Source: Mesorhizobium sp. STM 4661 (GTDB lineage Bacteria; Pseudomonadota; Alphaproteobacteria; Rhizobiales; Rhizobiaceae). Taken from it: DNA of 64,000 nt. Shown one piece after another: positions 1 through 64,000 of the stretch (positions are counted from its first letter, which is position 1; each line of letters starts with the position of its first letter). The stretch lies in assembly GCF_000359125.1 (NCBI RefSeq), contig NZ_CAAF010000003.1, forward strand, positions 124,001-188,000. The letters are read 5' to 3'. Under the pieces are notes generated by a model. That model was not told the origin of the DNA and did no database searches. It worked only from the letters and a program-made list of their open reading frames with translations. The position numbers and the translations under genes are program-made.

Positions 1-504
<504 letters not shown>

Positions 505-566
505 CACTTAATGGCAATCGCAGATCTTAGAGGTTGGGGCCAAACCGAAACGTCGGAGGGACAGCG

Positions 567-718
567 CCCCCCTCTGCCCTGCCGGGCATCTCCCCCACAA
601 GGGGGGAGATCGGCCGTCATGTTGTCTTTCGCCAATTGCCAACGTTGCAGGATTGAGCGAAGCGCTGAAGCCGCCAATCTCCCCCCTCGTGGGGGAGATG
701 TCCGGCAGGACAGAGGGG
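567..718. repeat. Palindromic intergenic repeat, class A copy 1
   Basis: Two arms of about 45 bases, CCCCCCTCTGCCCTGCCGGG(CATCTCCCCC...) and its imperfect reverse complement ending in GTCCGGCAGGACAGAGGGG, flank a roughly 60-base core. Each arm carries its own small hairpin (CTCCCCC-ACAA-GGGGGGAG). The same arms recur at 61461-61614. The element fills most of the gap between aroA and cmk and gives cmk a spurious in-frame upstream extension. Confidence 0.8.
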
Positions 719-775
719 CGCGCGAAGGATCGCTACGCCCGTCTGAACAGTTGCGCTTTTCATGGTGATCCGCCA

Positions 776-1420
776 ATGACCTTCACCATCGCCATCGACG
801 GACCCGCCGGTGCCGGCAAGGGCACGCTGGCCCGGCGGCTCGCCGACCACTACCGGCTGAACCTGCTCGACACCGGCCTCACCTATCGCGCGGTGGCGCA
901 TGCGCTGATCCAGCACGCGCTGCCGCTCGACAATGTCTCGGCGGCGGAAACTGCCGCGCGCCAGGTCGATCTGGCAAAGCTCGACCGCGCCATATTGTCG
1001 GCACATGCGGTCGGCGAGGCTGCCTCGAAAGTCGCTGTGTTCCCAACCGTGCGGCGCATCCTGGTGGAAAAGCAGCGTGAATTCGCCAAGGCGCCGCCCG
1101 GCGCCGTGCTCGATGGCCGCGACATCGGCACCGTGGTCTGCCCCGACGCCGACATAAAGCTCTATGTCACAGCCAGCGCCGAGGTGCGGGCGAGCCGGCG
1201 GCTGGCCGAGATCGAAAGCATCGGCGGCACCGCCAATTTCACCGAGATCCTCGCCGATATCGTCCGCCGCGACGAGCGCGACATGGGCAGAGCCTCCTCA
1301 CCCTTGAAGCCGGCCGCCGACGCGCACTTGCTTGATACGTCCGAAATGGCTATAGAGGCCGCGTTTCTGGCAGCGAGAGCGATCATCGACGACGTTCTTG
1401 CCAAAAGAAACAACGCCTGA
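776..1420 (+). CDS. cmk: Cytidylate kinase
   Basis: A 214-residue protein that phosphorylates CMP and dCMP with ATP. It opens with the P-loop GPAGAGKGT at residues 8-16. The DGRDIGTVV segment and the lid-region RRDERD fit the family, as does the length. The frame is open upstream to 653, but those codons come from the palindromic repeat, so ATG 776, directly before [11 protein letters not shown], is chosen. No strong ribosome binding site is visible. The position between aroA and rpsA is conserved in many proteobacteria. Confidence 0.95.
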
Positions 1421-1444
1421 GCCGGGTTTTCCCGCCGTTGCCGA

Positions 1445-1473
1445 TTGCCGGCAGCGCAAAAGATACCCATATC
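1445..1473 (+). promoter_or_regulatory. Candidate sigma-70 promoter for rpsA
   Basis: TTGCCG (1445-1450) and CATATC (1468-1473) are separated by exactly 17 bases, about 155 bases upstream of the rpsA start. The match to the alphaproteobacterial CTTGAC-N17-CTATAT consensus is only moderate. The roughly 209-base gap between cmk and rpsA would hold a long 5' leader, which would suit the known autoregulation of S1; that last point is inference. Confidence 0.3.
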
Positions 1474-1629
1474 GGGCACGAACCAGCCTGCCAGCATTCT
1501 TCATGCGCCGGAATTGCCGCCTGAGAGCGGCCAAGGGCTTTTTGGAAAGCCCGGAACGCCGGCAGGCCAACGCAACGCTAACCCACGGCGCCGGTCCCGC
1601 GACAGATGCGGGGCACTCCAGGAGAAACT

Positions 1630-3327
1630 ATGTCAGCTGCAAATCCCACTCGCGACGATTTCGCGAGCCTGCTCGAAGAATCATTTTCCGCCGGCCATTC
1701 CGGCGAAGGCCAGGTCGTCAAGGGCACGATCACCGCGATCGAAAAAGACATGGCCATCATCGATGTCGGCCTCAAGGTCGAGGGCCGCGTGCCGCTGAAG
1801 GAATTCGGCGTCAAGGGCAAGGACACCACCCTCAAGGTCGGCGACACGGTCGAGGTCTATGTCGAGCGCATCGAGAACGCGCTTGGCGAAGCGATGCTTT
1901 CCCGTGAAAAGGCCCGCCGCGAAGAGAGCTGGGTCCGTCTCGAGGAGAAGTTCACCAAGGGCGAGCGCGTCGAAGGCGTCATCTTCAACCAGGTCAAGGG
2001 CGGCTTCACCGTCGACCTCGACGGCGCCGTGGCCTTCCTGCCGCGCAGCCAGGTCGACATCCGCCCGATCCGCGACGTCTCGCCGCTGATGCACAACCCG
2101 CAGCCCTTCGAGATCCTCAAGATGGATCGCCGCCGCGGCAACATCGTGGTGTCGCGCCGCACCGTGCTCGAAGAAAGCCGCGCCGAACAGCGTTCGGAAA
2201 TCGTGCAGAACCTCGAAGAAGGCCAGGTTGTCGAAGGCGTCGTCAAGAACATCACCGACTATGGTGCGTTCGTCGATCTCGGCGGCATCGACGGCCTGCT
2301 GCATGTCACCGACATGGCTTGGCGCCGCGTCAACCATCCGACCGAAATCCTCAACATCGGCCAGACGGTCAAGGTGCAGATCATCCGCATCAACCAGGAA
2401 ACCCACCGCATCTCGCTCGGCATGAAGCAGCTCGAGAGCGATCCGTGGTCGGAGATCGGCACCAAGTTCCCGATCGGCAAGAAGATCAAGGGCACCGTCA
2501 CCAACATCACCGATTACGGCGCGTTCGTCGAGCTGGAGCCGGGCATCGAGGGTCTGATCCACGTTTCGGAAATGTCGTGGACGAAGAAGAACGTGCATCC
2601 CGGCAAGATCCTGTCGACGACGCAGGAAGTCGACGTGGTGGTGCTCGAGGTCGATCCGGCCAAGCGCCGCATCTCGCTCGGCCTCAAGCAGACGCTCGAG
2701 AATCCGTGGGAAGCCTTCGCGCGCACCCATCCGGCCGGCAGCCAGGTCGAGGGCGAGGTCAAGAACAAGACCGAGTTCGGCCTGTTCATCGGCCTCGAGG
2801 GCGACGTCGACGGCATGGTGCACCTCTCCGACCTCGACTGGACCCGTCCGGGCGAGCAGGTCATCGAGGAGTACAATCGCGGCGACATGGTCAAGGCGCA
2901 GGTGCTCGACGTCGACATCGACAAGGAGCGCATCTCGCTCGGTATCAAGCAGCTGGCCAAGGATACGGTCGGCGAAGCGGCGACTTCAGGTGAACTGCGC
3001 AAGAACGCCGTCGTCACCTGCGAAGTTATCGGCGTCAAGGATGGCGGCCTGGAAGTGCGGCTGGTCGACAGCGGCATCGAGACCTTCATCAAGCGCTCCG
3101 ACCTCAGCCGCGACCGCGACGAGCAGCGCCCCGAGCGCTTCACCGTCGGCCAGAAGGTCGACGCCCGCGTCATCGCCTTCGACAAGAAGACCCGCAAGCT
3201 GCAGGTCTCGATCAAGGCGCTGGAAATCGCCGAGGAGAAGGAAGCGGTCGCCCAGTACGGCTCGACCGACTCCGGCGCTTCGCTGGGCGACATCCTGGGC
3301 GCCGCGCTGAAGAAGCAGGGCAGCTAA
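1630..3327 (+). CDS. rpsA: 30S ribosomal protein S1
   Basis: A 565-residue protein with the six S1 RNA-binding repeats expected of bacterial S1. They start near residues 30, 110, 195, 280, 367 and 455 and are recognisable by repeated [15 protein letters not shown] and RRISLGxKQ blocks. S1 recruits mRNA to the 30S subunit. The start ATG 1630 has a good ribosome binding site (AGGAGA, 6 bases upstream); the frame is open a further 24 bases upstream but without such a site. Codon use is strongly biased (for example CTC, AAG, GTC), as expected of a highly expressed gene. A strong terminator follows 36 bases after the stop. Confidence 0.98.
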
Positions 3328-3363
3328 GCCCACAAACGCCGCGCCTTGCGCGCGGCCCGCAAC

Positions 3364-3397
3364 AAAAACCCCGCCGGAGCGATCCGGCGGGGTTTTT
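3364..3397 (+). terminator. Rho-independent terminator of rpsA
   Basis: The inverted repeat AAAAACCCCGCCGGA / TCCGGCGGGGTTTTT has a 4-base GCGA loop and a T tract. It lies between rpsA and the convergent short-chain dehydrogenase gene and could serve both strands because the stem ends in an A tract on the other side. Confidence 0.93.
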
Positions 3398-3425
3398 CTT
3401 TGGCCAGTGCCTGAGACCGATACGC

Positions 3426-4133
3426 TCAGGCCCTGCCGTAGAGCGGCACCAGCGTGCCGCTCATCGCCAGATTGACCGGCGAAGCGAGATAGGCAATGGC
3501 CTGCGCCGCCGCTTCGAGGCTGACCCATTTGCCGAAATCGGCATCCGGCATGTCGCTCCGATTTGCCGGCGTGTCGAGGGTCGAAGGCGCAACCGCATTG
3601 ACCAGTATGCCCTTGCCCTTCAGCTCTTCCGCCATCGCCAGCGTCATCGCCGCGACCGCCGCCTTGCTGGCGGCATAGGCGACCATGCCGGAGCCGCGCC
3701 TGGGGTCGAGCCCGGCCCGCGCCGTGACGTTGACGATGCGGCCGGATGTGCCTGATGCCAGCATCGAGCGTATCGCGGCGCGACAGCACAGGAAGGTGGT
3801 GCGGGCGTTGGTGTCCATCATTTCGGCGAAGGACGCGGATTCGATCTTCTCCACAGGTGCCGCGGCAAAGCCGCCGGCCAGATGGATGGAGGCCCACAGA
3901 TCCGGAACGCCGGCATAGAACGCATCGACCTTGGCGGGGTCGGCGAGGTCGACATTGTGCGCCAGCTTGACGCGCTCATGTGCCGGGTAGGGAAAATGCC
4001 CGGGCGCGGCAGCATGGGCATTGGGCACATGGCAAATCGCGCCCTCACCCAGCAGTTTGCCGACAACCGCGCCGCCAAGCGCCCCGGTGCCGCCAGTGAC
4101 CACAATATGCCTGCCGTCCAGTGTGTCCGTCAT
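3426..4133 (-). CDS. Short-chain dehydrogenase/reductase
   Basis: A 235-residue NAD(P)-dependent oxidoreductase of the SDR superfamily. The Rossmann motif TGGTGALG is at residues 14-21. The catalytic YxxxK appears as YAASK, with a serine-free upstream segment (VTARAG) where many SDRs carry the catalytic serine. The usual NNAG motif is replaced by HLAGG. These departures mean activity and substrate cannot be read from sequence. It is convergent with rpsA, and the gene behind it (4245-4475) is a possible remnant, so no operon context helps. Confidence 0.85.
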   Translation of the reverse strand: MTDTLDGRHIVVTGGTGALGGAVVGKLLGEGAICHVPNAHAAAPGHFPYPAHERVKLAHNVDLADPAKVDAFYAGVPDLWASIHLAGGFAAAPVEKIESASFAEMMDTNARTTFLCCRAAIRSMLASGTSGRIVNVTARAGLDPRRGSGMVAYAASKAAVAAMTLAMAEELKGKGILVNAVAPSTLDTPANRSDMPDADFGKWVSLEAAAQAIAYLASPVNLAMSGTLVPLYGRA

Positions 4134-4244
4134 CTTCGACCGCTCCAGTCATTCTTGTACTTGCGCCGCGCCGGTGGCGAACGTCGCGCCTTTCGCGCCG
4201 TCACTCAACTGAAATTTCGATGTCGCTAGATCATTCGGCCTAGA

Positions 4245-4475
4245 TCAAGCAGCCGGCCAGCCCTCGACGATCGCGTCCCATAGCAGGCGGTCCCTTGTCG
4301 CCGGCCGCGGGTCCTTGTGGGTCAGCTTGTGCAGCCAGAAACGATCGAAGACCGCGCGATGGGCGGCTTCATCAAAAGGGTTGAAGAGCTGGATGCGGCC
4401 CAGCGCGCCGGAGCGAGATACGCAGATGTCAGCGGATCGCGGATCGGCTTCAGTCTGCTGAAAATCATCCGACAG
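4245..4475 (-). pseudogene. Small ORF without a canonical start; possible gene remnant
   Basis: The minus strand just downstream of the ThDP decarboxylase gene carries a 76-residue open frame. It ends at TGA 4247-4245 and includes GRIQLFNPFDEAAH, VFDRFWLHKLTHKDPRP and LLWDAIVEGWPAA. The composition looks protein-like, but there is no ATG, GTG or TTG in frame. The frame opens with CTG immediately after a TGA, and an ATG lies two codons before that TGA. I do not recognise the family. It may be a real small gene with a CTG start, or one broken by a point change at the TGA. The rest of the 4134-4496 gap shows nothing else. Confidence 0.35.
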
Positions 4476-4496
4476 TCATGACATTTACAGCCACGG

Positions 4497-6074
4497 TCAG
4501 TCGACGGTGATTTCGATGACGTGCGGCTTGCCCGTTGCCCGCGCGCGCTTGAGCGCGTCGGCCAGATGCCCGATATCGGCGAGCCGTTCGGCGGCAATGC
4601 CATAGGCCTCGGCCAGCTTGCAGAAATCCGGCGGCGCGGGCGAGACGCCGACCGGCTCGACACCGACATTGAGCATCGAGGTTTCGATCTCGCGATAGCC
4701 GCGATTGTTCCAGACGACGAAGATGACCGGTGCCTCAGCATCGAGTGCCGCGCCCAGTTCCGGCAAGGTGAACTGGAAGCCGCCATCGCCGGTGAGGCAA
4801 ACGACCGGCGCGTCGGGCACTGCAAGAGCGGCGCCGATGGCCGCCGGTGGGCCGAAGCCCAGCGCGCCAAAGCCGGTGGCGGCGTTGAACCAGCCGCCCG
4901 GCCGGTCGTGATCGTAATAGAGATTGGCGGCATAGACCGGCTGCGTCGAATCGCCGACGATGATGGCGCCCGGCAAGGCATCGCGGATCACTTCCACCGC
5001 GCGTATCTGGGCGGTGAAGGCCGGGCTGAGTTCGGCAAGGGCCGCCTTTCGTGTGGCGGCGGCGCGAACCTGGCCGTCGCCCGACGCGGCCGGACCGCCG
5101 ATCCGGCCGAGCAGGGCCTCGATCGCCTCGGCGCAATCCGCCTGGATGGCAATTGTTGCCGGGCGCCGCGCGAGCTGGTCGGCGTCGATGTCGATGCGGA
5201 TCAGATTGGCCGGCGGGACAAAACCGCCGTCGCCATAGCCGTCATAGTCGGTCGGACCGAATTCGGTGCCGGCGGCGACGACCAGGTCCGCCTCGGCGAT
5301 CAGCGCGCGCACCGCCTTCAGGCTGGGGCTCGCCGGCACGCCTAGAGGGTGGCGATACAGCAGGCCGCGCGCATTGGTCGTCTGGACAACAGGCGCTCCC
5401 AGCCTTTCGGCAAGCCGCTTCAGCGGCGCCTCGGCTTTCTTGGCGCCGCCGCCGGCAAGGATGACAGGGCGACGGGCAGAAGCGCAAAGCTTTGCTGCCT
5501 CCGTTATCGCCGCCGCATCGGGTTCCGGCGGGCCCGCATTCGTCGAAAGATAGGAAATACCGCCGGCCGGCTTGACCATGATGTCGGTCGGGATCTCGAT
5601 ATGGACCGGGCCGGGACGCGACGACGAAAACAGCGCAAAAGCCCGCGCCAGCACGCCGGGCAGTTCGTCGGCTCCGGTGATGCGGTGCGAAAACAGCGCG
5701 ACCTTCTCCATCATTCCGCGCTGGTCGGGCAATTCGTGCAGGTGGCCGAGCCCCTTGCCCAGCGTCGGCGTGGCGTTGACGCCCGATATCACCAGCATCG
5801 GCACCGAATCGGCGCGCGCCTGGCCCATGGCGGTAATGGTGTTGGTCAGCCCCGGTCCGGTGATGACGAAGGCGACCCCCGGCCTGCCGCTGGCGCGCGC
5901 GTAGCCGTCGGCCATGAAGCCGGCGCCCTGCTCGTGGCGCGGCGTGACGTGGCGGATCCTCGACCGGGCCAGGCCGCGATAGAGTTCGACCGTATGCACG
6001 CCGGGAATGCCAAAGACGGTGTCGACGCCGTGAGCTTCGAGCAAATTGATGAGCGCTTCGCCGACTGTCGTCAT
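4497..6074 (-). CDS. ThDP-dependent decarboxylase, probable 5-guanidino-2-oxopentanoate (2-ketoarginine) decarboxylase
   Basis: A 525-residue protein of the acetolactate-synthase/decarboxylase superfamily. It has an N-terminal Pyr domain (residues 1-170, catalytic glutamate in TPRHEQGAGFMADGYAR), a central Rossmann-like domain (about 190-325) and a C-terminal PP domain with the ThDP/Mg motif GDGGFQFTLPELGAAL near 425. Overall layout resembles AruI of the arginine transaminase pathway, which turns 2-ketoarginine into 4-guanidinobutyraldehyde. The divergent basic-amino-acid transporter next door fits this, but the substrate is inferred. Another 2-oxoacid decarboxylase or an acetolactate synthase-like role remains possible. 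Confidence 0.75.
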   Translation of the reverse strand: MTTVGEALINLLEAHGVDTVFGIPGVHTVELYRGLARSRIRHVTPRHEQGAGFMADGYARASGRPGVAFVITGPGLTNTITAMGQARADSVPMLVISGVNATPTLGKGLGHLHELPDQRGMMEKVALFSHRITGADELPGVLARAFALFSSSRPGPVHIEIPTDIMVKPAGGISYLSTNAGPPEPDAAAITEAAKLCASARRPVILAGGGAKKAEAPLKRLAERLGAPVVQTTNARGLLYRHPLGVPASPSLKAVRALIAEADLVVAAGTEFGPTDYDGYGDGGFVPPANLIRIDIDADQLARRPATIAIQADCAEAIEALLGRIGGPAASGDGQVRAAATRKAALAELSPAFTAQIRAVEVIRDALPGAIIVGDSTQPVYAANLYYDHDRPGGWFNAATGFGALGFGPPAAIGAALAVPDAPVVCLTGDGGFQFTLPELGAALDAEAPVIFVVWNNRGYREIETSMLNVGVEPVGVSPAPPDFCKLAEAYGIAAERLADIGHLADALKRARATGKPHVIEITVD

Positions 6075-6302
6075 TGCGCGGCCATGGATTGCGACCCGTC
6101 TGTTTTACCCACCAAATGCTCCTGCGATGTCCCCTGCCGCCAATAACCACTACAGCAAGCTGTGATCAATGGTCCAAAAACCATGGTTGACGGAGGCAAG
6201 CGGAACGGTCCATCTTGAGAATGGGAATTCGGTACAGTGACGGTTAATGGGTAAAAGATTTCAGCAGCGACGAGTCCGGCCGTCCGACGAGGCGCCGGCA
6301 AG
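6075..6302. promoter_or_regulatory. Divergent promoter region between decarboxylase and ABC transporter
   Basis: A 228-base gap between two divergent genes should hold both promoters. On the plus strand TTGACG (6187-6192) lies 17 bases before CCATCT (6210-6215), a weak promoter candidate for the transporter. The palindrome ACCATGGT sits just before it within a larger imperfect repeat (ATGGTCC...ACCAT) that could bind a regulator. Shared control of transporter and decarboxylase is inference from the arrangement. Confidence 0.3.
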
Positions 6303-7118
6303 GTGATGGCGCCGGGTGCAGCACCCGCACTGAAGCATTTGGCGCAAAACGGCGCCGCCGAAGCCATCCATGTCGAGAACCTGCACAAGAAATTCGGCGA
6401 ACTGCATGTGCTGAAGGGCGTTTCGCTGTCGGCGCGCGACGGCGAGGTCATCGCCATCATCGGCGGCTCAGGCTCGGGCAAGTCGACGCTGCTGCGCTGC
6501 ATCAACTGCCTTGAGAACCCGACCAGCGGCATCATCCGCGTCAATGGCGAGGAGATCAAGCTGAAGGCCGACAGCCACGGTCACACCGTTCCCGCCGACC
6601 GCAGGCAGATCGAACGCATCCGCTCCAAGCTCGGCATGGTCTTCCAGAACTTCAATCTGTGGAGCCACATGACGCTGATCGAGAACGTCATCGAGGTTCC
6701 GGTGCATGTGCTCGGCGTCAAGCGCGACGTGGCGATCGCCGAAGCCGAAAAGCTGCTCGCCCGCGTCGGGCTCGCCGAAAAGCGCGATGTCTATCCAGCC
6801 TATCTGTCGGGTGGCCAGCAGCAACGCGCGGCGATCGCCCGGGCGCTGGCCATCAACCCGCGCGTCATGCTGTTCGACGAGCCGACCTCGGCGCTCGATC
6901 CGGAGCTGGTCGGCGAGGTGCTGAAAGTGATCGGCGATCTGGCGCGCGAGGGCCGTACCATGGTGCTGGTCACCCACGAAATGAAGTTTGCCCGCGAGGT
7001 CGCGACGCATGTCGTCTACCTCTACAACGGGCTGGTCGAGGAAGAGGGGCCGCCGGAGCAGATCTTCGGCGCCCCCAAATCCGAAAGGCTCAAGCAGTTC
7101 ATCCGCAACATCGGCTAG
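6303..7118 (+). CDS. Polar/basic amino acid ABC transporter ATP-binding protein (HisP/OccP-like)
   Basis: A 271-residue ABC ATPase powering uptake through the permeases encoded downstream. Walker A is GGSGSGKST, the signature LSGGQQQ, Walker B VMLFDEP and the H-loop VTHEMKFA. FNLWSHMT after the Q-loop (VFQN) is typical of the HisP/GlnQ/OccP group that serves basic and polar amino acids. The start may be GTG 6303 or ATG 6306. An N-terminal stretch of about 20 residues before the first strand is slightly longer than usual. It is the first gene of the transporter operon. Confidence 0.93.
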   Translation: MMAPGAAPALKHLAQNGAAEAIHVENLHKKFGELHVLKGVSLSARDGEVIAIIGGSGSGKSTLLRCINCLENPTSGIIRVNGEEIKLKADSHGHTVPADRRQIERIRSKLGMVFQNFNLWSHMTLIENVIEVPVHVLGVKRDVAIAEAEKLLARVGLAEKRDVYPAYLSGGQQQRAAIARALAINPRVMLFDEPTSALDPELVGEVLKVIGDLAREGRTMVLVTHEMKFAREVATHVVYLYNGLVEEEGPPEQIFGAPKSERLKQFIRNIG

Positions 7119-7166
7119 ATCGAAGCGGACGAAAACCGGGAACAACAACAAACTGGGAGATATGAC

Positions 7167-7961
7167 ATGAAGACAGTTCTTAAAACATTTGCCGCAGCGC
7201 TGCTGCTCGGCGTCGCCGCGATGGGGGTGGCCAAGGCCGATCCGGTCAAGATCGGCGTCGCCGCCGAACCCTATCCGCCCTTCGCCTCGCCGGATGCCTC
7301 GGGCAAATGGGTCGGCTGGGAGATCGAATTCATCGATGCCGTCTGCGCCGAGGAGAAGCTCGACTGCGTCATCACCCCCGTCGCCTGGGACGGCATCATT
7401 CCGGCGCTGACGACCAAGAAGATCGACCTCATCGCCGGCTCGATGTCGATCACCGCCGAGCGCAAGAAGACGATCGACTTTTCCGACAAGTACTACAACA
7501 CCCCGACCGGCATCATCGGGCCGAAGGACCAGAAGTTCGGCGCCACGCCAGATGACCTCAAGGGCAAGGTGATCGGCGTGCAGGTCTCCACCGTGCATGC
7601 CGTCTACGCCAAGAAGCACTTCACCGGAGCGGCGGAAATCAAGGAATACCAGACCCAGGACGAAGCCAACCAGGATCTCGCCGCCGGCCGCGTCGACGCG
7701 GTGCAGGCCGACTCCATCGCACTTGGCGAGTTTCTGAAATCCGATCAGGGCAAGGCGTGCTGCGACATGAAGGGCACGGTGGCTCCAGACCTCGAAGTTC
7801 TCGGGCCGGGCGTCGGCGCCGGCATCCGCAAGGAAGACACCGAGTTGAAGGACAAGATCAACGCCGGCATCAAGGCCATCCGCGCCAACGGCAAATATGA
7901 CGAGATCTCGAAGAAATACTTCGATTTCGACATCTATGGCGCCGACGCGCAGTCGAACTGA
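7167..7961 (+). CDS. Basic amino acid ABC transporter periplasmic binding protein (ArgT/OccT-like)
   Basis: A 264-residue protein with a signal peptide (MKTVLKTFAAALLLGVAAMG..., cleavage probably near VAKA-DP) followed by a type 2 periplasmic binding fold. KIGVAAEPYPPF, GWEIEFIDAVC, DLIAGSMSITAERKKTIDFS and VGAGIRKED are typical of the lysine/arginine/ornithine and octopine binders. A good ribosome binding site (GGGAGA) precedes ATG 7167. Substrate is assigned to the basic amino acid group; the exact ligand is not readable. A 300-base gap with two hairpins separates it from the permease genes. Confidence 0.92.
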   Translation: MKTVLKTFAAALLLGVAAMGVAKADPVKIGVAAEPYPPFASPDASGKWVGWEIEFIDAVCAEEKLDCVITPVAWDGIIPALTTKKIDLIAGSMSITAERKKTIDFSDKYYNTPTGIIGPKDQKFGATPDDLKGKVIGVQVSTVHAVYAKKHFTGAAEIKEYQTQDEANQDLAAGRVDAVQADSIALGEFLKSDQGKACCDMKGTVAPDLEVLGPGVGAGIRKEDTELKDKINAGIKAIRANGKYDEISKKYFDFDIYGADAQSN

Positions 7962-8073
7962 CGGCCTGCATCCATGAGCGAATGACCACGCGGCGCGGAC
8001 AGCGCGCCGCGTGGTTCGCCTGAACTCATCCACGCACGCTTTCCGCTGGCGGAGATCGCCAGTGGTCCTGGCG

Positions 8074-8179
8074 CTAGAGCAGGATGAATTGAAGTTGAAC
8101 CGGTTATCCTGCTCTAGGTCTTTGTTTTTTCGCATGATCTTGTCCGAAAAGTCTGCAACTTTTCGGGATCATGCTCTAG
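8074..8179. repeat. Rhizobial palindromic repeat with two hairpins
   Basis: The first hairpin spans 8074-8117 (CTAGAGCAGGAT ... ATCCTGCTCTAG). The second spans 8132-8174 (GCATGATC...CCGAAAAGT with ACTTTTCGGGATCATGC) and is followed by another CTCTAG. This is a common interspersed palindrome of rhizobial genomes. It lies between the binding-protein gene and the first permease gene, where such hairpins often protect the upstream mRNA and raise binding-protein yield; that role is inference by analogy. The rest of 7962-8200 shows only an inverted GCGGCGCG/CGCGCCGC near 7990-8012. Confidence 0.85.
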
Positions 8180-8261
8180 CAATTCGGGGGCGACGCTAAT
8201 CGACGCGGCCGGCATCTTCGAGCTTCTCTCGCCCACGCCGCCGGGCTGGGGCGGAACGCTT

Positions 8262-8927
8262 TTGGTCGGTCTGCTGCACACGATCGAGATCGCGATCGGC
8301 GCCACCTGCCTCGGGCTGCTGATCGGCATCGGCGGCGCCTATGGCAAGCTCTATGGCGGTCCGGTGGTGCGCGATCTCCTGGCGGTCTATACGACGGCGG
8401 TGCGCGCCGTGCCGGAACTGGTGCTGATCCTGCTGCTCTATTATGCCGGCACCGACCTGATCAATCAGGTGCTGGCGGCGCTCGGCTATCAGCGCATCGA
8501 CATCAGCGGGCTGGCGGCCGGCATCGCCGTGCTCGGCTTCGTCCAGGGCGCCTATTCGACCGAGGTGATCCGCGGCGCGATCCTTTCCATCCCACAGGGC
8601 CAGATCGAAGCCGCGCGCGCCTACGGCATGTCTCCCGGCCTGCTGCTGCGGCGCATCACGCTGCCGGCGATGCTGCCCTTCGCGATCCCCGGCCTTGCCA
8701 ATCTCTGGCTGATCGCCACCAAGGACACCGCACTGCTGGCGGTCGTCGGCTTCTACGAGCTGACCTTGGCGACGCGGCAAGCGGCCGGCGTGACCAAGGC
8801 CTATCTTACGTTCTACCTGGCTGCGGGCGCGATCTACCTTCTGGTGTCGCTGATCTCCAATCTGATCATCGGCCGCATCGAAGCCAGAGCCCGGCGCGGT
8901 ATGCCTTCGCTCAAGGAGGCGCGCTGA
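8262..8927 (+). CDS. Basic amino acid ABC transporter permease (HisQ-like)
   Basis: From the first canonical start (TTG 8262) this is a 221-residue inner-membrane permease of the His/Glu/Gln/Arg family. The ATPase-contact EAA loop reads QGQIEAARAYGMSPGLLLRRITLPAMLP. Protein-like sequence continues in frame upstream for at least 22 codons (IDAAGIFELLSPTPPGWGGT), matching the usual HisQ N-terminus, yet no ATG, GTG or TTG is found there before the palindromic repeat. The true start is therefore probably near 8196-8199 with a non-standard codon, or it was altered when the repeat arrived. The stop overlaps the next start by one base (TGATG). Confidence 0.85.
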   Translation: MVGLLHTIEIAIGATCLGLLIGIGGAYGKLYGGPVVRDLLAVYTTAVRAVPELVLILLLYYAGTDLINQVLAALGYQRIDISGLAAGIAVLGFVQGAYSTEVIRGAILSIPQGQIEAARAYGMSPGLLLRRITLPAMLPFAIPGLANLWLIATKDTALLAVVGFYELTLATRQAAGVTKAYLTFYLAAGAIYLLVSLISNLIIGRIEARARRGMPSLKEAR

Positions 8928-9736
8928 TGGCTGGTGAAGCGGCCATCATCAACGTCGCCGCGCGAACGTCGCTGTGGCTTCAGCCGCATCGCATCGTGCT
9001 CATCCTGATCGCGCTTGGGCTGGTTCTGGCGGCTGCCTTCTTCATGCGCTGGGACTGGCTGCCACAATATTACGAGGCGGGATTGCTTGGCATCTGGCGG
9101 TCGCTGTGGATCCTGGCCGTTACCTGCGTGCTGGGCTTCCTGCTCGCCGTGCCGCTCGGGCTGGCGCAGGCTGCCGGCCCCTTCTGGTTCGCAGCACCCG
9201 CCAAGGTCTTCTGCACCATCATCAGGGGAACACCGCTGCTCTTGCAGCTCTGGCTGCTCTATTATGGGCTGGGTTCGCTGTTTCCGCAGTATCCCTGGAT
9301 ACGGGAATCCTGGATGTGGCCGTATCTCAGGCAGGCATGGCCCTATGGCGTGCTGGCGCTGACCTTGTCCTTTGCCGGCTATGAGGGCGAGGTGATGCGC
9401 GGCGCCTTTGCCGGCGTGCCCAAGGGACAATTGGAGGCCGCCCGAGCCTTCGGCATGAGCCGCTGGAAGGCCTTCCGGCGCATCTGGCTGCCGCAAGCCT
9501 TCTACCGGGCGCTGCCGACGCTGACCGGAGAAACGGTGCTGCAGTTGAAATCGACGCCGCTGGTGGCGACGATCAGCGTGATCGACATATTTGCCGTCTC
9601 GTCGAAGGTGCGGCAGGACACTTACCTGACCTATGAACCCTTGCTGCTGCTGGCGTTGATCTATATGGCGATCACAGGCATCCTCGTCTTTGCCTTCAGC
9701 AGGATCGAAGCGCGGATCCCGAACAAGATCGGTTAG
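8927..9736 (+). CDS. Basic amino acid ABC transporter permease (HisM-like)
   Basis: A 269-residue permease with an N-terminal membrane segment (residues 23-42) and the binding-protein-dependent permease domain. The EAA loop is KGQLEAARAFGMSRWKAFRRIWLPQAFY, and RGTPLLLQLWLLYYG is characteristic of the HisM/OccM group. It is translationally coupled to the first permease gene and together they would form the heterodimeric channel. The stop TAG 9734-9736 is directly followed by an octamer tandem array. Confidence 0.92.
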   Translation: MAGEAAIINVAARTSLWLQPHRIVLILIALGLVLAAAFFMRWDWLPQYYEAGLLGIWRSLWILAVTCVLGFLLAVPLGLAQAAGPFWFAAPAKVFCTIIRGTPLLLQLWLLYYGLGSLFPQYPWIRESWMWPYLRQAWPYGVLALTLSFAGYEGEVMRGAFAGVPKGQLEAARAFGMSRWKAFRRIWLPQAFYRALPTLTGETVLQLKSTPLVATISVIDIFAVSSKVRQDTYLTYEPLLLLALIYMAITGILVFAFSRIEARIPNKIG

Positions 9737-9883
9737 TAGGGGAGTAGGGGAGTAGGGGAGTAGGGGAGTAGGGGAGTAGGGGAGTAGGGGAGTAGGGGAG
9801 TAGGCTAGCCACTATTCACATACACATTTCCATCCCATTCGCATTCACTGCTCACTATTCCCTTACTCCCTTACTCCCTTAGG
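9737..9883. repeat. Octanucleotide tandem array with inverted arm, locus 1
   Basis: Eight and a half perfect copies of GGAGTAGG occupy 9737-9804, starting right after the TAG stop of the permease gene. After a unique 49-base spacer, 9854-9883 carries about three and a half degenerate inverted copies (CTATTCCC TTACTCCC TTACTCCC TT). The arms could pair as a long hairpin in RNA. Each unit contains TAG, so the plus strand is closed in all three frames. The same family occurs at 46880-47050. Confidence 0.9.
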
Positions 9884-9892
9884 ACCGGTACG

Positions 9893-10894
9893 ATGCAACT
9901 CAGTCTCGACCAGGCAACAGGACTGTGCCGGATGGCGGCGCTCGGCGCCGGCGCCAATGAGGAAGCGGCCCGGTCGCTTGCCGCCTCCATCGTCGCGGCC
10001 GAGGCGGAAGGGCTCGCCACGGTCGGGCTCACGCATTTCATCGATTATCTCGAAGCACTCGAGGCCGGCCGCATCGACGGCAAGGCCGAGCCGGTCATCA
10101 CCAGGCCGGCGCTCGCGGTCTTTCTCTCCGACGCGCGCGGCGGTCTCGCCCATACCGGCTTCGACCGGACGATCGACGATCTCGCCAAGGCGGCGCGCCT
10201 GTTCGGCGTTGCCATCTTTTCGCAGAAGAATGCCTATACATGCGGCGCGCTCGGCTATTTCACCGGACGCCTGGCTGCACAGGGACTGGTGTCCTTCGCC
10301 GCGACCAACGGGCCGGCCGTGCTTGCCGGCTCGGGCTCGGTCAAGCCGGTCTACTGCACCAACCCGATGTCGTTTGCCGCACCCGCCGCCGACGGTGCGC
10401 CGCTGGTCATCGACCAGTCGTCGAGCGCCACCGCATTCGTCAACATCCGCAAGGCGGCCGAGAACGGCAGACAAATTCCGGAAGGCTGGGCGCTGGACGC
10501 CAGCGGCAACCCGACCACGGACCCGGCTGCCGCCATGAAAGGCGCCATGCTTGCCTTCGGCGGCCAGCGCGGCGCCAACATCGCGCTGATGGTGGAAGTG
10601 CTGGCGGCCGGCCTGTCGGGCGCCAATTGGTCGCTCGACGCGCCGTGGTTCAGCGGCGGGCCGGACAGTCCGGGAACCGGCCTCTTCGTGCTGGCCGTCG
10701 AACCGAAGCTGCTCGATCCCGATTTCGAAAAACGCATGAAGAACCAGCTCGACCGCTTGCGGCGGCGCTTCGGCGTGCATGTGCCCGGCCGCGCCCGGGC
10801 CGAAGCGGCGGAGAAGGCGGCGGCGCGCGGCATAACAGCGCCCAAGGCCGTGGTGCAGCGCATTTCGGAATTCGCCGAACGCTATTCTTCGTAA
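9893..10894 (+). CDS. Malate/L-lactate dehydrogenase family (Ldh2) oxidoreductase
   Basis: A 333-residue NAD(P)-dependent dehydrogenase of the Ldh2 family, which includes malate, ureidoglycolate and sulfolactate dehydrogenases and DpkA-type delta1-piperideine-2-carboxylate reductases. The conserved GLTHFIDYLE, NAYTCGALGYF, NPMSFAAP, and PGRAR segments are present. Following a basic-amino-acid transporter, a role in reducing a cyclic imino acid from lysine or ornithine is attractive but not shown. It starts at ATG 9893, ten bases after an octamer array, and has no strong ribosome binding site. Confidence 0.8.
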   Translation: MQLSLDQATGLCRMAALGAGANEEAARSLAASIVAAEAEGLATVGLTHFIDYLEALEAGRIDGKAEPVITRPALAVFLSDARGGLAHTGFDRTIDDLAKAARLFGVAIFSQKNAYTCGALGYFTGRLAAQGLVSFAATNGPAVLAGSGSVKPVYCTNPMSFAAPAADGAPLVIDQSSSATAFVNIRKAAENGRQIPEGWALDASGNPTTDPAAAMKGAMLAFGGQRGANIALMVEVLAAGLSGANWSLDAPWFSGGPDSPGTGLFVLAVEPKLLDPDFEKRMKNQLDRLRRRFGVHVPGRARAEAAEKAAARGITAPKAVVQRISEFAERYSS

Positions 10895-11045
10895 CAGACC
10901 CTTCAGCATTGGATGAATGACTGCCGGCTTTCCAGTCGGAACATCGCGACGCGCGACTTCTCCGCTCTTGCTGAACCTTTTCCCGGCTGACCGCGACAAA
11001 TCGGTGTTGAGGGCAAAACTAAATTCGTCTTGCACTCGTTGCTTA

Positions 11046-11222
11046 AGGTGCCCGCCCGATCGGCCATGGATGAGATCGGCGGCACCTGTGTCGATGCCAG
11101 GGCTGGGATGGGCGTACTTGCTTCCGCGCCCTCCTGATACCGTCTCAGGTCAGGCCGCTCCGTCGGCCCCTGGCTTCGCATGGATGTCGCCCGGAAAACC
11201 CCGCTTCGGTGGGGTTTTCTGC
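11046..11222 (+). ncRNA. Candidate structured small RNA with its own terminator
   Basis: The 436-base gap between the Ldh-family gene and doxX has no convincing ORF but is highly structured on the plus strand. Hairpin 1 (11047-11086) pairs GGTGCC-GCC-GATC with GATCGGCGGCACC, with two bulged bases. A 7-base stem GCCAGGG/CCCTGGC (11096-11102 with 11168-11174) closes a domain with two inner hairpins (GGGCG/CGCCC and GGCCG/CGGCC). The terminator AAAACCCC-GCTTCGGT-GGGGTTTT then follows. A clear promoter was not found. The terminator has no other plausible nearby gene to serve, which supports an RNA gene. Family unknown. Confidence 0.45.
11195..11218 (+). terminator. Rho-independent terminator after candidate ncRNA
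   Basis: The 8-base stem AAAACCCC/GGGGTTTT has a GCTTCGGT loop and is followed by a T-rich tail (TTTTCTGCTTTT). It lies 300 bases after the Ldh-family stop codon and 113 bases before doxX. Confidence 0.85.
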
Positions 11223-11330
11223 TTTTCAGCATCCAAAGCAGGAAACATGCTGTCTGCGGTCAACTTTTGTTCATTTGACATGGCCGGACCCGTCGGGCGT
11301 TTGCAAGGACCGACAAAAAGAGGAGTCCCA

Positions 11331-11783
11331 ATGTCCGCAACCACCGACAATTCCGGCAAAAGACTTGTCATTCCGGCCCTTGGCGGCCTTTATTCGGCCT
11401 TGCATGATGCCAGCGAGACGCTGCTGCGCGCCGTGGCCGGCATCTTCCTCACCATCCACGGCTCGCAAAAGATCACCAACCCGTTCGGCGCGGCCGAGAT
11501 GGTCGAGGGCCTCGGCTTTTATCCCGGCGCCTTCTGGTCGCTGCTTCTGGCCTGCACCGAATTCTTCGGCGGTATCCTCATCGCCATCGGCCTGCTGACC
11601 CGCCCCGCCGCCTTTGCCGGGATGTTCGTGCTTCTGGTCACCGTCTGGTTCCACTGGGTTACCACGGGGGAGGGTTTTTTTGGCGCCGAAAAGTCGCTGC
11701 TGTGGGCGGCGATCCTGCTGTTCTTCGTCATTCGCGGCGGCAACCGCCATTCGGTCGACGCGCGCATCGGCAAGGCGTTCTGA
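11331..11783 (+). CDS. DoxX family membrane protein
   Basis: A 150-residue integral membrane protein with four predicted helices (about residues 28-48, 63-84, 88-107 and 120-137), the DoxX/SURF4-like fold. HGSQKITNPFG, the FFGGILIAIGLLTRPAA segment, and WFHW are typical. The family's biochemical role is poorly known; some members work with thiosulfate or redox metabolism. The frame is open far upstream, but ATG 11331 has a good ribosome binding site (GAGGAG, 6 bases before) and matches family length. The next gene, 111 bases on, is the NDUFA9-like reductase. Confidence 0.9.
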   Translation: MSATTDNSGKRLVIPALGGLYSALHDASETLLRAVAGIFLTIHGSQKITNPFGAAEMVEGLGFYPGAFWSLLLACTEFFGGILIAIGLLTRPAAFAGMFVLLVTVWFHWVTTGEGFFGAEKSLLWAAILLFFVIRGGNRHSVDARIGKAF

Positions 11784-11894
11784 ACCGGCTAAACCAGGGC
11801 ATCGGCGACGACACGTCGCCCTTTGCCTTTGGCGCGAAACGGACTATGAAACGGCTTCAGCCAAGCCAATCTGGAAAGCGCGCCGGAGCCAGCC

Positions 11895-12869
11895 ATGACC
11901 GAAATCCTGCAGACCCCAAAGCTCGTCGTCGTGTTCGGCGGCTCAGGCTTTGTCGGCCGCCATGTCGTGCGGGCGCTGGCCAAGCGCGGCTACCGCATCA
12001 GGGTTCCCGTCCGCCGGCCTGATCTCGCCGGTCATCTGCAGCCGCTCGGCAATGTCGGCCAGATCCAGCCGGTGCAGGCCAATGTGCGCGTGCGCTGGTC
12101 GGTCGACCGCGCCGTGCAGGGCGCCGACCATGTCATCAACCTGGTCGCCATCCTGCATGAGAGCGGCCGCCAGAAATTCACCACCGTGCACGAGTTCGGC
12201 TCTCGCGCCGTCGCCGAGGCGGCGCGCGCCGTCGGCGCCGACCTCACCCACATCTCGGCGCTGGGCGCCGATCTGAATTCGCAATCGGACTATGCACGCA
12301 CCAAGGCGCTCGGCGAAAAGGCGGTGCTGGAGACGATCGGGGATGCCGTCATCTTCAGGCCGTCGATCAATTTCGGGCCGGAGGACGCCTTCTTCAACCG
12401 CTTCGCCAACATGGCGCGCTATTCGCCGGTGCTGCCGCTGATCGGCGGCGGCCAGACCAAATTCCAGCCGGTCTATGTCGGCGATGTCGCCGAAGCGGTG
12501 GCGCGCTCGGTCGAGGGCAAGGTCAAGGGTGGCCAGATCTACGAACTCGGCGGGCCGCAGGTGCTGACCTTCAAGGAGTGCATGGAGGAAATGCTCGCGG
12601 TGATCGAGCGCAGGCGGCTTCTCGTGCCGGTGCCGTGGTGGGTGGCGAACATGCAGGCATCGATCCTCGGCCTCTTTCCCAATCCGCTGCTGACCAAGGA
12701 TCAGGTACTGCAACTGCGCGAGCACAATATCGTCTCCGACAAGGCCACCAAGGAAAGCCGGACGCTCGTCGGCCTCGGCATCCAGCCGCAATCGATCGGA
12801 ACGATCCTGCCGAGCTACCTCTGGCGCTTCCGCGCCGCCGGCCAGTTCCAGCGCAAGTCCGCGGCTTAA
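11895..12869 (+). CDS. NDUFA9-like NAD(P)-binding protein (complex I 39 kDa subunit family)
   Basis: A 324-residue atypical short-chain dehydrogenase of the family related to mitochondrial complex I subunit NDUFA9. The Rossmann motif GGSGFVGRHVV is at residues 15-25; ISALGAD and YARTKALGE form the region of the SDR active site, with the tyrosine and lysine both present. RPSINFGPEDAFFNRFA, and VYVGDVAEAVA are family hallmarks. Alphaproteobacterial members are probably assembly or accessory factors of complex I, or reductases; function is unproven. ATG 11895 is preceded by GGAG. Confidence 0.85.
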   Translation: MTEILQTPKLVVVFGGSGFVGRHVVRALAKRGYRIRVPVRRPDLAGHLQPLGNVGQIQPVQANVRVRWSVDRAVQGADHVINLVAILHESGRQKFTTVHEFGSRAVAEAARAVGADLTHISALGADLNSQSDYARTKALGEKAVLETIGDAVIFRPSINFGPEDAFFNRFANMARYSPVLPLIGGGQTKFQPVYVGDVAEAVARSVEGKVKGGQIYELGGPQVLTFKECMEEMLAVIERRRLLVPVPWWVANMQASILGLFPNPLLTKDQVLQLREHNIVSDKATKESRTLVGLGIQPQSIGTILPSYLWRFRAAGQFQRKSAA

Positions 12870-12880
12870 TCCGCAATCGG

Positions 12881-16976
<4,096 letters not shown>

Positions 16977-17003
16977 CCAATCTGGATGTTTTGAATTGGG
17001 CTC

Positions 17004-17027
17004 ATTGGCGCGCTCTGCCGCGCCAAT
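17004..17027 (+). terminator. Hairpin downstream of gyrB, possible terminator
   Basis: The perfect 9-base stem ATTGGCGCG/CGCGCCAAT with a CTCTGC loop lies 27 bases after the gyrB stop. There is no T tract, so intrinsic termination is doubtful; it may instead stabilise the mRNA end. Confidence 0.45.
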
Positions 17028-17085
17028 GTCACTTGCACTGCAATAAAATCATTTGACGACCGGCCGGAACAGAAGGCCCTCCGGG

Positions 17086-17111
17086 ACATTGTGACAGATC
17101 GATCACAATGT
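17086..17111. promoter_or_regulatory. Perfect palindrome, candidate operator
   Basis: ACATTGTGA and TCACAATGT form a perfect 9-base inverted repeat around an 8-base spacer, ending 16 bases before the ATG of the 25-residue membrane protein. Shape and position suit repression of the two-gene operon. TGTGA-N8-TCACA resembles a CRP half-site pair, but the spacer is 8 instead of 6. Confidence 0.45.
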
Positions 17112-17127
17112 CTCACAGGAGGACTTC

Positions 17128-17205
17128 ATGGGACGCGGCATTCTGCTCTGGTTGCTTGGAATTCCGATTCCGATCATCATTCTCATCATGCTTTTCGTGC
17201 GATAG
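17128..17205 (+). CDS. 25-residue hydrophobic small membrane protein
   Basis: A short gene, ATG 17128 to TAG 17205, with an ideal ribosome binding site (CAGGAGGA, 5 bases before the start). The product is a single membrane helix: it begins MGRGILLWLLGIP, continues with a run of proline, isoleucine and leucine, and ends LFVR. The strong site, the charged ends around a hydrophobic core and the 9-base distance to the next membrane-protein gene argue that it is real. The function is unknown; it may be an accessory of the downstream protein. Confidence 0.7.
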   Translation: MGRGILLWLLGIPIPIIILIMLFVR

Positions 17206-17214
17206 GGGGCGTCG

Positions 17215-18129
17215 ATGCAGTCCACCCTATCGGCTGTCGACATCTCCGCACCGACGGAATTACCCTCTACCGCCGTCAGTTGGGGGCCGATCATCGCCGG
17301 CGCCTTCGCGGCTTCAACGCTGACCTTCATCCTGATGCTGCTTGGTTCCGGCCTCGGGCTGAGCATGGTTTCGCCATGGTCCGGTGCGGGCGCCTCGGTC
17401 ACCACCTTCGCGGTTTCGACCGCGGTCTGGCTGATCGTGGTGCAGTGGTTGTCGTCGGGCGTCGGCGGCTATCTCGCCGGCCGGCTGCGCACCAAATGGG
17501 TTGGTATCCACACCGATGAAGTCTATTTCCGCGATACCGCCCACGGTTTTCTGGCCTGGGCGCTTGCCACGCTGCTCGTCGTCGGCGTGCTCGGCTCGGC
17601 GCTTTCCGCGGCACTCGGTACCGGCGTTCAGGCCGCTTCGACTGTCGCATCGGGCGCCGCGATGGGTGCGTCGGCGGGTGCTTCAGCGAATGCCAGTGGG
17701 GCATCAGCCGACAATGCGACATCCTATCTCGTGGACTCGCTGTTCCGTCCGGCCGATGCAAGCAGGCTCGCGGCTGCCAGTCCGGATGGCGATGCTGCGG
17801 CACAGGCTTCGCGTATCCTGATCGCAAGTGCCGCGGCAGGCGAAATCTCGGCCGAGGACAAGACCTATCTGTCGCGGCTGGTCGCCGCGCGAACCGGCCT
17901 GTCGGAAGCCGATGCCCAGGCGCGTGTCGATGCCCTGGTCGCCAAGGCGCAGGATGCCAAGATGAAGGCGCAGGAAGCTGCCGACACCGCCAGGAAGGCG
18001 GGCGCCACCTTCGCGCTTCTCGGCGCCCTGTCGCTTGTCATCGGCGCCTTCATTGCCAGTGCCGCCGCGGCTCTCGGCGGCAGGCAGCGCGACGACGAAG
18101 AAGAAGCGGTTCTGCTGACCACCCGTTGA
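17215..18129 (+). CDS. Uncharacterised multi-spanning membrane protein
   Basis: A 304-residue protein of unknown function. Helices are visible at about residues 22-50, 62-83, 103-130 and 268-292. Between helix 3 and the last helix lies a soluble Ala/Ser-rich linker (residues 131-160) and a region with SRLVAARTGLSEADAQARVDALVAKAQDA-type helices. The DAQARVD helix pattern resembles short tail motifs seen in other rhizobial membrane proteins called PhnA-like, but I cannot confirm a family. It is the second gene of an operon behind the 25-residue protein; a terminator follows. Confidence 0.75.
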   Translation: MQSTLSAVDISAPTELPSTAVSWGPIIAGAFAASTLTFILMLLGSGLGLSMVSPWSGAGASVTTFAVSTAVWLIVVQWLSSGVGGYLAGRLRTKWVGIHTDEVYFRDTAHGFLAWALATLLVVGVLGSALSAALGTGVQAASTVASGAAMGASAGASANASGASADNATSYLVDSLFRPADASRLAAASPDGDAAAQASRILIASAAAGEISAEDKTYLSRLVAARTGLSEADAQARVDALVAKAQDAKMKAQEAADTARKAGATFALLGALSLVIGAFIASAAAALGGRQRDDEEEAVLLTTR

Positions 18130-18158
18130 TCGGCGCCCGAACGGCTTCGATCTTCTTC

Positions 18159-18198
18159 AATCCACTCCGGGACTGATATTCCGGAGTGGATTGTTTTT
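18159..18198 (+). terminator. Rho-independent terminator
   Basis: The 12-base stem AATCCACTCCGG/CCGGAGTGGATT has a GACTGATATT loop followed by GTTTTT. It ends the membrane-protein operon and lies between convergent genes. Confidence 0.92.
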
Positions 18199-18201
18199 GA
18201 C

Positions 18202-19734
18202 CTACTCTCCAGCGGGGGTCGTCGGCACTATTTGACTGGGCTCAAGCTTGCGGCCGAGATCGACGGCGTCGCGCAGCACGGCAAGATGCGAGCGTGGCGG
18301 AGTGCCGGCGGACGCGGCGATCTCGACGCCGGTCGCCGCCAACGACCAGTAGAGCGTGTGCGTGAAGATGCGGCCAAGCGAACCGCGCAGTTCGACCTCA
18401 ATGTTCTCAACGCCGGGGCCGAAATTTTCCATCATCGGTCCGGAGATCGGGTCGCCGGTCAGCCAGCCATTGCCCCTGTCGAAGATGTTGGTCCAGCGCG
18501 TCGCGGCAAACACCGCGCCATGATGCATCGCGCGCTGCGGCTTGCCCGAACGACTGCGTCCTTCCTGATAAAGCACGGTGCCGCCGGTTCCCTCGGCAAC
18601 CGGCGGGCAAGCCGAGAACAACCGCTCGGCAATGCCGCGCCTGAATTCGGCGAGATTGTAGGTCACCAGAAATTCGCTGTGGGTCAGCGGGCTGCCGAGC
18701 GTGACCAAATCGCTGATCTTCCACGGCAGCGGATGATCGGCGTCCCGGGTGCGGAGTTGCCGATAGAGCTTCCACTGATCGCGCCGGAACCCGGAAAGGT
18801 CGTCTAACCTGTCGGGCCACGCGGAACCATCTGACTTGAGCGTGGCCTTGTCGACGGCGCGGATCGCCTTCAGCCTCGCCTTGTCGCGGGCGGCTTCCAG
18901 CTTTCGCGGCCTGAAGTCGGCCCATAATATCTGCAGCAGATCATAGGCGATGATCGATCCCAGGCTGTGCGAGACGAGCACGATCCGGTCGTAGGCATCG
19001 TCCATCATCAGCCGCTTCAACAGCGTCAGGCCACGGTCGCGGACAAGCGCGCGCTTCTCGACCGTCGCCGCTTCAGCCCGCACATAGGCGGCCACATCGC
19101 CGAAATAGGGCAGCCAGAACCGGTCCACCGCCCAGATCACCAACGAGGCCAGGATGGTGACGACCATGCCGGTGGCCCAGGAGATGCAGCCTTGCCAGGC
19201 CGACGTCGCGAGCGCGAGCGCCGCTGCGAGGACGGCTATGACGGCCAAAAGCGTGACGAGGTAGAGCCCGCGGGCGTCGCGTGGAATGTCGGCGGGTTTG
19301 CGCCAGACAAGGTTCGTCACCCAGGCGGCGAGCCGGCCCCGCGTCGTGCCTTGCGTGATGTCGGCCCAGTAAAGCTCGTAGAAATCGGTACGGCGGCCGT
19401 CGACATCGTAAGGGGTGGTGATCCGGCGAAGCTCGTGCGAATTCGTCCGGCTGTCGGGCGTGATCCAGCTCTGGTTGATCTTCACACCGGGGTCGGCTGG
19501 ATCGGCGACATGGGCATAGAACGGCGCGCGGGCGGGGTCATGGCTCCAGACTGCCTCGACAAACCCCCTCAGCGTGTCCATGGGCCGCTGCTCGCCCATG
19601 CCATGCACGATCACCACCGCCTGGCTGAGTTTGCGTGGCGCCTTTGCGGAAGCCGGCGGGTTGGTGACCGGCGATGCGGCAGGGCGAGGGTCGGACACCA
19701 GCACCTCCATCGATGACGCTATCGACGAGAACAT
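18202..19734 (-). CDS. Membrane-anchored alpha/beta hydrolase
   Basis: A 510-residue protein with an alpha/beta-hydrolase fold interrupted by a membrane hairpin. The first strand with HGMGEQRP is at residues 44-51 and the nucleophile elbow SHSLGS lies near 262-267. Between them two hydrophobic helices (about 160-180 and 186-207) anchor the protein in the inner membrane. VTLGSPLTHSEF follows the elbow. No close functional family is recognised; lipase or esterase activity is the default inference. Starts at ATG 19734 or ATG 19710 are both possible. It lies alone between two terminators. Confidence 0.75.
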   Translation of the reverse strand: MFSSIASSMEVLVSDPRPAASPVTNPPASAKAPRKLSQAVVIVHGMGEQRPMDTLRGFVEAVWSHDPARAPFYAHVADPADPGVKINQSWITPDSRTNSHELRRITTPYDVDGRRTDFYELYWADITQGTTRGRLAAWVTNLVWRKPADIPRDARGLYLVTLLAVIAVLAAALALATSAWQGCISWATGMVVTILASLVIWAVDRFWLPYFGDVAAYVRAEAATVEKRALVRDRGLTLLKRLMMDDAYDRIVLVSHSLGSIIAYDLLQILWADFRPRKLEAARDKARLKAIRAVDKATLKSDGSAWPDRLDDLSGFRRDQWKLYRQLRTRDADHPLPWKISDLVTLGSPLTHSEFLVTYNLAEFRRGIAERLFSACPPVAEGTGGTVLYQEGRSRSGKPQRAMHHGAVFAATRWTNIFDRGNGWLTGDPISGPMMENFGPGVENIEVELRGSLGRIFTHTLYWSLAATGVEIAASAGTPPRSHLAVLRDAVDLGRKLEPSQIVPTTPAGE

Positions 19735-19769
19735 GCCATCGTAGCTTCAAAACCGGCGGCAGGCCAAGA

Positions 19770-19797
19770 GAAAGCCCGGTGCGGAGCCGGGCTTTTC
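19770..19797 (-). terminator. Terminator of the pnt operon
   Basis: The stem AAAGCCCGG/CCGGGCTTT with a short TGCGGAG-type loop lies 27 bases beyond the pntB stop. Read on the minus strand it is followed by CTCTTGGCC, on the plus strand by TTCTTGG. Confidence 0.8.
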
Positions 19798-19823
19798 TTG
19801 GTCCGATTGGCCGTGAGGCCAGA

Positions 19824-21221
19824 TCAGTGATCCATGGCCTTGACGATTTCCTCGGTCATCTTCTTGGCATCGCCGAGCAGCATCATGGTGCCGTCCTTGT
19901 AGAACAGCGTGTTGTCGATGCCGGCATAGCCGGAGCCGAGCGAGCGCTTGACGAACAGGCAGGTGCGGGCCTTGTCGACGTCGAGGATCGGCATGCCGTA
20001 GATCGGTGACGACTTGTCGTCGCGGGCGGACGGGTTGGTGACGTCGTTGGCGCCGATGACATAGGCGACATCGGCCTGCGCGAATTCGGAATTGATGTCC
20101 TCGAGCTCGAACACTTCGTCGTAAGGCACGTTTGCTTCGGCGAGCAGCACGTTCATGTGGCCGGGCATGCGGCCGGCGACCGGGTGGATGGCATATTTCA
20201 CGTCAACGCCGTTGGCCTTGAGCTTGTCGGCCATTTCGCGCAACGCGTGCTGCGCCTGGGCGACCGCCATGCCGTAACCCGGTACGATGATGACCTTCTG
20301 CGCGTTCATCATCAGGTAGGCCGCATCGTCGGCCGACCCCTGCTTGACCGTGCGCTCGATGCCGTCATCGGCGGCGGCCGCCGTCTCGCCGCCAAAGCCA
20401 CCGAGGATGACCGAAATGAACGAGCGGTTCATGCCCTTGCACATGATGTAGGACAGGATCGCGCCGGACGAGCCGACCAGCGCACCGGTGATGATCAGCG
20501 CCAGATTGCCGAGCGTGAAGCCGAGCGCGGCGGCCGCCCAGCCGGAATAGGAGTTGAGCATCGAGACGACCACCGGCATGTCGGCGCCGCCGATCGGAAT
20601 GATCAGCAGGATGCCGAGCACCAACGAGGCGGCAACGATCAACCAGAAGATGAGTTTCGACTCGGTGGTGACCAGCAGCACGATCAGCACGATCAGCGCG
20701 ACGCCAAGTGCTGCATTGATGAAGTGGCGGCCGCCGATCATGATCGGCTTGCCCGACATGCGGCCGTCAAGCTTGAGGAAGGCAATGACCGAGCCGGTGA
20801 AGGTGATGGCGCCGATGGCGACGCCAAGGCTCATCTCGATCAATGCCTGGGCATGGATATCGCCGTCCGTGCCGATGCCGAAACTTTCCGGCGCATAGAT
20901 GGCGGCGGCCGCCACCATCACGGCGGCAAGGCCGACCAGCGAGTGGAAGGCGGCGACCAACTGCGGCATCGAGGTCATGGCGATGCGCCGCGCGGTGACG
21001 GCACCGACGCCGCCACCGATGGCGAGGCCGAGTACGATCAGGCCGAAGCGGCCGGCCGAAGGGGTCGCCAGCGCCAGCGTGGTGCAAACAGCGATGCCCA
21101 TGCCGATCATGCCGTACATGTTGCCCTGGCGGCTGGTGGTCGGATGCGACAGGCCGCGCAGCGCCATGATGAACAGGACGCCCGAGACGAGGTAGAGGAA
21201 GGACGCGAAGTTGGCGTTCAT
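19824..21221 (-). CDS. pntB: NAD(P) transhydrogenase subunit beta
   Basis: A 465-residue inner-membrane subunit of the proton-translocating transhydrogenase, which uses the proton gradient to make NADPH from NADH. About nine membrane helices (residues 1-260) are followed by the NADP-binding domain III with the GYGMAVAQAQHAL motif, AIHPVAGRMPGHMNVLLAEA and a conserved KRSLGSGYAGIDN near the end. Length and order match rhizobial PntB. It lies 6 bases behind pntAB, the last gene of the operon before a terminator. Confidence 0.97.
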   Translation of the reverse strand: MNANFASFLYLVSGVLFIMALRGLSHPTTSRQGNMYGMIGMGIAVCTTLALATPSAGRFGLIVLGLAIGGGVGAVTARRIAMTSMPQLVAAFHSLVGLAAVMVAAAAIYAPESFGIGTDGDIHAQALIEMSLGVAIGAITFTGSVIAFLKLDGRMSGKPIMIGGRHFINAALGVALIVLIVLLVTTESKLIFWLIVAASLVLGILLIIPIGGADMPVVVSMLNSYSGWAAAALGFTLGNLALIITGALVGSSGAILSYIMCKGMNRSFISVILGGFGGETAAAADDGIERTVKQGSADDAAYLMMNAQKVIIVPGYGMAVAQAQHALREMADKLKANGVDVKYAIHPVAGRMPGHMNVLLAEANVPYDEVFELEDINSEFAQADVAYVIGANDVTNPSARDDKSSPIYGMPILDVDKARTCLFVKRSLGSGYAGIDNTLFYKDGTMMLLGDAKKMTEEIVKAMDH

Positions 21222-21227
21222 GGCGCT

Positions 21228-21653
21228 CTACTTGTCCTTCTTCTTGTACATGGCCAGCATGCGCTGGGTGACGAGGAAGCCGCCGAAGATGTTGACGGAG
21301 ACGAGCATCAGCGCGACGAAGCCGAAGCCGGCGGCAATGCCGGAGGCCGCGATGCCGACGGCAAGCAGCGCGCCGACGACGATGACCGAGGAGATGGCGT
21401 TGGTGACGGCCATCAGCGGTGTGTGCAGCGCCGGCGTCACCGACCACACGACATAGTAGCCGACGAAGATCGCCAGCACGAAAATGGCGAAGCGGAAGAC
21501 GAAGGGGTCGATGGCGCCGCCGGACAGGGCATGGGCGGCGTCACCCGCCGCATCGGCGCCGCCGGGCGCATTGGCCAGGTTCCGCACCGCCAGCCGGACG
21601 GCGGCACTTGCCTGGTCGAGCTGGTCGAGGGCCTGCTGCAAGGTCTGGTCCAT
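21228..21653 (-). CDS. pntAB: NAD(P) transhydrogenase subunit alpha part 2 (membrane domain)
   Basis: A 141-residue protein carrying the membrane part of the alpha subunit, which is a separate gene in alphaproteobacteria. Three or four helices follow an amphipathic N-terminus; [20 protein letters not shown] and [14 protein letters not shown] are strongly conserved. The ATG overlaps the pntAA stop by one base (TGATG), showing translational coupling; GTG 21656 is a possible alternative. It assembles with PntAA and PntB. Confidence 0.96.
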
Positions 21654-22933
21654 CACGCGATCCCCTTCGGCTTGGCAGCGGACTTGCCCGTGTTGGCCTT
21701 CTTGTCGGCTGTCTTTTTCGGCGCGGCTTTTTTCACCGACGCGTCGGCAACCATCGTCGTGGCCGGGATCGCTGCCGGTTCGACATGCGGATCCACCGTC
21801 GCCTTGGCGAAGGCCGGGTGCACGACCTTGCCGCCGTCGGTCAGCATCGTTGCCTTGACCAATTCGTCGTCGCGTTTGATGGCAAGCTGCTTCGTCGTCT
21901 TGTCGACCAGCGTCTCGAGGAAGGCGAACAGGTTCCTGGCATAGAGCAGCGAAGCGGAGGCAGCGACGCGGCCCGGCACGTTGAGATGGCCAACAATCTT
22001 GACGCCGTTGGCCGTGGTCACGACCTTGGCGGGCTCTGCACCCTCGACATTGCCGCCGCGCTCGACCGCGAGGTCGACGATCACCGAACCCGGCTTCATC
22101 GACGCGACCATCGCCACTGAGACCAGCTTCGGCGCCGGCCGGCCCGGGATCAGCGCCGTGGTGATGACGATGTCCTGCTTGGCAATGTGCTCGGCGGTCA
22201 GCGCCGCCTGCTTGGCCTGATACTCCTTCGACATTTCCTTGGCATAGCCGCCGGCCGTTTCGGCCGCCTTGAACTCCTCGTCCTCGACCGCCAGGAACTT
22301 TGCGCCGAGCGATGCGACCTGTTCCTTGGCGGCTGGGCGCACATCGGTGGCGGTGACGACCGCACCAAGCCGTCTTGCCGTGGCGATCGCCTGCAGGCCG
22401 GCGACGCCGACGCCCATGATGAACACTTTCGCCGCCGGCACCGTGCCGGCCGCCGTCATCATCATCGGCAGCGCCCGGTCATATTCGGCCGCCGCATCGA
22501 TCACCGCCTGATAGCCGGCAAGGTTGGCCTGCGAGGACAGCACGTCCATCGACTGGGCGCGAGTGATGCGCGGCATGAATTCCATCGAGAAGGCGGTGAC
22601 GCCAGCCTTGGCCAGAGCGGCAACGGCGGCATCGTTGCCGTAGGGATCCATGATGGCGATGACGGTGGTGCCTGATTTGTAGCCCTTGAGCTCCGCCTCG
22701 CCTGGCCGGCGCACTTTCAGCACCACGTCGGCCTTGGCAACATCGCCGGCCTTGCCGATTGTGGCGCCCGCCTTGGCGAACTCCTCGTCGGGAATGCGCG
22801 AGGCGGAGCCGGAGCCGCTTTCGACAATGACGTCGAAGCCCAGCCCCGCCAGCCGCTTCACCGTATCGGGCGAGGCAGCAACACGCGGCTCGTTCGCATC
22901 AAGCTCACGAGGGATGAAAACCGTCTGTCCCAC
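21653..22933 (-). CDS. pntAA: NAD(P) transhydrogenase subunit alpha part 1 (NAD-binding)
   Basis: A 426-residue soluble NAD(H)-binding domain I of the transhydrogenase, related to alanine dehydrogenase. [38 protein letters not shown] and the mobile-loop region near [12 protein letters not shown] are characteristic. The last 30 residues are an unusual Lys/Ala-rich tail ([12 protein letters not shown]...), disordered and basic; it would link or tether the protein near the membrane part encoded next. It is the first gene of pntAA-pntAB-pntB. Confidence 0.96.
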
Positions 22934-23020
22934 CGCATGATCCTTTCGGCTGGAACCTGTTTGCGCAAGACGCCGGCCGGGTTGCCGGCGACGTCATCAC
23001 GGCAAGGGTTTTTGAAAAAT

Positions 23021-23245
23021 CTACCGGAGAATGAAGGCGCCGACGGCGAGGATCAGAACGAACAGGATGGTCGCCGAGAAGAAGCCGCCCGCAAAGAAGC
23101 CGAAAGCCATCGCCAGAAGCACGGCCGCGCAGAAGAGCGACCCGTATTTGGCGAGCATGATAAACCCCGCATAGGTGCGGTCGTGCTCGGCATAGTCCAT
23201 CTTCGCGCCCAGTTCGACAGGACCGGTCGGCGTGTGATCAGCCAT
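23021..23245 (-). CDS. aa3-type cytochrome c oxidase subunit IV
   Basis: A 74-residue protein of the bacterial aa3 oxidase subunit IV family. It has a short polar N-terminus (GAKMDYAEHDRTYAGF) and one or two membrane helices (residues 31-72). ATG 23245 is chosen over an upstream in-frame codon at 23266 because it matches family length. The small subunit binds the oxidase core; it lies upstream of and on the same strand as the pnt operon, an arrangement common in rhizobia, with an 87-base gap. Confidence 0.9.
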   Translation of the reverse strand: MADHTPTGPVELGAKMDYAEHDRTYAGFIMLAKYGSLFCAAVLLAMAFGFFAGGFFSATILFVLILAVGAFILR

Positions 23246-23391
23246 AGGAATACCCCTTCGAAGCATCTTTCAGGCACATAGCGAAAAGCCGGGCCGAGGG
23301 CAATGGCGCTATTGCCGCATCGCCGGCGACAACAGCCTCAAAGGAAAGTTGAAGCCGCCAGGCGAAGATCTTTTGCGAAGGCCCCGGTGTC

Positions 23392-23541
23392 TCAACCGGC
23401 GAACTGCGGAAACAGCCCCAGCAGGCCGACGACGATCAGATAGAGCGCGACGATGTAGTTCAACAGCCGTGGCATGATCAGGATCAGCACGCCGGCGATC
23501 AGGGAAATCAGCGGGGTAAGCGCGAGCGTGGAGATGGTCAT
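23392..23541 (-). CDS. DUF3096 family small membrane protein
   Basis: A 49-residue protein, ATG 23541 to TGA 23392, with a good ribosome binding site (AAAGGAA). It consists of two membrane helices around an MPRLLNYIVALYL turn and ends FPQFAG, matching the DUF3096 family as I know it. The function is unknown. It stands alone between the aa3 subunit IV gene and the FeeM-like gene, all on the minus strand. Confidence 0.85.
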   Translation of the reverse strand: MTISTLALTPLISLIAGVLILIMPRLLNYIVALYLIVVGLLGLFPQFAG

Positions 23542-23667
23542 GTCGATTTCCTTTCGATGGGATTGCCGTCGCGATGCAGGACGACGTCGTTCGTGCGCCG
23601 CCGGCCCTTGCCAGAACGCCGAAGCGGCCGGAAAGCTCCATGACTGCGCTGAAGAAACCGTGAAGAC

Positions 23668-24447
23668 TCAGGCGGCGTTGCGAAAATATTTGGCTGTGGG
23701 CAGAATGGTCAGCGGCGCGAGTTCGCCGAAATTGGGCGTCTCGAACAGCATGCGTTGCTCCATCGGCGTCGACCGGAAAAACGGAAAACGCTGGAGAACC
23801 CGCTCCAAGTTGATATCGTAGTTCGCGTCATAGAGCACCACGGGAACGGTGAATGGAGGATAGTCTCTCGGTTCCCCCACTTGCTCGGCACCGAAAATCC
23901 GCCGGTAGAAAGCCGTGTGCTCCTTCCGGATCACGCCGATACAGGCCGTCACATCGAAGTAGATGCTGGCAATGAGCGCTAGCCGCAGCGTAACGTAAGG
24001 CAGCGCACGGTGTATCGATACGAAATTCGGCTCGGCTGCCAGAAGCGTAGGATTGACGAAGGATTCGCCGCGAAGCAAGCGCGGGCGAAGCATATCGCCG
24101 AATGTAGTCATTGCGGGTGCGTTAAGCTCACTCGGTGTCAGATGATGAATACGAAGCGTACACACAAGTGAATTGTCAACGAAGACACCAAACTGATAGC
24201 AGTTCGGCACGTCGTCGAGAGCATCCGTCATCATCTGATTTCTGGATTCAGGCAGAAATCCGTTCAGCCGGTAAGCCTTGTAGCGAAGCCGGTAGATTGC
24301 CTCCAGATCTTCACCGCTTTCGCAGCGCCTGTATTCCACGCGCTCAAGCAGTGCAGAAACATTCCTGGCAAAGCTGGACATAGTGTCGGGCGCGACACTC
24401 CCGTCCGCGCCCGACGCACGGCCGAGCAAAGTCAACTGGGCACACAT
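23668..24447 (-). CDS. FeeM-like N-acyl amino acid synthase / acyl-homoserine-lactone-synthase-like acyltransferase
   Basis: A 259-residue protein with a GNAT-type acyltransferase fold. LEAIYRLRYKAYRLNGFLPES near residue 50 resembles the start region of LuxI- and FeeM-type enzymes. SLVCTLRIHHLTP and IGVIRKEHTAFYRRIFGAE are the matching core and acyl-CoA/ACP-binding parts. FeeM members join acyl-ACP to an amino acid, making long-chain N-acyl tyrosines and related lipids or signals; the product here is unknown. ATG 24447 has GGGGAT upstream; M22 is an alternative. A GGDEF/EAL gene lies immediately upstream on the same strand. Confidence 0.75.
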   Translation of the reverse strand: MCAQLTLLGRASGADGSVAPDTMSSFARNVSALLERVEYRRCESGEDLEAIYRLRYKAYRLNGFLPESRNQMMTDALDDVPNCYQFGVFVDNSLVCTLRIHHLTPSELNAPAMTTFGDMLRPRLLRGESFVNPTLLAAEPNFVSIHRALPYVTLRLALIASIYFDVTACIGVIRKEHTAFYRRIFGAEQVGEPRDYPPFTVPVVLYDANYDINLERVLQRFPFFRSTPMEQRMLFETPNFGELAPLTILPTAKYFRNAA

Positions 24448-24527
24448 GAACTCGATCCCCGTACTGCCGCCGATATGACACTACGACAGGGTCAGAAGAT
24501 GTAAAGGTGAAAATAAGTAGGAGGCCG

Positions 24528-24559
24528 TTTACCGGTCGTTAAGGTTAACAATCGGTAAA
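24528..24559. promoter_or_regulatory. Inverted repeat in AT-rich region upstream of the FeeM-like gene
   Basis: TTTACCG and CGGTAAA form a perfect 7-base inverted repeat with an 18-base spacer containing GTTAAGGTTAAC. The 146-base gap is unusually AT-rich for this DNA and probably carries the promoter of the FeeM-like gene on the minus strand. It may be an operator; no known site was recognised. Confidence 0.35.
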
Positions 24560-24593
24560 ATTAGACTAAAATATGAGGTTTTTTTGGGAAAAA

Positions 24594-26903
24594 TCAGCGA
24601 CGCGTCGCCTTCCTGGCCGTCTTGATGTCCTTGGCGAAAGGCCAGACCGTGCTCGACATGGTCTCGATGCCGGACGCGCTGAGCGCCGAGCCGAACAGGA
24701 AACCCTGAACCATATCCGGCTTGACCTGCAATGCCAGGATCTTGAGCTGCTCGAAGGTTTCGACGCCCTCGACGGTCACCGAAAGCCCCAGCGGCCGCGA
24801 CAGGTTGACGATGCCCTTGAGCAGTTCGAGCGAACGGGTGTTCTGGGTGACGTCCATCAGGAAGGAACGGTCGATCTTGATCTTGTCGAGCGGCAATTTG
24901 TGGAGGTAGCTCAGGCTCGAATAGCCGGTGCCGAAATCGTCAAGCGCGATGCGCACGCCGAGCCGCTTCAATTCCTCGATATATTGGCGCGTGAGCGACT
25001 TGTCGTCGAGCAGCGCCGTCTCGGTGACTTCGATCTCCAGGCGGTCCGCGGCCAAACCCGAGTTGGCCAATGCATCGCGAACCTTCTGGATGACGTCGCG
25101 ATTGCGGAAATCCTTGGCCGAGAGATTGACCGAAACGCTGGTCTGGGCCGGCCATTTGGCGCATTCGACGCACGCCGCATCGAGCACGAAGGTGCTGATC
25201 TCCGAAATGATGCCCATTTCTTCCGCCAGCGGGATGAAGATGCTGGGCGAGATCGGCCCGAGATCGGGGTGGTCCCAACGGCACAGCGCCTCGCAACTGG
25301 CGATACGCATGGTGGTCATCGCCACGATCGGCTGATAGACCACCCGCAACCCCTTGCTTTCCACCGCGCCGCGCAGGTCCGCCTTCATCAGCTGGCGATT
25401 GCGGAACGCGGCGTCCATCGATGCCTCGAACAGCCGCCAACTGTTCTTGCCAAGCTCCTTGGCCTTGTAGAGCGCGAGATCCGCCTTGACGATCATGGCG
25501 TCGACATCGGTATCCTTTACCCGCGACAGCACGGCGCCGCCGCTGGCCTGGATGCGCAGCCCGTGGCCGGCAACATCGACCTCGCCCTGCATGTCGAGGA
25601 AGATCTCGTCGAGCTTGCTCTTCAGATGGCTTTCGTCCTCGACGCGGTCGAAGAAGATCATGAACTCGTCGCCGCCAAAGCGGCTGACGGTGATGCCTGG
25701 TCCTGCCACCGCCCCCAGCCGTTCCGCCACGGCATAGATCAGACCGTCGCCGATCGGATGGCCAAGCGTGTCGTTGACACTCTTGAAATCGTCGAGATCG
25801 AGCACGGCGAGTCCGCACAGGCGATCGGGATCGCCGGACGCCATGGCCTCTCCGACCAACTCGTGGAAATAGGCGCGATTGGGCAGGCCGGTGAGGTTGT
25901 CGTAACGCGCCATGAAGCGGATCTTGTCTTCCGCCTCGACGCGGGCCGTCACATCCTCGAAGGTGATGACGCCCAGTTCCTGGCTGCCTTCGCGGGCCGA
26001 GAACTCATAGTGCTGGCCGTTGGCGAGCGAGACGAGAACCTTGCGGTCGCGACCCTCGCGCAGGGCGCGCGTCAACTGAGCTTCGATGTAGCGGCAGTCC
26101 TTCGGCGCCAGCATGCCGCCAGCAACGCCGCGCATCAGTAGAGCGTGGATCGACCGTCCAAGCAGCGCATCGGGCGATTTGAGCGACATCAGATGCGCGG
26201 CTTCGGCATTGGCAACCGCCACCCGGCCGTCGGGACCAAGCATGACAAGGCCATGCGACATGGTGTTCAGCGCGCGATTGAAGCGCTGGGCGATGCGGTT
26301 CGCCTTCTTCTCTTCGCTGATCGCTGTGAACAGCACAGTTCGCACAAGACGAGCCATCTTGTCGATGGAGAACATGAACGGGATGACAAAGAGGCCCAGA
26401 ATGACGTTGTAGAAGTCGCCCTTCAGCATCAGCCCGATCGCGATCGGCGCAACCACGGACACGGACAGGATGGTCACCATCTTTGGGGAGCCGAAATTAC
26501 GGCCGGTGATGGTGATGGTGCTGGCCAACACCAATGACACCGCCGCGATCTCGCCAAACAGATCCGGAACCACGTAAAGGCATACGAATGCGAAGAATCC
26601 GACCAGCGATCCGTGGATCGTCCCGGCAACGATGTAGTAGCGTTCCCAAGCAAGCGCGGATTCGTGGGTGACGATGGTGTCGGGACTGACTCTCCGGATC
26701 GCGAAATAGCGGCCGATGCTAGCGGCAACCATGAGTATGGCGAGCACAAGATAGATTAGCGCAGACGTTTTCCAATATACGAGCAAGCCGACAGCGCCTT
26801 GCGTGAAGGCGCCAACGAACAAGATGGTTGCGTCGCGAAACAGTGAGCGAACGAAGCCAACGTATATGTCCTCGGATATGTCGTCGGGTCGATCTATGTT
26901 CAT
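24594..26903 (-). CDS. Membrane-bound GGDEF/EAL cyclic-di-GMP enzyme with PAS-like sensor
   Basis: A 769-residue protein. The N-terminal half has about six helices (residues 22-190). A PAS-like domain spans about 205-320. GGDEF (about 325-495, RFGGDEF at 408-414) and EAL (about 505-755, SCEALCRW with EAL at 538-540) domains follow. Both active sites look intact: GGDEF is complete and the EAL side keeps DDFGTGYSS and the loop residues. No RxxD inhibitory site precedes GGDEF. It could make and break c-di-GMP; which dominates cannot be told. The next gene downstream is the FeeM-like acyltransferase. Confidence 0.95.
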   Translation of the reverse strand: MNIDRPDDISEDIYVGFVRSLFRDATILFVGAFTQGAVGLLVYWKTSALIYLVLAILMVAASIGRYFAIRRVSPDTIVTHESALAWERYYIVAGTIHGSLVGFFAFVCLYVVPDLFGEIAAVSLVLASTITITGRNFGSPKMVTILSVSVVAPIAIGLMLKGDFYNVILGLFVIPFMFSIDKMARLVRTVLFTAISEEKKANRIAQRFNRALNTMSHGLVMLGPDGRVAVANAEAAHLMSLKSPDALLGRSIHALLMRGVAGGMLAPKDCRYIEAQLTRALREGRDRKVLVSLANGQHYEFSAREGSQELGVITFEDVTARVEAEDKIRFMARYDNLTGLPNRAYFHELVGEAMASGDPDRLCGLAVLDLDDFKSVNDTLGHPIGDGLIYAVAERLGAVAGPGITVSRFGGDEFMIFFDRVEDESHLKSKLDEIFLDMQGEVDVAGHGLRIQASGGAVLSRVKDTDVDAMIVKADLALYKAKELGKNSWRLFEASMDAAFRNRQLMKADLRGAVESKGLRVVYQPIVAMTTMRIASCEALCRWDHPDLGPISPSIFIPLAEEMGIISEISTFVLDAACVECAKWPAQTSVSVNLSAKDFRNRDVIQKVRDALANSGLAADRLEIEVTETALLDDKSLTRQYIEELKRLGVRIALDDFGTGYSSLSYLHKLPLDKIKIDRSFLMDVTQNTRSLELLKGIVNLSRPLGLSVTVEGVETFEQLKILALQVKPDMVQGFLFGSALSASGIETMSSTVWPFAKDIKTARKATRR

Positions 26904-27039
26904 GACCTTGCGGTGTCGCGCGAACCGCAGTCATGTCACAACCGCCTTAAGAAAGGTTTAGAAGGGCCGTTTCGGGCCTGCGGTCAAATCCATTGACTAT
27001 TGTTCAGGTAAACAAGGTGTATCAGGGCCCGAACCCCGA

Positions 27040-30000
27040 TCACTCGGCGGCCTGGAGTTCCGGCCGCACCGGGGCCTTTGACAGGCGTTCGAGCAGCCTC
27101 AGGCGCTCGCCCGCGGCCTTTTCGGCACTGGCCTGCCTGACATGGCCATAGCCGCGAATGAGCGCCGGCACCGAGGCAAGTGCTGCCGCGGCCTCGATCT
27201 TGCCGGGCGCAAGTGCCGCGGTGATCAACTCCAGATCGGCCTCATACTGGGCCAGAAGCCGCCGCTCCATGCGCCTCTCGACGCTGTAGCCGAACAGGTC
27301 GAGGGCAGTGCCGCGCAAGCCTTTCATCGCTGCCAGCAGGCGGAACCCCTTCATCATCCAGGGGCCGAAGCTCGATTTCCTCGGCTTGCCGTCATTGCCG
27401 CGCCTGCCCATGATCGGCGGCGCGAGGTGGAATTCGAGCTTCTCGTAGCTCTGGAACTGCTTTGAGAGTTCCGCGGCGAAGGAGCCGTCGGTGTAGAGCC
27501 GCGCCACCTCGTACTCGTCCTTGATCGCCATCAGCTTGAACAGGTTCCTCGCGGCGGCCTCGGTCACATCGGTGGAACCGGGCACGGCCCTGGCCTCGGC
27601 CTGGCGCAAGGCGGCCAATCTGTCGGCATAATGCTTGCCATAGGCGGCGTTCTGATAGGCGGTGAGGAAAGCGACGCGGCGGACAATGACGTCGTCCAGC
27701 GTGCCGGCGATCGCGGCCGTCTGCACGGCCTTGCCCGGCTGGGCAATAAGGCGGCGGACGAAATCCGGCTGATGGGCGGCACGACGGCCCCAGCGGAACG
27801 CGGCGATGTTCATGGCCACCGCCTCGCCGTTGAGCTCGATCGCCTTTTCGACCGCCTCGGCCGACAGCGGCAACCCGCCATGCTGGAAGGCAAAGCCGAG
27901 CATGAACATGTTGGCGCCGAGCGAACTGCCGAAAAGTGCTGCGGCGGTGCGGGTGGCGTCGAAGAAATGCGCCCTGTCGTCGCCGGCGGCCGTGCGGATC
28001 GCCTTTTTCAGCCGCTCGACGGGCAGCGAGAAATCGGCCGAGCGGGTAAACTCGCCGGGCATGATCTCGGCTGTGTTGGCAAGGAAGATAGTGTGGCCCT
28101 CGCGCACCGCGGCGAGCACCTTCTGGGCGCCCGACACGACGAGGTCGCAGCCAAGCACCAGGTCGGCCTTCCCCGCCGAGACGCGGATCGCATGGATATC
28201 GTCCGTACTGCGGGCGATGCGGACATGGGTGAACACCGAGCCGCCCTTCTGGGCGAGGCCGGCCATGTCGATCATGCCGCAGCCCTTGTCCTCGAGATGG
28301 GCGGCCATGCCGAGCAGCGCGCCGATGGTGACGACGCCGGTGCCGCCGACGCCGTCGATGATCGCCGCCCAGCCTTGCTCGCCAAGCGGGAATTCGGCCG
28401 GTGTCGGCACGCCGTCGAGCGGATCGGCCGTGCCGGCAATGCCTTCGGCCTTCCTGATCCTGGCGCCGTGGACGGTGACGAAGGACGGGCAGAAGCCGTT
28501 GACGCAGGAGAAATCCTTGTTGCAGCTCGACTGGTCGATCCTGCGCTTGCGGCCGAATTCGGTCTCTACCGGCTGGATCGAAACGCAATTCGACTGCACC
28601 CCGCAATCGCCACAGCCCTCGCAGACCAGCTCGTTGATGAAGACGCGCTTGTCGGGGTCGGGAAACGTGCCGCGCTTGCGGCGGCGGCGTTTTTCGGCGG
28701 CGCAGGTCTGGTCGTAGAGCAGCACGGATATGCCCTTGACCGCACGCAATTCGCGCTGGACGAGGTCGAGGTCGTCGCGGTGATGGATGGTGGCGCCGGC
28801 GGGGAACTCAGTCTTGCCGGCATATTTGTCCGGCTCGTCGGTGACGATGGCGATGCGCTCGATGCCTTCGGCCCGCACCTGCCTGGCGATCATGTCCACG
28901 GTCAGGCCGCCTTCATGCGGCTGGCCGCCGGTCATGGCGACGGCGTCGTTGTAGAGGATCTTGTAGGTGATGTTGGCGTCGGTCGACAGCGCGAAACGGA
29001 TCGCCAGCGCACCGGAGTGATTGTAGGTGCCGTCGCCGAGATTCTGGAAGATGTGGTCGCGCTTCGAGAACGGCGCCTGGCCGACCCATTGCGCGCCCTC
29101 GCCGCCCATGGCGGTGAAGCCGACGGTGTTGCGGTCCATCCACAGCGCCATGAAATGGCAGCCGATGCCAGCGGCGGCGAGCGAGCCATCCGGCACCTTG
29201 GTCGAGGAATTGTGCGGGCAGCCGGAGCAGAAGAAGGGCGTGCGCGAGGCGATATCCTTGGTGTCGGCGAGCATGGCCTGGAACTGGCGCAGTTTCGCCA
29301 CCCGCGCGGCGATCTCTTCCGATGGGCCGATCGTGCGCAGGATGCGTTCGCCGAGCGCAATGGCGATATCGTTGGGATCGAGCGCGCCCTTGGCCGGGAA
29401 CAGCCAGTCGCCGCGTTCATCCTTCTTGCCGACGATAACCGGCTGCGTGGCGGTACCATAGAGGTTCTCGCGTAGCTGTACTTCGATCAGCGAGCGCTTC
29501 TCCTCGACGACGACGATGGTGTCGAGCCCGCGGGCAAAGTCGGCGATGTGCCACAGGTCGAGCGGCCACGGGCAGCCGACCTTGAACAACCTGACACCGA
29601 TGCGGTTGGCGGCGGCCTCGTCGACGCCGATGTCTTCCAGCGCCTGGCGAACGTCGAGATAGCTCTTGCCGATGGTGACGATGCCAAGCTTCGGGTTGCG
29701 GCCGCCCGAATAGACGATCCGGTTCAGCCCATTGGCATGGATGAAGGCCGAAGCGGCGGCGCGCTTGTGCTCATGCAGCCGTTCCTCCTGGCCGAGCATG
29801 TCGATCTCGTTGCGGATGTTGAGGCCGCCGGGCGGCATGTCGAAGTCCGGGACGACAATGTTCAGCCGCTCAAGCGAAGCATCGACCGAGGCCGTCGATT
29901 CGATGTTGTCCTTGACGCATTTGATCGCCGCCCAGGTGCCGGCGAAACGCGACATGGCGAAGCCGTAGAGCCCGTAGTCGATGATCTCCTGGACGCCGGC

Positions 30001-30519
30001 CGGATTGAGGATCGGCACCATCGTGTCGACGAACAGGAATTCGGTGGCGTGCGCGTTGGTCGAGGATTCGGCCATGTGGTCATCGCCCATCAGGGCAAGG
30101 ACGCCGCCATGTTTGGACGAGCCGGCGAGGTTGGCATGGCGAAAAACGTCGCCTGAGCGGTCGACGCCCGGTCCCTTGCCGTACCAGACCGAAAAGACGC
30201 CGTCATGCGTGCCCTCGCCCAGCAATTCGGCCTGCTGCGAGCCCCAGCAGGCGGTGGCGGCGAGTTCCTCGTTGAGGCCGGGCTGGAAGACGATGTCCGA
30301 TCGGGCGAGCTGCTTCCTCGCCTTCCAGAGCTGCATGTCGAGGCCGCCAAGCGGCGAGCCGCGATAGCCGGAGACGAAGCCGGCGGTGTTCAGGCCAGCC
30401 CGGCGGTCGCGCTCGCGCTGCATCAGAAGCATGCGGATGACCGCCTGCGCGCCGGAAAGGAAGATGCGCTCCTTTCCCAGATCGAACTTGTCGTCGAGCG
30501 CAACTTCAAGCAGCGTCAT
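27040..30519 (-). CDS. Indolepyruvate ferredoxin oxidoreductase family protein (fused alpha-beta type)
   Basis: A 1159-residue fusion of all catalytic parts of a 2-oxoacid:ferredoxin oxidoreductase. Residues 1-400 form the pyrimidine-binding and DUF6537-like parts. About 430-620 is the ThDP-binding part (GDGTYNHSGALAIRFA, DAVAMTGGQ). CEGCGDCGVQSNCVS with further cysteines near 640-690 is an iron-sulfur region. The gamma-like domain (GVGGTGVVTIGALLGMAAH) starts near 720. It oxidises aryl or branched 2-oxoacids to acyl-CoA with ferredoxin. The oxygen-tolerant fused form is typical of aerobic alphaproteobacteria. It is monocistronic as far as visible. Confidence 0.93.
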   Translation of the reverse strand: MTLLEVALDDKFDLGKERIFLSGAQAVIRMLLMQRERDRRAGLNTAGFVSGYRGSPLGGLDMQLWKARKQLARSDIVFQPGLNEELAATACWGSQQAELLGEGTHDGVFSVWYGKGPGVDRSGDVFRHANLAGSSKHGGVLALMGDDHMAESSTNAHATEFLFVDTMVPILNPAGVQEIIDYGLYGFAMSRFAGTWAAIKCVKDNIESTASVDASLERLNIVVPDFDMPPGGLNIRNEIDMLGQEERLHEHKRAAASAFIHANGLNRIVYSGGRNPKLGIVTIGKSYLDVRQALEDIGVDEAAANRIGVRLFKVGCPWPLDLWHIADFARGLDTIVVVEEKRSLIEVQLRENLYGTATQPVIVGKKDERGDWLFPAKGALDPNDIAIALGERILRTIGPSEEIAARVAKLRQFQAMLADTKDIASRTPFFCSGCPHNSSTKVPDGSLAAAGIGCHFMALWMDRNTVGFTAMGGEGAQWVGQAPFSKRDHIFQNLGDGTYNHSGALAIRFALSTDANITYKILYNDAVAMTGGQPHEGGLTVDMIARQVRAEGIERIAIVTDEPDKYAGKTEFPAGATIHHRDDLDLVQRELRAVKGISVLLYDQTCAAEKRRRRKRGTFPDPDKRVFINELVCEGCGDCGVQSNCVSIQPVETEFGRKRRIDQSSCNKDFSCVNGFCPSFVTVHGARIRKAEGIAGTADPLDGVPTPAEFPLGEQGWAAIIDGVGGTGVVTIGALLGMAAHLEDKGCGMIDMAGLAQKGGSVFTHVRIARSTDDIHAIRVSAGKADLVLGCDLVVSGAQKVLAAVREGHTIFLANTAEIMPGEFTRSADFSLPVERLKKAIRTAAGDDRAHFFDATRTAAALFGSSLGANMFMLGFAFQHGGLPLSAEAVEKAIELNGEAVAMNIAAFRWGRRAAHQPDFVRRLIAQPGKAVQTAAIAGTLDDVIVRRVAFLTAYQNAAYGKHYADRLAALRQAEARAVPGSTDVTEAAARNLFKLMAIKDEYEVARLYTDGSFAAELSKQFQSYEKLEFHLAPPIMGRRGNDGKPRKSSFGPWMMKGFRLLAAMKGLRGTALDLFGYSVERRMERRLLAQYEADLELITAALAPGKIEAAAALASVPALIRGYGHVRQASAEKAAGERLRLLERLSKAPVRPELQAAE

Positions 30520-30740
30520 CAGGCACTTCCTCTGCGGAGACCGCAGTTACAGGCGCGGCCAACGTCGGAGCTGGAAGGTGCAGTGTTTCTCCCCTTGCCG
30601 GGCAGGTCAAACAAAATCGAAGCTGCCAGGCAATGCGCAACGAACAATCCTGTCCGCGCCCGATGCTATAAGAAACCGCATACGGTTTGCCCAGCCAGCG
30701 CACGAAAATTCCGGCTTTGGCCTGAACTGGCGAAGCGGCC

Positions 30741-31280
30741 TCAGAGGCCCTTCGAGCAATCCGGCTTCGGCTCGCCCGGCAATTTGCCATCGGGATGGCC
30801 GGCAAGGTCGGGATTGGCCGTGTAAAGCTGATCGATGACCAGCGGCCGGTCGGGCAGGATCGACTGGTCCTCCGTCGACATCAACGTGGTGTCGATCTTT
30901 TGCAGGACCGCGCCATCGGAGCCCTTGATACTGATGGCAATCGCGTAGGGCTTGTTCTTGACGACACAGGTCAGCGCCGGGCTTTCCAGCGTCACCTTGT
31001 CGAGCTTCGGCCAGACCTTCTGCTCGACCACCAATGGCGCGCCGCCGGCGGGATCCTGGAAGCTGGCGACCGCGACCTGGCCTTCCCCCATCGGCTGCAG
31101 GGGCCGCAGCGTCACGACATAGGTCGCCCTGGCGAGACGGTAGTTGAAGACGAACAGCTTGCCGGAAATCTCGAACAATTTGCCTTCGCCGTCCTTGCCG
31201 GTATCGCGGCAGGCGCCGAGCGAAACAGCCGCAATCAGCGTGGCCGCCAGCAGGACCGAGCGCGAAGGATTTCTAGACAT
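30741..31280 (-). CDS. Putative lipoprotein of unknown function
   Basis: A 179-residue protein starting MSRNPSRSV with a lipoprotein signal: the hydrophobic segment LLAATLIAAVSLGAC ends in the lipobox cysteine near residue 22. The mature part is mainly beta-strand-like (FVFNYRLARATYVVTLRPL, CVVKNKPYAIAISIKG) and ends DCSKGL; two further cysteines may pair. I do not recognise a family. ATG 31280 overlaps the stop of the CGNR regulator gene by 8 bases (ATGTCTAG), so the two are co-translated. The later ATGs or an upstream frame extension are less likely starts. Confidence 0.75.
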   Translation of the reverse strand: MSRNPSRSVLLAATLIAAVSLGACRDTGKDGEGKLFEISGKLFVFNYRLARATYVVTLRPLQPMGEGQVAVASFQDPAGGAPLVVEQKVWPKLDKVTLESPALTCVVKNKPYAIAISIKGSDGAVLQKIDTTLMSTEDQSILPDRPLVIDQLYTANPDLAGHPDGKLPGEPKPDCSKGL

Positions 31281-31884
31281 TGTCGACCTCATTGGCGGCC
31301 GTCCGGCGGCGGCGGTAATGGCGGCTTGCCTTCTGACGGTTGCCGCACACCGCCATGTCGCACCAAAGGCGGCTGGAATTGCGGCTTCTGTCGACAAACA
31401 GCCAGGTGCAGTTGGGGCAGATCCTCAGTCTTGCGACGGTGTCGTCGCGCAACAGCGACAGCGCCGAAACCGCCAGCGCCGCTTCGAAGGCGATCGGCGT
31501 CGCCGTATCGCCGAACGGCTTTCCCGCCGCACCGATTTCAGTGCGGCTGCCGGCCAGACCATCGGCGCAGGCTCCCAGGAAGGCCGGCAGATCGGCGGTG
31601 GCGAGCGCACCTTTCGACACCGCGCCGCGAAACAGCCGGTCGGTGGCCTCGCGGATCGACAGCACGACCGGCGCGATTCTCACCGGCGACGACGCCGCCA
31701 GCCGCCTGCCGCCAAGCTCGGCGGCGCGAAAGCCGCTTGCCGCATCGGCGAAACGGGCGATCTCGCCCGGATCGTCGAAGCGGTCGAAGGTTTTCCGGGG
31801 ATCGCCACGCAGCACGACGGTGTTCGCCGTGTCGAGCGCAAGCAGGCCGCCGGTGAAGCGATGCGGGGTCCAGGAAACCGTCAT
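31273..31884 (-). CDS. CGNR zinc-finger / ABATE domain transcription regulator
   Basis: A 203-residue protein with an N-terminal ABATE domain (stress-induced regulator type; residues 5-150) and a C-terminal CGNR zinc finger: CPNCTWLFVDRSRNSSRLWC ... CGNRQKASRHYRR, giving Cys4. ATG 31884 gives the family N-terminus (SWTPHRFTGGLLALDTANT); the frame is open further upstream. It lies divergent to the LivH-like permease gene with an inverted repeat between them, so it probably controls that gene and itself. Confidence 0.88.
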   Translation of the reverse strand: MTVSWTPHRFTGGLLALDTANTVVLRGDPRKTFDRFDDPGEIARFADAASGFRAAELGGRRLAASSPVRIAPVVLSIREATDRLFRGAVSKGALATADLPAFLGACADGLAGSRTEIGAAGKPFGDTATPIAFEAALAVSALSLLRDDTVARLRICPNCTWLFVDRSRNSSRLWCDMAVCGNRQKASRHYRRRRTAANEVDNV

Positions 31885-31894
31885 AAGCCTATTT

Positions 31895-31926
31895 TCTAAC
31901 CGATAAATCGCATTTGACAAGTTAGA
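31895..31926. promoter_or_regulatory. Divergent control region: inverted repeat and promoter element
   Basis: TCTAAC (31895-31900) and GTTAGA (31921-31926) form an inverted repeat, with TTGACA (31914-31919) between them. It lies 11 bases upstream of the CGNR regulator start and about 110 bases before the permease start. It is a plausible operator for the regulator; the arms are only 6 bases. Confidence 0.4.
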
Positions 31927-32037
31927 TTCCAGATGCAAACCTTCCTTGGGCGCGGATTGCCGCGGCCATCTGTTGTTGAGCATGTCGTTGCCCCAGAAAC
32001 TGCTTGGCACTTTGGGCGACATGCTTTGGGTTGGCGC

Positions 32038-32943
32038 ATGCTGTATTTTTTCCAGCAGGTCCTGAACGGGCTGCATTCCGGCGCGCTCTATGCGCTGCTC
32101 GCCTTCGGCTATGTCTTGACCAACGGCATCCTGCACCGCACGAACCTTGCCTATGGCGCGCTGTTCGCCTTTTGCGGGCAGACGATGATCCTCACCGCGG
32201 CCTTCGGCTATCAGGTACTGTGGCTGACGCTGTTCGCGGCGGTCGCGCTCGGCATTGTCGCGGCCTTCCTCTATGCGGCGCTGATCAGCCACATCTTGTC
32301 GCGCAGCATCTTCGAGCCGCTGGCCGACCGCACGCCCAACGCGATCGTGGTGACGACGCTTGGCGTATTGCTGCTTCTGGCCGAGGCAAGCCGCATCGCC
32401 GCCGATACCCACGATCTGTGGCTGCCGCCGATGCTGGCCCAGCCGATCGTCCTTGCGCAAAACGCCAGCTTCAAGGCGACGCTGACGCTCATCCAGTTGC
32501 TCGACTGCGCGGTCGTCGTGGCAACCGTCGCGCTCGCCACCTTTGCCTTCGCGCGCTCGAGCTTCGGCCGGCGCTGGCGCGCCGTGTCAGACGACCCAAG
32601 GGCGGCGGCCATGTGCGGCGTCGACGTGCGCGCGGTGTTCCGGCAGGCGGTGCTCGCCGGTGGCTTTTGCGCGGCGCTGGCCGGCATAATGGCCGGCGTC
32701 TACTACGGCAATGTCAGCTTCGGCTCCGGGCTGGTCTACGGCCTGAAGATCCTGTTCGTCACGGCGGTCGGCGGCTACCTCTCGCCGCCACGGGCGGCAC
32801 TGGGCGCCGCCGCCTTCGGCATGGCCGAATCATTGTGGGCCGGCTATTTCCCGGTCGAGTGGCGCGACGCCTGGATGTATCTGTTCCTCGTCGCCATGCT
32901 GGTGCTGATCGGCGCCGGCCGCGACCAGAGCAAGATTGCTTGA
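32038..32943 (+). CDS. Orphan branched-chain amino acid (LivH-type) ABC permease
   Basis: A 301-residue permease with 7 to 8 membrane helices of the LivH family (LNGLHSGALYALLAFGYVLTNGILHRTNLAYGA at the start, SDDPRAAAMCGVD and KILFVTAVGGYLSPPRAALG later). The EAA-like ATPase-contact region is present. No LivM, ATPase or binding-protein gene is nearby, so its partners must be elsewhere or it works differently. ATG 32038 matches the family start; the frame is open 105 bases upstream. A divergent CGNR regulator gene is the only functional neighbour. Confidence 0.85.
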   Translation: MLYFFQQVLNGLHSGALYALLAFGYVLTNGILHRTNLAYGALFAFCGQTMILTAAFGYQVLWLTLFAAVALGIVAAFLYAALISHILSRSIFEPLADRTPNAIVVTTLGVLLLLAEASRIAADTHDLWLPPMLAQPIVLAQNASFKATLTLIQLLDCAVVVATVALATFAFARSSFGRRWRAVSDDPRAAAMCGVDVRAVFRQAVLAGGFCAALAGIMAGVYYGNVSFGSGLVYGLKILFVTAVGGYLSPPRAALGAAAFGMAESLWAGYFPVEWRDAWMYLFLVAMLVLIGAGRDQSKIA

Positions 32944-33130
32944 ACCGCATCAGACTTTGGTTGCATGACGCCCGGTAAGGCAGCCGTTTTCGCCCCACCC
33001 CCACCTCACAAGATTGTTTACCCCTTCCGCTTCGTGTTGACCCGCCGAGCCACGCACGGCATACCGTTGGGCCACAGCGACGTGCCGGAAAACAAGGGGG
33101 AATCGGCGCATCTCTGGCATTTTGAGTAAC

Positions 33131-33175
33131 GCATCGTGCTTTCCGAAAATCGACACCGATTTTCGGGCCGATGCG
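33131..33175. repeat. Palindromic repeat upstream of the TRAP transporter
   Basis: The nested palindrome GCATCG ... CCGAAAATCG-ACAC-CGATTTTCGG ... CGATGC is a shorter relative of the second hairpin at 8132-8174 (CCGAAAAGT core). It ends 15 bases before the ribosome binding site of the TRAP DctQ gene. The rest of the 247-base gap shows nothing recognised. Confidence 0.65.
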
Positions 33176-33190
33176 CAAAGGGAGGAATGC

Positions 33191-33796
33191 ATGGCAGGGC
33201 TTCTCGCTCTATCCAGAACCATTGACCGTGTGAACGAGTTCATCGGCAAATGGGTGTCGTGGCTGATTCTGATCTCGATACTGGTCAGCGCCGGCAATGC
33301 CGTCATCCGCAAGGTGTTCGATATATCTTCGAACGCCTGGCTGGAACTGCAGTGGTATTTGTTCGGCGCCGCTTTCATGCTCGCCGCCGCCTACACGCTG
33401 AAGCAGAACGATCATATCCGTATCGACATTGTCTACGGCATGTTCCCGCGCCGCGTGCAGCACTGGATCGACCTTCTCGGTCACCTCTTCTTCCTGATGC
33501 CGTTCGTGACGTTGATGGTGATCTATTTCGTCCCCTATGTGTCGCTGTCTTTCCGCAGCGGTGAAATGTCGAACAATTCCGGCGGGCTGATCATCTGGCC
33601 GGCCAAGGCCATCCTGCTGGCCGGCTTCTTCCTGCTGGCACTCCAGGGCATCTCCGAGATCATCAAGAAGATCGCCATCATGCGCGGCGATATGGACGAT
33701 CCCAACCCGTTCATATCGGTTCATGAGCAGGCCGAACTCGAAGCCAAGGCGCTCGCCGACGAAGCGAAGGCGCTCGCCGGAGAGGTGCGCTCGTGA
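33191..33796 (+). CDS. dctQ: TRAP transporter small permease (DctQ)
   Basis: A 201-residue inner-membrane protein with four helices (about residues 20-40, 55-73, 96-117 and 142-162), the small subunit of a TRAP transporter, a secondary uptake system driven by sodium or proton gradients. Conserved WLELQWYLFGAAFMLAAAYTLKQNDHIRIDI is typical of the TakQ/DctQ group. ATG 33191 has an excellent site (GGGAGGA). The alanine/lysine-rich C-terminus (EAKALADEAKALAGE) repeats. The stop overlaps the dctM start. Confidence 0.92.
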   Translation: MAGLLALSRTIDRVNEFIGKWVSWLILISILVSAGNAVIRKVFDISSNAWLELQWYLFGAAFMLAAAYTLKQNDHIRIDIVYGMFPRRVQHWIDLLGHLFFLMPFVTLMVIYFVPYVSLSFRSGEMSNNSGGLIIWPAKAILLAGFFLLALQGISEIIKKIAIMRGDMDDPNPFISVHEQAELEAKALADEAKALAGEVRS

Positions 33797-35577
33797 TGGA
33801 GTTCATTGCCCAGAACATGGCGCCGATCATGTTCGCCTCGCTGATCATCTTCCTGCTGATCGGTTATCCCGTCGCCTTCTCGCTTGCTGCCAACGGCCTG
33901 CTGTTCTTTTTCATTGGCGTGCTGCTGACGCCCTATTCGGGCGGAGCGATCAATCTCGCCTGGCCCCTGCTCTATGCGCTTCCGGACAACTTCTACGGCA
34001 GCCGGGTGATGTCGAATGATACGCTGCTAGCGATCCCGTTCTTCACTTTCATGGGCATCGTGCTCGAACGCTCCGGTATGGCCGAGGATCTGCTCGACAC
34101 GATCGGCCAGTTGTTCGGGCCGATCCGCGGCGGGCTTGCCTATGCCGTGATCTTCGTCGGCGCGCTGCTGGCCGCGACGACGGGCGTGGTGGCGGCGTCG
34201 GTCATTGCCATGGGGCTGATCTCGCTGCCGATCATGCTGCGCTATGGCTATGACCGGCGGCTGGCGTCCGGCGTCATCGCCGCATCGGGCACGCTCGCCC
34301 AGATCATCCCGCCGTCGCTGGTGCTGATCGTTCTCGCCGACCAGCTCGGCCGCTCGGTCGGTGACATGTATGCCGGCGCGCTGATCCCAGGGCTGGTTCT
34401 GACCGGCCTGTACACGCTGTACATCCTGATCATGTCGATCGTCCGGCCGAAGTCGATGCCGGCCTTGCCGCTGGAAGCGCGCACGCTCGGTCACGGTGTG
34501 CTGTCATTGCTGGCGGCGGTGCTGGCAGCGGTCGTGGTTTCCTATGCGGCGTACCGCTACCTCGCGCCGGCGCATGGCGACAATGCCGACATCCTCGGCG
34601 CCACCATCGGCGTGATCTTCATCTATGTCGTGGCGATCGCCGACCAGCGACTGAACATCAACATGATGTCGCGACTGGCGCAGCAAGTGGTGATCGTGCT
34701 GATCCCGCCGCTGGCGCTGATCTTCCTCGTGCTGGGCACCATCTTCCTCGGCATCGCCACCCCGACGGAGGGCGGCGCCATGGGCGCGGTCGGCGCACTG
34801 GCCATGGCGGCGATAAAAGGCCGGCTGTCGCTCGATGTGATCAAGCAGGCGCTGGCCTCGACGACACGGCTGTCATCCTTCGTGCTGTTCATCCTGATCG
34901 GCGCGCGGGTGTTTTCGCTCACCTTCTACGGCGTCAATGGACAGGTCTGGGTCGAGCACCTTCTGACCTCGCTGCCTGGCGGCGAAGTGGGCTTCCTGAT
35001 CGGCGTCAACATCCTTGTGTTCCTGCTCGCCTTCTTTCTCGATTTCTTCGAGCTCGCCTTCATCATCGTGCCGCTGCTGGCGCCTGCCGCCGACAAGCTC
35101 GGCATCGACCTGATCTGGTTCGGCGTGCTGCTCGGCGTCAACATGCAGACCTCCTTCATGCATCCGCCCTTCGGCTTCGCGCTGTTCTATCTGCGCTCGG
35201 TCGCCGCGCGCGTGCCCTATCTCGACCGCCTCACCGGCAAGCAGATCGCGCCGGTAACCACTGGCCAGATCTATTGGGGCGCGGTGCCCTTCGTCTGCAT
35301 CCAGGTCATCATGATCGGGCTGACCATCGCCTTCCCGCAGATGGTGATGCGCTACAAGGGCACACCGGTCGACCCCGGCACCATCGATTACCAGGTGCCG
35401 GAAACGCCTGGCATCGGCCTGTCGCCGCTCGGCACACCGCCGCCGGCCAATGGCGGCACGGCCCCGGCCGCACCGGCTGCACCGGATCTGTCGCAGCCGC
35501 CGAACTTCGGCGACACACCACCTGCCAAACCGGCGGCGCCGGCGCCGGATCTGTCGCAACCGCCGAGTTTCAACTGA
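33796..35577 (+). CDS. dctM: TRAP transporter large permease (DctM)
   Basis: A 593-residue large subunit with about 13 helices; it forms the channel with DctQ. FTFMGIVLERSGMAEDLLD, QIIPPSLVLIVLADQLG and HPPFGFALFYLRSVA are family marks. At about 590 residues it is longer than typical DctM (about 430), as in the TakM group, with an extra central helical insert (about residues 220-300). The C-terminal 45 residues are Pro/Ala-rich and contain APDLSQPPNF and APDLSQPPSF, an internal duplication. ATG 33796 overlaps the dctQ stop by one base; GTG 33793 is an alternative. Confidence 0.93.
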   Translation: MEFIAQNMAPIMFASLIIFLLIGYPVAFSLAANGLLFFFIGVLLTPYSGGAINLAWPLLYALPDNFYGSRVMSNDTLLAIPFFTFMGIVLERSGMAEDLLDTIGQLFGPIRGGLAYAVIFVGALLAATTGVVAASVIAMGLISLPIMLRYGYDRRLASGVIAASGTLAQIIPPSLVLIVLADQLGRSVGDMYAGALIPGLVLTGLYTLYILIMSIVRPKSMPALPLEARTLGHGVLSLLAAVLAAVVVSYAAYRYLAPAHGDNADILGATIGVIFIYVVAIADQRLNINMMSRLAQQVVIVLIPPLALIFLVLGTIFLGIATPTEGGAMGAVGALAMAAIKGRLSLDVIKQALASTTRLSSFVLFILIGARVFSLTFYGVNGQVWVEHLLTSLPGGEVGFLIGVNILVFLLAFFLDFFELAFIIVPLLAPAADKLGIDLIWFGVLLGVNMQTSFMHPPFGFALFYLRSVAARVPYLDRLTGKQIAPVTTGQIYWGAVPFVCIQVIMIGLTIAFPQMVMRYKGTPVDPGTIDYQVPETPGIGLSPLGTPPPANGGTAPAAPAAPDLSQPPNFGDTPPAKPAAPAPDLSQPPSFN

Positions 35578-35613
35578 TGCCGACGGTGACAAAGCCATGA
35601 GAGAATTACGGCC

Positions 35614-36642
35614 ATGAGAGCGGTGCGACTGGAAGCGGTCGGGAGCATCGCGCTGCGCGAGGTCGCCAAGCCCGTCCCAGGACCAGACGATCTTCTGGTG
35701 CGGATCGAGGCCTGTGGCGTCTGCGGCACCGACCGCCACCTTTTCCATGGCGAGTTCCCCTGCAAGCCGCCGGTGACGCCGGGACATGAATTCTCGGGCA
35801 TCGTCGAGGCGATGGGCGGTGCTGTGTCGGGATACTCCGTCGGCGACCGGGTCACCGGCGATCCCAACATCGCTTGCGGGCGCTGCCCGCATTGTCGTGC
35901 CGGCCGGGTCAATTTGTGCAGCAATCTCAGCGCCATCGGCATCCACCGTGATGGCGGCTTCGCCGACTATGTCCTGTTGCCGCGGAAGCAGGCCTTCCTG
36001 CTGCCCAGCGACCTCAAACCCGCGCATGGCGCGTTCTGCGAACCGCTTGGCTGCTGCCTGCATGGCGTCGACCTGGCCGAAATCAAGCCGGGCGCCTCGG
36101 TTGTCGTGCTGGGCGGCGGCGTGATCGGCCTGCTCACCGTGCAACTGGCGAGGCTTGCCGGGGCAAGGACCATCATCCTGTCGACGCGCCAGGCCTCGCG
36201 GCGCGCGCTTGCCGAGGAATTGGGAGCGACGGCGACGGTCGATCCGGGCGCGGGCGATGTCATCGAAACGGTTGCCGGTCCGTCAGGCCTGATGCCTGGC
36301 GGCGTCGACGTGGTGTTCGAATGCGCCGGCGTGCGCGACACTGTCGAACAATCCATGCGGCTGGCCAAGGCCGGCGGCACGGTCATCATCGTCGGCGTGA
36401 CACCGCAAGGCATGAGAGCGGCGTTCGAGCCCTTCGATCTTTTGTTCCGGGAACTGAATATCCTCGGCTCCTTCCTCAATCCCTTCACTCACGGCCGCGC
36501 GGCTGAGCTCATCGCCACGGGCGCGATCGAGATCGACAGGCTGATCTCGAGGCAGGTGCCGCTTGAGGAGGCTGCGGCTGTGATCGCAAACCCACCCGCA
36601 CCAGGTGAGGTCAAGGTGCTGGTGGTGCCGCAGCGACGTTGA
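35614..36642 (+). CDS. Zinc-dependent alcohol dehydrogenase (MDR family)
   Basis: A 342-residue medium-chain dehydrogenase. Catalytic-zinc residues lie in CGVCGTDRHLFHGE and PGHEF; the structural zinc is bound by the CGRCPHCRAGRVNLC cluster; the NAD(P) fold has VLGGGVIGLLTVQLARLAGA. Sorbitol/threonine/galactitol-1-phosphate dehydrogenase-like members are the nearest in layout, but the substrate is unreadable. It lies 36 bases behind dctM, so it probably works on a compound imported by the TRAP transporter. Confidence 0.9.
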   Translation: MRAVRLEAVGSIALREVAKPVPGPDDLLVRIEACGVCGTDRHLFHGEFPCKPPVTPGHEFSGIVEAMGGAVSGYSVGDRVTGDPNIACGRCPHCRAGRVNLCSNLSAIGIHRDGGFADYVLLPRKQAFLLPSDLKPAHGAFCEPLGCCLHGVDLAEIKPGASVVVLGGGVIGLLTVQLARLAGARTIILSTRQASRRALAEELGATATVDPGAGDVIETVAGPSGLMPGGVDVVFECAGVRDTVEQSMRLAKAGGTVIIVGVTPQGMRAAFEPFDLLFRELNILGSFLNPFTHGRAAELIATGAIEIDRLISRQVPLEEAAAVIANPPAPGEVKVLVVPQRR

Positions 36643-36758
36643 GCCACCTTCATCGATTAGGGCAATCGCCTCAGAATTGAGTTCGCCCCTCACTCGTTCC
36701 GTGCGTTGGCGCTGCCTCCGTCTCCGGGACAGTTGGAATTCATCGCTCGGACGCCAAG

Positions 36759-36790
36759 CAAAGAAAACCCCCGGGCGAGCCGCCCGGGGT
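36759..36790 (-). terminator. Terminator of the TRAP binding-protein gene
   Basis: CCCCGGGCG/CGCCCGGGG with an AGC loop lies about 30 bases beyond the dctP stop on the minus strand and is followed there by TTTTCTTT. It sits between convergent genes and may also end the alcohol dehydrogenase transcript. The remainder of 36643-36818 shows nothing. Confidence 0.85.
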
Positions 36791-36818
36791 CTCTTTGAAT
36801 GAAGAGCAATCGAAACGA

Positions 36819-37973
<1,155 letters not shown>

Positions 37974-38150
37974 TCATGCCCCGGCCGGCTTGGCGGAAAC
38001 AATACACGGGCAAGAAGTCGAGTCCAGCACGGCAGCCGAACCAAGCGCTGCTCCTGCAACTATAGTCTAACGCCTGCCGTGTGGCCCATGCGACACGCCA
38101 AAACTTGCCATGGCAAAGCGCCTTCGGATCGCCTATTTTAGAGGCAGAAC

Positions 38151-38957
38151 ATGTCCCTGCACCCAATGGAACCCGGATCAAAAATGCAGCAGCCGCTCGT
38201 CGCCATCTCGACCGACGTCCGCCAGTTCGACAACTACACCTGGCATGCCGCCCCGCGGCAATATCTGGAGGCGGCGCTCTCGGGCGCCGGCGTGTTCCCT
38301 GTGCTGGTGCCGTCCTTTGGCGACCGGCTCGATTTCGACGAGCTGCTGTCGTCGGTCGACGGCGTCATGGTTACCGGCTCGAAATCCAATGTGCATCCCT
38401 CGCTCTATGGCGGCGACGCCAGCGAGGCCAACGGTCCCTACGATCCGGCGCGCGACGCCACCACGCTGCCGCTGATCCGCAGGGCGATCGAGCGCGGCGT
38501 GCCGCTGCTTGCCATCTGCCGCGGCATCCAGGAGATGAATGTGGCGCTGGGCGGCTCGCTGGCCACCGAAATCCAGGAGCACGAGGGGACGCTCGACCAC
38601 CGCGCGCCGGTGAGCGACAACCAGGACGAACGCTTCGCCATCAACCAGACCATTTCAATCAAGCCCGGCAGCTGTCTCGCGGGCGTCTTCGGCGCTGGCG
38701 ACATCAAGGTCAATTCGTTGCACCGCCAGGCGATCGACAGGCTCGGCACGAAGCTGCAGGTCGAGGCGGTCGCTGCCGACGGCACCGTCGAGGCGGTTTC
38801 GGTCCGCGACGCCCGCGCATTCGCGGTCGGCGTCCAGTGGCATCCTGAATACTGGGTCAAGTCGGACGATACTTCGGCCAAGATCTTCCGTGCCTTCGGC
38901 GATGCCGTGCGCTTGCATGCAGCGGTGAAAGCCGGCACGCGCGCCGCTGCGGAATAA
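38151..38957 (+). CDS. Gamma-glutamyl-gamma-aminobutyrate hydrolase family (class I glutamine amidotransferase, peptidase C26)
   Basis: A 268-residue class I glutamine amidotransferase-like hydrolase. The nucleophile cysteine is C123 in LLAICRGIQEMN and the catalytic His-Glu pair is in VGVQWHPEYW. Family members such as PuuD of E. coli cut gamma-glutamyl-GABA in putrescine breakdown. MVTGSKSNVHPSLYG is typical. ATG 38151 has GAGG 6 bases upstream; ATG 38184 is closer to the conserved core. A PuuA-like glutamine synthetase lies 10 kb away, so a shared gamma-glutamyl pathway is possible. Confidence 0.85.
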   Translation: MSLHPMEPGSKMQQPLVAISTDVRQFDNYTWHAAPRQYLEAALSGAGVFPVLVPSFGDRLDFDELLSSVDGVMVTGSKSNVHPSLYGGDASEANGPYDPARDATTLPLIRRAIERGVPLLAICRGIQEMNVALGGSLATEIQEHEGTLDHRAPVSDNQDERFAINQTISIKPGSCLAGVFGAGDIKVNSLHRQAIDRLGTKLQVEAVAADGTVEAVSVRDARAFAVGVQWHPEYWVKSDDTSAKIFRAFGDAVRLHAAVKAGTRAAAE

Positions 38958-38976
38958 ATAGCTTAATCGCCCGAAA

Positions 38977-39372
38977 TCAGGAATCGGTAGCCGCCAGCGA
39001 CAGCAGCGGCAAAGCCGGCGCGTAGGATTCGTAGCCATCGCCGTCGGCGACCGAGAAAGTGACGATCGGATCGATGCCATTCGCACTGAAGGCGACGGTG
39101 TCGTCATCCTGCACTCGCCAGAATTTCGCGCGCTCGATGCCAGGTAAAATCCGGCGGCAATTCGCGGCGACCGTCAACAGCGACAGGCCATGCGAAATTT
39201 CAGCGCCGCGCTTGACCACGCAAGATGCTGCGTCGCCATTGGCCACCAACCTGTAGTTGCCGGAGGATGGCGCTGGCGCATTGGCTGTACGGCCCTCGCC
39301 GCCACCGTCATAGAACAACCGAACGCCGCCCAACAGCGCAGCCGCCGCAATCAACGCAGGAAGCGTTTTCAT
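38977..39372 (-). CDS. Secreted protein resembling AprI/Inh metalloprotease inhibitors
   Basis: A 131-residue protein with a signal peptide (MKTLPALIAAAALLGGV). The mature part reads SGNYRLVANGDAASCVV...NCRRILPGIERAKFWRV...GIDPIVTFS, with two cysteines about 30 residues apart. This spacing and the WRV-strand pattern resemble the eight-stranded inhibitor fold of AprI/Inh and Omp19. The match is by eye and only moderate. ATG 39372 is preferred to an upstream ATG at 39408. It is convergent with the amidotransferase gene, 19 bases between stops. Confidence 0.45.
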   Translation of the reverse strand: MKTLPALIAAAALLGGVRLFYDGGGEGRTANAPAPSSGNYRLVANGDAASCVVKRGAEISHGLSLLTVAANCRRILPGIERAKFWRVQDDDTVAFSANGIDPIVTFSVADGDGYESYAPALPLLSLAATDS

Positions 39373-39456
39373 CTGTCTGCACCCATGCATTTGGTGATGG
39401 ATGCACAATCATTTCAAAGCGTTAAGCTGGCGTTAACAGGTGTGACAGGCCCTTGC

Positions 39457-40440
39457 TCAGCGCCGCGCCTTGACCATTTCCGCCTCCGGCACGGGAGTGA
39501 GCGCCCGTCCTTCCGAGAACCATGAGACCAGATTATCGACGCACAGATCCGCCATGGCGCGGCGGGTGTGCTCGGAAGCCGAGCCGACATGCGGCAAAAG
39601 CGACGTGTTGGGCGCGGCGAGCAGCGCTGCCGGCACATTCGGCTCGTCGGCAAAGACATCGAGCCCGGCGGCGGCGATGGTGCCGTTGGCTAGGGCTGCG
39701 GCGAGTGCTGTCTCGTCCACCGTGCTGCCGCGGCCGATATTGACGAAGACGCCGTTCGGGCCGAGCGCCTCAAGGATCTCGGCATTGATCGCCTTTTTGG
39801 TCGAGGCGCCGCCGGGCGCCACCGAGATCAGCGTGTCGACCGCCGCGGCCAGGCCTTTCAGCGTCGGGTGGTAATCGTAGGACAGGCCTTCGACACGACG
39901 ACGGTTGTGATAGGCGATCGGCAGCGCAAAAGCCTCAAGCCGCCGGGCTATGGCGAGGCCGATACGTCCCATGCCGAAAATGCCAATGCTGCGTTCGCGC
40001 AAGGTCAGCCGGCTTAGCGGATAGTTGCCCTCGCGCGCCCAGCTGCCGTCGCGCAGCCAGGTCTCGGCGCGCGGCAAATCGCGGATGGTGTTGATCAACA
40101 GCCCGATCGCCGTGTCGGCAACCTCCTCGGTCAGCACGTCAGGCGTGTTGGTGACCATGATGCCATGTTCCGCCGCGTGGCGGGCGTCGACCGAATCGTA
40201 GCCGACGCCGAAATTGGCGATGATCTCGAGGTTTGGCAGCGCGTCGATGAAGGCAGCGTCGATGCCGCCGAACGAGGCGATGCCGCGCACCGTCCGGCGC
40301 ATGTCATCGGTGACCAGGGACGGATCGGCGCGCTCGATCCTGACCTGCTGGAACGTCTGGTCGATGCGGCCAACGGCATGGTCGTTGAATTGGCCCGGCA
40401 CCAAAATGGCGACGGGCAGTGATTGTTCGGCCTTTGTCAT
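39457..40440 (-). CDS. 2-hydroxyacid dehydrogenase (hydroxypyruvate/glyoxylate reductase-like)
   Basis: A 327-residue D-isomer-specific 2-hydroxyacid dehydrogenase. NAD(P) motif GMGRIGLAIARRLEAF, substrate loop NFGVGYDSVD, catalytic arginine in NIGRGSTVDE, glutamate in DVFADEPNVP and histidine in LLPHVGSASEHT. RRRVEGLSY after the Rossmann motif has the HNRRR arginines that favour NADPH. It reduces glyoxylate or hydroxypyruvate, or a related 2-keto acid. Its start overlaps the LacI stop by four bases (ATGA), so they form an operon. Confidence 0.93.
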   Translation of the reverse strand: MTKAEQSLPVAILVPGQFNDHAVGRIDQTFQQVRIERADPSLVTDDMRRTVRGIASFGGIDAAFIDALPNLEIIANFGVGYDSVDARHAAEHGIMVTNTPDVLTEEVADTAIGLLINTIRDLPRAETWLRDGSWAREGNYPLSRLTLRERSIGIFGMGRIGLAIARRLEAFALPIAYHNRRRVEGLSYDYHPTLKGLAAAVDTLISVAPGGASTKKAINAEILEALGPNGVFVNIGRGSTVDETALAAALANGTIAAAGLDVFADEPNVPAALLAAPNTSLLPHVGSASEHTRRAMADLCVDNLVSWFSEGRALTPVPEAEMVKARR

Positions 40441-41459
40441 GCACGCTCCACCGGCTTGCCGGTCGACTGGCGCACATGCAGCTCCGGCTTGATCAGTTCC
40501 TGCGACGGCCGCACCGTCTGTCCGTTGAGCTTGTCGAGCAAGGCGCTGGCGGCACGGCGGCCGACCTCGCGCTGGCCGTTCCAGACGGTGGTCAGCGCCG
40601 GCGTCGCGATCGCCGCCTCTTCGAGGTCGTCATAGCCGGTGACGGAGATGTCGATGCCCGGCAACAGGCCGGCGCGGGCAATGCCGTTCATCAGGCCGAT
40701 GGCGACGAGGTCGTTCCAGCAGCAGGCGGCGGTCGGCTTGTCCTTCAGCGCCAGGAACTGTCCGGCTGCCTCGAAGCCTGCCTGCTTGGTGCGCGGGCCG
40801 GCGATGCGCCAGGACGACCTGACCTCGAGCCCAGCCGCCTCCATGGCGTTGACATAGCCCTGGTAGCGGTCGCGGCCGGTCGAGGTCTGGTCGGTACCGC
40901 CGATCATGGCGATGCGCTTGTGGCCGAGCGAGATCAGATGGTTGGTGGCAAGCCCGGTGCCATAGGCATCGTCACCGCGAAACACCGGCACGTCAGCGCC
41001 CTCGACGGTGCGCGCGATCAACACCGCCGGCAGGCCGTTTTCCTCGGCCATCAGGATGTCGGAAGCCGGTGTGCCGATGGCCGGCGACATGATGACCCCA
41101 TCGGCGCCGAGCTGCAGAAGCGTGTCGATGAAGGTGCGCTGCTTTTCAAGCTGGTCGTAATGGTTCGACAGGATGAAGGTCTGCCGGCTACGGTCAAGCT
41201 CGCTTTCGATCGAGCGCAGGATCTCGGCGAAGAAGGGGTTCATGATATCGTGGACGACGACGCCAACGATGCCCGAGCGCGAGGTGCGCAGGCTGGCGGC
41301 GCGGCGGTTGTAGATATAGCCGATGGCGCGGGCGTGTTCCTTGATGCGGTCGCGGGTGGCGCCGGCGACCAGCGGGCTGTCGCGCAGCGCCAGCGAAACC
41401 GTCGCCGTGGACACGCCCAGCGCATCCGCGATCGTCGAAAGCTTGATCTTCTGTGCCAG
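40437..41459 (-). CDS. LacI-family transcription regulator, apparent CTG start
   Basis: A 340-residue LacI regulator. The helix-turn-helix reads KLSTIADALGVSTATVSLALRDSPLVAGATRDRI, followed by the hinge and a periplasmic-binding-like sensor domain (GIVGVVVHDIMNPFFAEI ... SVTGYDDLEEA). The first helix of the HTH needs codons upstream of the first canonical start (a GTG within the HTH at 41414). In frame the only fitting position is CTG 41459, giving (M)AQKIKLST, with GGGGAG about 8 bases upstream. The gene is followed by the overlapping 2-hydroxyacid dehydrogenase, its probable target. Confidence 0.9.
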   Translation of the reverse strand: MAQKIKLSTIADALGVSTATVSLALRDSPLVAGATRDRIKEHARAIGYIYNRRAASLRTSRSGIVGVVVHDIMNPFFAEILRSIESELDRSRQTFILSNHYDQLEKQRTFIDTLLQLGADGVIMSPAIGTPASDILMAEENGLPAVLIARTVEGADVPVFRGDDAYGTGLATNHLISLGHKRIAMIGGTDQTSTGRDRYQGYVNAMEAAGLEVRSSWRIAGPRTKQAGFEAAGQFLALKDKPTAACCWNDLVAIGLMNGIARAGLLPGIDISVTGYDDLEEAAIATPALTTVWNGQREVGRRAASALLDKLNGQTVRPSQELIKPELHVRQSTGKPVERA

Positions 41460-41480
41460 CCCTTCGCTCCCCGATCGTTT

Positions 41481-41495
41481 TTTAAACTGTTTAAA
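41481..41495. promoter_or_regulatory. Perfect palindromic operator of the LacI operon
   Basis: TTTAAAC-T-GTTTAAA is a perfect 7+1+7 palindrome, 21 bases upstream of the proposed LacI start. This placement is where LacI-type regulators bind to autoregulate. No second copy was seen in the window. Confidence 0.6.
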
Positions 41496-41525
41496 GGCGG
41501 CCTTATGCCATCGATCGGGAGCAAA

Positions 41526-42467
41526 TCAAAGTTTTTTCGCGAGCGTTTCCGCCTCCGCGTCCAGGGCCGCGTGATTGCGCAGGCGAAGCCGGTGTTCGCG
41601 ATGGACGATATAGAGGCCGCTGGCGACGATGACGGCGGCGCCAATGAGCGTCCAGCGGTCGGGAAACTGGTTGAAGACGAGCCAGCCGGAAATGATCATC
41701 CAGATCATCTGCGAATAGGGATAGGGAGCGAGCGCCGTGGTGGTTGCAAGCCGGTAGGCCTGCACCAGGAGCCAGTGGCCGATGCCGCCGAAGACGCCCA
41801 GCATCAGCAGGATGAACCAATCCCAGCCGTCATGCGGCAGGGAAAATGAGAACGGCAGCAGGGGCAAAAGCACAACGGCCGGCGCCAGCGCCGAAAACAG
41901 GATGAGGCTTTCCGCGGTTTCCGTCGCCGCCAGGCGACGCGTCATGATGACGTAGAAGCAGTTCGACAGTATCGAGCAAATCGCGAAGGCATGCCCGGTG
42001 CCGAAGGCGCCGACGCCCGGACGGGTGATGATGAGAACGCCGACAAAGCCCGTCAGGATCGCCAGCCAGCGACGCCAGCCCGCCCACTCGCCAAGCAGCG
42101 GACCGGCGAGCGCTGTGATCACCATCGGTCCGAAGAAATAGATCGACGTGGTTTCCGCAAGCTGCAGGGTCTGCAGGGCCAGAACGTTGAATATGGTCGA
42201 CCCGAACAGGAACAGACCGCGCGCGACCTGCGCCGGCAGGTTGGCGGGACGAAAGCGCGCCGGCTCGCGCCATCCGCGCAGAAACGCGCCGACCAGCAGG
42301 ACATGGACGGCAAAGCGAACCCAGGCGACAATCAGCGCCGAGACCCCGGCAAGCACCAGATATTTGCTGCTGGTGTCGAGGAAGGTGAAGAATACATAGA
42401 CCGAAAGCATGCAGAGGATCGCCGCAGGAGGCGTCGCGCTTTCGTCTTGTTTTCGGGGAGGACTCAA
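41526..42467 (-). CDS. EamA/RhaT-family drug/metabolite transporter
   Basis: A 313-residue inner-membrane protein with ten helices in two EamA repeats (about residues 15-145 and 157-298). TTSIYFFGPMVITALAGPLLGEWAGWRRWLA and the second repeat's PYSQMIWMIISGWLVFNQFPD are typical. Such proteins export amino acids, nucleosides or other metabolites; the substrate is unknown. TTG 42467 is the longest canonical start, ATG 42410 an alternative inside the first helix. It lies upstream of the LacI gene on the same strand. Confidence 0.85.
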   Translation of the reverse strand: MSPPRKQDESATPPAAILCMLSVYVFFTFLDTSSKYLVLAGVSALIVAWVRFAVHVLLVGAFLRGWREPARFRPANLPAQVARGLFLFGSTIFNVLALQTLQLAETTSIYFFGPMVITALAGPLLGEWAGWRRWLAILTGFVGVLIITRPGVGAFGTGHAFAICSILSNCFYVIMTRRLAATETAESLILFSALAPAVVLLPLLPFSFSLPHDGWDWFILLMLGVFGGIGHWLLVQAYRLATTTALAPYPYSQMIWMIISGWLVFNQFPDRWTLIGAAVIVASGLYIVHREHRLRLRNHAALDAEAETLAKKL

Positions 42468-42576
42468 TTTCAGGCCGGGTACTGAGGTAGAGCCCCACCT
42501 TTGCGGGAATTGTCACCCGTCGGCAAGCCAAAAGAGACTGGCACAACAAGAGCCAACGACAGGCTTAGATCGAGAC

Positions 42577-42984
42577 TTAAGCCTGCATGCGGGCGCCCTT
42601 GGTGATCTTGTCGACCAGCTTCTTGTCGGCGCGCAGCGCGATGCCGACCACCTTGACGTCGCCGGGCGCGAATTCGGCAAAGACGGCGCGGTTGGCGACA
42701 TCGTGGCCGGTCGAGAACATTTCCTCGACATAGAGCGACGTCGTCACGCCACGCTCCAGCGCCCGTCGGTGGATCGCGCCAAGTGTTGCGCTGTCGGCGG
42801 AAAGCACAATGACCGGCTGGATCGAGAGCGGGTTGTAGATATTGCCGGCGCGGTCCCGGTAGGGCTCCCCAATGATGTCTGGAAATTGCGCGACGATGCC
42901 GCTGGTCAGGAAGGCGGTGACGTTGAGCTTCTGCCAGACGGGAAGGTCATCCCAGAGCACGATTGCAAATTTCGTATCGAACAT
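42577..42984 (-). CDS. DUF2000 family protein
   Basis: A 135-residue protein with the DUF2000 layout: MFDTKFAIVLWDDLPVWQKLNVTAFLTSGI at the N-terminus, PVIVLSADSATLGAIHRRALERGV in the middle and GIALRADKKLVDKITKG at the end. The fold is that of peptidyl-tRNA hydrolase II-like proteins; no reaction is established. A good ribosome binding site (GGGGA) precedes ATG 42984. Confidence 0.85.
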   Translation of the reverse strand: MFDTKFAIVLWDDLPVWQKLNVTAFLTSGIVAQFPDIIGEPYRDRAGNIYNPLSIQPVIVLSADSATLGAIHRRALERGVTTSLYVEEMFSTGHDVANRAVFAEFAPGDVKVVGIALRADKKLVDKITKGARMQA

Positions 42985-43080
42985 GAACGTCCCCGATCAA
43001 ATCGATCCGGCACAGATGGTGTCGGCTGCTTGCGGCCTGCAAGCCATGGAGACAGAAATTCGCCCGGGGACGAGACTGGG

Positions 43081-43557
43081 TCAGTCGTCGATGTCGGTAT
43101 CGTCATCGAGGAGCACCATCTCCTCGTTGGAAAGATTGGCCTCGATGCGGGCGAGCAATTTGAACAGCGCCTTCTGGTCCTTCTTGTCGAGGCCCTTGAG
43201 CGCCTGCTTTTCGGTCTTCTTCACCGATTTCTCGATGGCGTGGATGATTTCGCGGCCGGTTTCGGTCAGGAAGATATGGGCCTGACGGGCATCGTTCACC
43301 GAGGCGCGCTTTTCCAGGAAGCCTTGCGCCTGCAGCCGGTTGATGGTCTTGGTGATGGTTGGCGGGCGTACGCCGAGGCGGCCGGCGAGAGTGCCGGGCG
43401 TCTGGCCGTCCTCGCGATCGAGCGCCAGCATGATCTGGTCCTGCCCGGCATAGAAGCCGTGCGCCAGGAGCCGCGCGGCGAGAGCCGTTCGCGCCAGCCG
43501 CGCCGCCGAATGCAGCCGGCTCATTGTCGCAGTCTTGTCCGCCTTGGCCATGGTCAT
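43081..43557 (-). CDS. MarR-family transcription regulator
   Basis: A 158-residue winged-helix regulator. HSAARLARTALAARLLAHGFYAGQDQIMLAL is helix 1-2; the DNA-recognition helix is in GVRPPTITKTINRLQAQGFLEKRASVNDARQAHIFLT, with the wing RASVNDARQ. A C-terminal acidic tail (DDDTDIDD) is unusual. ATG 43557 has GAAGAGGG upstream; ATG 43551 is possible. It is upstream of the DUF2000 gene on the same strand with a 96-base gap; its targets are unknown. Confidence 0.92.
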   Translation of the reverse strand: MTMAKADKTATMSRLHSAARLARTALAARLLAHGFYAGQDQIMLALDREDGQTPGTLAGRLGVRPPTITKTINRLQAQGFLEKRASVNDARQAHIFLTETGREIIHAIEKSVKKTEKQALKGLDKKDQKALFKLLARIEANLSNEEMVLLDDDTDIDD

Positions 43558-43768
43558 CCCTCTTCGGCCGAACCGGTGCGAGCAACATAGAAGCTGCCGG
43601 GCGGTTGGCAATCGACGATCAAAAAGAATCCGGCGCCGAAAACAGCTTTGCCGGCAAGCATTGCGATGTCCGCCGTGGTGAATGCCAGATGTTTATTTCA
43701 GTTAGATGACAAAAGACTTTCGCTGCCGGGACTTTGCAGGGCAGGCGATGCACACCAAACCGCACTGC

Positions 43769-44500
43769 TCAGCCGGCCTTCACCGCGACGATCAAGAGGG
43801 CTTGATAGGCCTCCGCCACCTCGCGAACCGCCGCCTGCGACAGCGGTCCGGCCCGCCGTGCGATGCCATCCCTGGCATTCAGCGTGTCGCGCTTGCCGGA
43901 CCGATCGTTATAGGGCGCGACGGTGGTGAATATCTGCTCGCTCAAGCTGTCGGGGAAAAACAGCTGGCCGGTCATCACCGACTTGTCGTCGGGGAAGACC
44001 TTGAAGTGGATGTGGGTGGTGCGGCCACGATACCAGCCGGGATAGACGGTGGCGAAGGAGACGATGCCATTCTCGTCGCTCTTCTGCCAGCCGCGCAGAA
44101 AACTCTGGCCGGAGGTGTCGACATCCTGGCCGTCGCCCTGCCCGGGATAACCGGAATAATGCCCTTGCGCGTCGCAATGCCAGATGTCGACGCGCGCGCC
44201 GGCAAGCGGGCGACAGGCCGCGTCGACGATTTGCAGCCGCACATTGAGGGCAATGCCTTTTTTGCCCTCGGTGATATCGGCGCGATCGAGCTTCGGATCA
44301 AAATAGAACGGCCCTTCGGTGACCTCGGGCGTGATGGCGCAGACGCCGGCGCCATTCTCGAACAGAGCAAGCCCGGCATAGGGTGAAGCCTCTCCGGCCG
44401 TTGCCCCGGCTGGTAGAACAATGCCGCCGCCAGCGGTCACCGCGATGAGGCTGAGGGCCTGACGCCGGCTCATGGGCAAGGAAAATGGTTCGTCGGACAT
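43769..44500 (-). CDS. Intradiol ring-cleavage dioxygenase (protocatechuate 3,4-dioxygenase beta-like), exported
   Basis: A 243-residue protein with an N-terminal signal carrying two arginines ([15 protein letters not shown]), so possibly Tat-exported. The intradiol fold follows: [29 protein letters not shown] and [16 protein letters not shown]. Iron-ligand candidates are the tyrosines in HYSGY and GWYRGR and the histidines of THIHFK. Secreted intradiol-like dioxygenases act on catechols or aromatic polymers outside the cytoplasm; the substrate is unknown. ATG 44500 is preferred to an upstream extension. Confidence 0.88.
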
Positions 44501-44604
44501 CTGGCGCCTCTCAGGCAGGCCTGTTTGGCCCATCGGTTTGCCGCGTGCAAAAGCCGGGCACACATCCTATATGGAGCCGACAATCTCCTTTTCGAGGCCC
44601 AGAC

Positions 44605-45642
44605 ATGAGCGATGCCCAGACGACGCAGATTCCCGTAACCGTCCTCACCGGCTATCTCGGCGCCGGCAAGACGACGCTGCTCAACCGCATCCTCTCGGAA
44701 AACCACGGCAAGCGCTATGCAGTCATCGTCAACGAGTTCGGCGAGATCGGCATCGACAATGAGCTGATCGTGGAATCCGACGAGGAAATCTACGAGATGA
44801 ACAATGGCTGCGTCTGCTGCACGGTGCGCGGCGACCTGATCCGTGTCGTCGAAGGCCTGATGCGCCGGCCCGGCCGTTTCGATGCCATCGTGGTCGAAAC
44901 GACCGGCCTCGCGGATCCCGTGCCGGTGGCGCAGACCTTCTTCATGGACGACGACGTGCGCTCCAAGACCAGGCTCGACGCGGTGGTGGCGCTGGTCGAC
45001 GCCAAGCACCTGCCGCTGCGGCTGAAGGATTCCCGGGAAGCCGAGGACCAGATCGCCTTTGCCGATGTCGTCGTGCTCAACAAGACCGATCTGGTGACGC
45101 CGGAGGAGCTCGCCAAGGTCGAGGCGACGATCCGCGCGATCAACCCCGCGGCCAGGATCCATCGCACCACCCGCGCCGGCGTGGCGCTGTCGGAGGTTCT
45201 CGATCGCGGCGCCTTCGATCTTGCCCGTGCTCTGGAGAACGATCCGCATTTCCTCGAGGCGCATGACGACCACGACCATCATGATCATGACGGGCACGAT
45301 CACGACGACCACCATCATCACGCGCATCCCTCCGACATCCATGACGTGACGGTGCAGTCGGTGTCGCTGCGCGGCGGCGAGATGGACCCGAAAAAGTTCT
45401 TCCCGTGGATCGAGAAGGTCACCCAGATGGAAGGGCCGAACATCCTCAGGCTGAAGGGCATCATCGCGCTCAAGGGCGATGACGAGCGCTATGTCATCCA
45501 GGGTGTGCACATGATCATCGAGGGCGACCACCAGCGCGCCTGGAAGGATGGCGAGAAACACGAGAGCCGGCTGGTGTTCATCGGCCGCGAACTCGACGCC
45601 GACCGGCTGAAGAAGAGTTTCGAGGCCTGCCAGGCGGCTTGA
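44605..45642 (+). CDS. CobW/COG0523 GTPase, probable metal chaperone
   Basis: A 345-residue G3E-family GTPase. Walker A is [13 protein letters not shown]; the CxCC metal motif is [15 protein letters not shown] and NKTDL complete the GTPase. A His/Asp-rich stretch (residues about 225-250, [20 protein letters not shown]) suggests zinc or another metal buffering. The C-terminal CobW_C domain follows. COG0523 proteins hand metal to client enzymes, often under zinc limitation. It is divergent from the dioxygenase gene and precedes the WD40 gene. Confidence 0.93.
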
Positions 45643-45679
45643 TTTCCAACCCTTATAACGTTAGCGCTGCCCCTTCTTT

Positions 45680-45826
45680 CCTTCTCCCCTTGTGGGAGAA
45701 GGTGGCCGAGCGCAGCTCGGTCGGATGAGGGGTGTTCCAGCTTGGCATCGGCGGCGATCCGTCCAACACCCCTCATCCGTCTTGGCGCTGCGCGCCAATC
45801 CACCTTCTCCCACAAGGGGAGAAGGT
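45680..45826. repeat. Palindromic intergenic repeat, class B
   Basis: CCTTCTCCCCTTGTGGGAGAAGGTGG (left) and CCACCTTCTCCCACAAGGGGAGAAGG (right) enclose inner arms (CGGATGAGGGGTGTT with AACACCCCTCATCCG). The element fills most of the 262-base gap between the CobW and WD40 genes. It is unlike the class A element in sequence but has the same nested-hairpin design. Nothing else is seen in this gap. Confidence 0.85.
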
Positions 45827-45904
45827 CGCGTCGCACCCTGGCCGCGCTAATGATTCCTCCAATGGCGGCAAGGCGACCAAACAATCTCTAATGGAACAGT
45901 TCGC

Positions 45905-46879
45905 ATGCCCACAGTCGCTCCGCTTGATCTCGAAGGCCACTGCGTTGCCGCCGTCTTCCTCGACGACGTGCCGCATTTCGCCCTGGCCGACGGCGCCGTC
46001 CACCGGCTCGACCACGGCCACAAGACGGTGCAGGCCAATGACGGGCTGCTCGCTGCCATCCATGATGTGGCTAACGACCGGCTGATCACCGGTGGCGAGG
46101 ACGGCAAGGTCTTTGCCATCACCGCCGGTGGCAATGCCGCGGAAATGGCGAGTGCCGGCAAGAAATGGGTCACCGGCGTCGCCGCCGGGCCGCAAGGCGC
46201 CATTGCCTTCGCCTCGGGCAAGACCGCCTTTGTGCGCTTTGCCGACGGCAAGACCCGGGAATTCGCGCATCCGCGCTCGGTCGAGGGGCTGGCGTTTTCG
46301 CCCAAGGGCATGCGTTTCGGCGTCGCCCGCTACAATGGCGCGACGCTGCACTTTCCTGCGGCCGCGGGAAAGCCGGTCGAACTCGAATGGGCCGGCGCCC
46401 ATACCGGCATCACTTTCTCGCCGGACGGCGCCTTCCTCGTCACCACAATGCAGGAGAACGCCCTGCATGGCTGGAAACTCGCCGACGGCAAGCACATGCG
46501 CATGAGCGGCTACCCCGGCAAGGTGAAAAGCCTGTCGTGGGCGCCCAAGGGAAAATGGCTGGCAAGCTCCGGCGCCCCGGCGGCGATCGTCTGGCCGTTT
46601 TCAAGCAAGGACGGGCCGATGGGCAAGGCGCCGCTGGAGCTCGGCACGCGCGGAAACGCCTTGGTGACCTCCGTCGCCTGCCATCCAAGCCAGGATGTGG
46701 TCGCTATCGGCTATGACGACGGCATGGTGATGGCGGTGCGCTTTGCCGACGCCAAGGAGGTGCTGCTGCGCCGGCCGGGCAAGGGCGCCATCACCGCGAT
46801 GATGTGGGACAAGGAAGAACGCCGCGTAGCCTTCGGCAGTGCTGCCGGCGACTGCGGCGTCATCGACATTTCAGCGTAG
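45905..46879 (+). CDS. WD40-repeat beta-propeller protein
   Basis: A 324-residue protein of seven degenerate WD40-like repeats; clear ones are SVEGLAFSPKGMRFGVARYNGATLHF, HTGITFSPDGAFLVTTMQENALHGWKL and VKSLSWAPKGKWLASSGAPAAIVWPF. No signal peptide, so cytoplasmic. Such propellers are scaffolds; pairing with a COG0523 GTPase just upstream suggests a metal-trafficking partner. A repeat separates the two genes but they share strand. The stop TAG 46877-46879 runs into an octamer array. Confidence 0.85.
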   Translation: MPTVAPLDLEGHCVAAVFLDDVPHFALADGAVHRLDHGHKTVQANDGLLAAIHDVANDRLITGGEDGKVFAITAGGNAAEMASAGKKWVTGVAAGPQGAIAFASGKTAFVRFADGKTREFAHPRSVEGLAFSPKGMRFGVARYNGATLHFPAAAGKPVELEWAGAHTGITFSPDGAFLVTTMQENALHGWKLADGKHMRMSGYPGKVKSLSWAPKGKWLASSGAPAAIVWPFSSKDGPMGKAPLELGTRGNALVTSVACHPSQDVVAIGYDDGMVMAVRFADAKEVLLRRPGKGAITAMMWDKEERRVAFGSAAGDCGVIDISA

Positions 46880-47050
46880 GGGAGTACGGGAATAAGGGAG
46901 TAGGGGAGTAGGTACGCAGTGAGCGCCGCTCCCTATTCCCCTATTCCCCTATTCCCCTATTCCCCTATTCCCCTATTCCCCTATTCCCCTATTCCCCTAT
47001 TCCCCTATTCCCCTATTCCCCTATTCCCCTATTCCCCTATTCCCCTATTC
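46880..47050. repeat. Octanucleotide tandem array with inverted arm, locus 2
   Basis: A left arm of about four degenerate GGGARTAG units (46880-46912) begins right after the WD40 stop. After an 18-base spacer, fifteen perfect copies of CCCTATTC (46931-47050) form the inverted arm. The unit is the reverse complement of GGGAATAG, the same family as locus 1 with one base changed. The array encodes a repetitive PYSPIPLF peptide on the plus strand, which is regarded as non-coding. Confidence 0.93.
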
Positions 47051-47131
47051 CTGAACCATTGCAGGGCAGCCGCGCGGCCAATTGCGGTTCCGGGCGCCAA
47101 CTGGCTAGAGTGACGTACAAAAGAGGCGCCC

Positions 47132-48514
47132 ATGCTCGTGTCGGACCGTTCGAAGACTTTCATCGGTGGCATCAGCGCTGCCCGCGTCTGTGCGCTGCGC
47201 GAGAGCGAGGCGGCCATCTTCCGCAAGGCGCGGCCGAAATCGGCGGCAAAGGTCGGCAACGGCCTACCCGGCTTCTTCGGCGGCGTGCCGATGCACTGGA
47301 TGGCCGACTGGCCGACGCCCTTCCCGATCTTGGTCGACAGCGCCAAGGGCGCCACCATCACCGACATCGACGGCAACCGGCTGGACGATTTCTGCCTCGG
47401 CGACACCGGCTCGATGTTCGGCCATTCGCCGCCGCCGGTCGCCCGCGCCATCCGCGCGCAGGCTCGACGCGGCCTGACCTATATGCTGCCTTCCGAAGAT
47501 GCGCTTGCCATCGGCCCGCTGCTCAAGCAGCGCTTCGGCCTGCCTTTCTGGCAGATCGCGACGACGGCGACCGACGCCAACCGCTTTGCGCTGCGCGTTG
47601 CCCGCGCCGTCACCGGCCGCGAGAAGATCCTGGTCTTCAACGGCTGCTATCATGGCTCCGTTGACGAGACGATGGTGCGGCTGGTCGACGGAAGGCCGGC
47701 CAACCGGCCCGGACTGGCCGGCGAATTCCGCGACCTGACCCGGGCGACCGAAATCATCGAGTTCAACGACCTGCCGGCGCTGGAGGCCGCACTCCGGAAC
47801 AAGGACATCGCCTGCATCATCACCGAGCCGGTGCTGACCAATTCCTGCATGGTGCTGCCCGAACGCGGCTTCCACGATGCGTTGCGGCGCCTCACCCGTG
47901 CGGCCGGAGCGCTGCTTTTGATCGATGAGACGCACACGATCTCGACCGGCCCCGGCGGCTACACCAGGACATACGGGCTGGAGCCTGACCTGTTCGTATT
48001 GGGCAAGCCAATCGCCGGCGGCGTGCCGGCCAGTGTGTGGGGGATGAGCGAGGACGTCGCCACGCGCTACACCGATTATAGCAGGACCAAGGAGCCAGGC
48101 TATTCCGGCATGGGCACGACGCTGTCTGCCAATCCGCTGCAATTCGCGGCGATGCGCGCGACGCTGGAAGAGGTGATGACCGACGAGAATTACGCCCATA
48201 TGGACCGGCTGGCGCGGCGGCTCGACGCCGGATTGACCGCCGTCATCGACCGCTACCGCCTGCCCTGGCATGTTGCGCGTGTCGGCGCCCGCGTCGAGTT
48301 CATCTGCGCGCCCGGCCCGCTGAGGAATGGCGGCGAAGCGGAAGCAGCGCATGCGCCCGATCTCGAAGCGGCGATTCATGTCGCGCTGGTCAATCGCGGC
48401 GTGCTGATCGCACCCTTCCACAATATGATGCTGATCTCGCCGGCGACGAGCGCGGCCCAGGTGAACAAGCTGATCACCGCCTTCGCAGCAGTTGCGGCAA
48501 GGCTCACGGCGTGA
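47132..48514 (+). CDS. Class-III aminotransferase (glutamate-1-semialdehyde aminomutase-like)
   Basis: A 460-residue PLP enzyme of the class-III aminotransferase family. NGCYHGSVDETMV, the PLP-aspartate segment LLLIDETHT, and the Schiff-base lysine in LFVLGKPIAGGVPASVWG are present. The closest layout is GSA-type transaminases acting on omega-amino groups. It is coupled to the glutamine synthetase-like gene (stop overlaps GTG start), so it probably acts on an amine or its gamma-glutamyl derivative. ATG 47132 has GAGG upstream. Confidence 0.88.
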   Translation: MLVSDRSKTFIGGISAARVCALRESEAAIFRKARPKSAAKVGNGLPGFFGGVPMHWMADWPTPFPILVDSAKGATITDIDGNRLDDFCLGDTGSMFGHSPPPVARAIRAQARRGLTYMLPSEDALAIGPLLKQRFGLPFWQIATTATDANRFALRVARAVTGREKILVFNGCYHGSVDETMVRLVDGRPANRPGLAGEFRDLTRATEIIEFNDLPALEAALRNKDIACIITEPVLTNSCMVLPERGFHDALRRLTRAAGALLLIDETHTISTGPGGYTRTYGLEPDLFVLGKPIAGGVPASVWGMSEDVATRYTDYSRTKEPGYSGMGTTLSANPLQFAAMRATLEEVMTDENYAHMDRLARRLDAGLTAVIDRYRLPWHVARVGARVEFICAPGPLRNGGEAEAAHAPDLEAAIHVALVNRGVLIAPFHNMMLISPATSAAQVNKLITAFAAVAARLTA

Positions 48515-49950
48515 GACAAGCTTGCGGCATGAGAGAAGCGCGCAAGCCAGATTTGAGTTCCATCATAACCTCACCTTCGGGTTCCACGCCCGCCGAGGCG
48601 CGAGCCTTTCTCGATGCCCATCCCGAGATCGAAGCCTTCGATATCGTGCTGACCGACGCCAACGGCGTCGGCCGCGGCAAGATCGTGCGCCGGCACGAGT
48701 TGATGAGCATCTTCGAGGGCGGCCGGCACATGCCGATCTCGATCCTCGGCCTCGACATCACCGGCGAGGACGTGCACGAGACCGGGCTGATCTGGACGAC
48801 AGGCGACGGCGATCTCAGGGCATGGCCGATACCCGGCACGCTGGTGCCGCTGTTCGGCACGCAGCCGCCGCGCGGCCAGGTGCTGATGGCGATGCACCAT
48901 CTCGACGGCCAGCCGATGTCGTCGGACCCGCGGCTGGCGCTGGCCCGGCAGGTGGACATACTGGCGGCCAAGGGTCTCTATCCGGCCGGCGCCTTCGAGC
49001 TCGAATTCTTCCTGCTCGCCAACGACCGCGACGGCGACGGCAAGGTGCGACCGGCGAACGCCGTGCTCGACGGCCGCCGCTCGGCCAAGACGGAAGTCTA
49101 TTCCGTCGACCATCTGCACGGAATGGAGCCGCTGTTCTCCGACATCTATGCCGCGGCCAGGGCGCAAGGCATTCCGGCAGAGACGGTGATTTCCGAATAC
49201 GCTCCGGGCCAGTACGAGCTGACGCTGAACTACCGCAAGGATGTGATGCGGGCGGCCGACGACCTCGTCATGCTGAAGCGGCTGGTGCGGGCACAGGCGC
49301 GCCGCCACGGCGTCACCGCTTGCTTCATGGCCAAGCCGATCGAGAAATATGCCGGCTCGGGCATGCATTTCCATGTCTCGCTACAGGACAAGGCCGGCAG
49401 GAACGTCTTTGCCGAGGCCGGCGGCGAAAGCTGGTCGCTGCCGCTGCTGCGCGGGCTCGGCGGTCTCATCCAGACCATGGCGGAATCGATGCTGGTGTTT
49501 GCGCCGCACGCCAATTCATGGCGGCGCTTCGTCTCGCAGTCCTATGCCCCGGTGGCGCCGACCTGGGGTGTCAACAACCGCTCGGTGGCGCTGCGCGTGC
49601 CGGCGGGCGACGCCAGCAACCGGCGCATCGAGCACCGGCCGTCAGGCGTCGACGCCAACCCCTATCTGGTGGCGGCGACGGTGCTGGCCGGCATCGTCAA
49701 AGGTCTCGACGAAGGTCTCGATCCCGGGCCTGAAACCACCGGCAATGGCTACGAATCGGCAATCACACAAACGACGATGCCGGTGGACTGGCGCGCCGCG
49801 ATCGAAGCGGCAAGGGCCTCGACCTTCCTGAAAGGCGCGCTGGGCGAGGACCTGCACCGGACATTCGTGGCGATCAAGCAATCCGAATATCTGCGCGTGG
49901 CGCGCACGGTCAGCGAACTGGACTACCACCTCTATCTGCACGAGGTGTGA
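48511..49950 (+). CDS. Glutamine synthetase family protein (gamma-glutamylputrescine synthetase-like)
   Basis: A 479-residue glutamine synthetase-type ligase. FELEFFLL and the ATP/metal residues of GSGMHFHVSL, NSWRRF, NNRSVALRVP and RRIEHRPSGVDANPYL are kept. Absence of GlnA-type adenylylation tyrosine context and overall layout place it with PuuA-like enzymes that join glutamate to amines such as putrescine or ethanolamine. The start is GTG 48511 (overlapping the aminotransferase stop by four bases) or ATG 48529. With the upstream aminotransferase it may form a gamma-glutamyl amine pathway. Confidence 0.9.
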   Translation: MRQACGMREARKPDLSSIITSPSGSTPAEARAFLDAHPEIEAFDIVLTDANGVGRGKIVRRHELMSIFEGGRHMPISILGLDITGEDVHETGLIWTTGDGDLRAWPIPGTLVPLFGTQPPRGQVLMAMHHLDGQPMSSDPRLALARQVDILAAKGLYPAGAFELEFFLLANDRDGDGKVRPANAVLDGRRSAKTEVYSVDHLHGMEPLFSDIYAAARAQGIPAETVISEYAPGQYELTLNYRKDVMRAADDLVMLKRLVRAQARRHGVTACFMAKPIEKYAGSGMHFHVSLQDKAGRNVFAEAGGESWSLPLLRGLGGLIQTMAESMLVFAPHANSWRRFVSQSYAPVAPTWGVNNRSVALRVPAGDASNRRIEHRPSGVDANPYLVAATVLAGIVKGLDEGLDPGPETTGNGYESAITQTTMPVDWRAAIEAARASTFLKGALGEDLHRTFVAIKQSEYLRVARTVSELDYHLYLHEV

Positions 49951-49971
49951 CAGGCAGCCGACCTCGCGACT

Positions 49972-51237
49972 TCAGCGGATCAGGATCGCCCGGAGATCGT
50001 TGACATTCGTCCCGGTTGGGCCGGGCACAAAAAGGGCGCCGACGGCATTGAATGCTGTCCAGGCGTTGTTGCCGGCAAGCATGGCCTTGGCATCGACGCC
50101 CGCCGCCCGCATCCGCGAAACCGTCGCGCCATCGGCAAAGGCGCCGGCATTGTCCTCCGAGCCGTCGATGCCGTCGGTGTCGGCGGCCAGCGCGTGGATG
50201 CCCTGCGCACCACCGATGCCAATGGCGAAGGCGAGCAGGAACTCGCTGTTGCGGCCACCCTTGCCTTTGGCGCGCAAGGTCACCGTCGTTTCGCCGCCGG
50301 ACAGGATCAGCACCGGCTTCGGAAATGGCCGGTTGCGCGTCGCCACTTCGCGCGCGATCGCGGCATGGACGCCGCCCACCTCGCGCGCCTCGCCCTCGAT
50401 GGAATCGGAAAGGATGACCGCCTCGATGCCCTGGCGCCTGGCTTCCGCAGCCGCCGCTTCCAGCGACACCCCGGCCGAGGCGATCAGATGCACTTCATTG
50501 CCTGAAAAGCGCGGATCGTCGGCGCGCGGCGCATCGGCAGCCGGCGAATTGATGTGCGCCATGACGGAAGCCGGCAGTTTCATGCCATAGGCGGCGATCG
50601 AGGCCAGTGCATCTTCGCGGCTGCCGGCATCCGGCACGGTCGGGCCTGAGGCGACCAGGGCCGGATTGTCGCCCGGAATGTCGGACACGACCAGCGACAC
50701 CACCTTGGCCGGCCAGGCCGCTGCCGCCAGCCTGCCGCCCTTGATGGTGGAAACATGCTTGCGGATGGTGTTCATCGCCGCGATCGGTGCGCCCGAGGCA
50801 AGCAGCGCCTCGTTGACGGCGATCTCGTCGGCCAGCGTCAGATTTCCGGCAGGCGACGGCAGCAGTGCAGAGCCGCCCCCGGAAACAAGCGCCACGACCA
50901 GATCGTCCGCCGTCAACCCCTGGACCTTCGCCAGCAGCCGACGCGACGCCTCAAGCCCGGCGGCGTCCGGCACCGGATGCGCGGCCTCGATGATCTCGAT
51001 GCGCTCGCATTTCGCGCCATAGCCGTAGCGGGTGACGACCAGCCCGTCGATCGGCCCGTCCCACACCTTCTCGAAAGCCGCCGCCATCTGCGCCGAGCCC
51101 TTGCCGGCGCCAATGACGATGGTGCGCCCCTTGGGCTTTGCCGGCAAATGATCCCTGATGGTTCTTTCGGGATCGGCAGCGGCGACAGTAGCGTTGAAGA
51201 TGGCGGTGAGGAAGAGTCTGGGGTCGATCTCTGTCAT
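49972..51237 (-). CDS. Glycerate 2-kinase (MOFRL family)
   Basis: A 421-residue kinase making 2-phosphoglycerate from D-glycerate. VIGAGKGSAQMA, VSGGGSALLPSPAGN and the C-terminal MOFRL domain (LILSGGETTVTLRAKGKGGRNSEFLL ... ADTDGIDGSEDNAG) are clear. Its ATG overlaps the stop of the HbpS/GlcG-like gene by four bases. Here it would recycle glyoxylate from allantoin breakdown via tartronate semialdehyde and glycerate; the intermediate steps are not encoded in this window. Confidence 0.93.
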   Translation of the reverse strand: MTEIDPRLFLTAIFNATVAAADPERTIRDHLPAKPKGRTIVIGAGKGSAQMAAAFEKVWDGPIDGLVVTRYGYGAKCERIEIIEAAHPVPDAAGLEASRRLLAKVQGLTADDLVVALVSGGGSALLPSPAGNLTLADEIAVNEALLASGAPIAAMNTIRKHVSTIKGGRLAAAAWPAKVVSLVVSDIPGDNPALVASGPTVPDAGSREDALASIAAYGMKLPASVMAHINSPAADAPRADDPRFSGNEVHLIASAGVSLEAAAAEARRQGIEAVILSDSIEGEAREVGGVHAAIAREVATRNRPFPKPVLILSGGETTVTLRAKGKGGRNSEFLLAFAIGIGGAQGIHALAADTDGIDGSEDNAGAFADGATVSRMRAAGVDAKAMLAGNNAWTAFNAVGALFVPGPTGTNVNDLRAILIR

Positions 51238-51737
51238 TTTGCTTCCGGCGGCAATGTCAAATCGCGCCCGTCAGTGCCGAGATGCTCGCACAGCGCATCG
51301 ATGACGACGCCATGGTCCTCGCGCTCGGGCAAGCCCGAAACCGCGATCACGCCGATGACGCCGGCGCCCTTGACCGTTATGGGAAAACCGCCGCCGGCCA
51401 GCACATAGTCTGTGATATCCAGCCCTTCGCCTGGCTTGAAGCTGCGGTCGGGGCGCTGCTGCTCCAGAACCATGCGATAGGTACTTCTGAGGTAGCGCCG
51501 CACGACGTTGATCTTGCGCCGCGCCCAGTCCGGATTGGAGGCGTTGGAGCCAGGCATCGCCGCGTAGAACAGCGGCCGGTCGAAGGTTCTGACATCGACG
51601 ATGATGGGCAGGTCTTGCCTGAGCGCCCGGTCGCGGATCGCCGAGCCGATCTTGAAGGCGGCTGCTTCGTCGAAGGTGGGGAAGACCAGCGTAGCTTCCT
51701 GTTTCTTGATCAGAGCGATGTCGTCCGCAACGGTCAT
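51234..51737 (-). CDS. HbpS/GlcG-like (heme-binding) protein, UPF0303 type
   Basis: A 167-residue protein of the HbpS/GlcG or heme-degrading-domain family. LVFPTFDEAAAFKIGSAIRDRA and GGFPITVKGAGVIGVIAVSGLPEREDHGVVIDAL are characteristic. No signal peptide. The function in cells is unclear; relatives often sit beside oxidoreductases or glycolate/glyoxylate genes. ATG 51737 has AGGGGAA upstream. It is coupled to the glycerate kinase gene. Confidence 0.85.
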   Translation of the reverse strand: MTVADDIALIKKQEATLVFPTFDEAAAFKIGSAIRDRALRQDLPIIVDVRTFDRPLFYAAMPGSNASNPDWARRKINVVRRYLRSTYRMVLEQQRPDRSFKPGEGLDITDYVLAGGGFPITVKGAGVIGVIAVSGLPEREDHGVVIDALCEHLGTDGRDLTLPPEAK

Positions 51738-51812
51738 GTCGTTCCCCTGTCAACTTCGCCGCACGCTTTGGCCGATGGCTGCCGCCGGGTCAAGCGATCA
51801 GTATGGAGGGCG

Positions 51813-53126
51813 CTAAGCCGCCATGTCGCTCTTCGCCGCCCGGCCGGCCACATAGACCTCGCGCACGGCGCGGTCGTCGCCCAGCGTCTGCAGCAGAAAC
51901 AGTTCCTCGGCCAGAGTCTCAATGGTTTCCATCCTGAGCCGCATCGCCGGCGTGGCGCCAGCGTCGAGCACGACAATGTCGGCGTCGGTGTCCAGGTCCA
52001 GCGTGCCGACCTTTTCTGCGACCGACAGCGCCTCGGCATTGCCGCGGGTGAGCTGCCAGAAGGACTGGAATGGATTGAGCTTCTCGCCATTCAGCGCGAT
52101 CACCTTGTAGCCCTCGTCCATGGTGCGCAGCATCGAATAGTTGGTGCCGCCGCCGACATCCGTGGCGGTGGCGATGCGGAGTGCTTTGTCACGCCTGCGG
52201 TGGCGTTGATAGTCGAACAGGCCGGAGCCGAGGAACAGGTTCGACGTCGGGCAGAAGACCGCAATCGAGCCCGCATCCGAAATCGTATCGGCCTCGCGTT
52301 CCGACAGATGGATACAATGGCCGAGCAGGCTCCTTTTACCCAGCAGCCCGTAATGTGCGTAGATGTCGGTGTAGTCGCGCGACCACGGGTAGAGATCCTG
52401 CGTAAAGGCGATCTCGGCGTGGTTTTCCGACAGATGCGTCTGCAAGTGCAGATCGGGATGCTCGCGACAGAGCGCGCCCGCCATCTCCAACTGCTCTGGC
52501 GACGAGGTGATGGCGAAGCGCGGCGTGATGGCATAAAGCTGGCGCCCCTTGCCGTGCCATTCGGCGATCAGCGCCTTGGTGTCGTCATAGCCTGATTGCG
52601 GCGTGTCGAGCACGCCTTCAGGCGCGTTGCGGTCCATCATCACCTTGCCGGCGATGTTGAGCATGTTGCGGTGATGCGACTCGGCAAAGAACGCCTCGGC
52701 AGAGGCCTTGTGTACCGAGCAATAGGCGGCGACCGTCGTCGTGCCATGGCGCACCATTTCGTCCAGGAACAGCCTGGCGATGCGACGGCCGTGCTGGGCG
52801 TTCCGGAATTTCGTTTCCTCGGGAAAAGTGTAGGTGTTCAGCCAGTCGAGCAGTTCGGCGCCATGGGATGCGATGACCTGCATCTGCGGGAAATGCACAT
52901 GCGCGTCGATGAAGCCCGGCAACAGCAAATGCGGCCGGTGGTCGATTCTTCTCGCCCCTTGGCCGGCCTGTTTCTCGACCTCGGCATAGGGACCGGCGGC
53001 GACGATCCGGCCGTCGCGGATCAGCAGGCCGCCATCCTCCTCGTAGCGCCAGGCGGCATGATCGTCGATGGTCTCGGGCCAGCGCAGGAAGGACAGCGTG
53101 CGGCCGCGCAGCAGTATGGATGTCAT
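51813..53126 (-). CDS. guaD: Guanine deaminase
   Basis: A 437-residue amidohydrolase converting guanine to xanthine and ammonia. The first metal site is PGFIDAHVHFPQ; HGTTTVAAYCSVH, LQTHLSENHAEI and LGHCIHLSERE are conserved, and the last metal aspartate is in ATDVGGGTNYSM. Length fits bacterial GuaD. It starts two bases before the stop of puuD, so the pair is co-transcribed. Confidence 0.96.
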   Translation of the reverse strand: MTSILLRGRTLSFLRWPETIDDHAAWRYEEDGGLLIRDGRIVAAGPYAEVEKQAGQGARRIDHRPHLLLPGFIDAHVHFPQMQVIASHGAELLDWLNTYTFPEETKFRNAQHGRRIARLFLDEMVRHGTTTVAAYCSVHKASAEAFFAESHHRNMLNIAGKVMMDRNAPEGVLDTPQSGYDDTKALIAEWHGKGRQLYAITPRFAITSSPEQLEMAGALCREHPDLHLQTHLSENHAEIAFTQDLYPWSRDYTDIYAHYGLLGKRSLLGHCIHLSEREADTISDAGSIAVFCPTSNLFLGSGLFDYQRHRRRDKALRIATATDVGGGTNYSMLRTMDEGYKVIALNGEKLNPFQSFWQLTRGNAEALSVAEKVGTLDLDTDADIVVLDAGATPAMRLRMETIETLAEELFLLQTLGDDRAVREVYVAGRAAKSDMAA

Positions 53127-53127
53127 G

Positions 53128-54345
53128 CTATTTCCTTGCGCCTTCGAACCAGTTCACCAGCAGCGCCCGCTCCTTGTCGGTGATATGGGTGACGTTGGCA
53201 GGTGGCATGGCGTGGCTGCGGCCGGCCTGCAGGTAGATCTCGCGGGCATGTTTGGCGATGGCCGCGTCGGTGTCCAAAACCACTCCCTTCGGTGCCTGAT
53301 AGATGCCCTCGTAGACCGGCTCCTGCGCATGGCACATCGAGCAGCGGCCAAGCACGATATCGCGCACGGCGGGAAAATCCGCCGAGGCGATATAGACCTC
53401 GGCTGCCGAGGACGCCTTTGCCTCGCCGGTCAGCACCTTGGGCGCCGTCGACAGCCAGATAATGATGACGAACAGGATGGCGGCTGCGAGCCAGGTCCAG
53501 GTCGGGTTGCCCTTGCGCGTATGGACGCTGTTGAAATAGTGCCGGATCAAAACGCCGATGATGAACACCAGCGAGGCGATGACCCAGTTGAACTCAGTGC
53601 CGAATGCCAGCGGATAGTGGTTCGACAGCATCAGGAACAGAACAGGCAGCGTCAGGTAGTTGTTGTGCAGCGAGCGCTGCTTGGCGATCTTGCCGTATTT
53701 CGGATCGGGCTTCCTGCCGGCGATCAGGTCGGCGACGACGATCTTCTGGTTGGGGATGATGACCATGAAGACATTGGCCGACATGATCGTGGCGGTGATG
53801 GCACCGAGATGCAGGAAGGCGGCGCGGCCTGTGAACAGATGGGTGAGCCCCCAGGCGATGAACACCAGCACGCCATAGAGCACCAGCATCAGGCCGGTGT
53901 CGCTTTTTCCCAGCGGCGAGCGGCAGAGCAGATCGTAGACCACCCAGCCGACGCCGATCGTGGCCAGCGACAGCAGGATGCCTGTAGGCACCGACATGGG
54001 CAGCACGTTGGGATCGATCAGGAACAGATCGGCGCCGGCGTAGTAGACGACGCACAGCATGGCGAAGCCCGACAGCCAGGTGACGTAGGATTCCCATTTG
54101 AACCAGGTCAGATGCTCCGGCATTTCGGCCGGCGCCACCAGATATTTCTGGATGTGGTAGAAACCGCCGCCATGCACCTGCCATTCCTCGCCGAAGGCGC
54201 CGGCAGGCATGCCCGGACGCTGGCGCAGGCCAAGGTCGAGCGCGACGAAATAGAAGGACGAGCCGATCCAGGCGATACCGGTGACAACGTGCAGCCAGCG
54301 CACGGCAAAACTCAGCCAGTCCCAGAAAATCGCGAAATCCATCAT
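53128..54345 (-). CDS. puuD: Urate hydroxylase PuuD, cytochrome c fused membrane protein
   Basis: A 405-residue protein with about eight membrane helices (residues 10-300; the pattern of the PuuD family) and a C-terminal cytochrome c domain with CSMCH at about 335-339 and a candidate axial methionine in HAMPPANVTH. This oxygen-independent alternative to uricase passes electrons from urate to the respiratory chain. VTGIAWIGSSFYFVALD near the start is typical. Its product, 5-hydroxyisourate, is used by UraH at 63139-63513. Confidence 0.96.
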   Translation of the reverse strand: MMDFAIFWDWLSFAVRWLHVVTGIAWIGSSFYFVALDLGLRQRPGMPAGAFGEEWQVHGGGFYHIQKYLVAPAEMPEHLTWFKWESYVTWLSGFAMLCVVYYAGADLFLIDPNVLPMSVPTGILLSLATIGVGWVVYDLLCRSPLGKSDTGLMLVLYGVLVFIAWGLTHLFTGRAAFLHLGAITATIMSANVFMVIIPNQKIVVADLIAGRKPDPKYGKIAKQRSLHNNYLTLPVLFLMLSNHYPLAFGTEFNWVIASLVFIIGVLIRHYFNSVHTRKGNPTWTWLAAAILFVIIIWLSTAPKVLTGEAKASSAAEVYIASADFPAVRDIVLGRCSMCHAQEPVYEGIYQAPKGVVLDTDAAIAKHAREIYLQAGRSHAMPPANVTHITDKERALLVNWFEGARK

Positions 54346-54481
54346 TGAAGTCGTCCCTGCCGGTGAGGAGACTTTACGGACTGGAGCGTAAACGGAAAGG
54401 GCTGAGCTGCACGATGACTTTCAAAAAAAATGGAAAATACTAAGGTTATCTCACGCAGCCGCATGAGAGCCCCGAAGCCGC

Positions 54482-55402
54482 ATGGCCTATCTCGACAACA
54501 TCGCCGTTTTCGTCCGCGTCGTCGAACTCGGTAATCTGTCGGCGGCGGGGCGCGACATGCGCATTTCGCCGGCGGTCGCCTCCAACCGCATCAAGGAACT
54601 GGAGAAACACCTTGGTGTCAGGCTGTTCAACCGCACGACAAGGCAATTGATGCCGACCGAGCACGGCACCGTGTTCTATTCCGGCGCCAAGCAGGTGTTG
54701 GAAGCGATCACCGAGGCGGAAGCCGCCGTGTCGGCGCTGTCCGGCCAGCCGCGCGGCACCATTCGTGTAACGGCGCCGCTCGGCCTTGGCCGCCGGCTGG
54801 TGGCATCGGGCATTCCCGATTTCCACGACAAATATCCCGATATCGAAGTGCGGCTTCGGCTCTCCGATCACAATGTCGACATCATGAAGGAAGGCATCGA
54901 CGTCGCCTTCCGGCTGGGCATCATCGAGGATTCCAGCCTCAGGATGCGCGGCATCATGGAATGCGAACGCGTGCTGGTGGCGGCGCCGAAATATCTGGAG
55001 GCGCGCGGCGAGCCTGAAGAGCCGCAGGAGCTGATCGGCAAAAGGCATGACTGCCTGATGCTGCGCTATTCCGGCGCGCGCGAATATGTGTGGACGCTGC
55101 AGACGGCGGACGGCCCGCGCAAGTTCGAGGTGCACGGCCCCTACGACACCGACGATGGCGATGTGCTGACCGGCTGGGCGCTGTCGGGCCGCGGCATCAT
55201 CAACAAGCCGCGCTTCGAGGTCGAGCCGTTCATCCGCGACCGGCGGCTGAAGGTGATCCTGGCCAGCACGCCGCCGACACCGGTGCAGTTCGCCGCCGTC
55301 TATCCGCACAAGAAGCTGCAGGACCCGAAAGTAAGACTGCTGCTCGACTTCATGGCCGAGCGCTGCCAGCGGCTGATCAGGGATCTTCTGGCCGGCAAGT
55401 GA
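54482..55402 (+). CDS. LysR-family transcription regulator
   Basis: A 306-residue LysR regulator. The N-terminal HTH is FVRVVELGNLSAAGRDMRISPAVASNRIKELEKHLGVRLFNRTTRQLMPTEHG; the C-terminal part is a type 2 periplasmic-binding-like effector domain. It is divergent from puuD and followed by the two monooxygenase genes. The intergenic region with puuD (54346-54481) is AT-rich and probably holds its site. Control of urate use or of the monooxygenases is inferred. Confidence 0.93.
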   Translation: MAYLDNIAVFVRVVELGNLSAAGRDMRISPAVASNRIKELEKHLGVRLFNRTTRQLMPTEHGTVFYSGAKQVLEAITEAEAAVSALSGQPRGTIRVTAPLGLGRRLVASGIPDFHDKYPDIEVRLRLSDHNVDIMKEGIDVAFRLGIIEDSSLRMRGIMECERVLVAAPKYLEARGEPEEPQELIGKRHDCLMLRYSGAREYVWTLQTADGPRKFEVHGPYDTDDGDVLTGWALSGRGIINKPRFEVEPFIRDRRLKVILASTPPTPVQFAAVYPHKKLQDPKVRLLLDFMAERCQRLIRDLLAGK

Positions 55403-55488
55403 AAGGCTGCTGGACTATCACAGGCGGTTGCCATCCCTGGAGGTGGCGAACATAGTTCCGGTGGCATTTCGTCTTGCAAGGACCATCG

Positions 55489-56499
55489 ATGGACAACGGC
55501 GCCACAATGCATCTCGCCGTTTCGCTGCTGCCGGGAAACGCATCTTCCAATGAGCCGCCCGCCGGCGGCCCGGATTTCAGCACTGATTTCAGCGCTCTGG
55601 CCCGGTTCGCGCAAAAGGCCGAAGCGGCCGGGCTGGACATGGTGCTGCTTGCCGATGCCGCGCTGGCTTCCGGCGAAGACGCGCCGAACCAGCCTGTATG
55701 CTTCGAAGCAACGACCTTGCTGGCGGCACTGGCGACGGTGACAAGCAGGATCGGCCTCGTCGCAGCGGCATCGACGATCGCCAACCAGCCCTACAATCTG
55801 GCGCGCCGTTTTGCCTCGCTCGACATTGTCAGCCACGGCCGGGCCGGCTGGAGCGCGACCATGGCGCAAGATCCGCGCGAGGCCGCCAATTTCAGCCGGC
55901 CGGACGGGTTTTCCACTGACGAATTTCGCCGCCGCACGGAAGAATACATCGGCATCGTTCAGGGTCTATGGAACGGCTGGGATGCGGAAGCGCTGCTGTT
56001 CGACAAAAGCGGCGGCCGTTTTCACGACCCCGAAAAGATGCATCTGCTCGACCACAAGGGCGAGTATTTTTCCGTGCGTGGACCGCTCAATGTCGCGCGT
56101 TCACCGCAGGATATGCCGGTGCTCGTCCTGTCCGGCCTGTTGGAACCCGATACTGATATCGCCGCCCGCGCCGCCGATGTCATCTTGCTGGACGAAGGAT
56201 CGGCGGAGGATACCAAGCTGCACTGTCACGATCTGAAGCGCCGTGCCGCAGCGTGCCGACGTGAACCGGAGGCGGTCAAGGTGCTGATCAATGTCAGGGG
56301 CGATGTCGTCGTCGACAGGCTCGAACTGTTGTTCCAGTCGGAAAGCTGCGACGGGTTCAACATCCTGATGCCGCCCTCGGCACTCGATGATTTCGTCGAC
56401 CGCGTGCTGCCGGACCTTTGTCGCCGCGGTCTGTTTCGACAGGGCTATCGCGGGGCAACGCTGCGCTCGCATCTTGGACTTGCCGGAGGCGACCGATGA
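55489..56499 (+). CDS. Luciferase-like (LLM) flavin-dependent monooxygenase, shorter member
   Basis: A 336-residue TIM-barrel oxidoreductase of the NtaA/SnaA/DszA group using FMNH2. AAGLDMVLLADAAL, the ARRFASLDIVSHGRAGWSATMAQD segment and the C-terminal LCRRGLFRQGYRGATLRSHLGL match the family. It is about 80 residues shorter than its neighbour, lacking part of the middle (around the region after VILLDEG). ATG 55489 has AAGGA upstream; TTG 55474 is open too. Its stop overlaps the ATG of the second monooxygenase. Confidence 0.88.
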   Translation: MDNGATMHLAVSLLPGNASSNEPPAGGPDFSTDFSALARFAQKAEAAGLDMVLLADAALASGEDAPNQPVCFEATTLLAALATVTSRIGLVAAASTIANQPYNLARRFASLDIVSHGRAGWSATMAQDPREAANFSRPDGFSTDEFRRRTEEYIGIVQGLWNGWDAEALLFDKSGGRFHDPEKMHLLDHKGEYFSVRGPLNVARSPQDMPVLVLSGLLEPDTDIAARAADVILLDEGSAEDTKLHCHDLKRRAAACRREPEAVKVLINVRGDVVVDRLELLFQSESCDGFNILMPPSALDDFVDRVLPDLCRRGLFRQGYRGATLRSHLGLAGGDR

Positions 56500-57761
56500 C
56501 CGGCGCCTCCCGTCAGATGAAGCTCGGCGCCTTTCTGTGGGCGACGGGCCACCACATCGCCGCCTGGCGCCATCCCAAGGCGCATGTGACGGCGGGGATC
56601 GACATCGACCACTACATCCAGTTGGCGCGCATAGCGGAAGCGGCGAAGTTCGACATGATCTTCTGCGAGGACGCCGCCGGCCTGCGCGAGGCCAATGTCG
56701 GCATCGCCAGCCAGACCTCGCGCTCGATCGGTTTCGAGCCGATCAGCCTGCTTTCGGCCCTCGCCGTCCAGACCGAGCGCATCGGCCTCGTCTCCACCGC
56801 CTCGACCAGCTACAACGAGCCCTTCGGGCTGGCGCGGATCTTTTTGTCGCTTGACCATCTGAGCGGTGGACGTGCCGGCTGGAACCTGGTCACCTCGGCC
56901 AGCCCCATCGAAGCCGCCAATTTCGGCTCGACGGGCCTGCGCCCGCATGCCGACCGCTACGAGCGGGCACGGGAATTCGCCACGGTGGTCGCCGGCCTCT
57001 GGCGCGGCACGGATGCGGGCGGCCTCAACCATGACGGACAGAGCTTTTCGGTAAGGGACGCACTCGATCTGCCGCGCTCGCCGCAAGGCGCGCCGGTGAT
57101 GGTCCAGGCGGGCGCCTCGGACGTCGGCCGGGACCTTGCCGCCCGCACCGCCGATGTGGTGTTCACCGCGGCGCAGACTTTCGAGGAGGCAAAGGCCTTC
57201 TACGACGATCTCAAGGGTTGGCTGGCGGCCTATGGGCGCGAGCCGGACGACATCAAGATCATGCCGGGCGTCGCGCCGGTGGTGGCCGAAACGGAAGCGG
57301 AAGCCCGTGAGAAATATGAGGAACTGCAGGGGCTCATCCCCGACGATGTCGGTGTGGCGCTGCTGTCCAGCTATCTCAGCATCTCGGATCTCGGGCGCTA
57401 TCCGATCGACGGGCCGCTGCCGGAGCTGCCGGCGAGCGAGGGGATGAAAAGCCGGCAGGCGCTGGTCATCGAGCAGTCGCGCCGAGACAACCTTTCGATT
57501 CGTCAGCTTGCCCGCCATTTCGCCGGCGCGCGTGGACACTGGCGTATTGTTGGAACCGCGACGCAGATCGCCGACGAGCTCCAGGCGCGGTTCGAGGGTG
57601 GTGCTGCCGACGGCTTCAACGTCATGCCGTCCTGGTTTCCTGGCGAACTCGACGCCTTTGCCACACTCGTCGTGCCCGAACTGCAGCGGCGCGGACTGTT
57701 CCGCACGGAGTATGAGGGCCGCACCTTGCGCGAGCATCTCGGCTTGAAGCGGCCGGCGTAG
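56496..57761 (+). CDS. Luciferase-like (LLM) flavin-dependent monooxygenase, NtaA/SnaA/DszA type
   Basis: A 421-residue FMNH2-dependent monooxygenase. MKLGAFLWATGHHIAAWRHP, GGRAGWNLVTSASPIEAANFG and SPQGAPVMVQAGASDVGRDLAARTADVVFT are hallmark blocks; the family desulfurises or N-oxidises heterocycles and chelators (DszA, NtaA). ATG 56496 overlaps the first gene's stop by four bases (ATGA). No flavin reductase gene is near. Substrates could be modified purines or other N-heterocycles; that is inference from context. Confidence 0.92.
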   Translation: MTGASRQMKLGAFLWATGHHIAAWRHPKAHVTAGIDIDHYIQLARIAEAAKFDMIFCEDAAGLREANVGIASQTSRSIGFEPISLLSALAVQTERIGLVSTASTSYNEPFGLARIFLSLDHLSGGRAGWNLVTSASPIEAANFGSTGLRPHADRYERAREFATVVAGLWRGTDAGGLNHDGQSFSVRDALDLPRSPQGAPVMVQAGASDVGRDLAARTADVVFTAAQTFEEAKAFYDDLKGWLAAYGREPDDIKIMPGVAPVVAETEAEAREKYEELQGLIPDDVGVALLSSYLSISDLGRYPIDGPLPELPASEGMKSRQALVIEQSRRDNLSIRQLARHFAGARGHWRIVGTATQIADELQARFEGGAADGFNVMPSWFPGELDAFATLVVPELQRRGLFRTEYEGRTLREHLGLKRPA

Positions 57762-57892
57762 AGGGCGAGCGTAGACCCCGGGAAAAGAAGGATCCGAATA
57801 CGCTATCCCGCTTCAGTGGGATGGTGCTTTGTCCACCTTGTCCCGCAATTCCCGCCAGAGCAGATAGTAGAGCAGCCCTCCGCCCTGCTTAT

Positions 57893-58039
57893 CTAACCAT
57901 GACTTTGGGCTTGCCGCGAGCGATCCGGATTTGAGATACGCCCCGGCGCATACCAGACGAGGAGCTGAGTCACCGCCGACAACGCGACGAAATACAGGAT
58001 CGATCCTGCCCATAACATCAAGGTTGTTCTGCGAGTCAT
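57893..58039 (-). CDS. 48-residue membrane protein coupled to xdhC
   Basis: A short gene, ATG 58039 to TAG 57893, whose ATG overlaps the xdhC stop (ATGA). The product starts MTRRTTLML, continues as one membrane helix (WAGSILYFVALSAVTQLLVWY) and ends in a polar tail. Basic N-terminus before the helix favours the cytoplasmic side for the start. Translational coupling argues that it is real and part of the xdh operon. The role is unknown; it may anchor or assist XDH maturation. Nothing else is seen in 57762-57892. Confidence 0.7.
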   Translation of the reverse strand: MTRRTTLMLWAGSILYFVALSAVTQLLVWYAPGRISNPDRSRQAQSHG

Positions 58040-59028
58040 CGCGCCAGCTCAGTGGCGAACGCCGGTAATGTGAGGCGTCCGGTCGATTGCTGGCCGGACT
58101 TCACCAGCGCCGTCATGATCTGGGCTGCCGCGAGCGCCGCGATCACCTGCGGGCGCTTGTCCTTGACGGCATCGCCGCCGATCGGCGAGACGAGACGGGC
58201 GAACCCCGCCTCGGTACCTTCCGCTGACTTCAGAAACCAGCTCTTGAAGGTCGCTTTCTTGGTCCTGGAGCCGATCATGCCGACATAGGCGGTGTCGTTC
58301 CGCTTCAGCACCTCGGCGACGATGAGGAAGTCGAGAGCGTGGTCGTGGGTGAGGATGGCGAAAGCGGCGCCCGCTGGCGCCTCGCGCACCACGGCCTCGG
58401 GCATTGGCGTCAGCATCGTCTCGACCGTTTCCGGCATCCCCTCCAGCGCCTCGGCCCGCGTCTCGACGACGACGACATGCACCGGCAGCAAGGCCGCCGC
58501 CGACGCCAGCGCCTGGCCGACATGGCCACCCCCGAAGAGGTAGAGGTGAGGCAGATGCGCCTCCTCGGCCTCGGCATTGCGGATGAGTTCGGCCCCAAGG
58601 GCCGGGTTGAGCAGCCGTATCGATACCTCGACCCTGCCGCCGCAGCATTGGCCGATTTCCGGCCCAAGCGGAATGTCGAGCGTGGCGCGAGTATCCCTCC
58701 CCCTTGAGGGGAGGGTGGCGGCGAAGCCGTCGGGTGGGGTCGCCGCGGCAGTGCTCGACGCTCTGGCGGTGCCTTCCGAGACGGCCCCCTCTGGCCGCTT
58801 CGCGGCCATCTCCCCCTCAAGGGCGGAGAGAAGCAGCTGCCGGGCCTTGTCGATCGCCATGTATTCGAGCTGGCCGCCGCCGATCGTGCCTGATGTCGCC
58901 GATGCCGAGACCAGCATGAAGGCGCCGGTTTCGCGCGGCGTCGAGCCTTTCGTCGCCGCGACCTCGACCAGCGCAATGCGGCCCTGGCCAGCAAGGAAGT
59001 CTTTCAGGCTTTGCACTTTCGAGTTCAT
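58036..59028 (-). CDS. xdhC: Xanthine dehydrogenase accessory protein XdhC, with an in-frame repeat insertion
   Basis: A 330-residue XDH maturation factor, which sulfurates and inserts the molybdenum cofactor. GRIALVEVAATKGSTPRETGAFMLV and SGTIGGGQLEYMA are in the N-terminal part; GGRVEVS and FGGGHVGQALASAAALLPV start the Rossmann part; IGSRTKKATFKSW is near the end. Residues about 69-112 interrupt the family alignment: they are Ala/Gly/Arg/Pro-rich and are encoded by a palindromic repeat (58693-58831). ATG 59028 overlaps the xdhB stop (ATGA). A longer upstream frame runs into xdhB and is rejected. Confidence 0.93.
   Translation of the reverse strand: MNSKVQSLKDFLAGQGRIALVEVAATKGSTPRETGAFMLVSASATSGTIGGGQLEYMAIDKARQLLLSALEGEMAAKRPEGAVSEGTARASSTAAATPPDGFAATLPSRGRDTRATLDIPLGPEIGQCCGGRVEVSIRLLNPALGAELIRNAEAEEAHLPHLYLFGGGHVGQALASAAALLPVHVVVVETRAEALEGMPETVETMLTPMPEAVVREAPAGAAFAILTHDHALDFLIVAEVLKRNDTAYVGMIGSRTKKATFKSWFLKSAEGTEAGFARLVSPIGGDAVKDKRPQVIAALAAAQIMTALVKSGQQSTGRLTLPAFATELAR
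58693..58831. repeat. Palindromic repeat inserted in frame inside xdhC
   Basis: Arms TCCCTCCCCCTTGAGGGGAG (left) and CTCCCCCTCAAGGGCGGAGA (right), each self-complementary, flank inner pairs (GGCGGCGAAGCCGTC and GGCCGCTTCGCGGCC). It has the nested design of the intergenic elements at 567-718, 45680-45826 and 61461-61614. Its core length is a multiple of three and it has no stop codon in the xdhC frame. Confidence 0.85.
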
Positions 59029-61427
59029 TTTTGCATTCCCGGTTGGGAAATATAGGCTTTTTTGGCCGGATTTGCACTTTCTGCCCCCGCCTTGGCCGCA
59101 CCTTTCAATCGCTCGATCGCCATCAGCACGCGTTCTGGTGTTGCGGGGGCATCGAGGCGCGGACAGACCTTGTGATCGGCGACGCTCGCCACCGCATCCG
59201 ACAGCGCATGCAGCACCGACATGCCTAACGGGAACGGTGGCTCGCCGACGGCCTTGGAACGATGCACCGTTGGTTCGCTCGCTTCCGGCCAGTCGGCCAG
59301 CGTCACATTGAAGATCTTCGGCCGGTCGGAGGCGAGCGGGATTTTGTAGGTCGACGGCGCATGGGTGCCCAGCCGGCCCTTGGCGTCCCACCACAATTCC
59401 TCGGTCGTCAGCCAGCCCATGCCCTGGATGAAGCCGCCCTCGATCTGGCCGAGGTCGATGGCGCGGTTCAGCGAGCGGCCTGTGTCGTGCAGGATGTCGG
59501 TGCGCTCGACCATGTATTCGCCGGTCAGCGTGTCGACCGAGACTTCGGAGCAGGAAGCGCCATAGGCGAAATAGTAGAATGGACGGCCTTGGCCCTTGTC
59601 GCGGTTCCAGTGGATCTTCGGCGTCTTGTAGAAACCCGCCGCGGAAAGCTGGATGCGGGCCATATAGGCCTGCTTGACGAGGTCGGCGAAGGCGATCTCC
59701 TGATTGCCGATGCGCACCCGGTTGGGCAGGAACAGCACCTGATCGCGCGGCACCTGGTATTTTTCGGCGGCGAAATCGGTCAGCCGGTCCTTGATCTGCC
59801 GGGCGCCGTTCTGCGCCGCCATGCCGTTGAGGTCGGTGCCGGACGATGCGGCGGTGGCCGAGGTGTTCGGCACCTTGCCGGTGGTCGTCGCGGTGATCTT
59901 GACCTGGTCGAGATCGATCTGGAACTCTTCCGCCACCACTTGCGCCACCTTGACGTAGAGACCCTGCCCCATCTCGGTGCCGCCATGGTTCAGATGCACC
60001 GAACCGTCGGTGTAGACATGCACCAGCGCGCCGGCCTGGTTGTAATGCGTGGCGGTGAAGGAGATGCCGAACTTGACCGGCGTCAGTGCCAGGCCACGCT
60101 TGATGAAGCGGCTGTTGGCGTTGAACGCATCGATGGCGCGGCGGCGCCTCGCATAGTCCGCGCTCACCTCCAGTTCGGCGACGATGCGATGGATGATGTT
60201 GTCCTCGATCGTCTGGTGATAGGGCGTGACGTTGCGGTCTGAGGTGCCATAAAAATTCTGCTTGCGGATTTCGAGCGGATCCTTGCCGACGGCGAAGGCG
60301 ACCTCGTCGATGACACGCTCGGCTCCGACCATGCCTTGCGGGCCGCCGAAGCCGCGAAAGGCGGTGTTCGACACGGTGTTGGTGTAGAGCGGCGCAGATT
60401 GTGCGTGCACCGCCGGCCAGAAATAGGTGTTGTCGCAGTGGAACAGGGCGCGGTCGGTGACCGGGCCGGACAGGTCCGACGAGAAGCCGCAGCGCGCCGC
60501 GAACATGAAGTCGACGCCGAGGATGTTGCCGTCGTCGTCAAAGCCGACCTCGTAGTCGACGAGAAAATCGTGACGCTTGCCGGTGGCGATCATGTCGTCG
60601 TCGCGATCGGGACGGATTTTTACCGCGCGGTGGTGCTTCTTGGCAGCAATCGCGGCCAATGCCGCAAACTGGTTGCCTTGCGTTTCCTTGCCACCGAACC
60701 CGCCGCCCATCCGGCGGATTTCCACCGTGATGGCGTTGCTCGGCACGCCGAGCGCGTGGCTGACCATATGCTGAACTTCGCTCGGATGCTGGGTCGAGGA
60801 ATAGATGGTGACATCCTGGTCCTCGCCGGGAATGGCCATGGCGATATGGCCCTCGAGATAGAAATGCTCCTGTCCGCCGATGCGCATCCGCCCCTTGAGC
60901 CGGCGCGGCGCCGCCTTGATCGCCGCGGCGGCATCGCCGCGCTTCAGCGTCAGCGGCGGCGTGACCAGCTTGTCTTTCCTGGGATCGAGCTCGCCGATGT
61001 CGGTGACGAAAGGGAGTTCCTTGTACTCGACCTTGGCCAGCCTGGTGGCGCGGCGCGCCTGTTCGCGCGTCTCGGCGATGACGCAGAAAATCGGCTGGCC
61101 ATGGAACTGCACCTTGCCGTCGGCAAGCACCGGCTCGTCATGGCGGCCGGTCGGCGAAATGTCGTTCTCGCCAGGAACGTCCTTTGCCGTCAGCACGTCG
61201 ACGACACCGGGTGCGGCACGCACCGCCGACAGGTCCATGCTGGCGATGGTGGCATGCGTGGCCGTGCAAAGCCCGAGACAGCCATGCAGCGTGCTGGCTG
61301 GTTCCGGCATGTCGTCGATATAGATCGCCGTGCCGCTGACATGCTTGTGCGCGGAATCATGGCGCTGGTCGGTGGCAACGCCGCCGGAGATTTTTTGCGC
61401 CTTGAGGTTGGGAGCGTGCGTGGTCAT
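59025..61427 (-). CDS. xdhB: Xanthine dehydrogenase molybdopterin-binding subunit
   Basis: An 800-residue large subunit carrying the molybdenum cofactor that oxidises hypoxanthine and xanthine to urate. GGGFGGKETQGNQFAALAAIAA, FRGFGGPQGMVGAERV, HGGTEMGQGLYVKVAQV and ATAASSGTDLNG are in the expected order; the C-terminal catalytic glutamate region is KAVGEPPFPLGMSV. ATG 61427 fits the family start; the frame is open 285 bases upstream, but that part is repeat-derived and rejected. The stop overlaps xdhC. Confidence 0.97.
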   Translation of the reverse strand: MTTHAPNLKAQKISGGVATDQRHDSAHKHVSGTAIYIDDMPEPASTLHGCLGLCTATHATIASMDLSAVRAAPGVVDVLTAKDVPGENDISPTGRHDEPVLADGKVQFHGQPIFCVIAETREQARRATRLAKVEYKELPFVTDIGELDPRKDKLVTPPLTLKRGDAAAAIKAAPRRLKGRMRIGGQEHFYLEGHIAMAIPGEDQDVTIYSSTQHPSEVQHMVSHALGVPSNAITVEIRRMGGGFGGKETQGNQFAALAAIAAKKHHRAVKIRPDRDDDMIATGKRHDFLVDYEVGFDDDGNILGVDFMFAARCGFSSDLSGPVTDRALFHCDNTYFWPAVHAQSAPLYTNTVSNTAFRGFGGPQGMVGAERVIDEVAFAVGKDPLEIRKQNFYGTSDRNVTPYHQTIEDNIIHRIVAELEVSADYARRRRAIDAFNANSRFIKRGLALTPVKFGISFTATHYNQAGALVHVYTDGSVHLNHGGTEMGQGLYVKVAQVVAEEFQIDLDQVKITATTTGKVPNTSATAASSGTDLNGMAAQNGARQIKDRLTDFAAEKYQVPRDQVLFLPNRVRIGNQEIAFADLVKQAYMARIQLSAAGFYKTPKIHWNRDKGQGRPFYYFAYGASCSEVSVDTLTGEYMVERTDILHDTGRSLNRAIDLGQIEGGFIQGMGWLTTEELWWDAKGRLGTHAPSTYKIPLASDRPKIFNVTLADWPEASEPTVHRSKAVGEPPFPLGMSVLHALSDAVASVADHKVCPRLDAPATPERVLMAIERLKGAAKAGAESANPAKKAYISQPGMQK

Positions 61428-61460
61428 TGAACAACCCCGGTGATGCGGTGTTCCTTCACA

Positions 61461-61614
61461 CCCCCCTCCTGTCCTGCCGGACATCTCCCCCGCAAGGGGG
61501 GAGATTGGCAGCTTCAACCTCACCGCCCGTTCAACAGTACCGGCGATTGGCGAAAGCCGACGCGACACCCGATCTCCCCCCTTGCGGGGGAGATGGCCGG
61601 CAGGCCAGAGGGGG
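61461..61614. repeat. Palindromic intergenic repeat, class A copy 2
   Basis: Arms CCCCCCTCCTGTCCTGCCGG(ACATCTCCCCC) and the inverted GGCCGGCAGGCCAGAGGGGGG flank a core of about 60 bases. The arms match the element at 567-718. It sits between xdhA and xdhB, so the operon transcript would carry this hairpin in its middle. Nothing else is seen in 61428-61653. Confidence 0.88.
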
Positions 61615-61653
61615 GTGGGAAGGATCGCGGCCTTCAACATCGTCGTCGCCATC

Positions 61654-63135
61654 TCACGCCGCCTCGTATCTTGAAACCTGGATCGGCGCCTTGGTGCCGG
61701 TGGTCTCGACAAAGAAACGCAGCAACAGGTTCCTCGCCGCCAGAGCCCGGTATTCGGCAGAGGCCCGCATATCGGTCAGCGGTGTGAAATCCCTGGCGTA
61801 TTCGGCCATCGCAGCCTCTACCGTTTCTTCCGTCCACGGCTTGCCGAGCAACGCCTTTTCGACAGCCGACGCGCGCTTCGGCGTTGCGGCCATGCCGCCA
61901 TAGGCGATGCGGATATCGGCCACGCTGCCGTCCTTGGCGAGCGTCAGGCAGAAGGCGCCGAGGGCCGCGGTGATATCCTCGTCGCGGCGTTTGGTGATCT
62001 TGTAGACGGCAAACTTGGTGCCCTTGGCCGGCACCGGCACATGCACGGCCTCGACGAATTCGCCTGATAGCCGGTCCTGCTTGCCATAGGCGATAAAATA
62101 ATCTTCCAGCGGGATCGTGCGCCGCTTCTTGCCCCGCCGCAACGTGAGTTGTGCACCGAGCGCGATCAGCGGCGGCGGCGTGTCGCCAATCGGCGAGCCG
62201 TTGGCGATGTTGCCGCCGATCGTGCCCATGTTGCGCACCTGCTCGCCGCCGATGCGGTCGAACAGCGGCCCCAGCGCCGGGATGCGCTTCGACAGCGTAG
62301 CGAAGGCTTCGCTGTAGGTGGCGCCGGCGCCGATCGAAATCACGCCCTTGTCCTCGGAAATCGTGCACAGACCATCGAGATTACCGATGAAGATCACCGG
62401 CGAAATGTCACGCATATGCTTGGTCACCCACAGGCCGACATCGGTCGAGCCGGCAACGATGGTGGCGCCCGGTTCCTTGTCGAGCACGCTTGCCAGATCG
62501 TCGGCATTGGCCGGCACGACCAGCCGCTGCTTGCCCGAGCCGATCTCGACGCGTGTACCGTCCTTCATCGCCGCAAGCTTCGCGGTGATCGCCTTGCGCT
62601 CCGCCGCCAGCGGATCCTTGGCCGCCCTGCCGTAGCTGGAAATGGCGCGTGCGGCGCGGACGATCGCCTCATAGCCGGTGCAGCGGCAGAGATTGCCCTG
62701 CAGCGCCTTCTCGATGGCCGCGTCCGACGGCTCCGGCAATTTCATCCAGAGCGCGTAGAGCGACATGACGAAGCCCGGCGTGCAGAAGCCGCATTGCGAG
62801 CCGTGGAAATCGACCATCGCCTGCTGTACAGGGTGCAACCTGTTTCCATCGCCACGCAGATGCTCGACGGTGACGACATGGGTGCCGTCGAGCGAACCGA
62901 GGAAACGGATGCAGGCATTGAGGCTCTCATAGACCAGCCTGCCGGCGGAAAGCCGCCCGACCAGCACGGTGCAGGCGCCGCAATCGCCCTCGGCGCAGCC
63001 TTCCTTGGTGCCGCGCAGCGCGCGGTTGAGCCGCAGCCAGTCGAGCAAGGTCGCGTTGGGCGCGACAGTCGTCAGCGCCACATCCTCACCATTCAGGATG
63101 AAGCGGATCTCGTTGCGTGTCTTGACCTTGGCCAT
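61654..63135 (-). CDS. xdhA: Xanthine dehydrogenase small subunit (2Fe-2S and FAD)
   Basis: A 493-residue subunit bearing the two [2Fe-2S] clusters and FAD. The first cluster has GCAEGDCGACTVL; the second has SQCGFCTPGFVMS and GNLCRCTGY. The FAD domain starts near residue 200 with VAGSTDVGLW and has GTIGGNIANGSPIGD; a C-terminal CO dehydrogenase flavoprotein-type domain follows. Electrons go from the molybdenum subunit through the clusters to FAD and NAD. Its ATG is four bases from the uraH stop on the same strand. Confidence 0.97.
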   Translation of the reverse strand: MAKVKTRNEIRFILNGEDVALTTVAPNATLLDWLRLNRALRGTKEGCAEGDCGACTVLVGRLSAGRLVYESLNACIRFLGSLDGTHVVTVEHLRGDGNRLHPVQQAMVDFHGSQCGFCTPGFVMSLYALWMKLPEPSDAAIEKALQGNLCRCTGYEAIVRAARAISSYGRAAKDPLAAERKAITAKLAAMKDGTRVEIGSGKQRLVVPANADDLASVLDKEPGATIVAGSTDVGLWVTKHMRDISPVIFIGNLDGLCTISEDKGVISIGAGATYSEAFATLSKRIPALGPLFDRIGGEQVRNMGTIGGNIANGSPIGDTPPPLIALGAQLTLRRGKKRRTIPLEDYFIAYGKQDRLSGEFVEAVHVPVPAKGTKFAVYKITKRRDEDITAALGAFCLTLAKDGSVADIRIAYGGMAATPKRASAVEKALLGKPWTEETVEAAMAEYARDFTPLTDMRASAEYRALAARNLLLRFFVETTGTKAPIQVSRYEAA

Positions 63136-63138
63136 GTC

Positions 63139-63513
63139 TCAGCTCCCCCTGTAGGTCGAATAGCCGTAGGGCGAGATCAGCAACGGCACATGGTAGTGCA
63201 CCGTCTCGGCCATGCCGAAGCGGATCGGCACGCTGTCGAGAAAGGCCGGTTCCGGCAGTTTTGTTGCCTGCCGGCGCAGATAGTCGCCGGCGGCGAAGAC
63301 CAGTTCGTATTCACCGGTGCGGAAGTCGGTGCCGGCAAGCAGTGGCGCGTCGCAGCGGCCGTCATTGTTGGTGACCACCGTCTTCAGATGCGTGCGCGTG
63401 TCGCTGTCGAGACGGTAAAGCGCAATCGACAGGCCCGCCGCCGGGCGGCCGGTCGCGGTGTCGAGAACATGGGTCGTCAGACGCCCGCCATCGGCTTTCG
63501 ACGTTTCTGCCAC
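63139..63513 (-). CDS. uraH: 5-hydroxyisourate hydrolase (transthyretin-like)
   Basis: A 124-residue transthyretin-like hydrolase converting 5-hydroxyisourate to [29 protein letters not shown] at the start and the C-terminal [16 protein letters not shown] are diagnostic. GTG 63513 is chosen because AGGAGG lies 6 bases before it and it yields the family length; the frame extends to 63585 without a good site. It heads the xdhABC operon and is divergent from puuE. Confidence 0.95.
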
Positions 63514-63541
63514 TGGCCGCCTCCTGTTTCCGATATGAACG

Positions 63542-63587
63542 AATTGGCCCGGTACAATCGAACATGGTGATGAATTGTGCGCCAATT
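63542..63587. promoter_or_regulatory. Divergent control region of uraH and puuE
   Basis: AATTGGC (63542-63548) and GCCAATT (63581-63587) are a perfect 7-base inverted repeat with 32 bases between. It lies in the 193-base divergent gap and may bind a purine regulator such as the LysR protein at 54482-55402; this is conjecture. Confidence 0.35.
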
Positions 63588-63706
63588 AAAGGCGATGCAT
63601 AAGTCCCGGTCGAGCGGAGCCCGACAAAAACACTTTCAAAAATTTTCGGGGGAATGCGCAAGCAGCCCTTTCGATATCCTCATCACAACATCCGGCAGGA
63701 GCGACA

Positions 63707-64000
63707 ATGCGTTACCAACGGAACATGCGCGGCTATGGGGCCAATCCTCCCGATCCGATATGGCCCGGCGGCGCGCATGTGGCGGTGCAGTTCGTCGTCA
63801 ATTACGAGGAAGGCGGCGAGAACTGCGTTCTGCATGGCGACAAGGCGTCGGAAGCCTTCCTGTCCGAGATCGTCGGTGCTGCTCCCTGGCTCGGTCAGCG
63901 CCACTGGAACATGGAATCGATCTACGAATATGGCGCCCGCGCCGGCTTCTGGCGGCTCCATCGCCTGTTCACCGAGGCGCAAGTGCCGGTGACCTGCTAC
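63707..64000 (+). CDS. puuE: Allantoinase PuuE (polysaccharide-deacetylase family), N-terminal part
   Basis: The first 98 residues of PuuE, which hydrolyses allantoin to allantoate. RYQRNMRGYGANPPDPIWPGGAHVAVQFVVNYEEGGE is diagnostic, and NMESIYEYGARAGFWRL follows. ATG 63707 has GCAGGAG upstream. The gene runs off the window end; in relatives the OHCU decarboxylase gene uraD often follows or is fused, which would complete the pathway. Confidence 0.93.
   Translation, partial: MRYQRNMRGYGANPPDPIWPGGAHVAVQFVVNYEEGGENCVLHGDKASEAFLSEIVGAAPWLGQRHWNMESIYEYGARAGFWRLHRLFTEAQVPVTCY

Follow-up and report, generated by a model that had tools for sequence, protein, structure and literature searches.

Palindromic repeats that are translated as part of the genes they occupy are best known from Rickettsia; some free-living genomes have also been reported to contain them, and protein-coding repeats of this kind are likewise on record for Wolbachia. 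REPINs consist of two REP-like units in inverted arrangement, which form one long hairpin and are mobilised by RAYT transposases. Rhizobia possess the RIMEs (Rhizobium-specific intergenic mosaic elements), which are palindromic, composed of mosaic units and located between genes. The RPEs of Rickettsia, as described in passages of two papers, are scattered palindromes of about 105-150 bp, nearly half of them in frame in genes, where they encode a conserved peptide; a guanylate kinase tagged by an RPE is translated and active (PMC2229807, PMC10969869). Intragenic REPs tagged with GTAG or CGTC occur as units and dimers within genes, many of them DNA repair or tRNA synthetase genes, and two Xanthomonas species carry different REPs at roughly one and the same position in recB (Di Nocera et al. 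2013, PMC3733652). The main text of the latter paper mentions neither Mesorhizobium nor xdhC, and among the top-matching open-licence papers, taken by their titles and the starts of their abstracts, none concerns in-gene palindromes of Mesorhizobium or the XdhC loop.

One element of this general type lies within xdhC in the window, the stretch of 64,000 nucleotides of Mesorhizobium sp. STM 4661 DNA that was analysed (Table 1). The initial annotation had proposed a nested-hairpin repeat carried in frame inside this gene, and this was borne out. The element is 146 bp long, its DNA spans approximately XdhC residues 65-113, no stop codon interrupts the xdhC frame within it, and on the xdhC strand it folds at -86.5 kcal/mol (z = -4.67), with none of 200 shuffled sequences as stable. 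Its two units resemble each other (score 41 against a shuffle maximum of 28). The repeat does occur elsewhere: the STM 4661 genome holds at least 71 matches to its DNA with E <= 0.01 (scoring covered 40 of 144 candidates), and three other near full-length copies show 91, 85 and 83% identity. This repeat is referred to below as family A.

Table 1. Features of the window considered in the text (nucleotide positions in the window; residues where indicated)
Feature	Position	Strand	Remarks
xdhC	58036..59028	minus	ATG at 59028, 330 aa
Nested palindrome of type A, carried in frame by xdhC	58690..58835	minus	left unit, spacer, inverted right unit
XdhC_CoxI (PF02625)	XdhC residues 15-67		Pfam, 54.1 bits
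XdhC Rossmann domain (PF13478)	XdhC residues 162-304		Pfam, 99.1 bits
Two-unit element, left-unit family as in xdhC	567..718	.	inverted repeats I1, I2
Two-unit element, left-unit family as in xdhC	61461..61614	.	inverted repeat I3
Nested palindrome, similar design	45680..45826	.	same family as xdhC element not demonstrated

A common design had also been proposed with three further repeats of the window, and a shared left unit was borne out for two of them. The left unit of the xdhC element reaches a best local score of 49 against the element at 567 (shuffle maximum 28) and of 57 against that at 61461 (shuffle maximum 29), whereas the score of 30 against the palindrome at 45680 merely equals the shuffle maximum of 30. 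The element at 61461 occupies the gap between two ORFs, the upstream one ending at 61654 and the next one having its likely ATG at 61427; we take these genes to be xdhA and xdhB. It is open in the frame of the xdhB-like ORF, and the mechanically called ORF runs through it (61427-61712); lying 5' of the likely ATG, it is probably untranslated. Rfam models at gathering thresholds gave no match within the window. A tandem array of an 8-base unit (CCCTATTC) was also observed at 46907-47075, with 15 overlapping members in the repeat listing.

Compared with the described systems, the element shares two inverted units with REPINs, from which it differs in that its units are longer and nested. With RIMEs it shares, by description, a rhizobial host, a palindromic character and mosaic units, the difference being that RIMEs are described as intergenic. 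Like the tagged REPs it places units inside genes; unlike them, its ends, which read TCTCCCCC and GGGAGGG in the alignment, carry no terminal GTAG or CGTC tag, as judged by eye.

The host protein belongs to the XdhC/CoxI family, both expected Pfam domains being present, and its nearest solved folds are the XdhC-type proteins 3on5 and 2we8 (fold match). The conserved blocks reported by the initial annotation on both sides of the insert are confirmed by these two domains and by the motifs that bound the loop. In an AlphaFold2 model (52 sequences, residues 1-310; mean pLDDT 79.1, pTM 0.70), residues 72-111 form the sole segment with pLDDT below 50, other ten-residue blocks ranging from 69 to 93; low values are partly expected there because the alignment is variable in this region. 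The segment sits between a helix (52-75) and a strand (114-121), in agreement with the earlier placement of the insert in a loop between two structured parts. The loop measures 65 residues in STM 4661, against 23-24 in most distant relatives, and the insert appears to be translated, giving XdhC a floppy additional loop.

To follow this loop across relatives, it was read between the motifs GGGQLE[FY] and GQCCGG at 181 loci, comprising the window, 80 loci from named records and 100 from genomes of the same family. The 80 were the best of 169 confirmed relatives and represent Mesorhizobium, two Aminobacter and one record titled Hyphomicrobiales. Both bounding motifs lie in a single open frame at 180 of the 181 loci, including 99 of the 100 from same-family genomes, where L210 was unresolved. 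A length of 23-24 residues is seen at 33 of the 39 readable loci that are most distant, and at 16 of the 60 nearer loci; 21 of those 60 have at least 39 residues. The 153 rows placed on a tree comprise 42 with A, 16 with B or a B-like insert, 7 with C, 3 with other long loops, 1 with an A remnant and 84 with short loops (23-41 residues), and among the 79 rows formed by the window and Mesorhizobium, 45 carry A, B or C and 34 carry none of these; such counts are not population frequencies, because only the best-matching relatives were kept. In Mesorhizobium and allied genera the loop is either short or occupied by a palindrome that belongs to A or to one of two further dispersed families, B and C, and the comparison brought up no non-repeat insert shared by the relatives.

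Codon positions distinguish the insert from the gene around it. Across 29 xdhC genes with A, p-distances at the three positions are 0.149/0.137/0.143 in the insert, and 0.091/0.109/0.369 and 0.174/0.073/0.387 in the two flanks. The third-position bias of the flanks, together with the flat profile of the insert, therefore indicates a constrained host protein and an insert without visible protein-level constraint; on these distances, the flanking XdhC protein is under purifying selection and the insert lacks codon periodicity. The idea that xdhC is a pseudogene whose open frame is accidental draws on the oddity of a loop 42 residues longer than usual in a conserved enzyme chaperone. It is already contradicted, and has a negligible probability, given that both flanks of the insert vary predominantly at third positions in the 29 insert-bearing genes and that the frame is open at nearly all loci, in a sample of the best 80 of 169 relatives that would under-represent broken genes.

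The units of A differ by p-distances of 0.06-0.11, and this low divergence, combined with flat periodicity, fits a repeat family. Conservation of the units at the DNA level without codon periodicity would also be compatible with an insert that is functional and selected, for example as an mRNA hairpin tuning xdhC expression in its operon or as a linker altering cofactor handling, and the second element upstream in the same gene row could be read in the same way. A selected role is nevertheless distinctly improbable, since the 34 Mesorhizobium rows mentioned above do without A, B and C, the loop is filled by different families, and the same element is present in other genes.

The three families are not equally distinct. 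Each of 8 genomes holds between 4 and 53 matches to family B, and each of 7 genomes between 2 and 69 to family C. The right unit of A resembles B (score 43, shuffle maximum 26), and C shows no similarity above shuffles to the units of A or to B; in blastn clustering, A and B form one component and C another. The view of A, B and C as three unrelated families was ruled out by the resemblance between B and the right unit of A, and because A and B have a related unit in common, C alone is demonstrably a separate family.

Orientation and phylogeny bear on whether the loop was entered once or repeatedly. Family B occupies the xdhC loop in both orientations, and two genomes of one genus have inserts that are 93% identical but lie on opposite strands (L134, L137). 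Family C likewise occurs in both (L075, L080, L089, L157 and L164 against L119 and L129). Opposite orientations could also stem from in-place inversion between the arms. On a tree of the joined flanks, built by a quick method with 47 of 150 inner branches weak, the loop classes require at least 48 changes; taken singly, A requires 24 for its 42 rows, B 15 for 16 and C 7 for 7. Interspecies gene exchange could inflate these counts. All 42 A copies of the tree set share one orientation, as expected if A had inserted once in the ancestor of Mesorhizobium and allied genera, had been inherited vertically, and had then decayed, been deleted or been overwritten. Such a history would also account for A in the xdhC of Aminobacter (L106, L108) and for A-like remnants, such as FSPSRD, in short-loop species (L099). 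It is, however, rather unlikely, as both orientations of B and C are found in this loop, no similarity between C and A was detectable, at least 24 changes are required for A on a tree with many weak forks, and the unit p-distances are far below the 0.37-0.39 of the flank third positions. The case for recurrent invasion is carried by family C and by the occurrence of both orientations.

Composite inserts were noted as well. A further palindrome (peptide ...EGREKANDLAFS...) is nested in A in the xdhC of L052, L056 and L062 and in the hyuA insert of L333. A mosaic xdhC insert made of a left unit, an inverted left-type unit and a second right unit is present in L060 and L114, which probably represent one genome.

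Copies of A are also found in other genes, which the initial annotation had missed. In the STM 4661 genome, the 71 matches merge to 40 sites (six opposite-strand duplicates excluded). Each of the four full-length copies of A lies in frame in a gene, namely xdhC, hyuA, hyuB (in the opposite orientation) and glyQ, compared with one of the 36 other repeat sites (Fisher P = 5.5e-5 for a grouping made post hoc). That one site lies outside the window; it is built from several repeat units and contributes about 93 residues in frame to a molybdopterin oxidoreductase (L217, C87:108360-108639), presumably nitrate reductase-like. The symmetric two-unit form was found in frame in two hyuB loci (L323, L325). 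Open frames alone were rejected as an explanation for the rarity of symmetric two-unit elements in genes, these elements having on average 2.7 of six frames open (n = 20), against 2-4 in the four A copies.

The count of in-gene copies was extended to 12 genomes, STM 4661 and 11 others picked for having A in xdhC. Of the copies with at least 105 aligned bases, 39 of 71 are in frame in coding sequence, a fraction biased upward because 11 of the 12 genomes were chosen for A in xdhC and the query was itself an in-gene copy; 29 of the 71 were not called coding. In the codon-score test applied, a copy was taken as in frame when the reading frame given by its flanks passed through the element without a stop, which 36 did automatically, with three missed xdhC copies added; three plausible in-gene copies, one in glyS and two in a PDH E2-like gene, remained uncounted. 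A stricter in-gene test overlooked known xdhC copies; it placed 28 of the 71 in frame, assigned a frame difference to 2 and left 41 as other.

The hosts supported by Pfam include hydantoinase A/B, the alpha and beta subunits of glycyl-tRNA synthetase, UvrD helicase, a class I tRNA synthetase, a CoA ligase with ATP-grasp, UvrB, DNA polymerase I, FdhD, an amidase and an Lhr-type helicase. One host gene considered to be ftsK was reassigned, its Pfam match being uvrB. Another, which we assumed to be a GNAT protein, had no Pfam support for that label at 1e-8. Element copies were observed in the uvrB loci L262, L268 and L279 and in the uvrD loci L239, L244, L251, L259 and L265. These hosts overlap with the functions listed for intragenic REPs in the part of the literature covered, among them uvrB, UvrD/Rep helicase, polymerase I and tRNA synthetases (PMC3733652).

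Occupancy of the same host loops recurs. In the STM 4661 genome, no gene for a glycyl-tRNA synthetase alpha subunit was detected besides the glyQ that carries the element; of 30 glyQ loci fetched, 28 were readable, 6 of them with a filled loop and 22 with a short one. In one genome (G160), a single element copy lies in glyQ and two or three lie in the adjacent glyS (L233, L242). At hyuA, where 24 of the 30 loci fetched were readable, 7 contain A, one a nested form and one another form of 70 residues, while 11 show a 27-residue stretch without insert and 4 other short forms.

The reading frames used by A are restricted. The 39 coding copies employ two of the six frames, S0 (33 copies and also L241, for which the script gave S1 once the left anchor had been lost but whose peptide is that of S0) and O2 (5 copies), leaving S1 and O1 unused though they are open in 24 and 18 of these copies, respectively. 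Even use of the presently open frames has P = 4.6e-5 over 17 site-and-orientation combinations (15 loops, hand-grouped, one copy each), or about 7e-4 after multiplication by the 15 possible frame pairs, the pair having been chosen post hoc. In the reference copy, S0 and O2 encode peptides with net charges of 0 and +1 and no tryptophan, whereas the products of S1, O1 and S2 are rich in arginine, their net charges being +10, +13 and +5, and O0 contains two tryptophans. Among the 29 copies not called coding, S0 and O2 are open in 24 and 24 and the next two frames in 20 and 16 (P = 0.02), which is only suggestive of benign frames being kept, given that the frames of a palindrome depend on one another and that coding copies may be among those 29. 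Length between anchors, taken modulo 3, was set aside as a measure, the right anchor being misplaced in 12 copies and 5 copies lacking one anchor or both.

Repeated occupancy of the same sites could alternatively reflect true insertion targeting, in which the mobiliser recognises the DNA of the site, so that occupancy records target choice instead of survival. The same glyQ site is filled in STM 4661 and in a genome of another genus, and several genomes have occupied sites in hyuA, hyuB and uvrD, as targeting would predict. We regard it as improbable that targeting explains the pattern: the xdhC site is also used by the unrelated family C, no common target sequence was noticed by eye at the hyuA, hyuB, glyQ and xdhC junctions, and the preference for mild frames points to selection on the product.

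The search for a mobilising enzyme centred on the single Y1-type transposase gene (Y1_Tnp) detected in the STM 4661 genome (L111, C52:99785-100147), which we take to be IS200-like and which is flanked by small hairpins of its own. No element units were found in the 3.4 kb of this locus (scores of 20 against shuffle maxima of 25-28), and this Y1/RAYT transposase is not supported as the mobiliser, as the adjoining hairpins differ and no element unit lies beside the gene. The link between a REPIN and its cognate RAYT thus has no counterpart at the one Y1_Tnp locus. No target-site duplication was seen by eye at xdhC, glyQ or hyuA, and no sister pair offered a clean empty site.

Taken together, the insert is very probably a non-autonomous palindromic repeat whose in-frame insertions into protein loops have been translated and tolerated, and have then decayed, been lost or been replaced. 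The initial reading of an in-frame palindrome therefore survives, and it was too narrow in overlooking that several families use the loop and that further genes serve as hosts. A palindrome of two nested-hairpin units, inverted around a spacer, would be transposed by some enzyme, and its copies would enter genes irrespective of frame. Most in-gene insertions would then be purged, including those that break the frame or are read in a harmful one, and the survivors would be those of a length divisible by three, open in a mild frame and situated in loops. Translated as disordered extra loops, they would drift neutrally and be shortened or deleted in frame, and permissive loops may be re-invaded by the same or other palindromic families. 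A more far-reaching proposal, which we advance tentatively as possible rather than probable, is that A is a gene-dwelling mobile repeat with two benign frames, one per strand, and could therefore insert in either orientation as a harmless translated loop; a limited number of enzyme loops in these bacteria would serve as standing landing pads, also for at least one unrelated palindrome. It draws on the in-gene position of all four A copies of STM 4661 and, suggestively, on the open mild frames of copies not called coding.

Compared by description and not by sequence, the element works like an RPE. It resembles the RPEs in its length of 146 bp, in its dispersal and in its in-frame copies (in a sample biased towards in-gene ones), as well as in the peptide of a preferred frame, S0 or O2 in all 39 coding copies. 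It differs in that its hosts are rhizobia and allied genera, several palindromic families occupy the same loop, and only two frames are used.

The setting differs as well, as these are mostly free-living soil bacteria with many sequenced species, in which the same loops, including one in glyQ, can be compared when filled, short, reduced to a remnant or re-invaded. This would make it possible to test by what means these repeats move, how frequently a protein takes in about 40 new residues unharmed, and whether new protein segments originate in this manner. For annotation, it is a warning that variable loops of XdhC, HyuA/B, GlyQ and UvrD in these genera can be repeat DNA.
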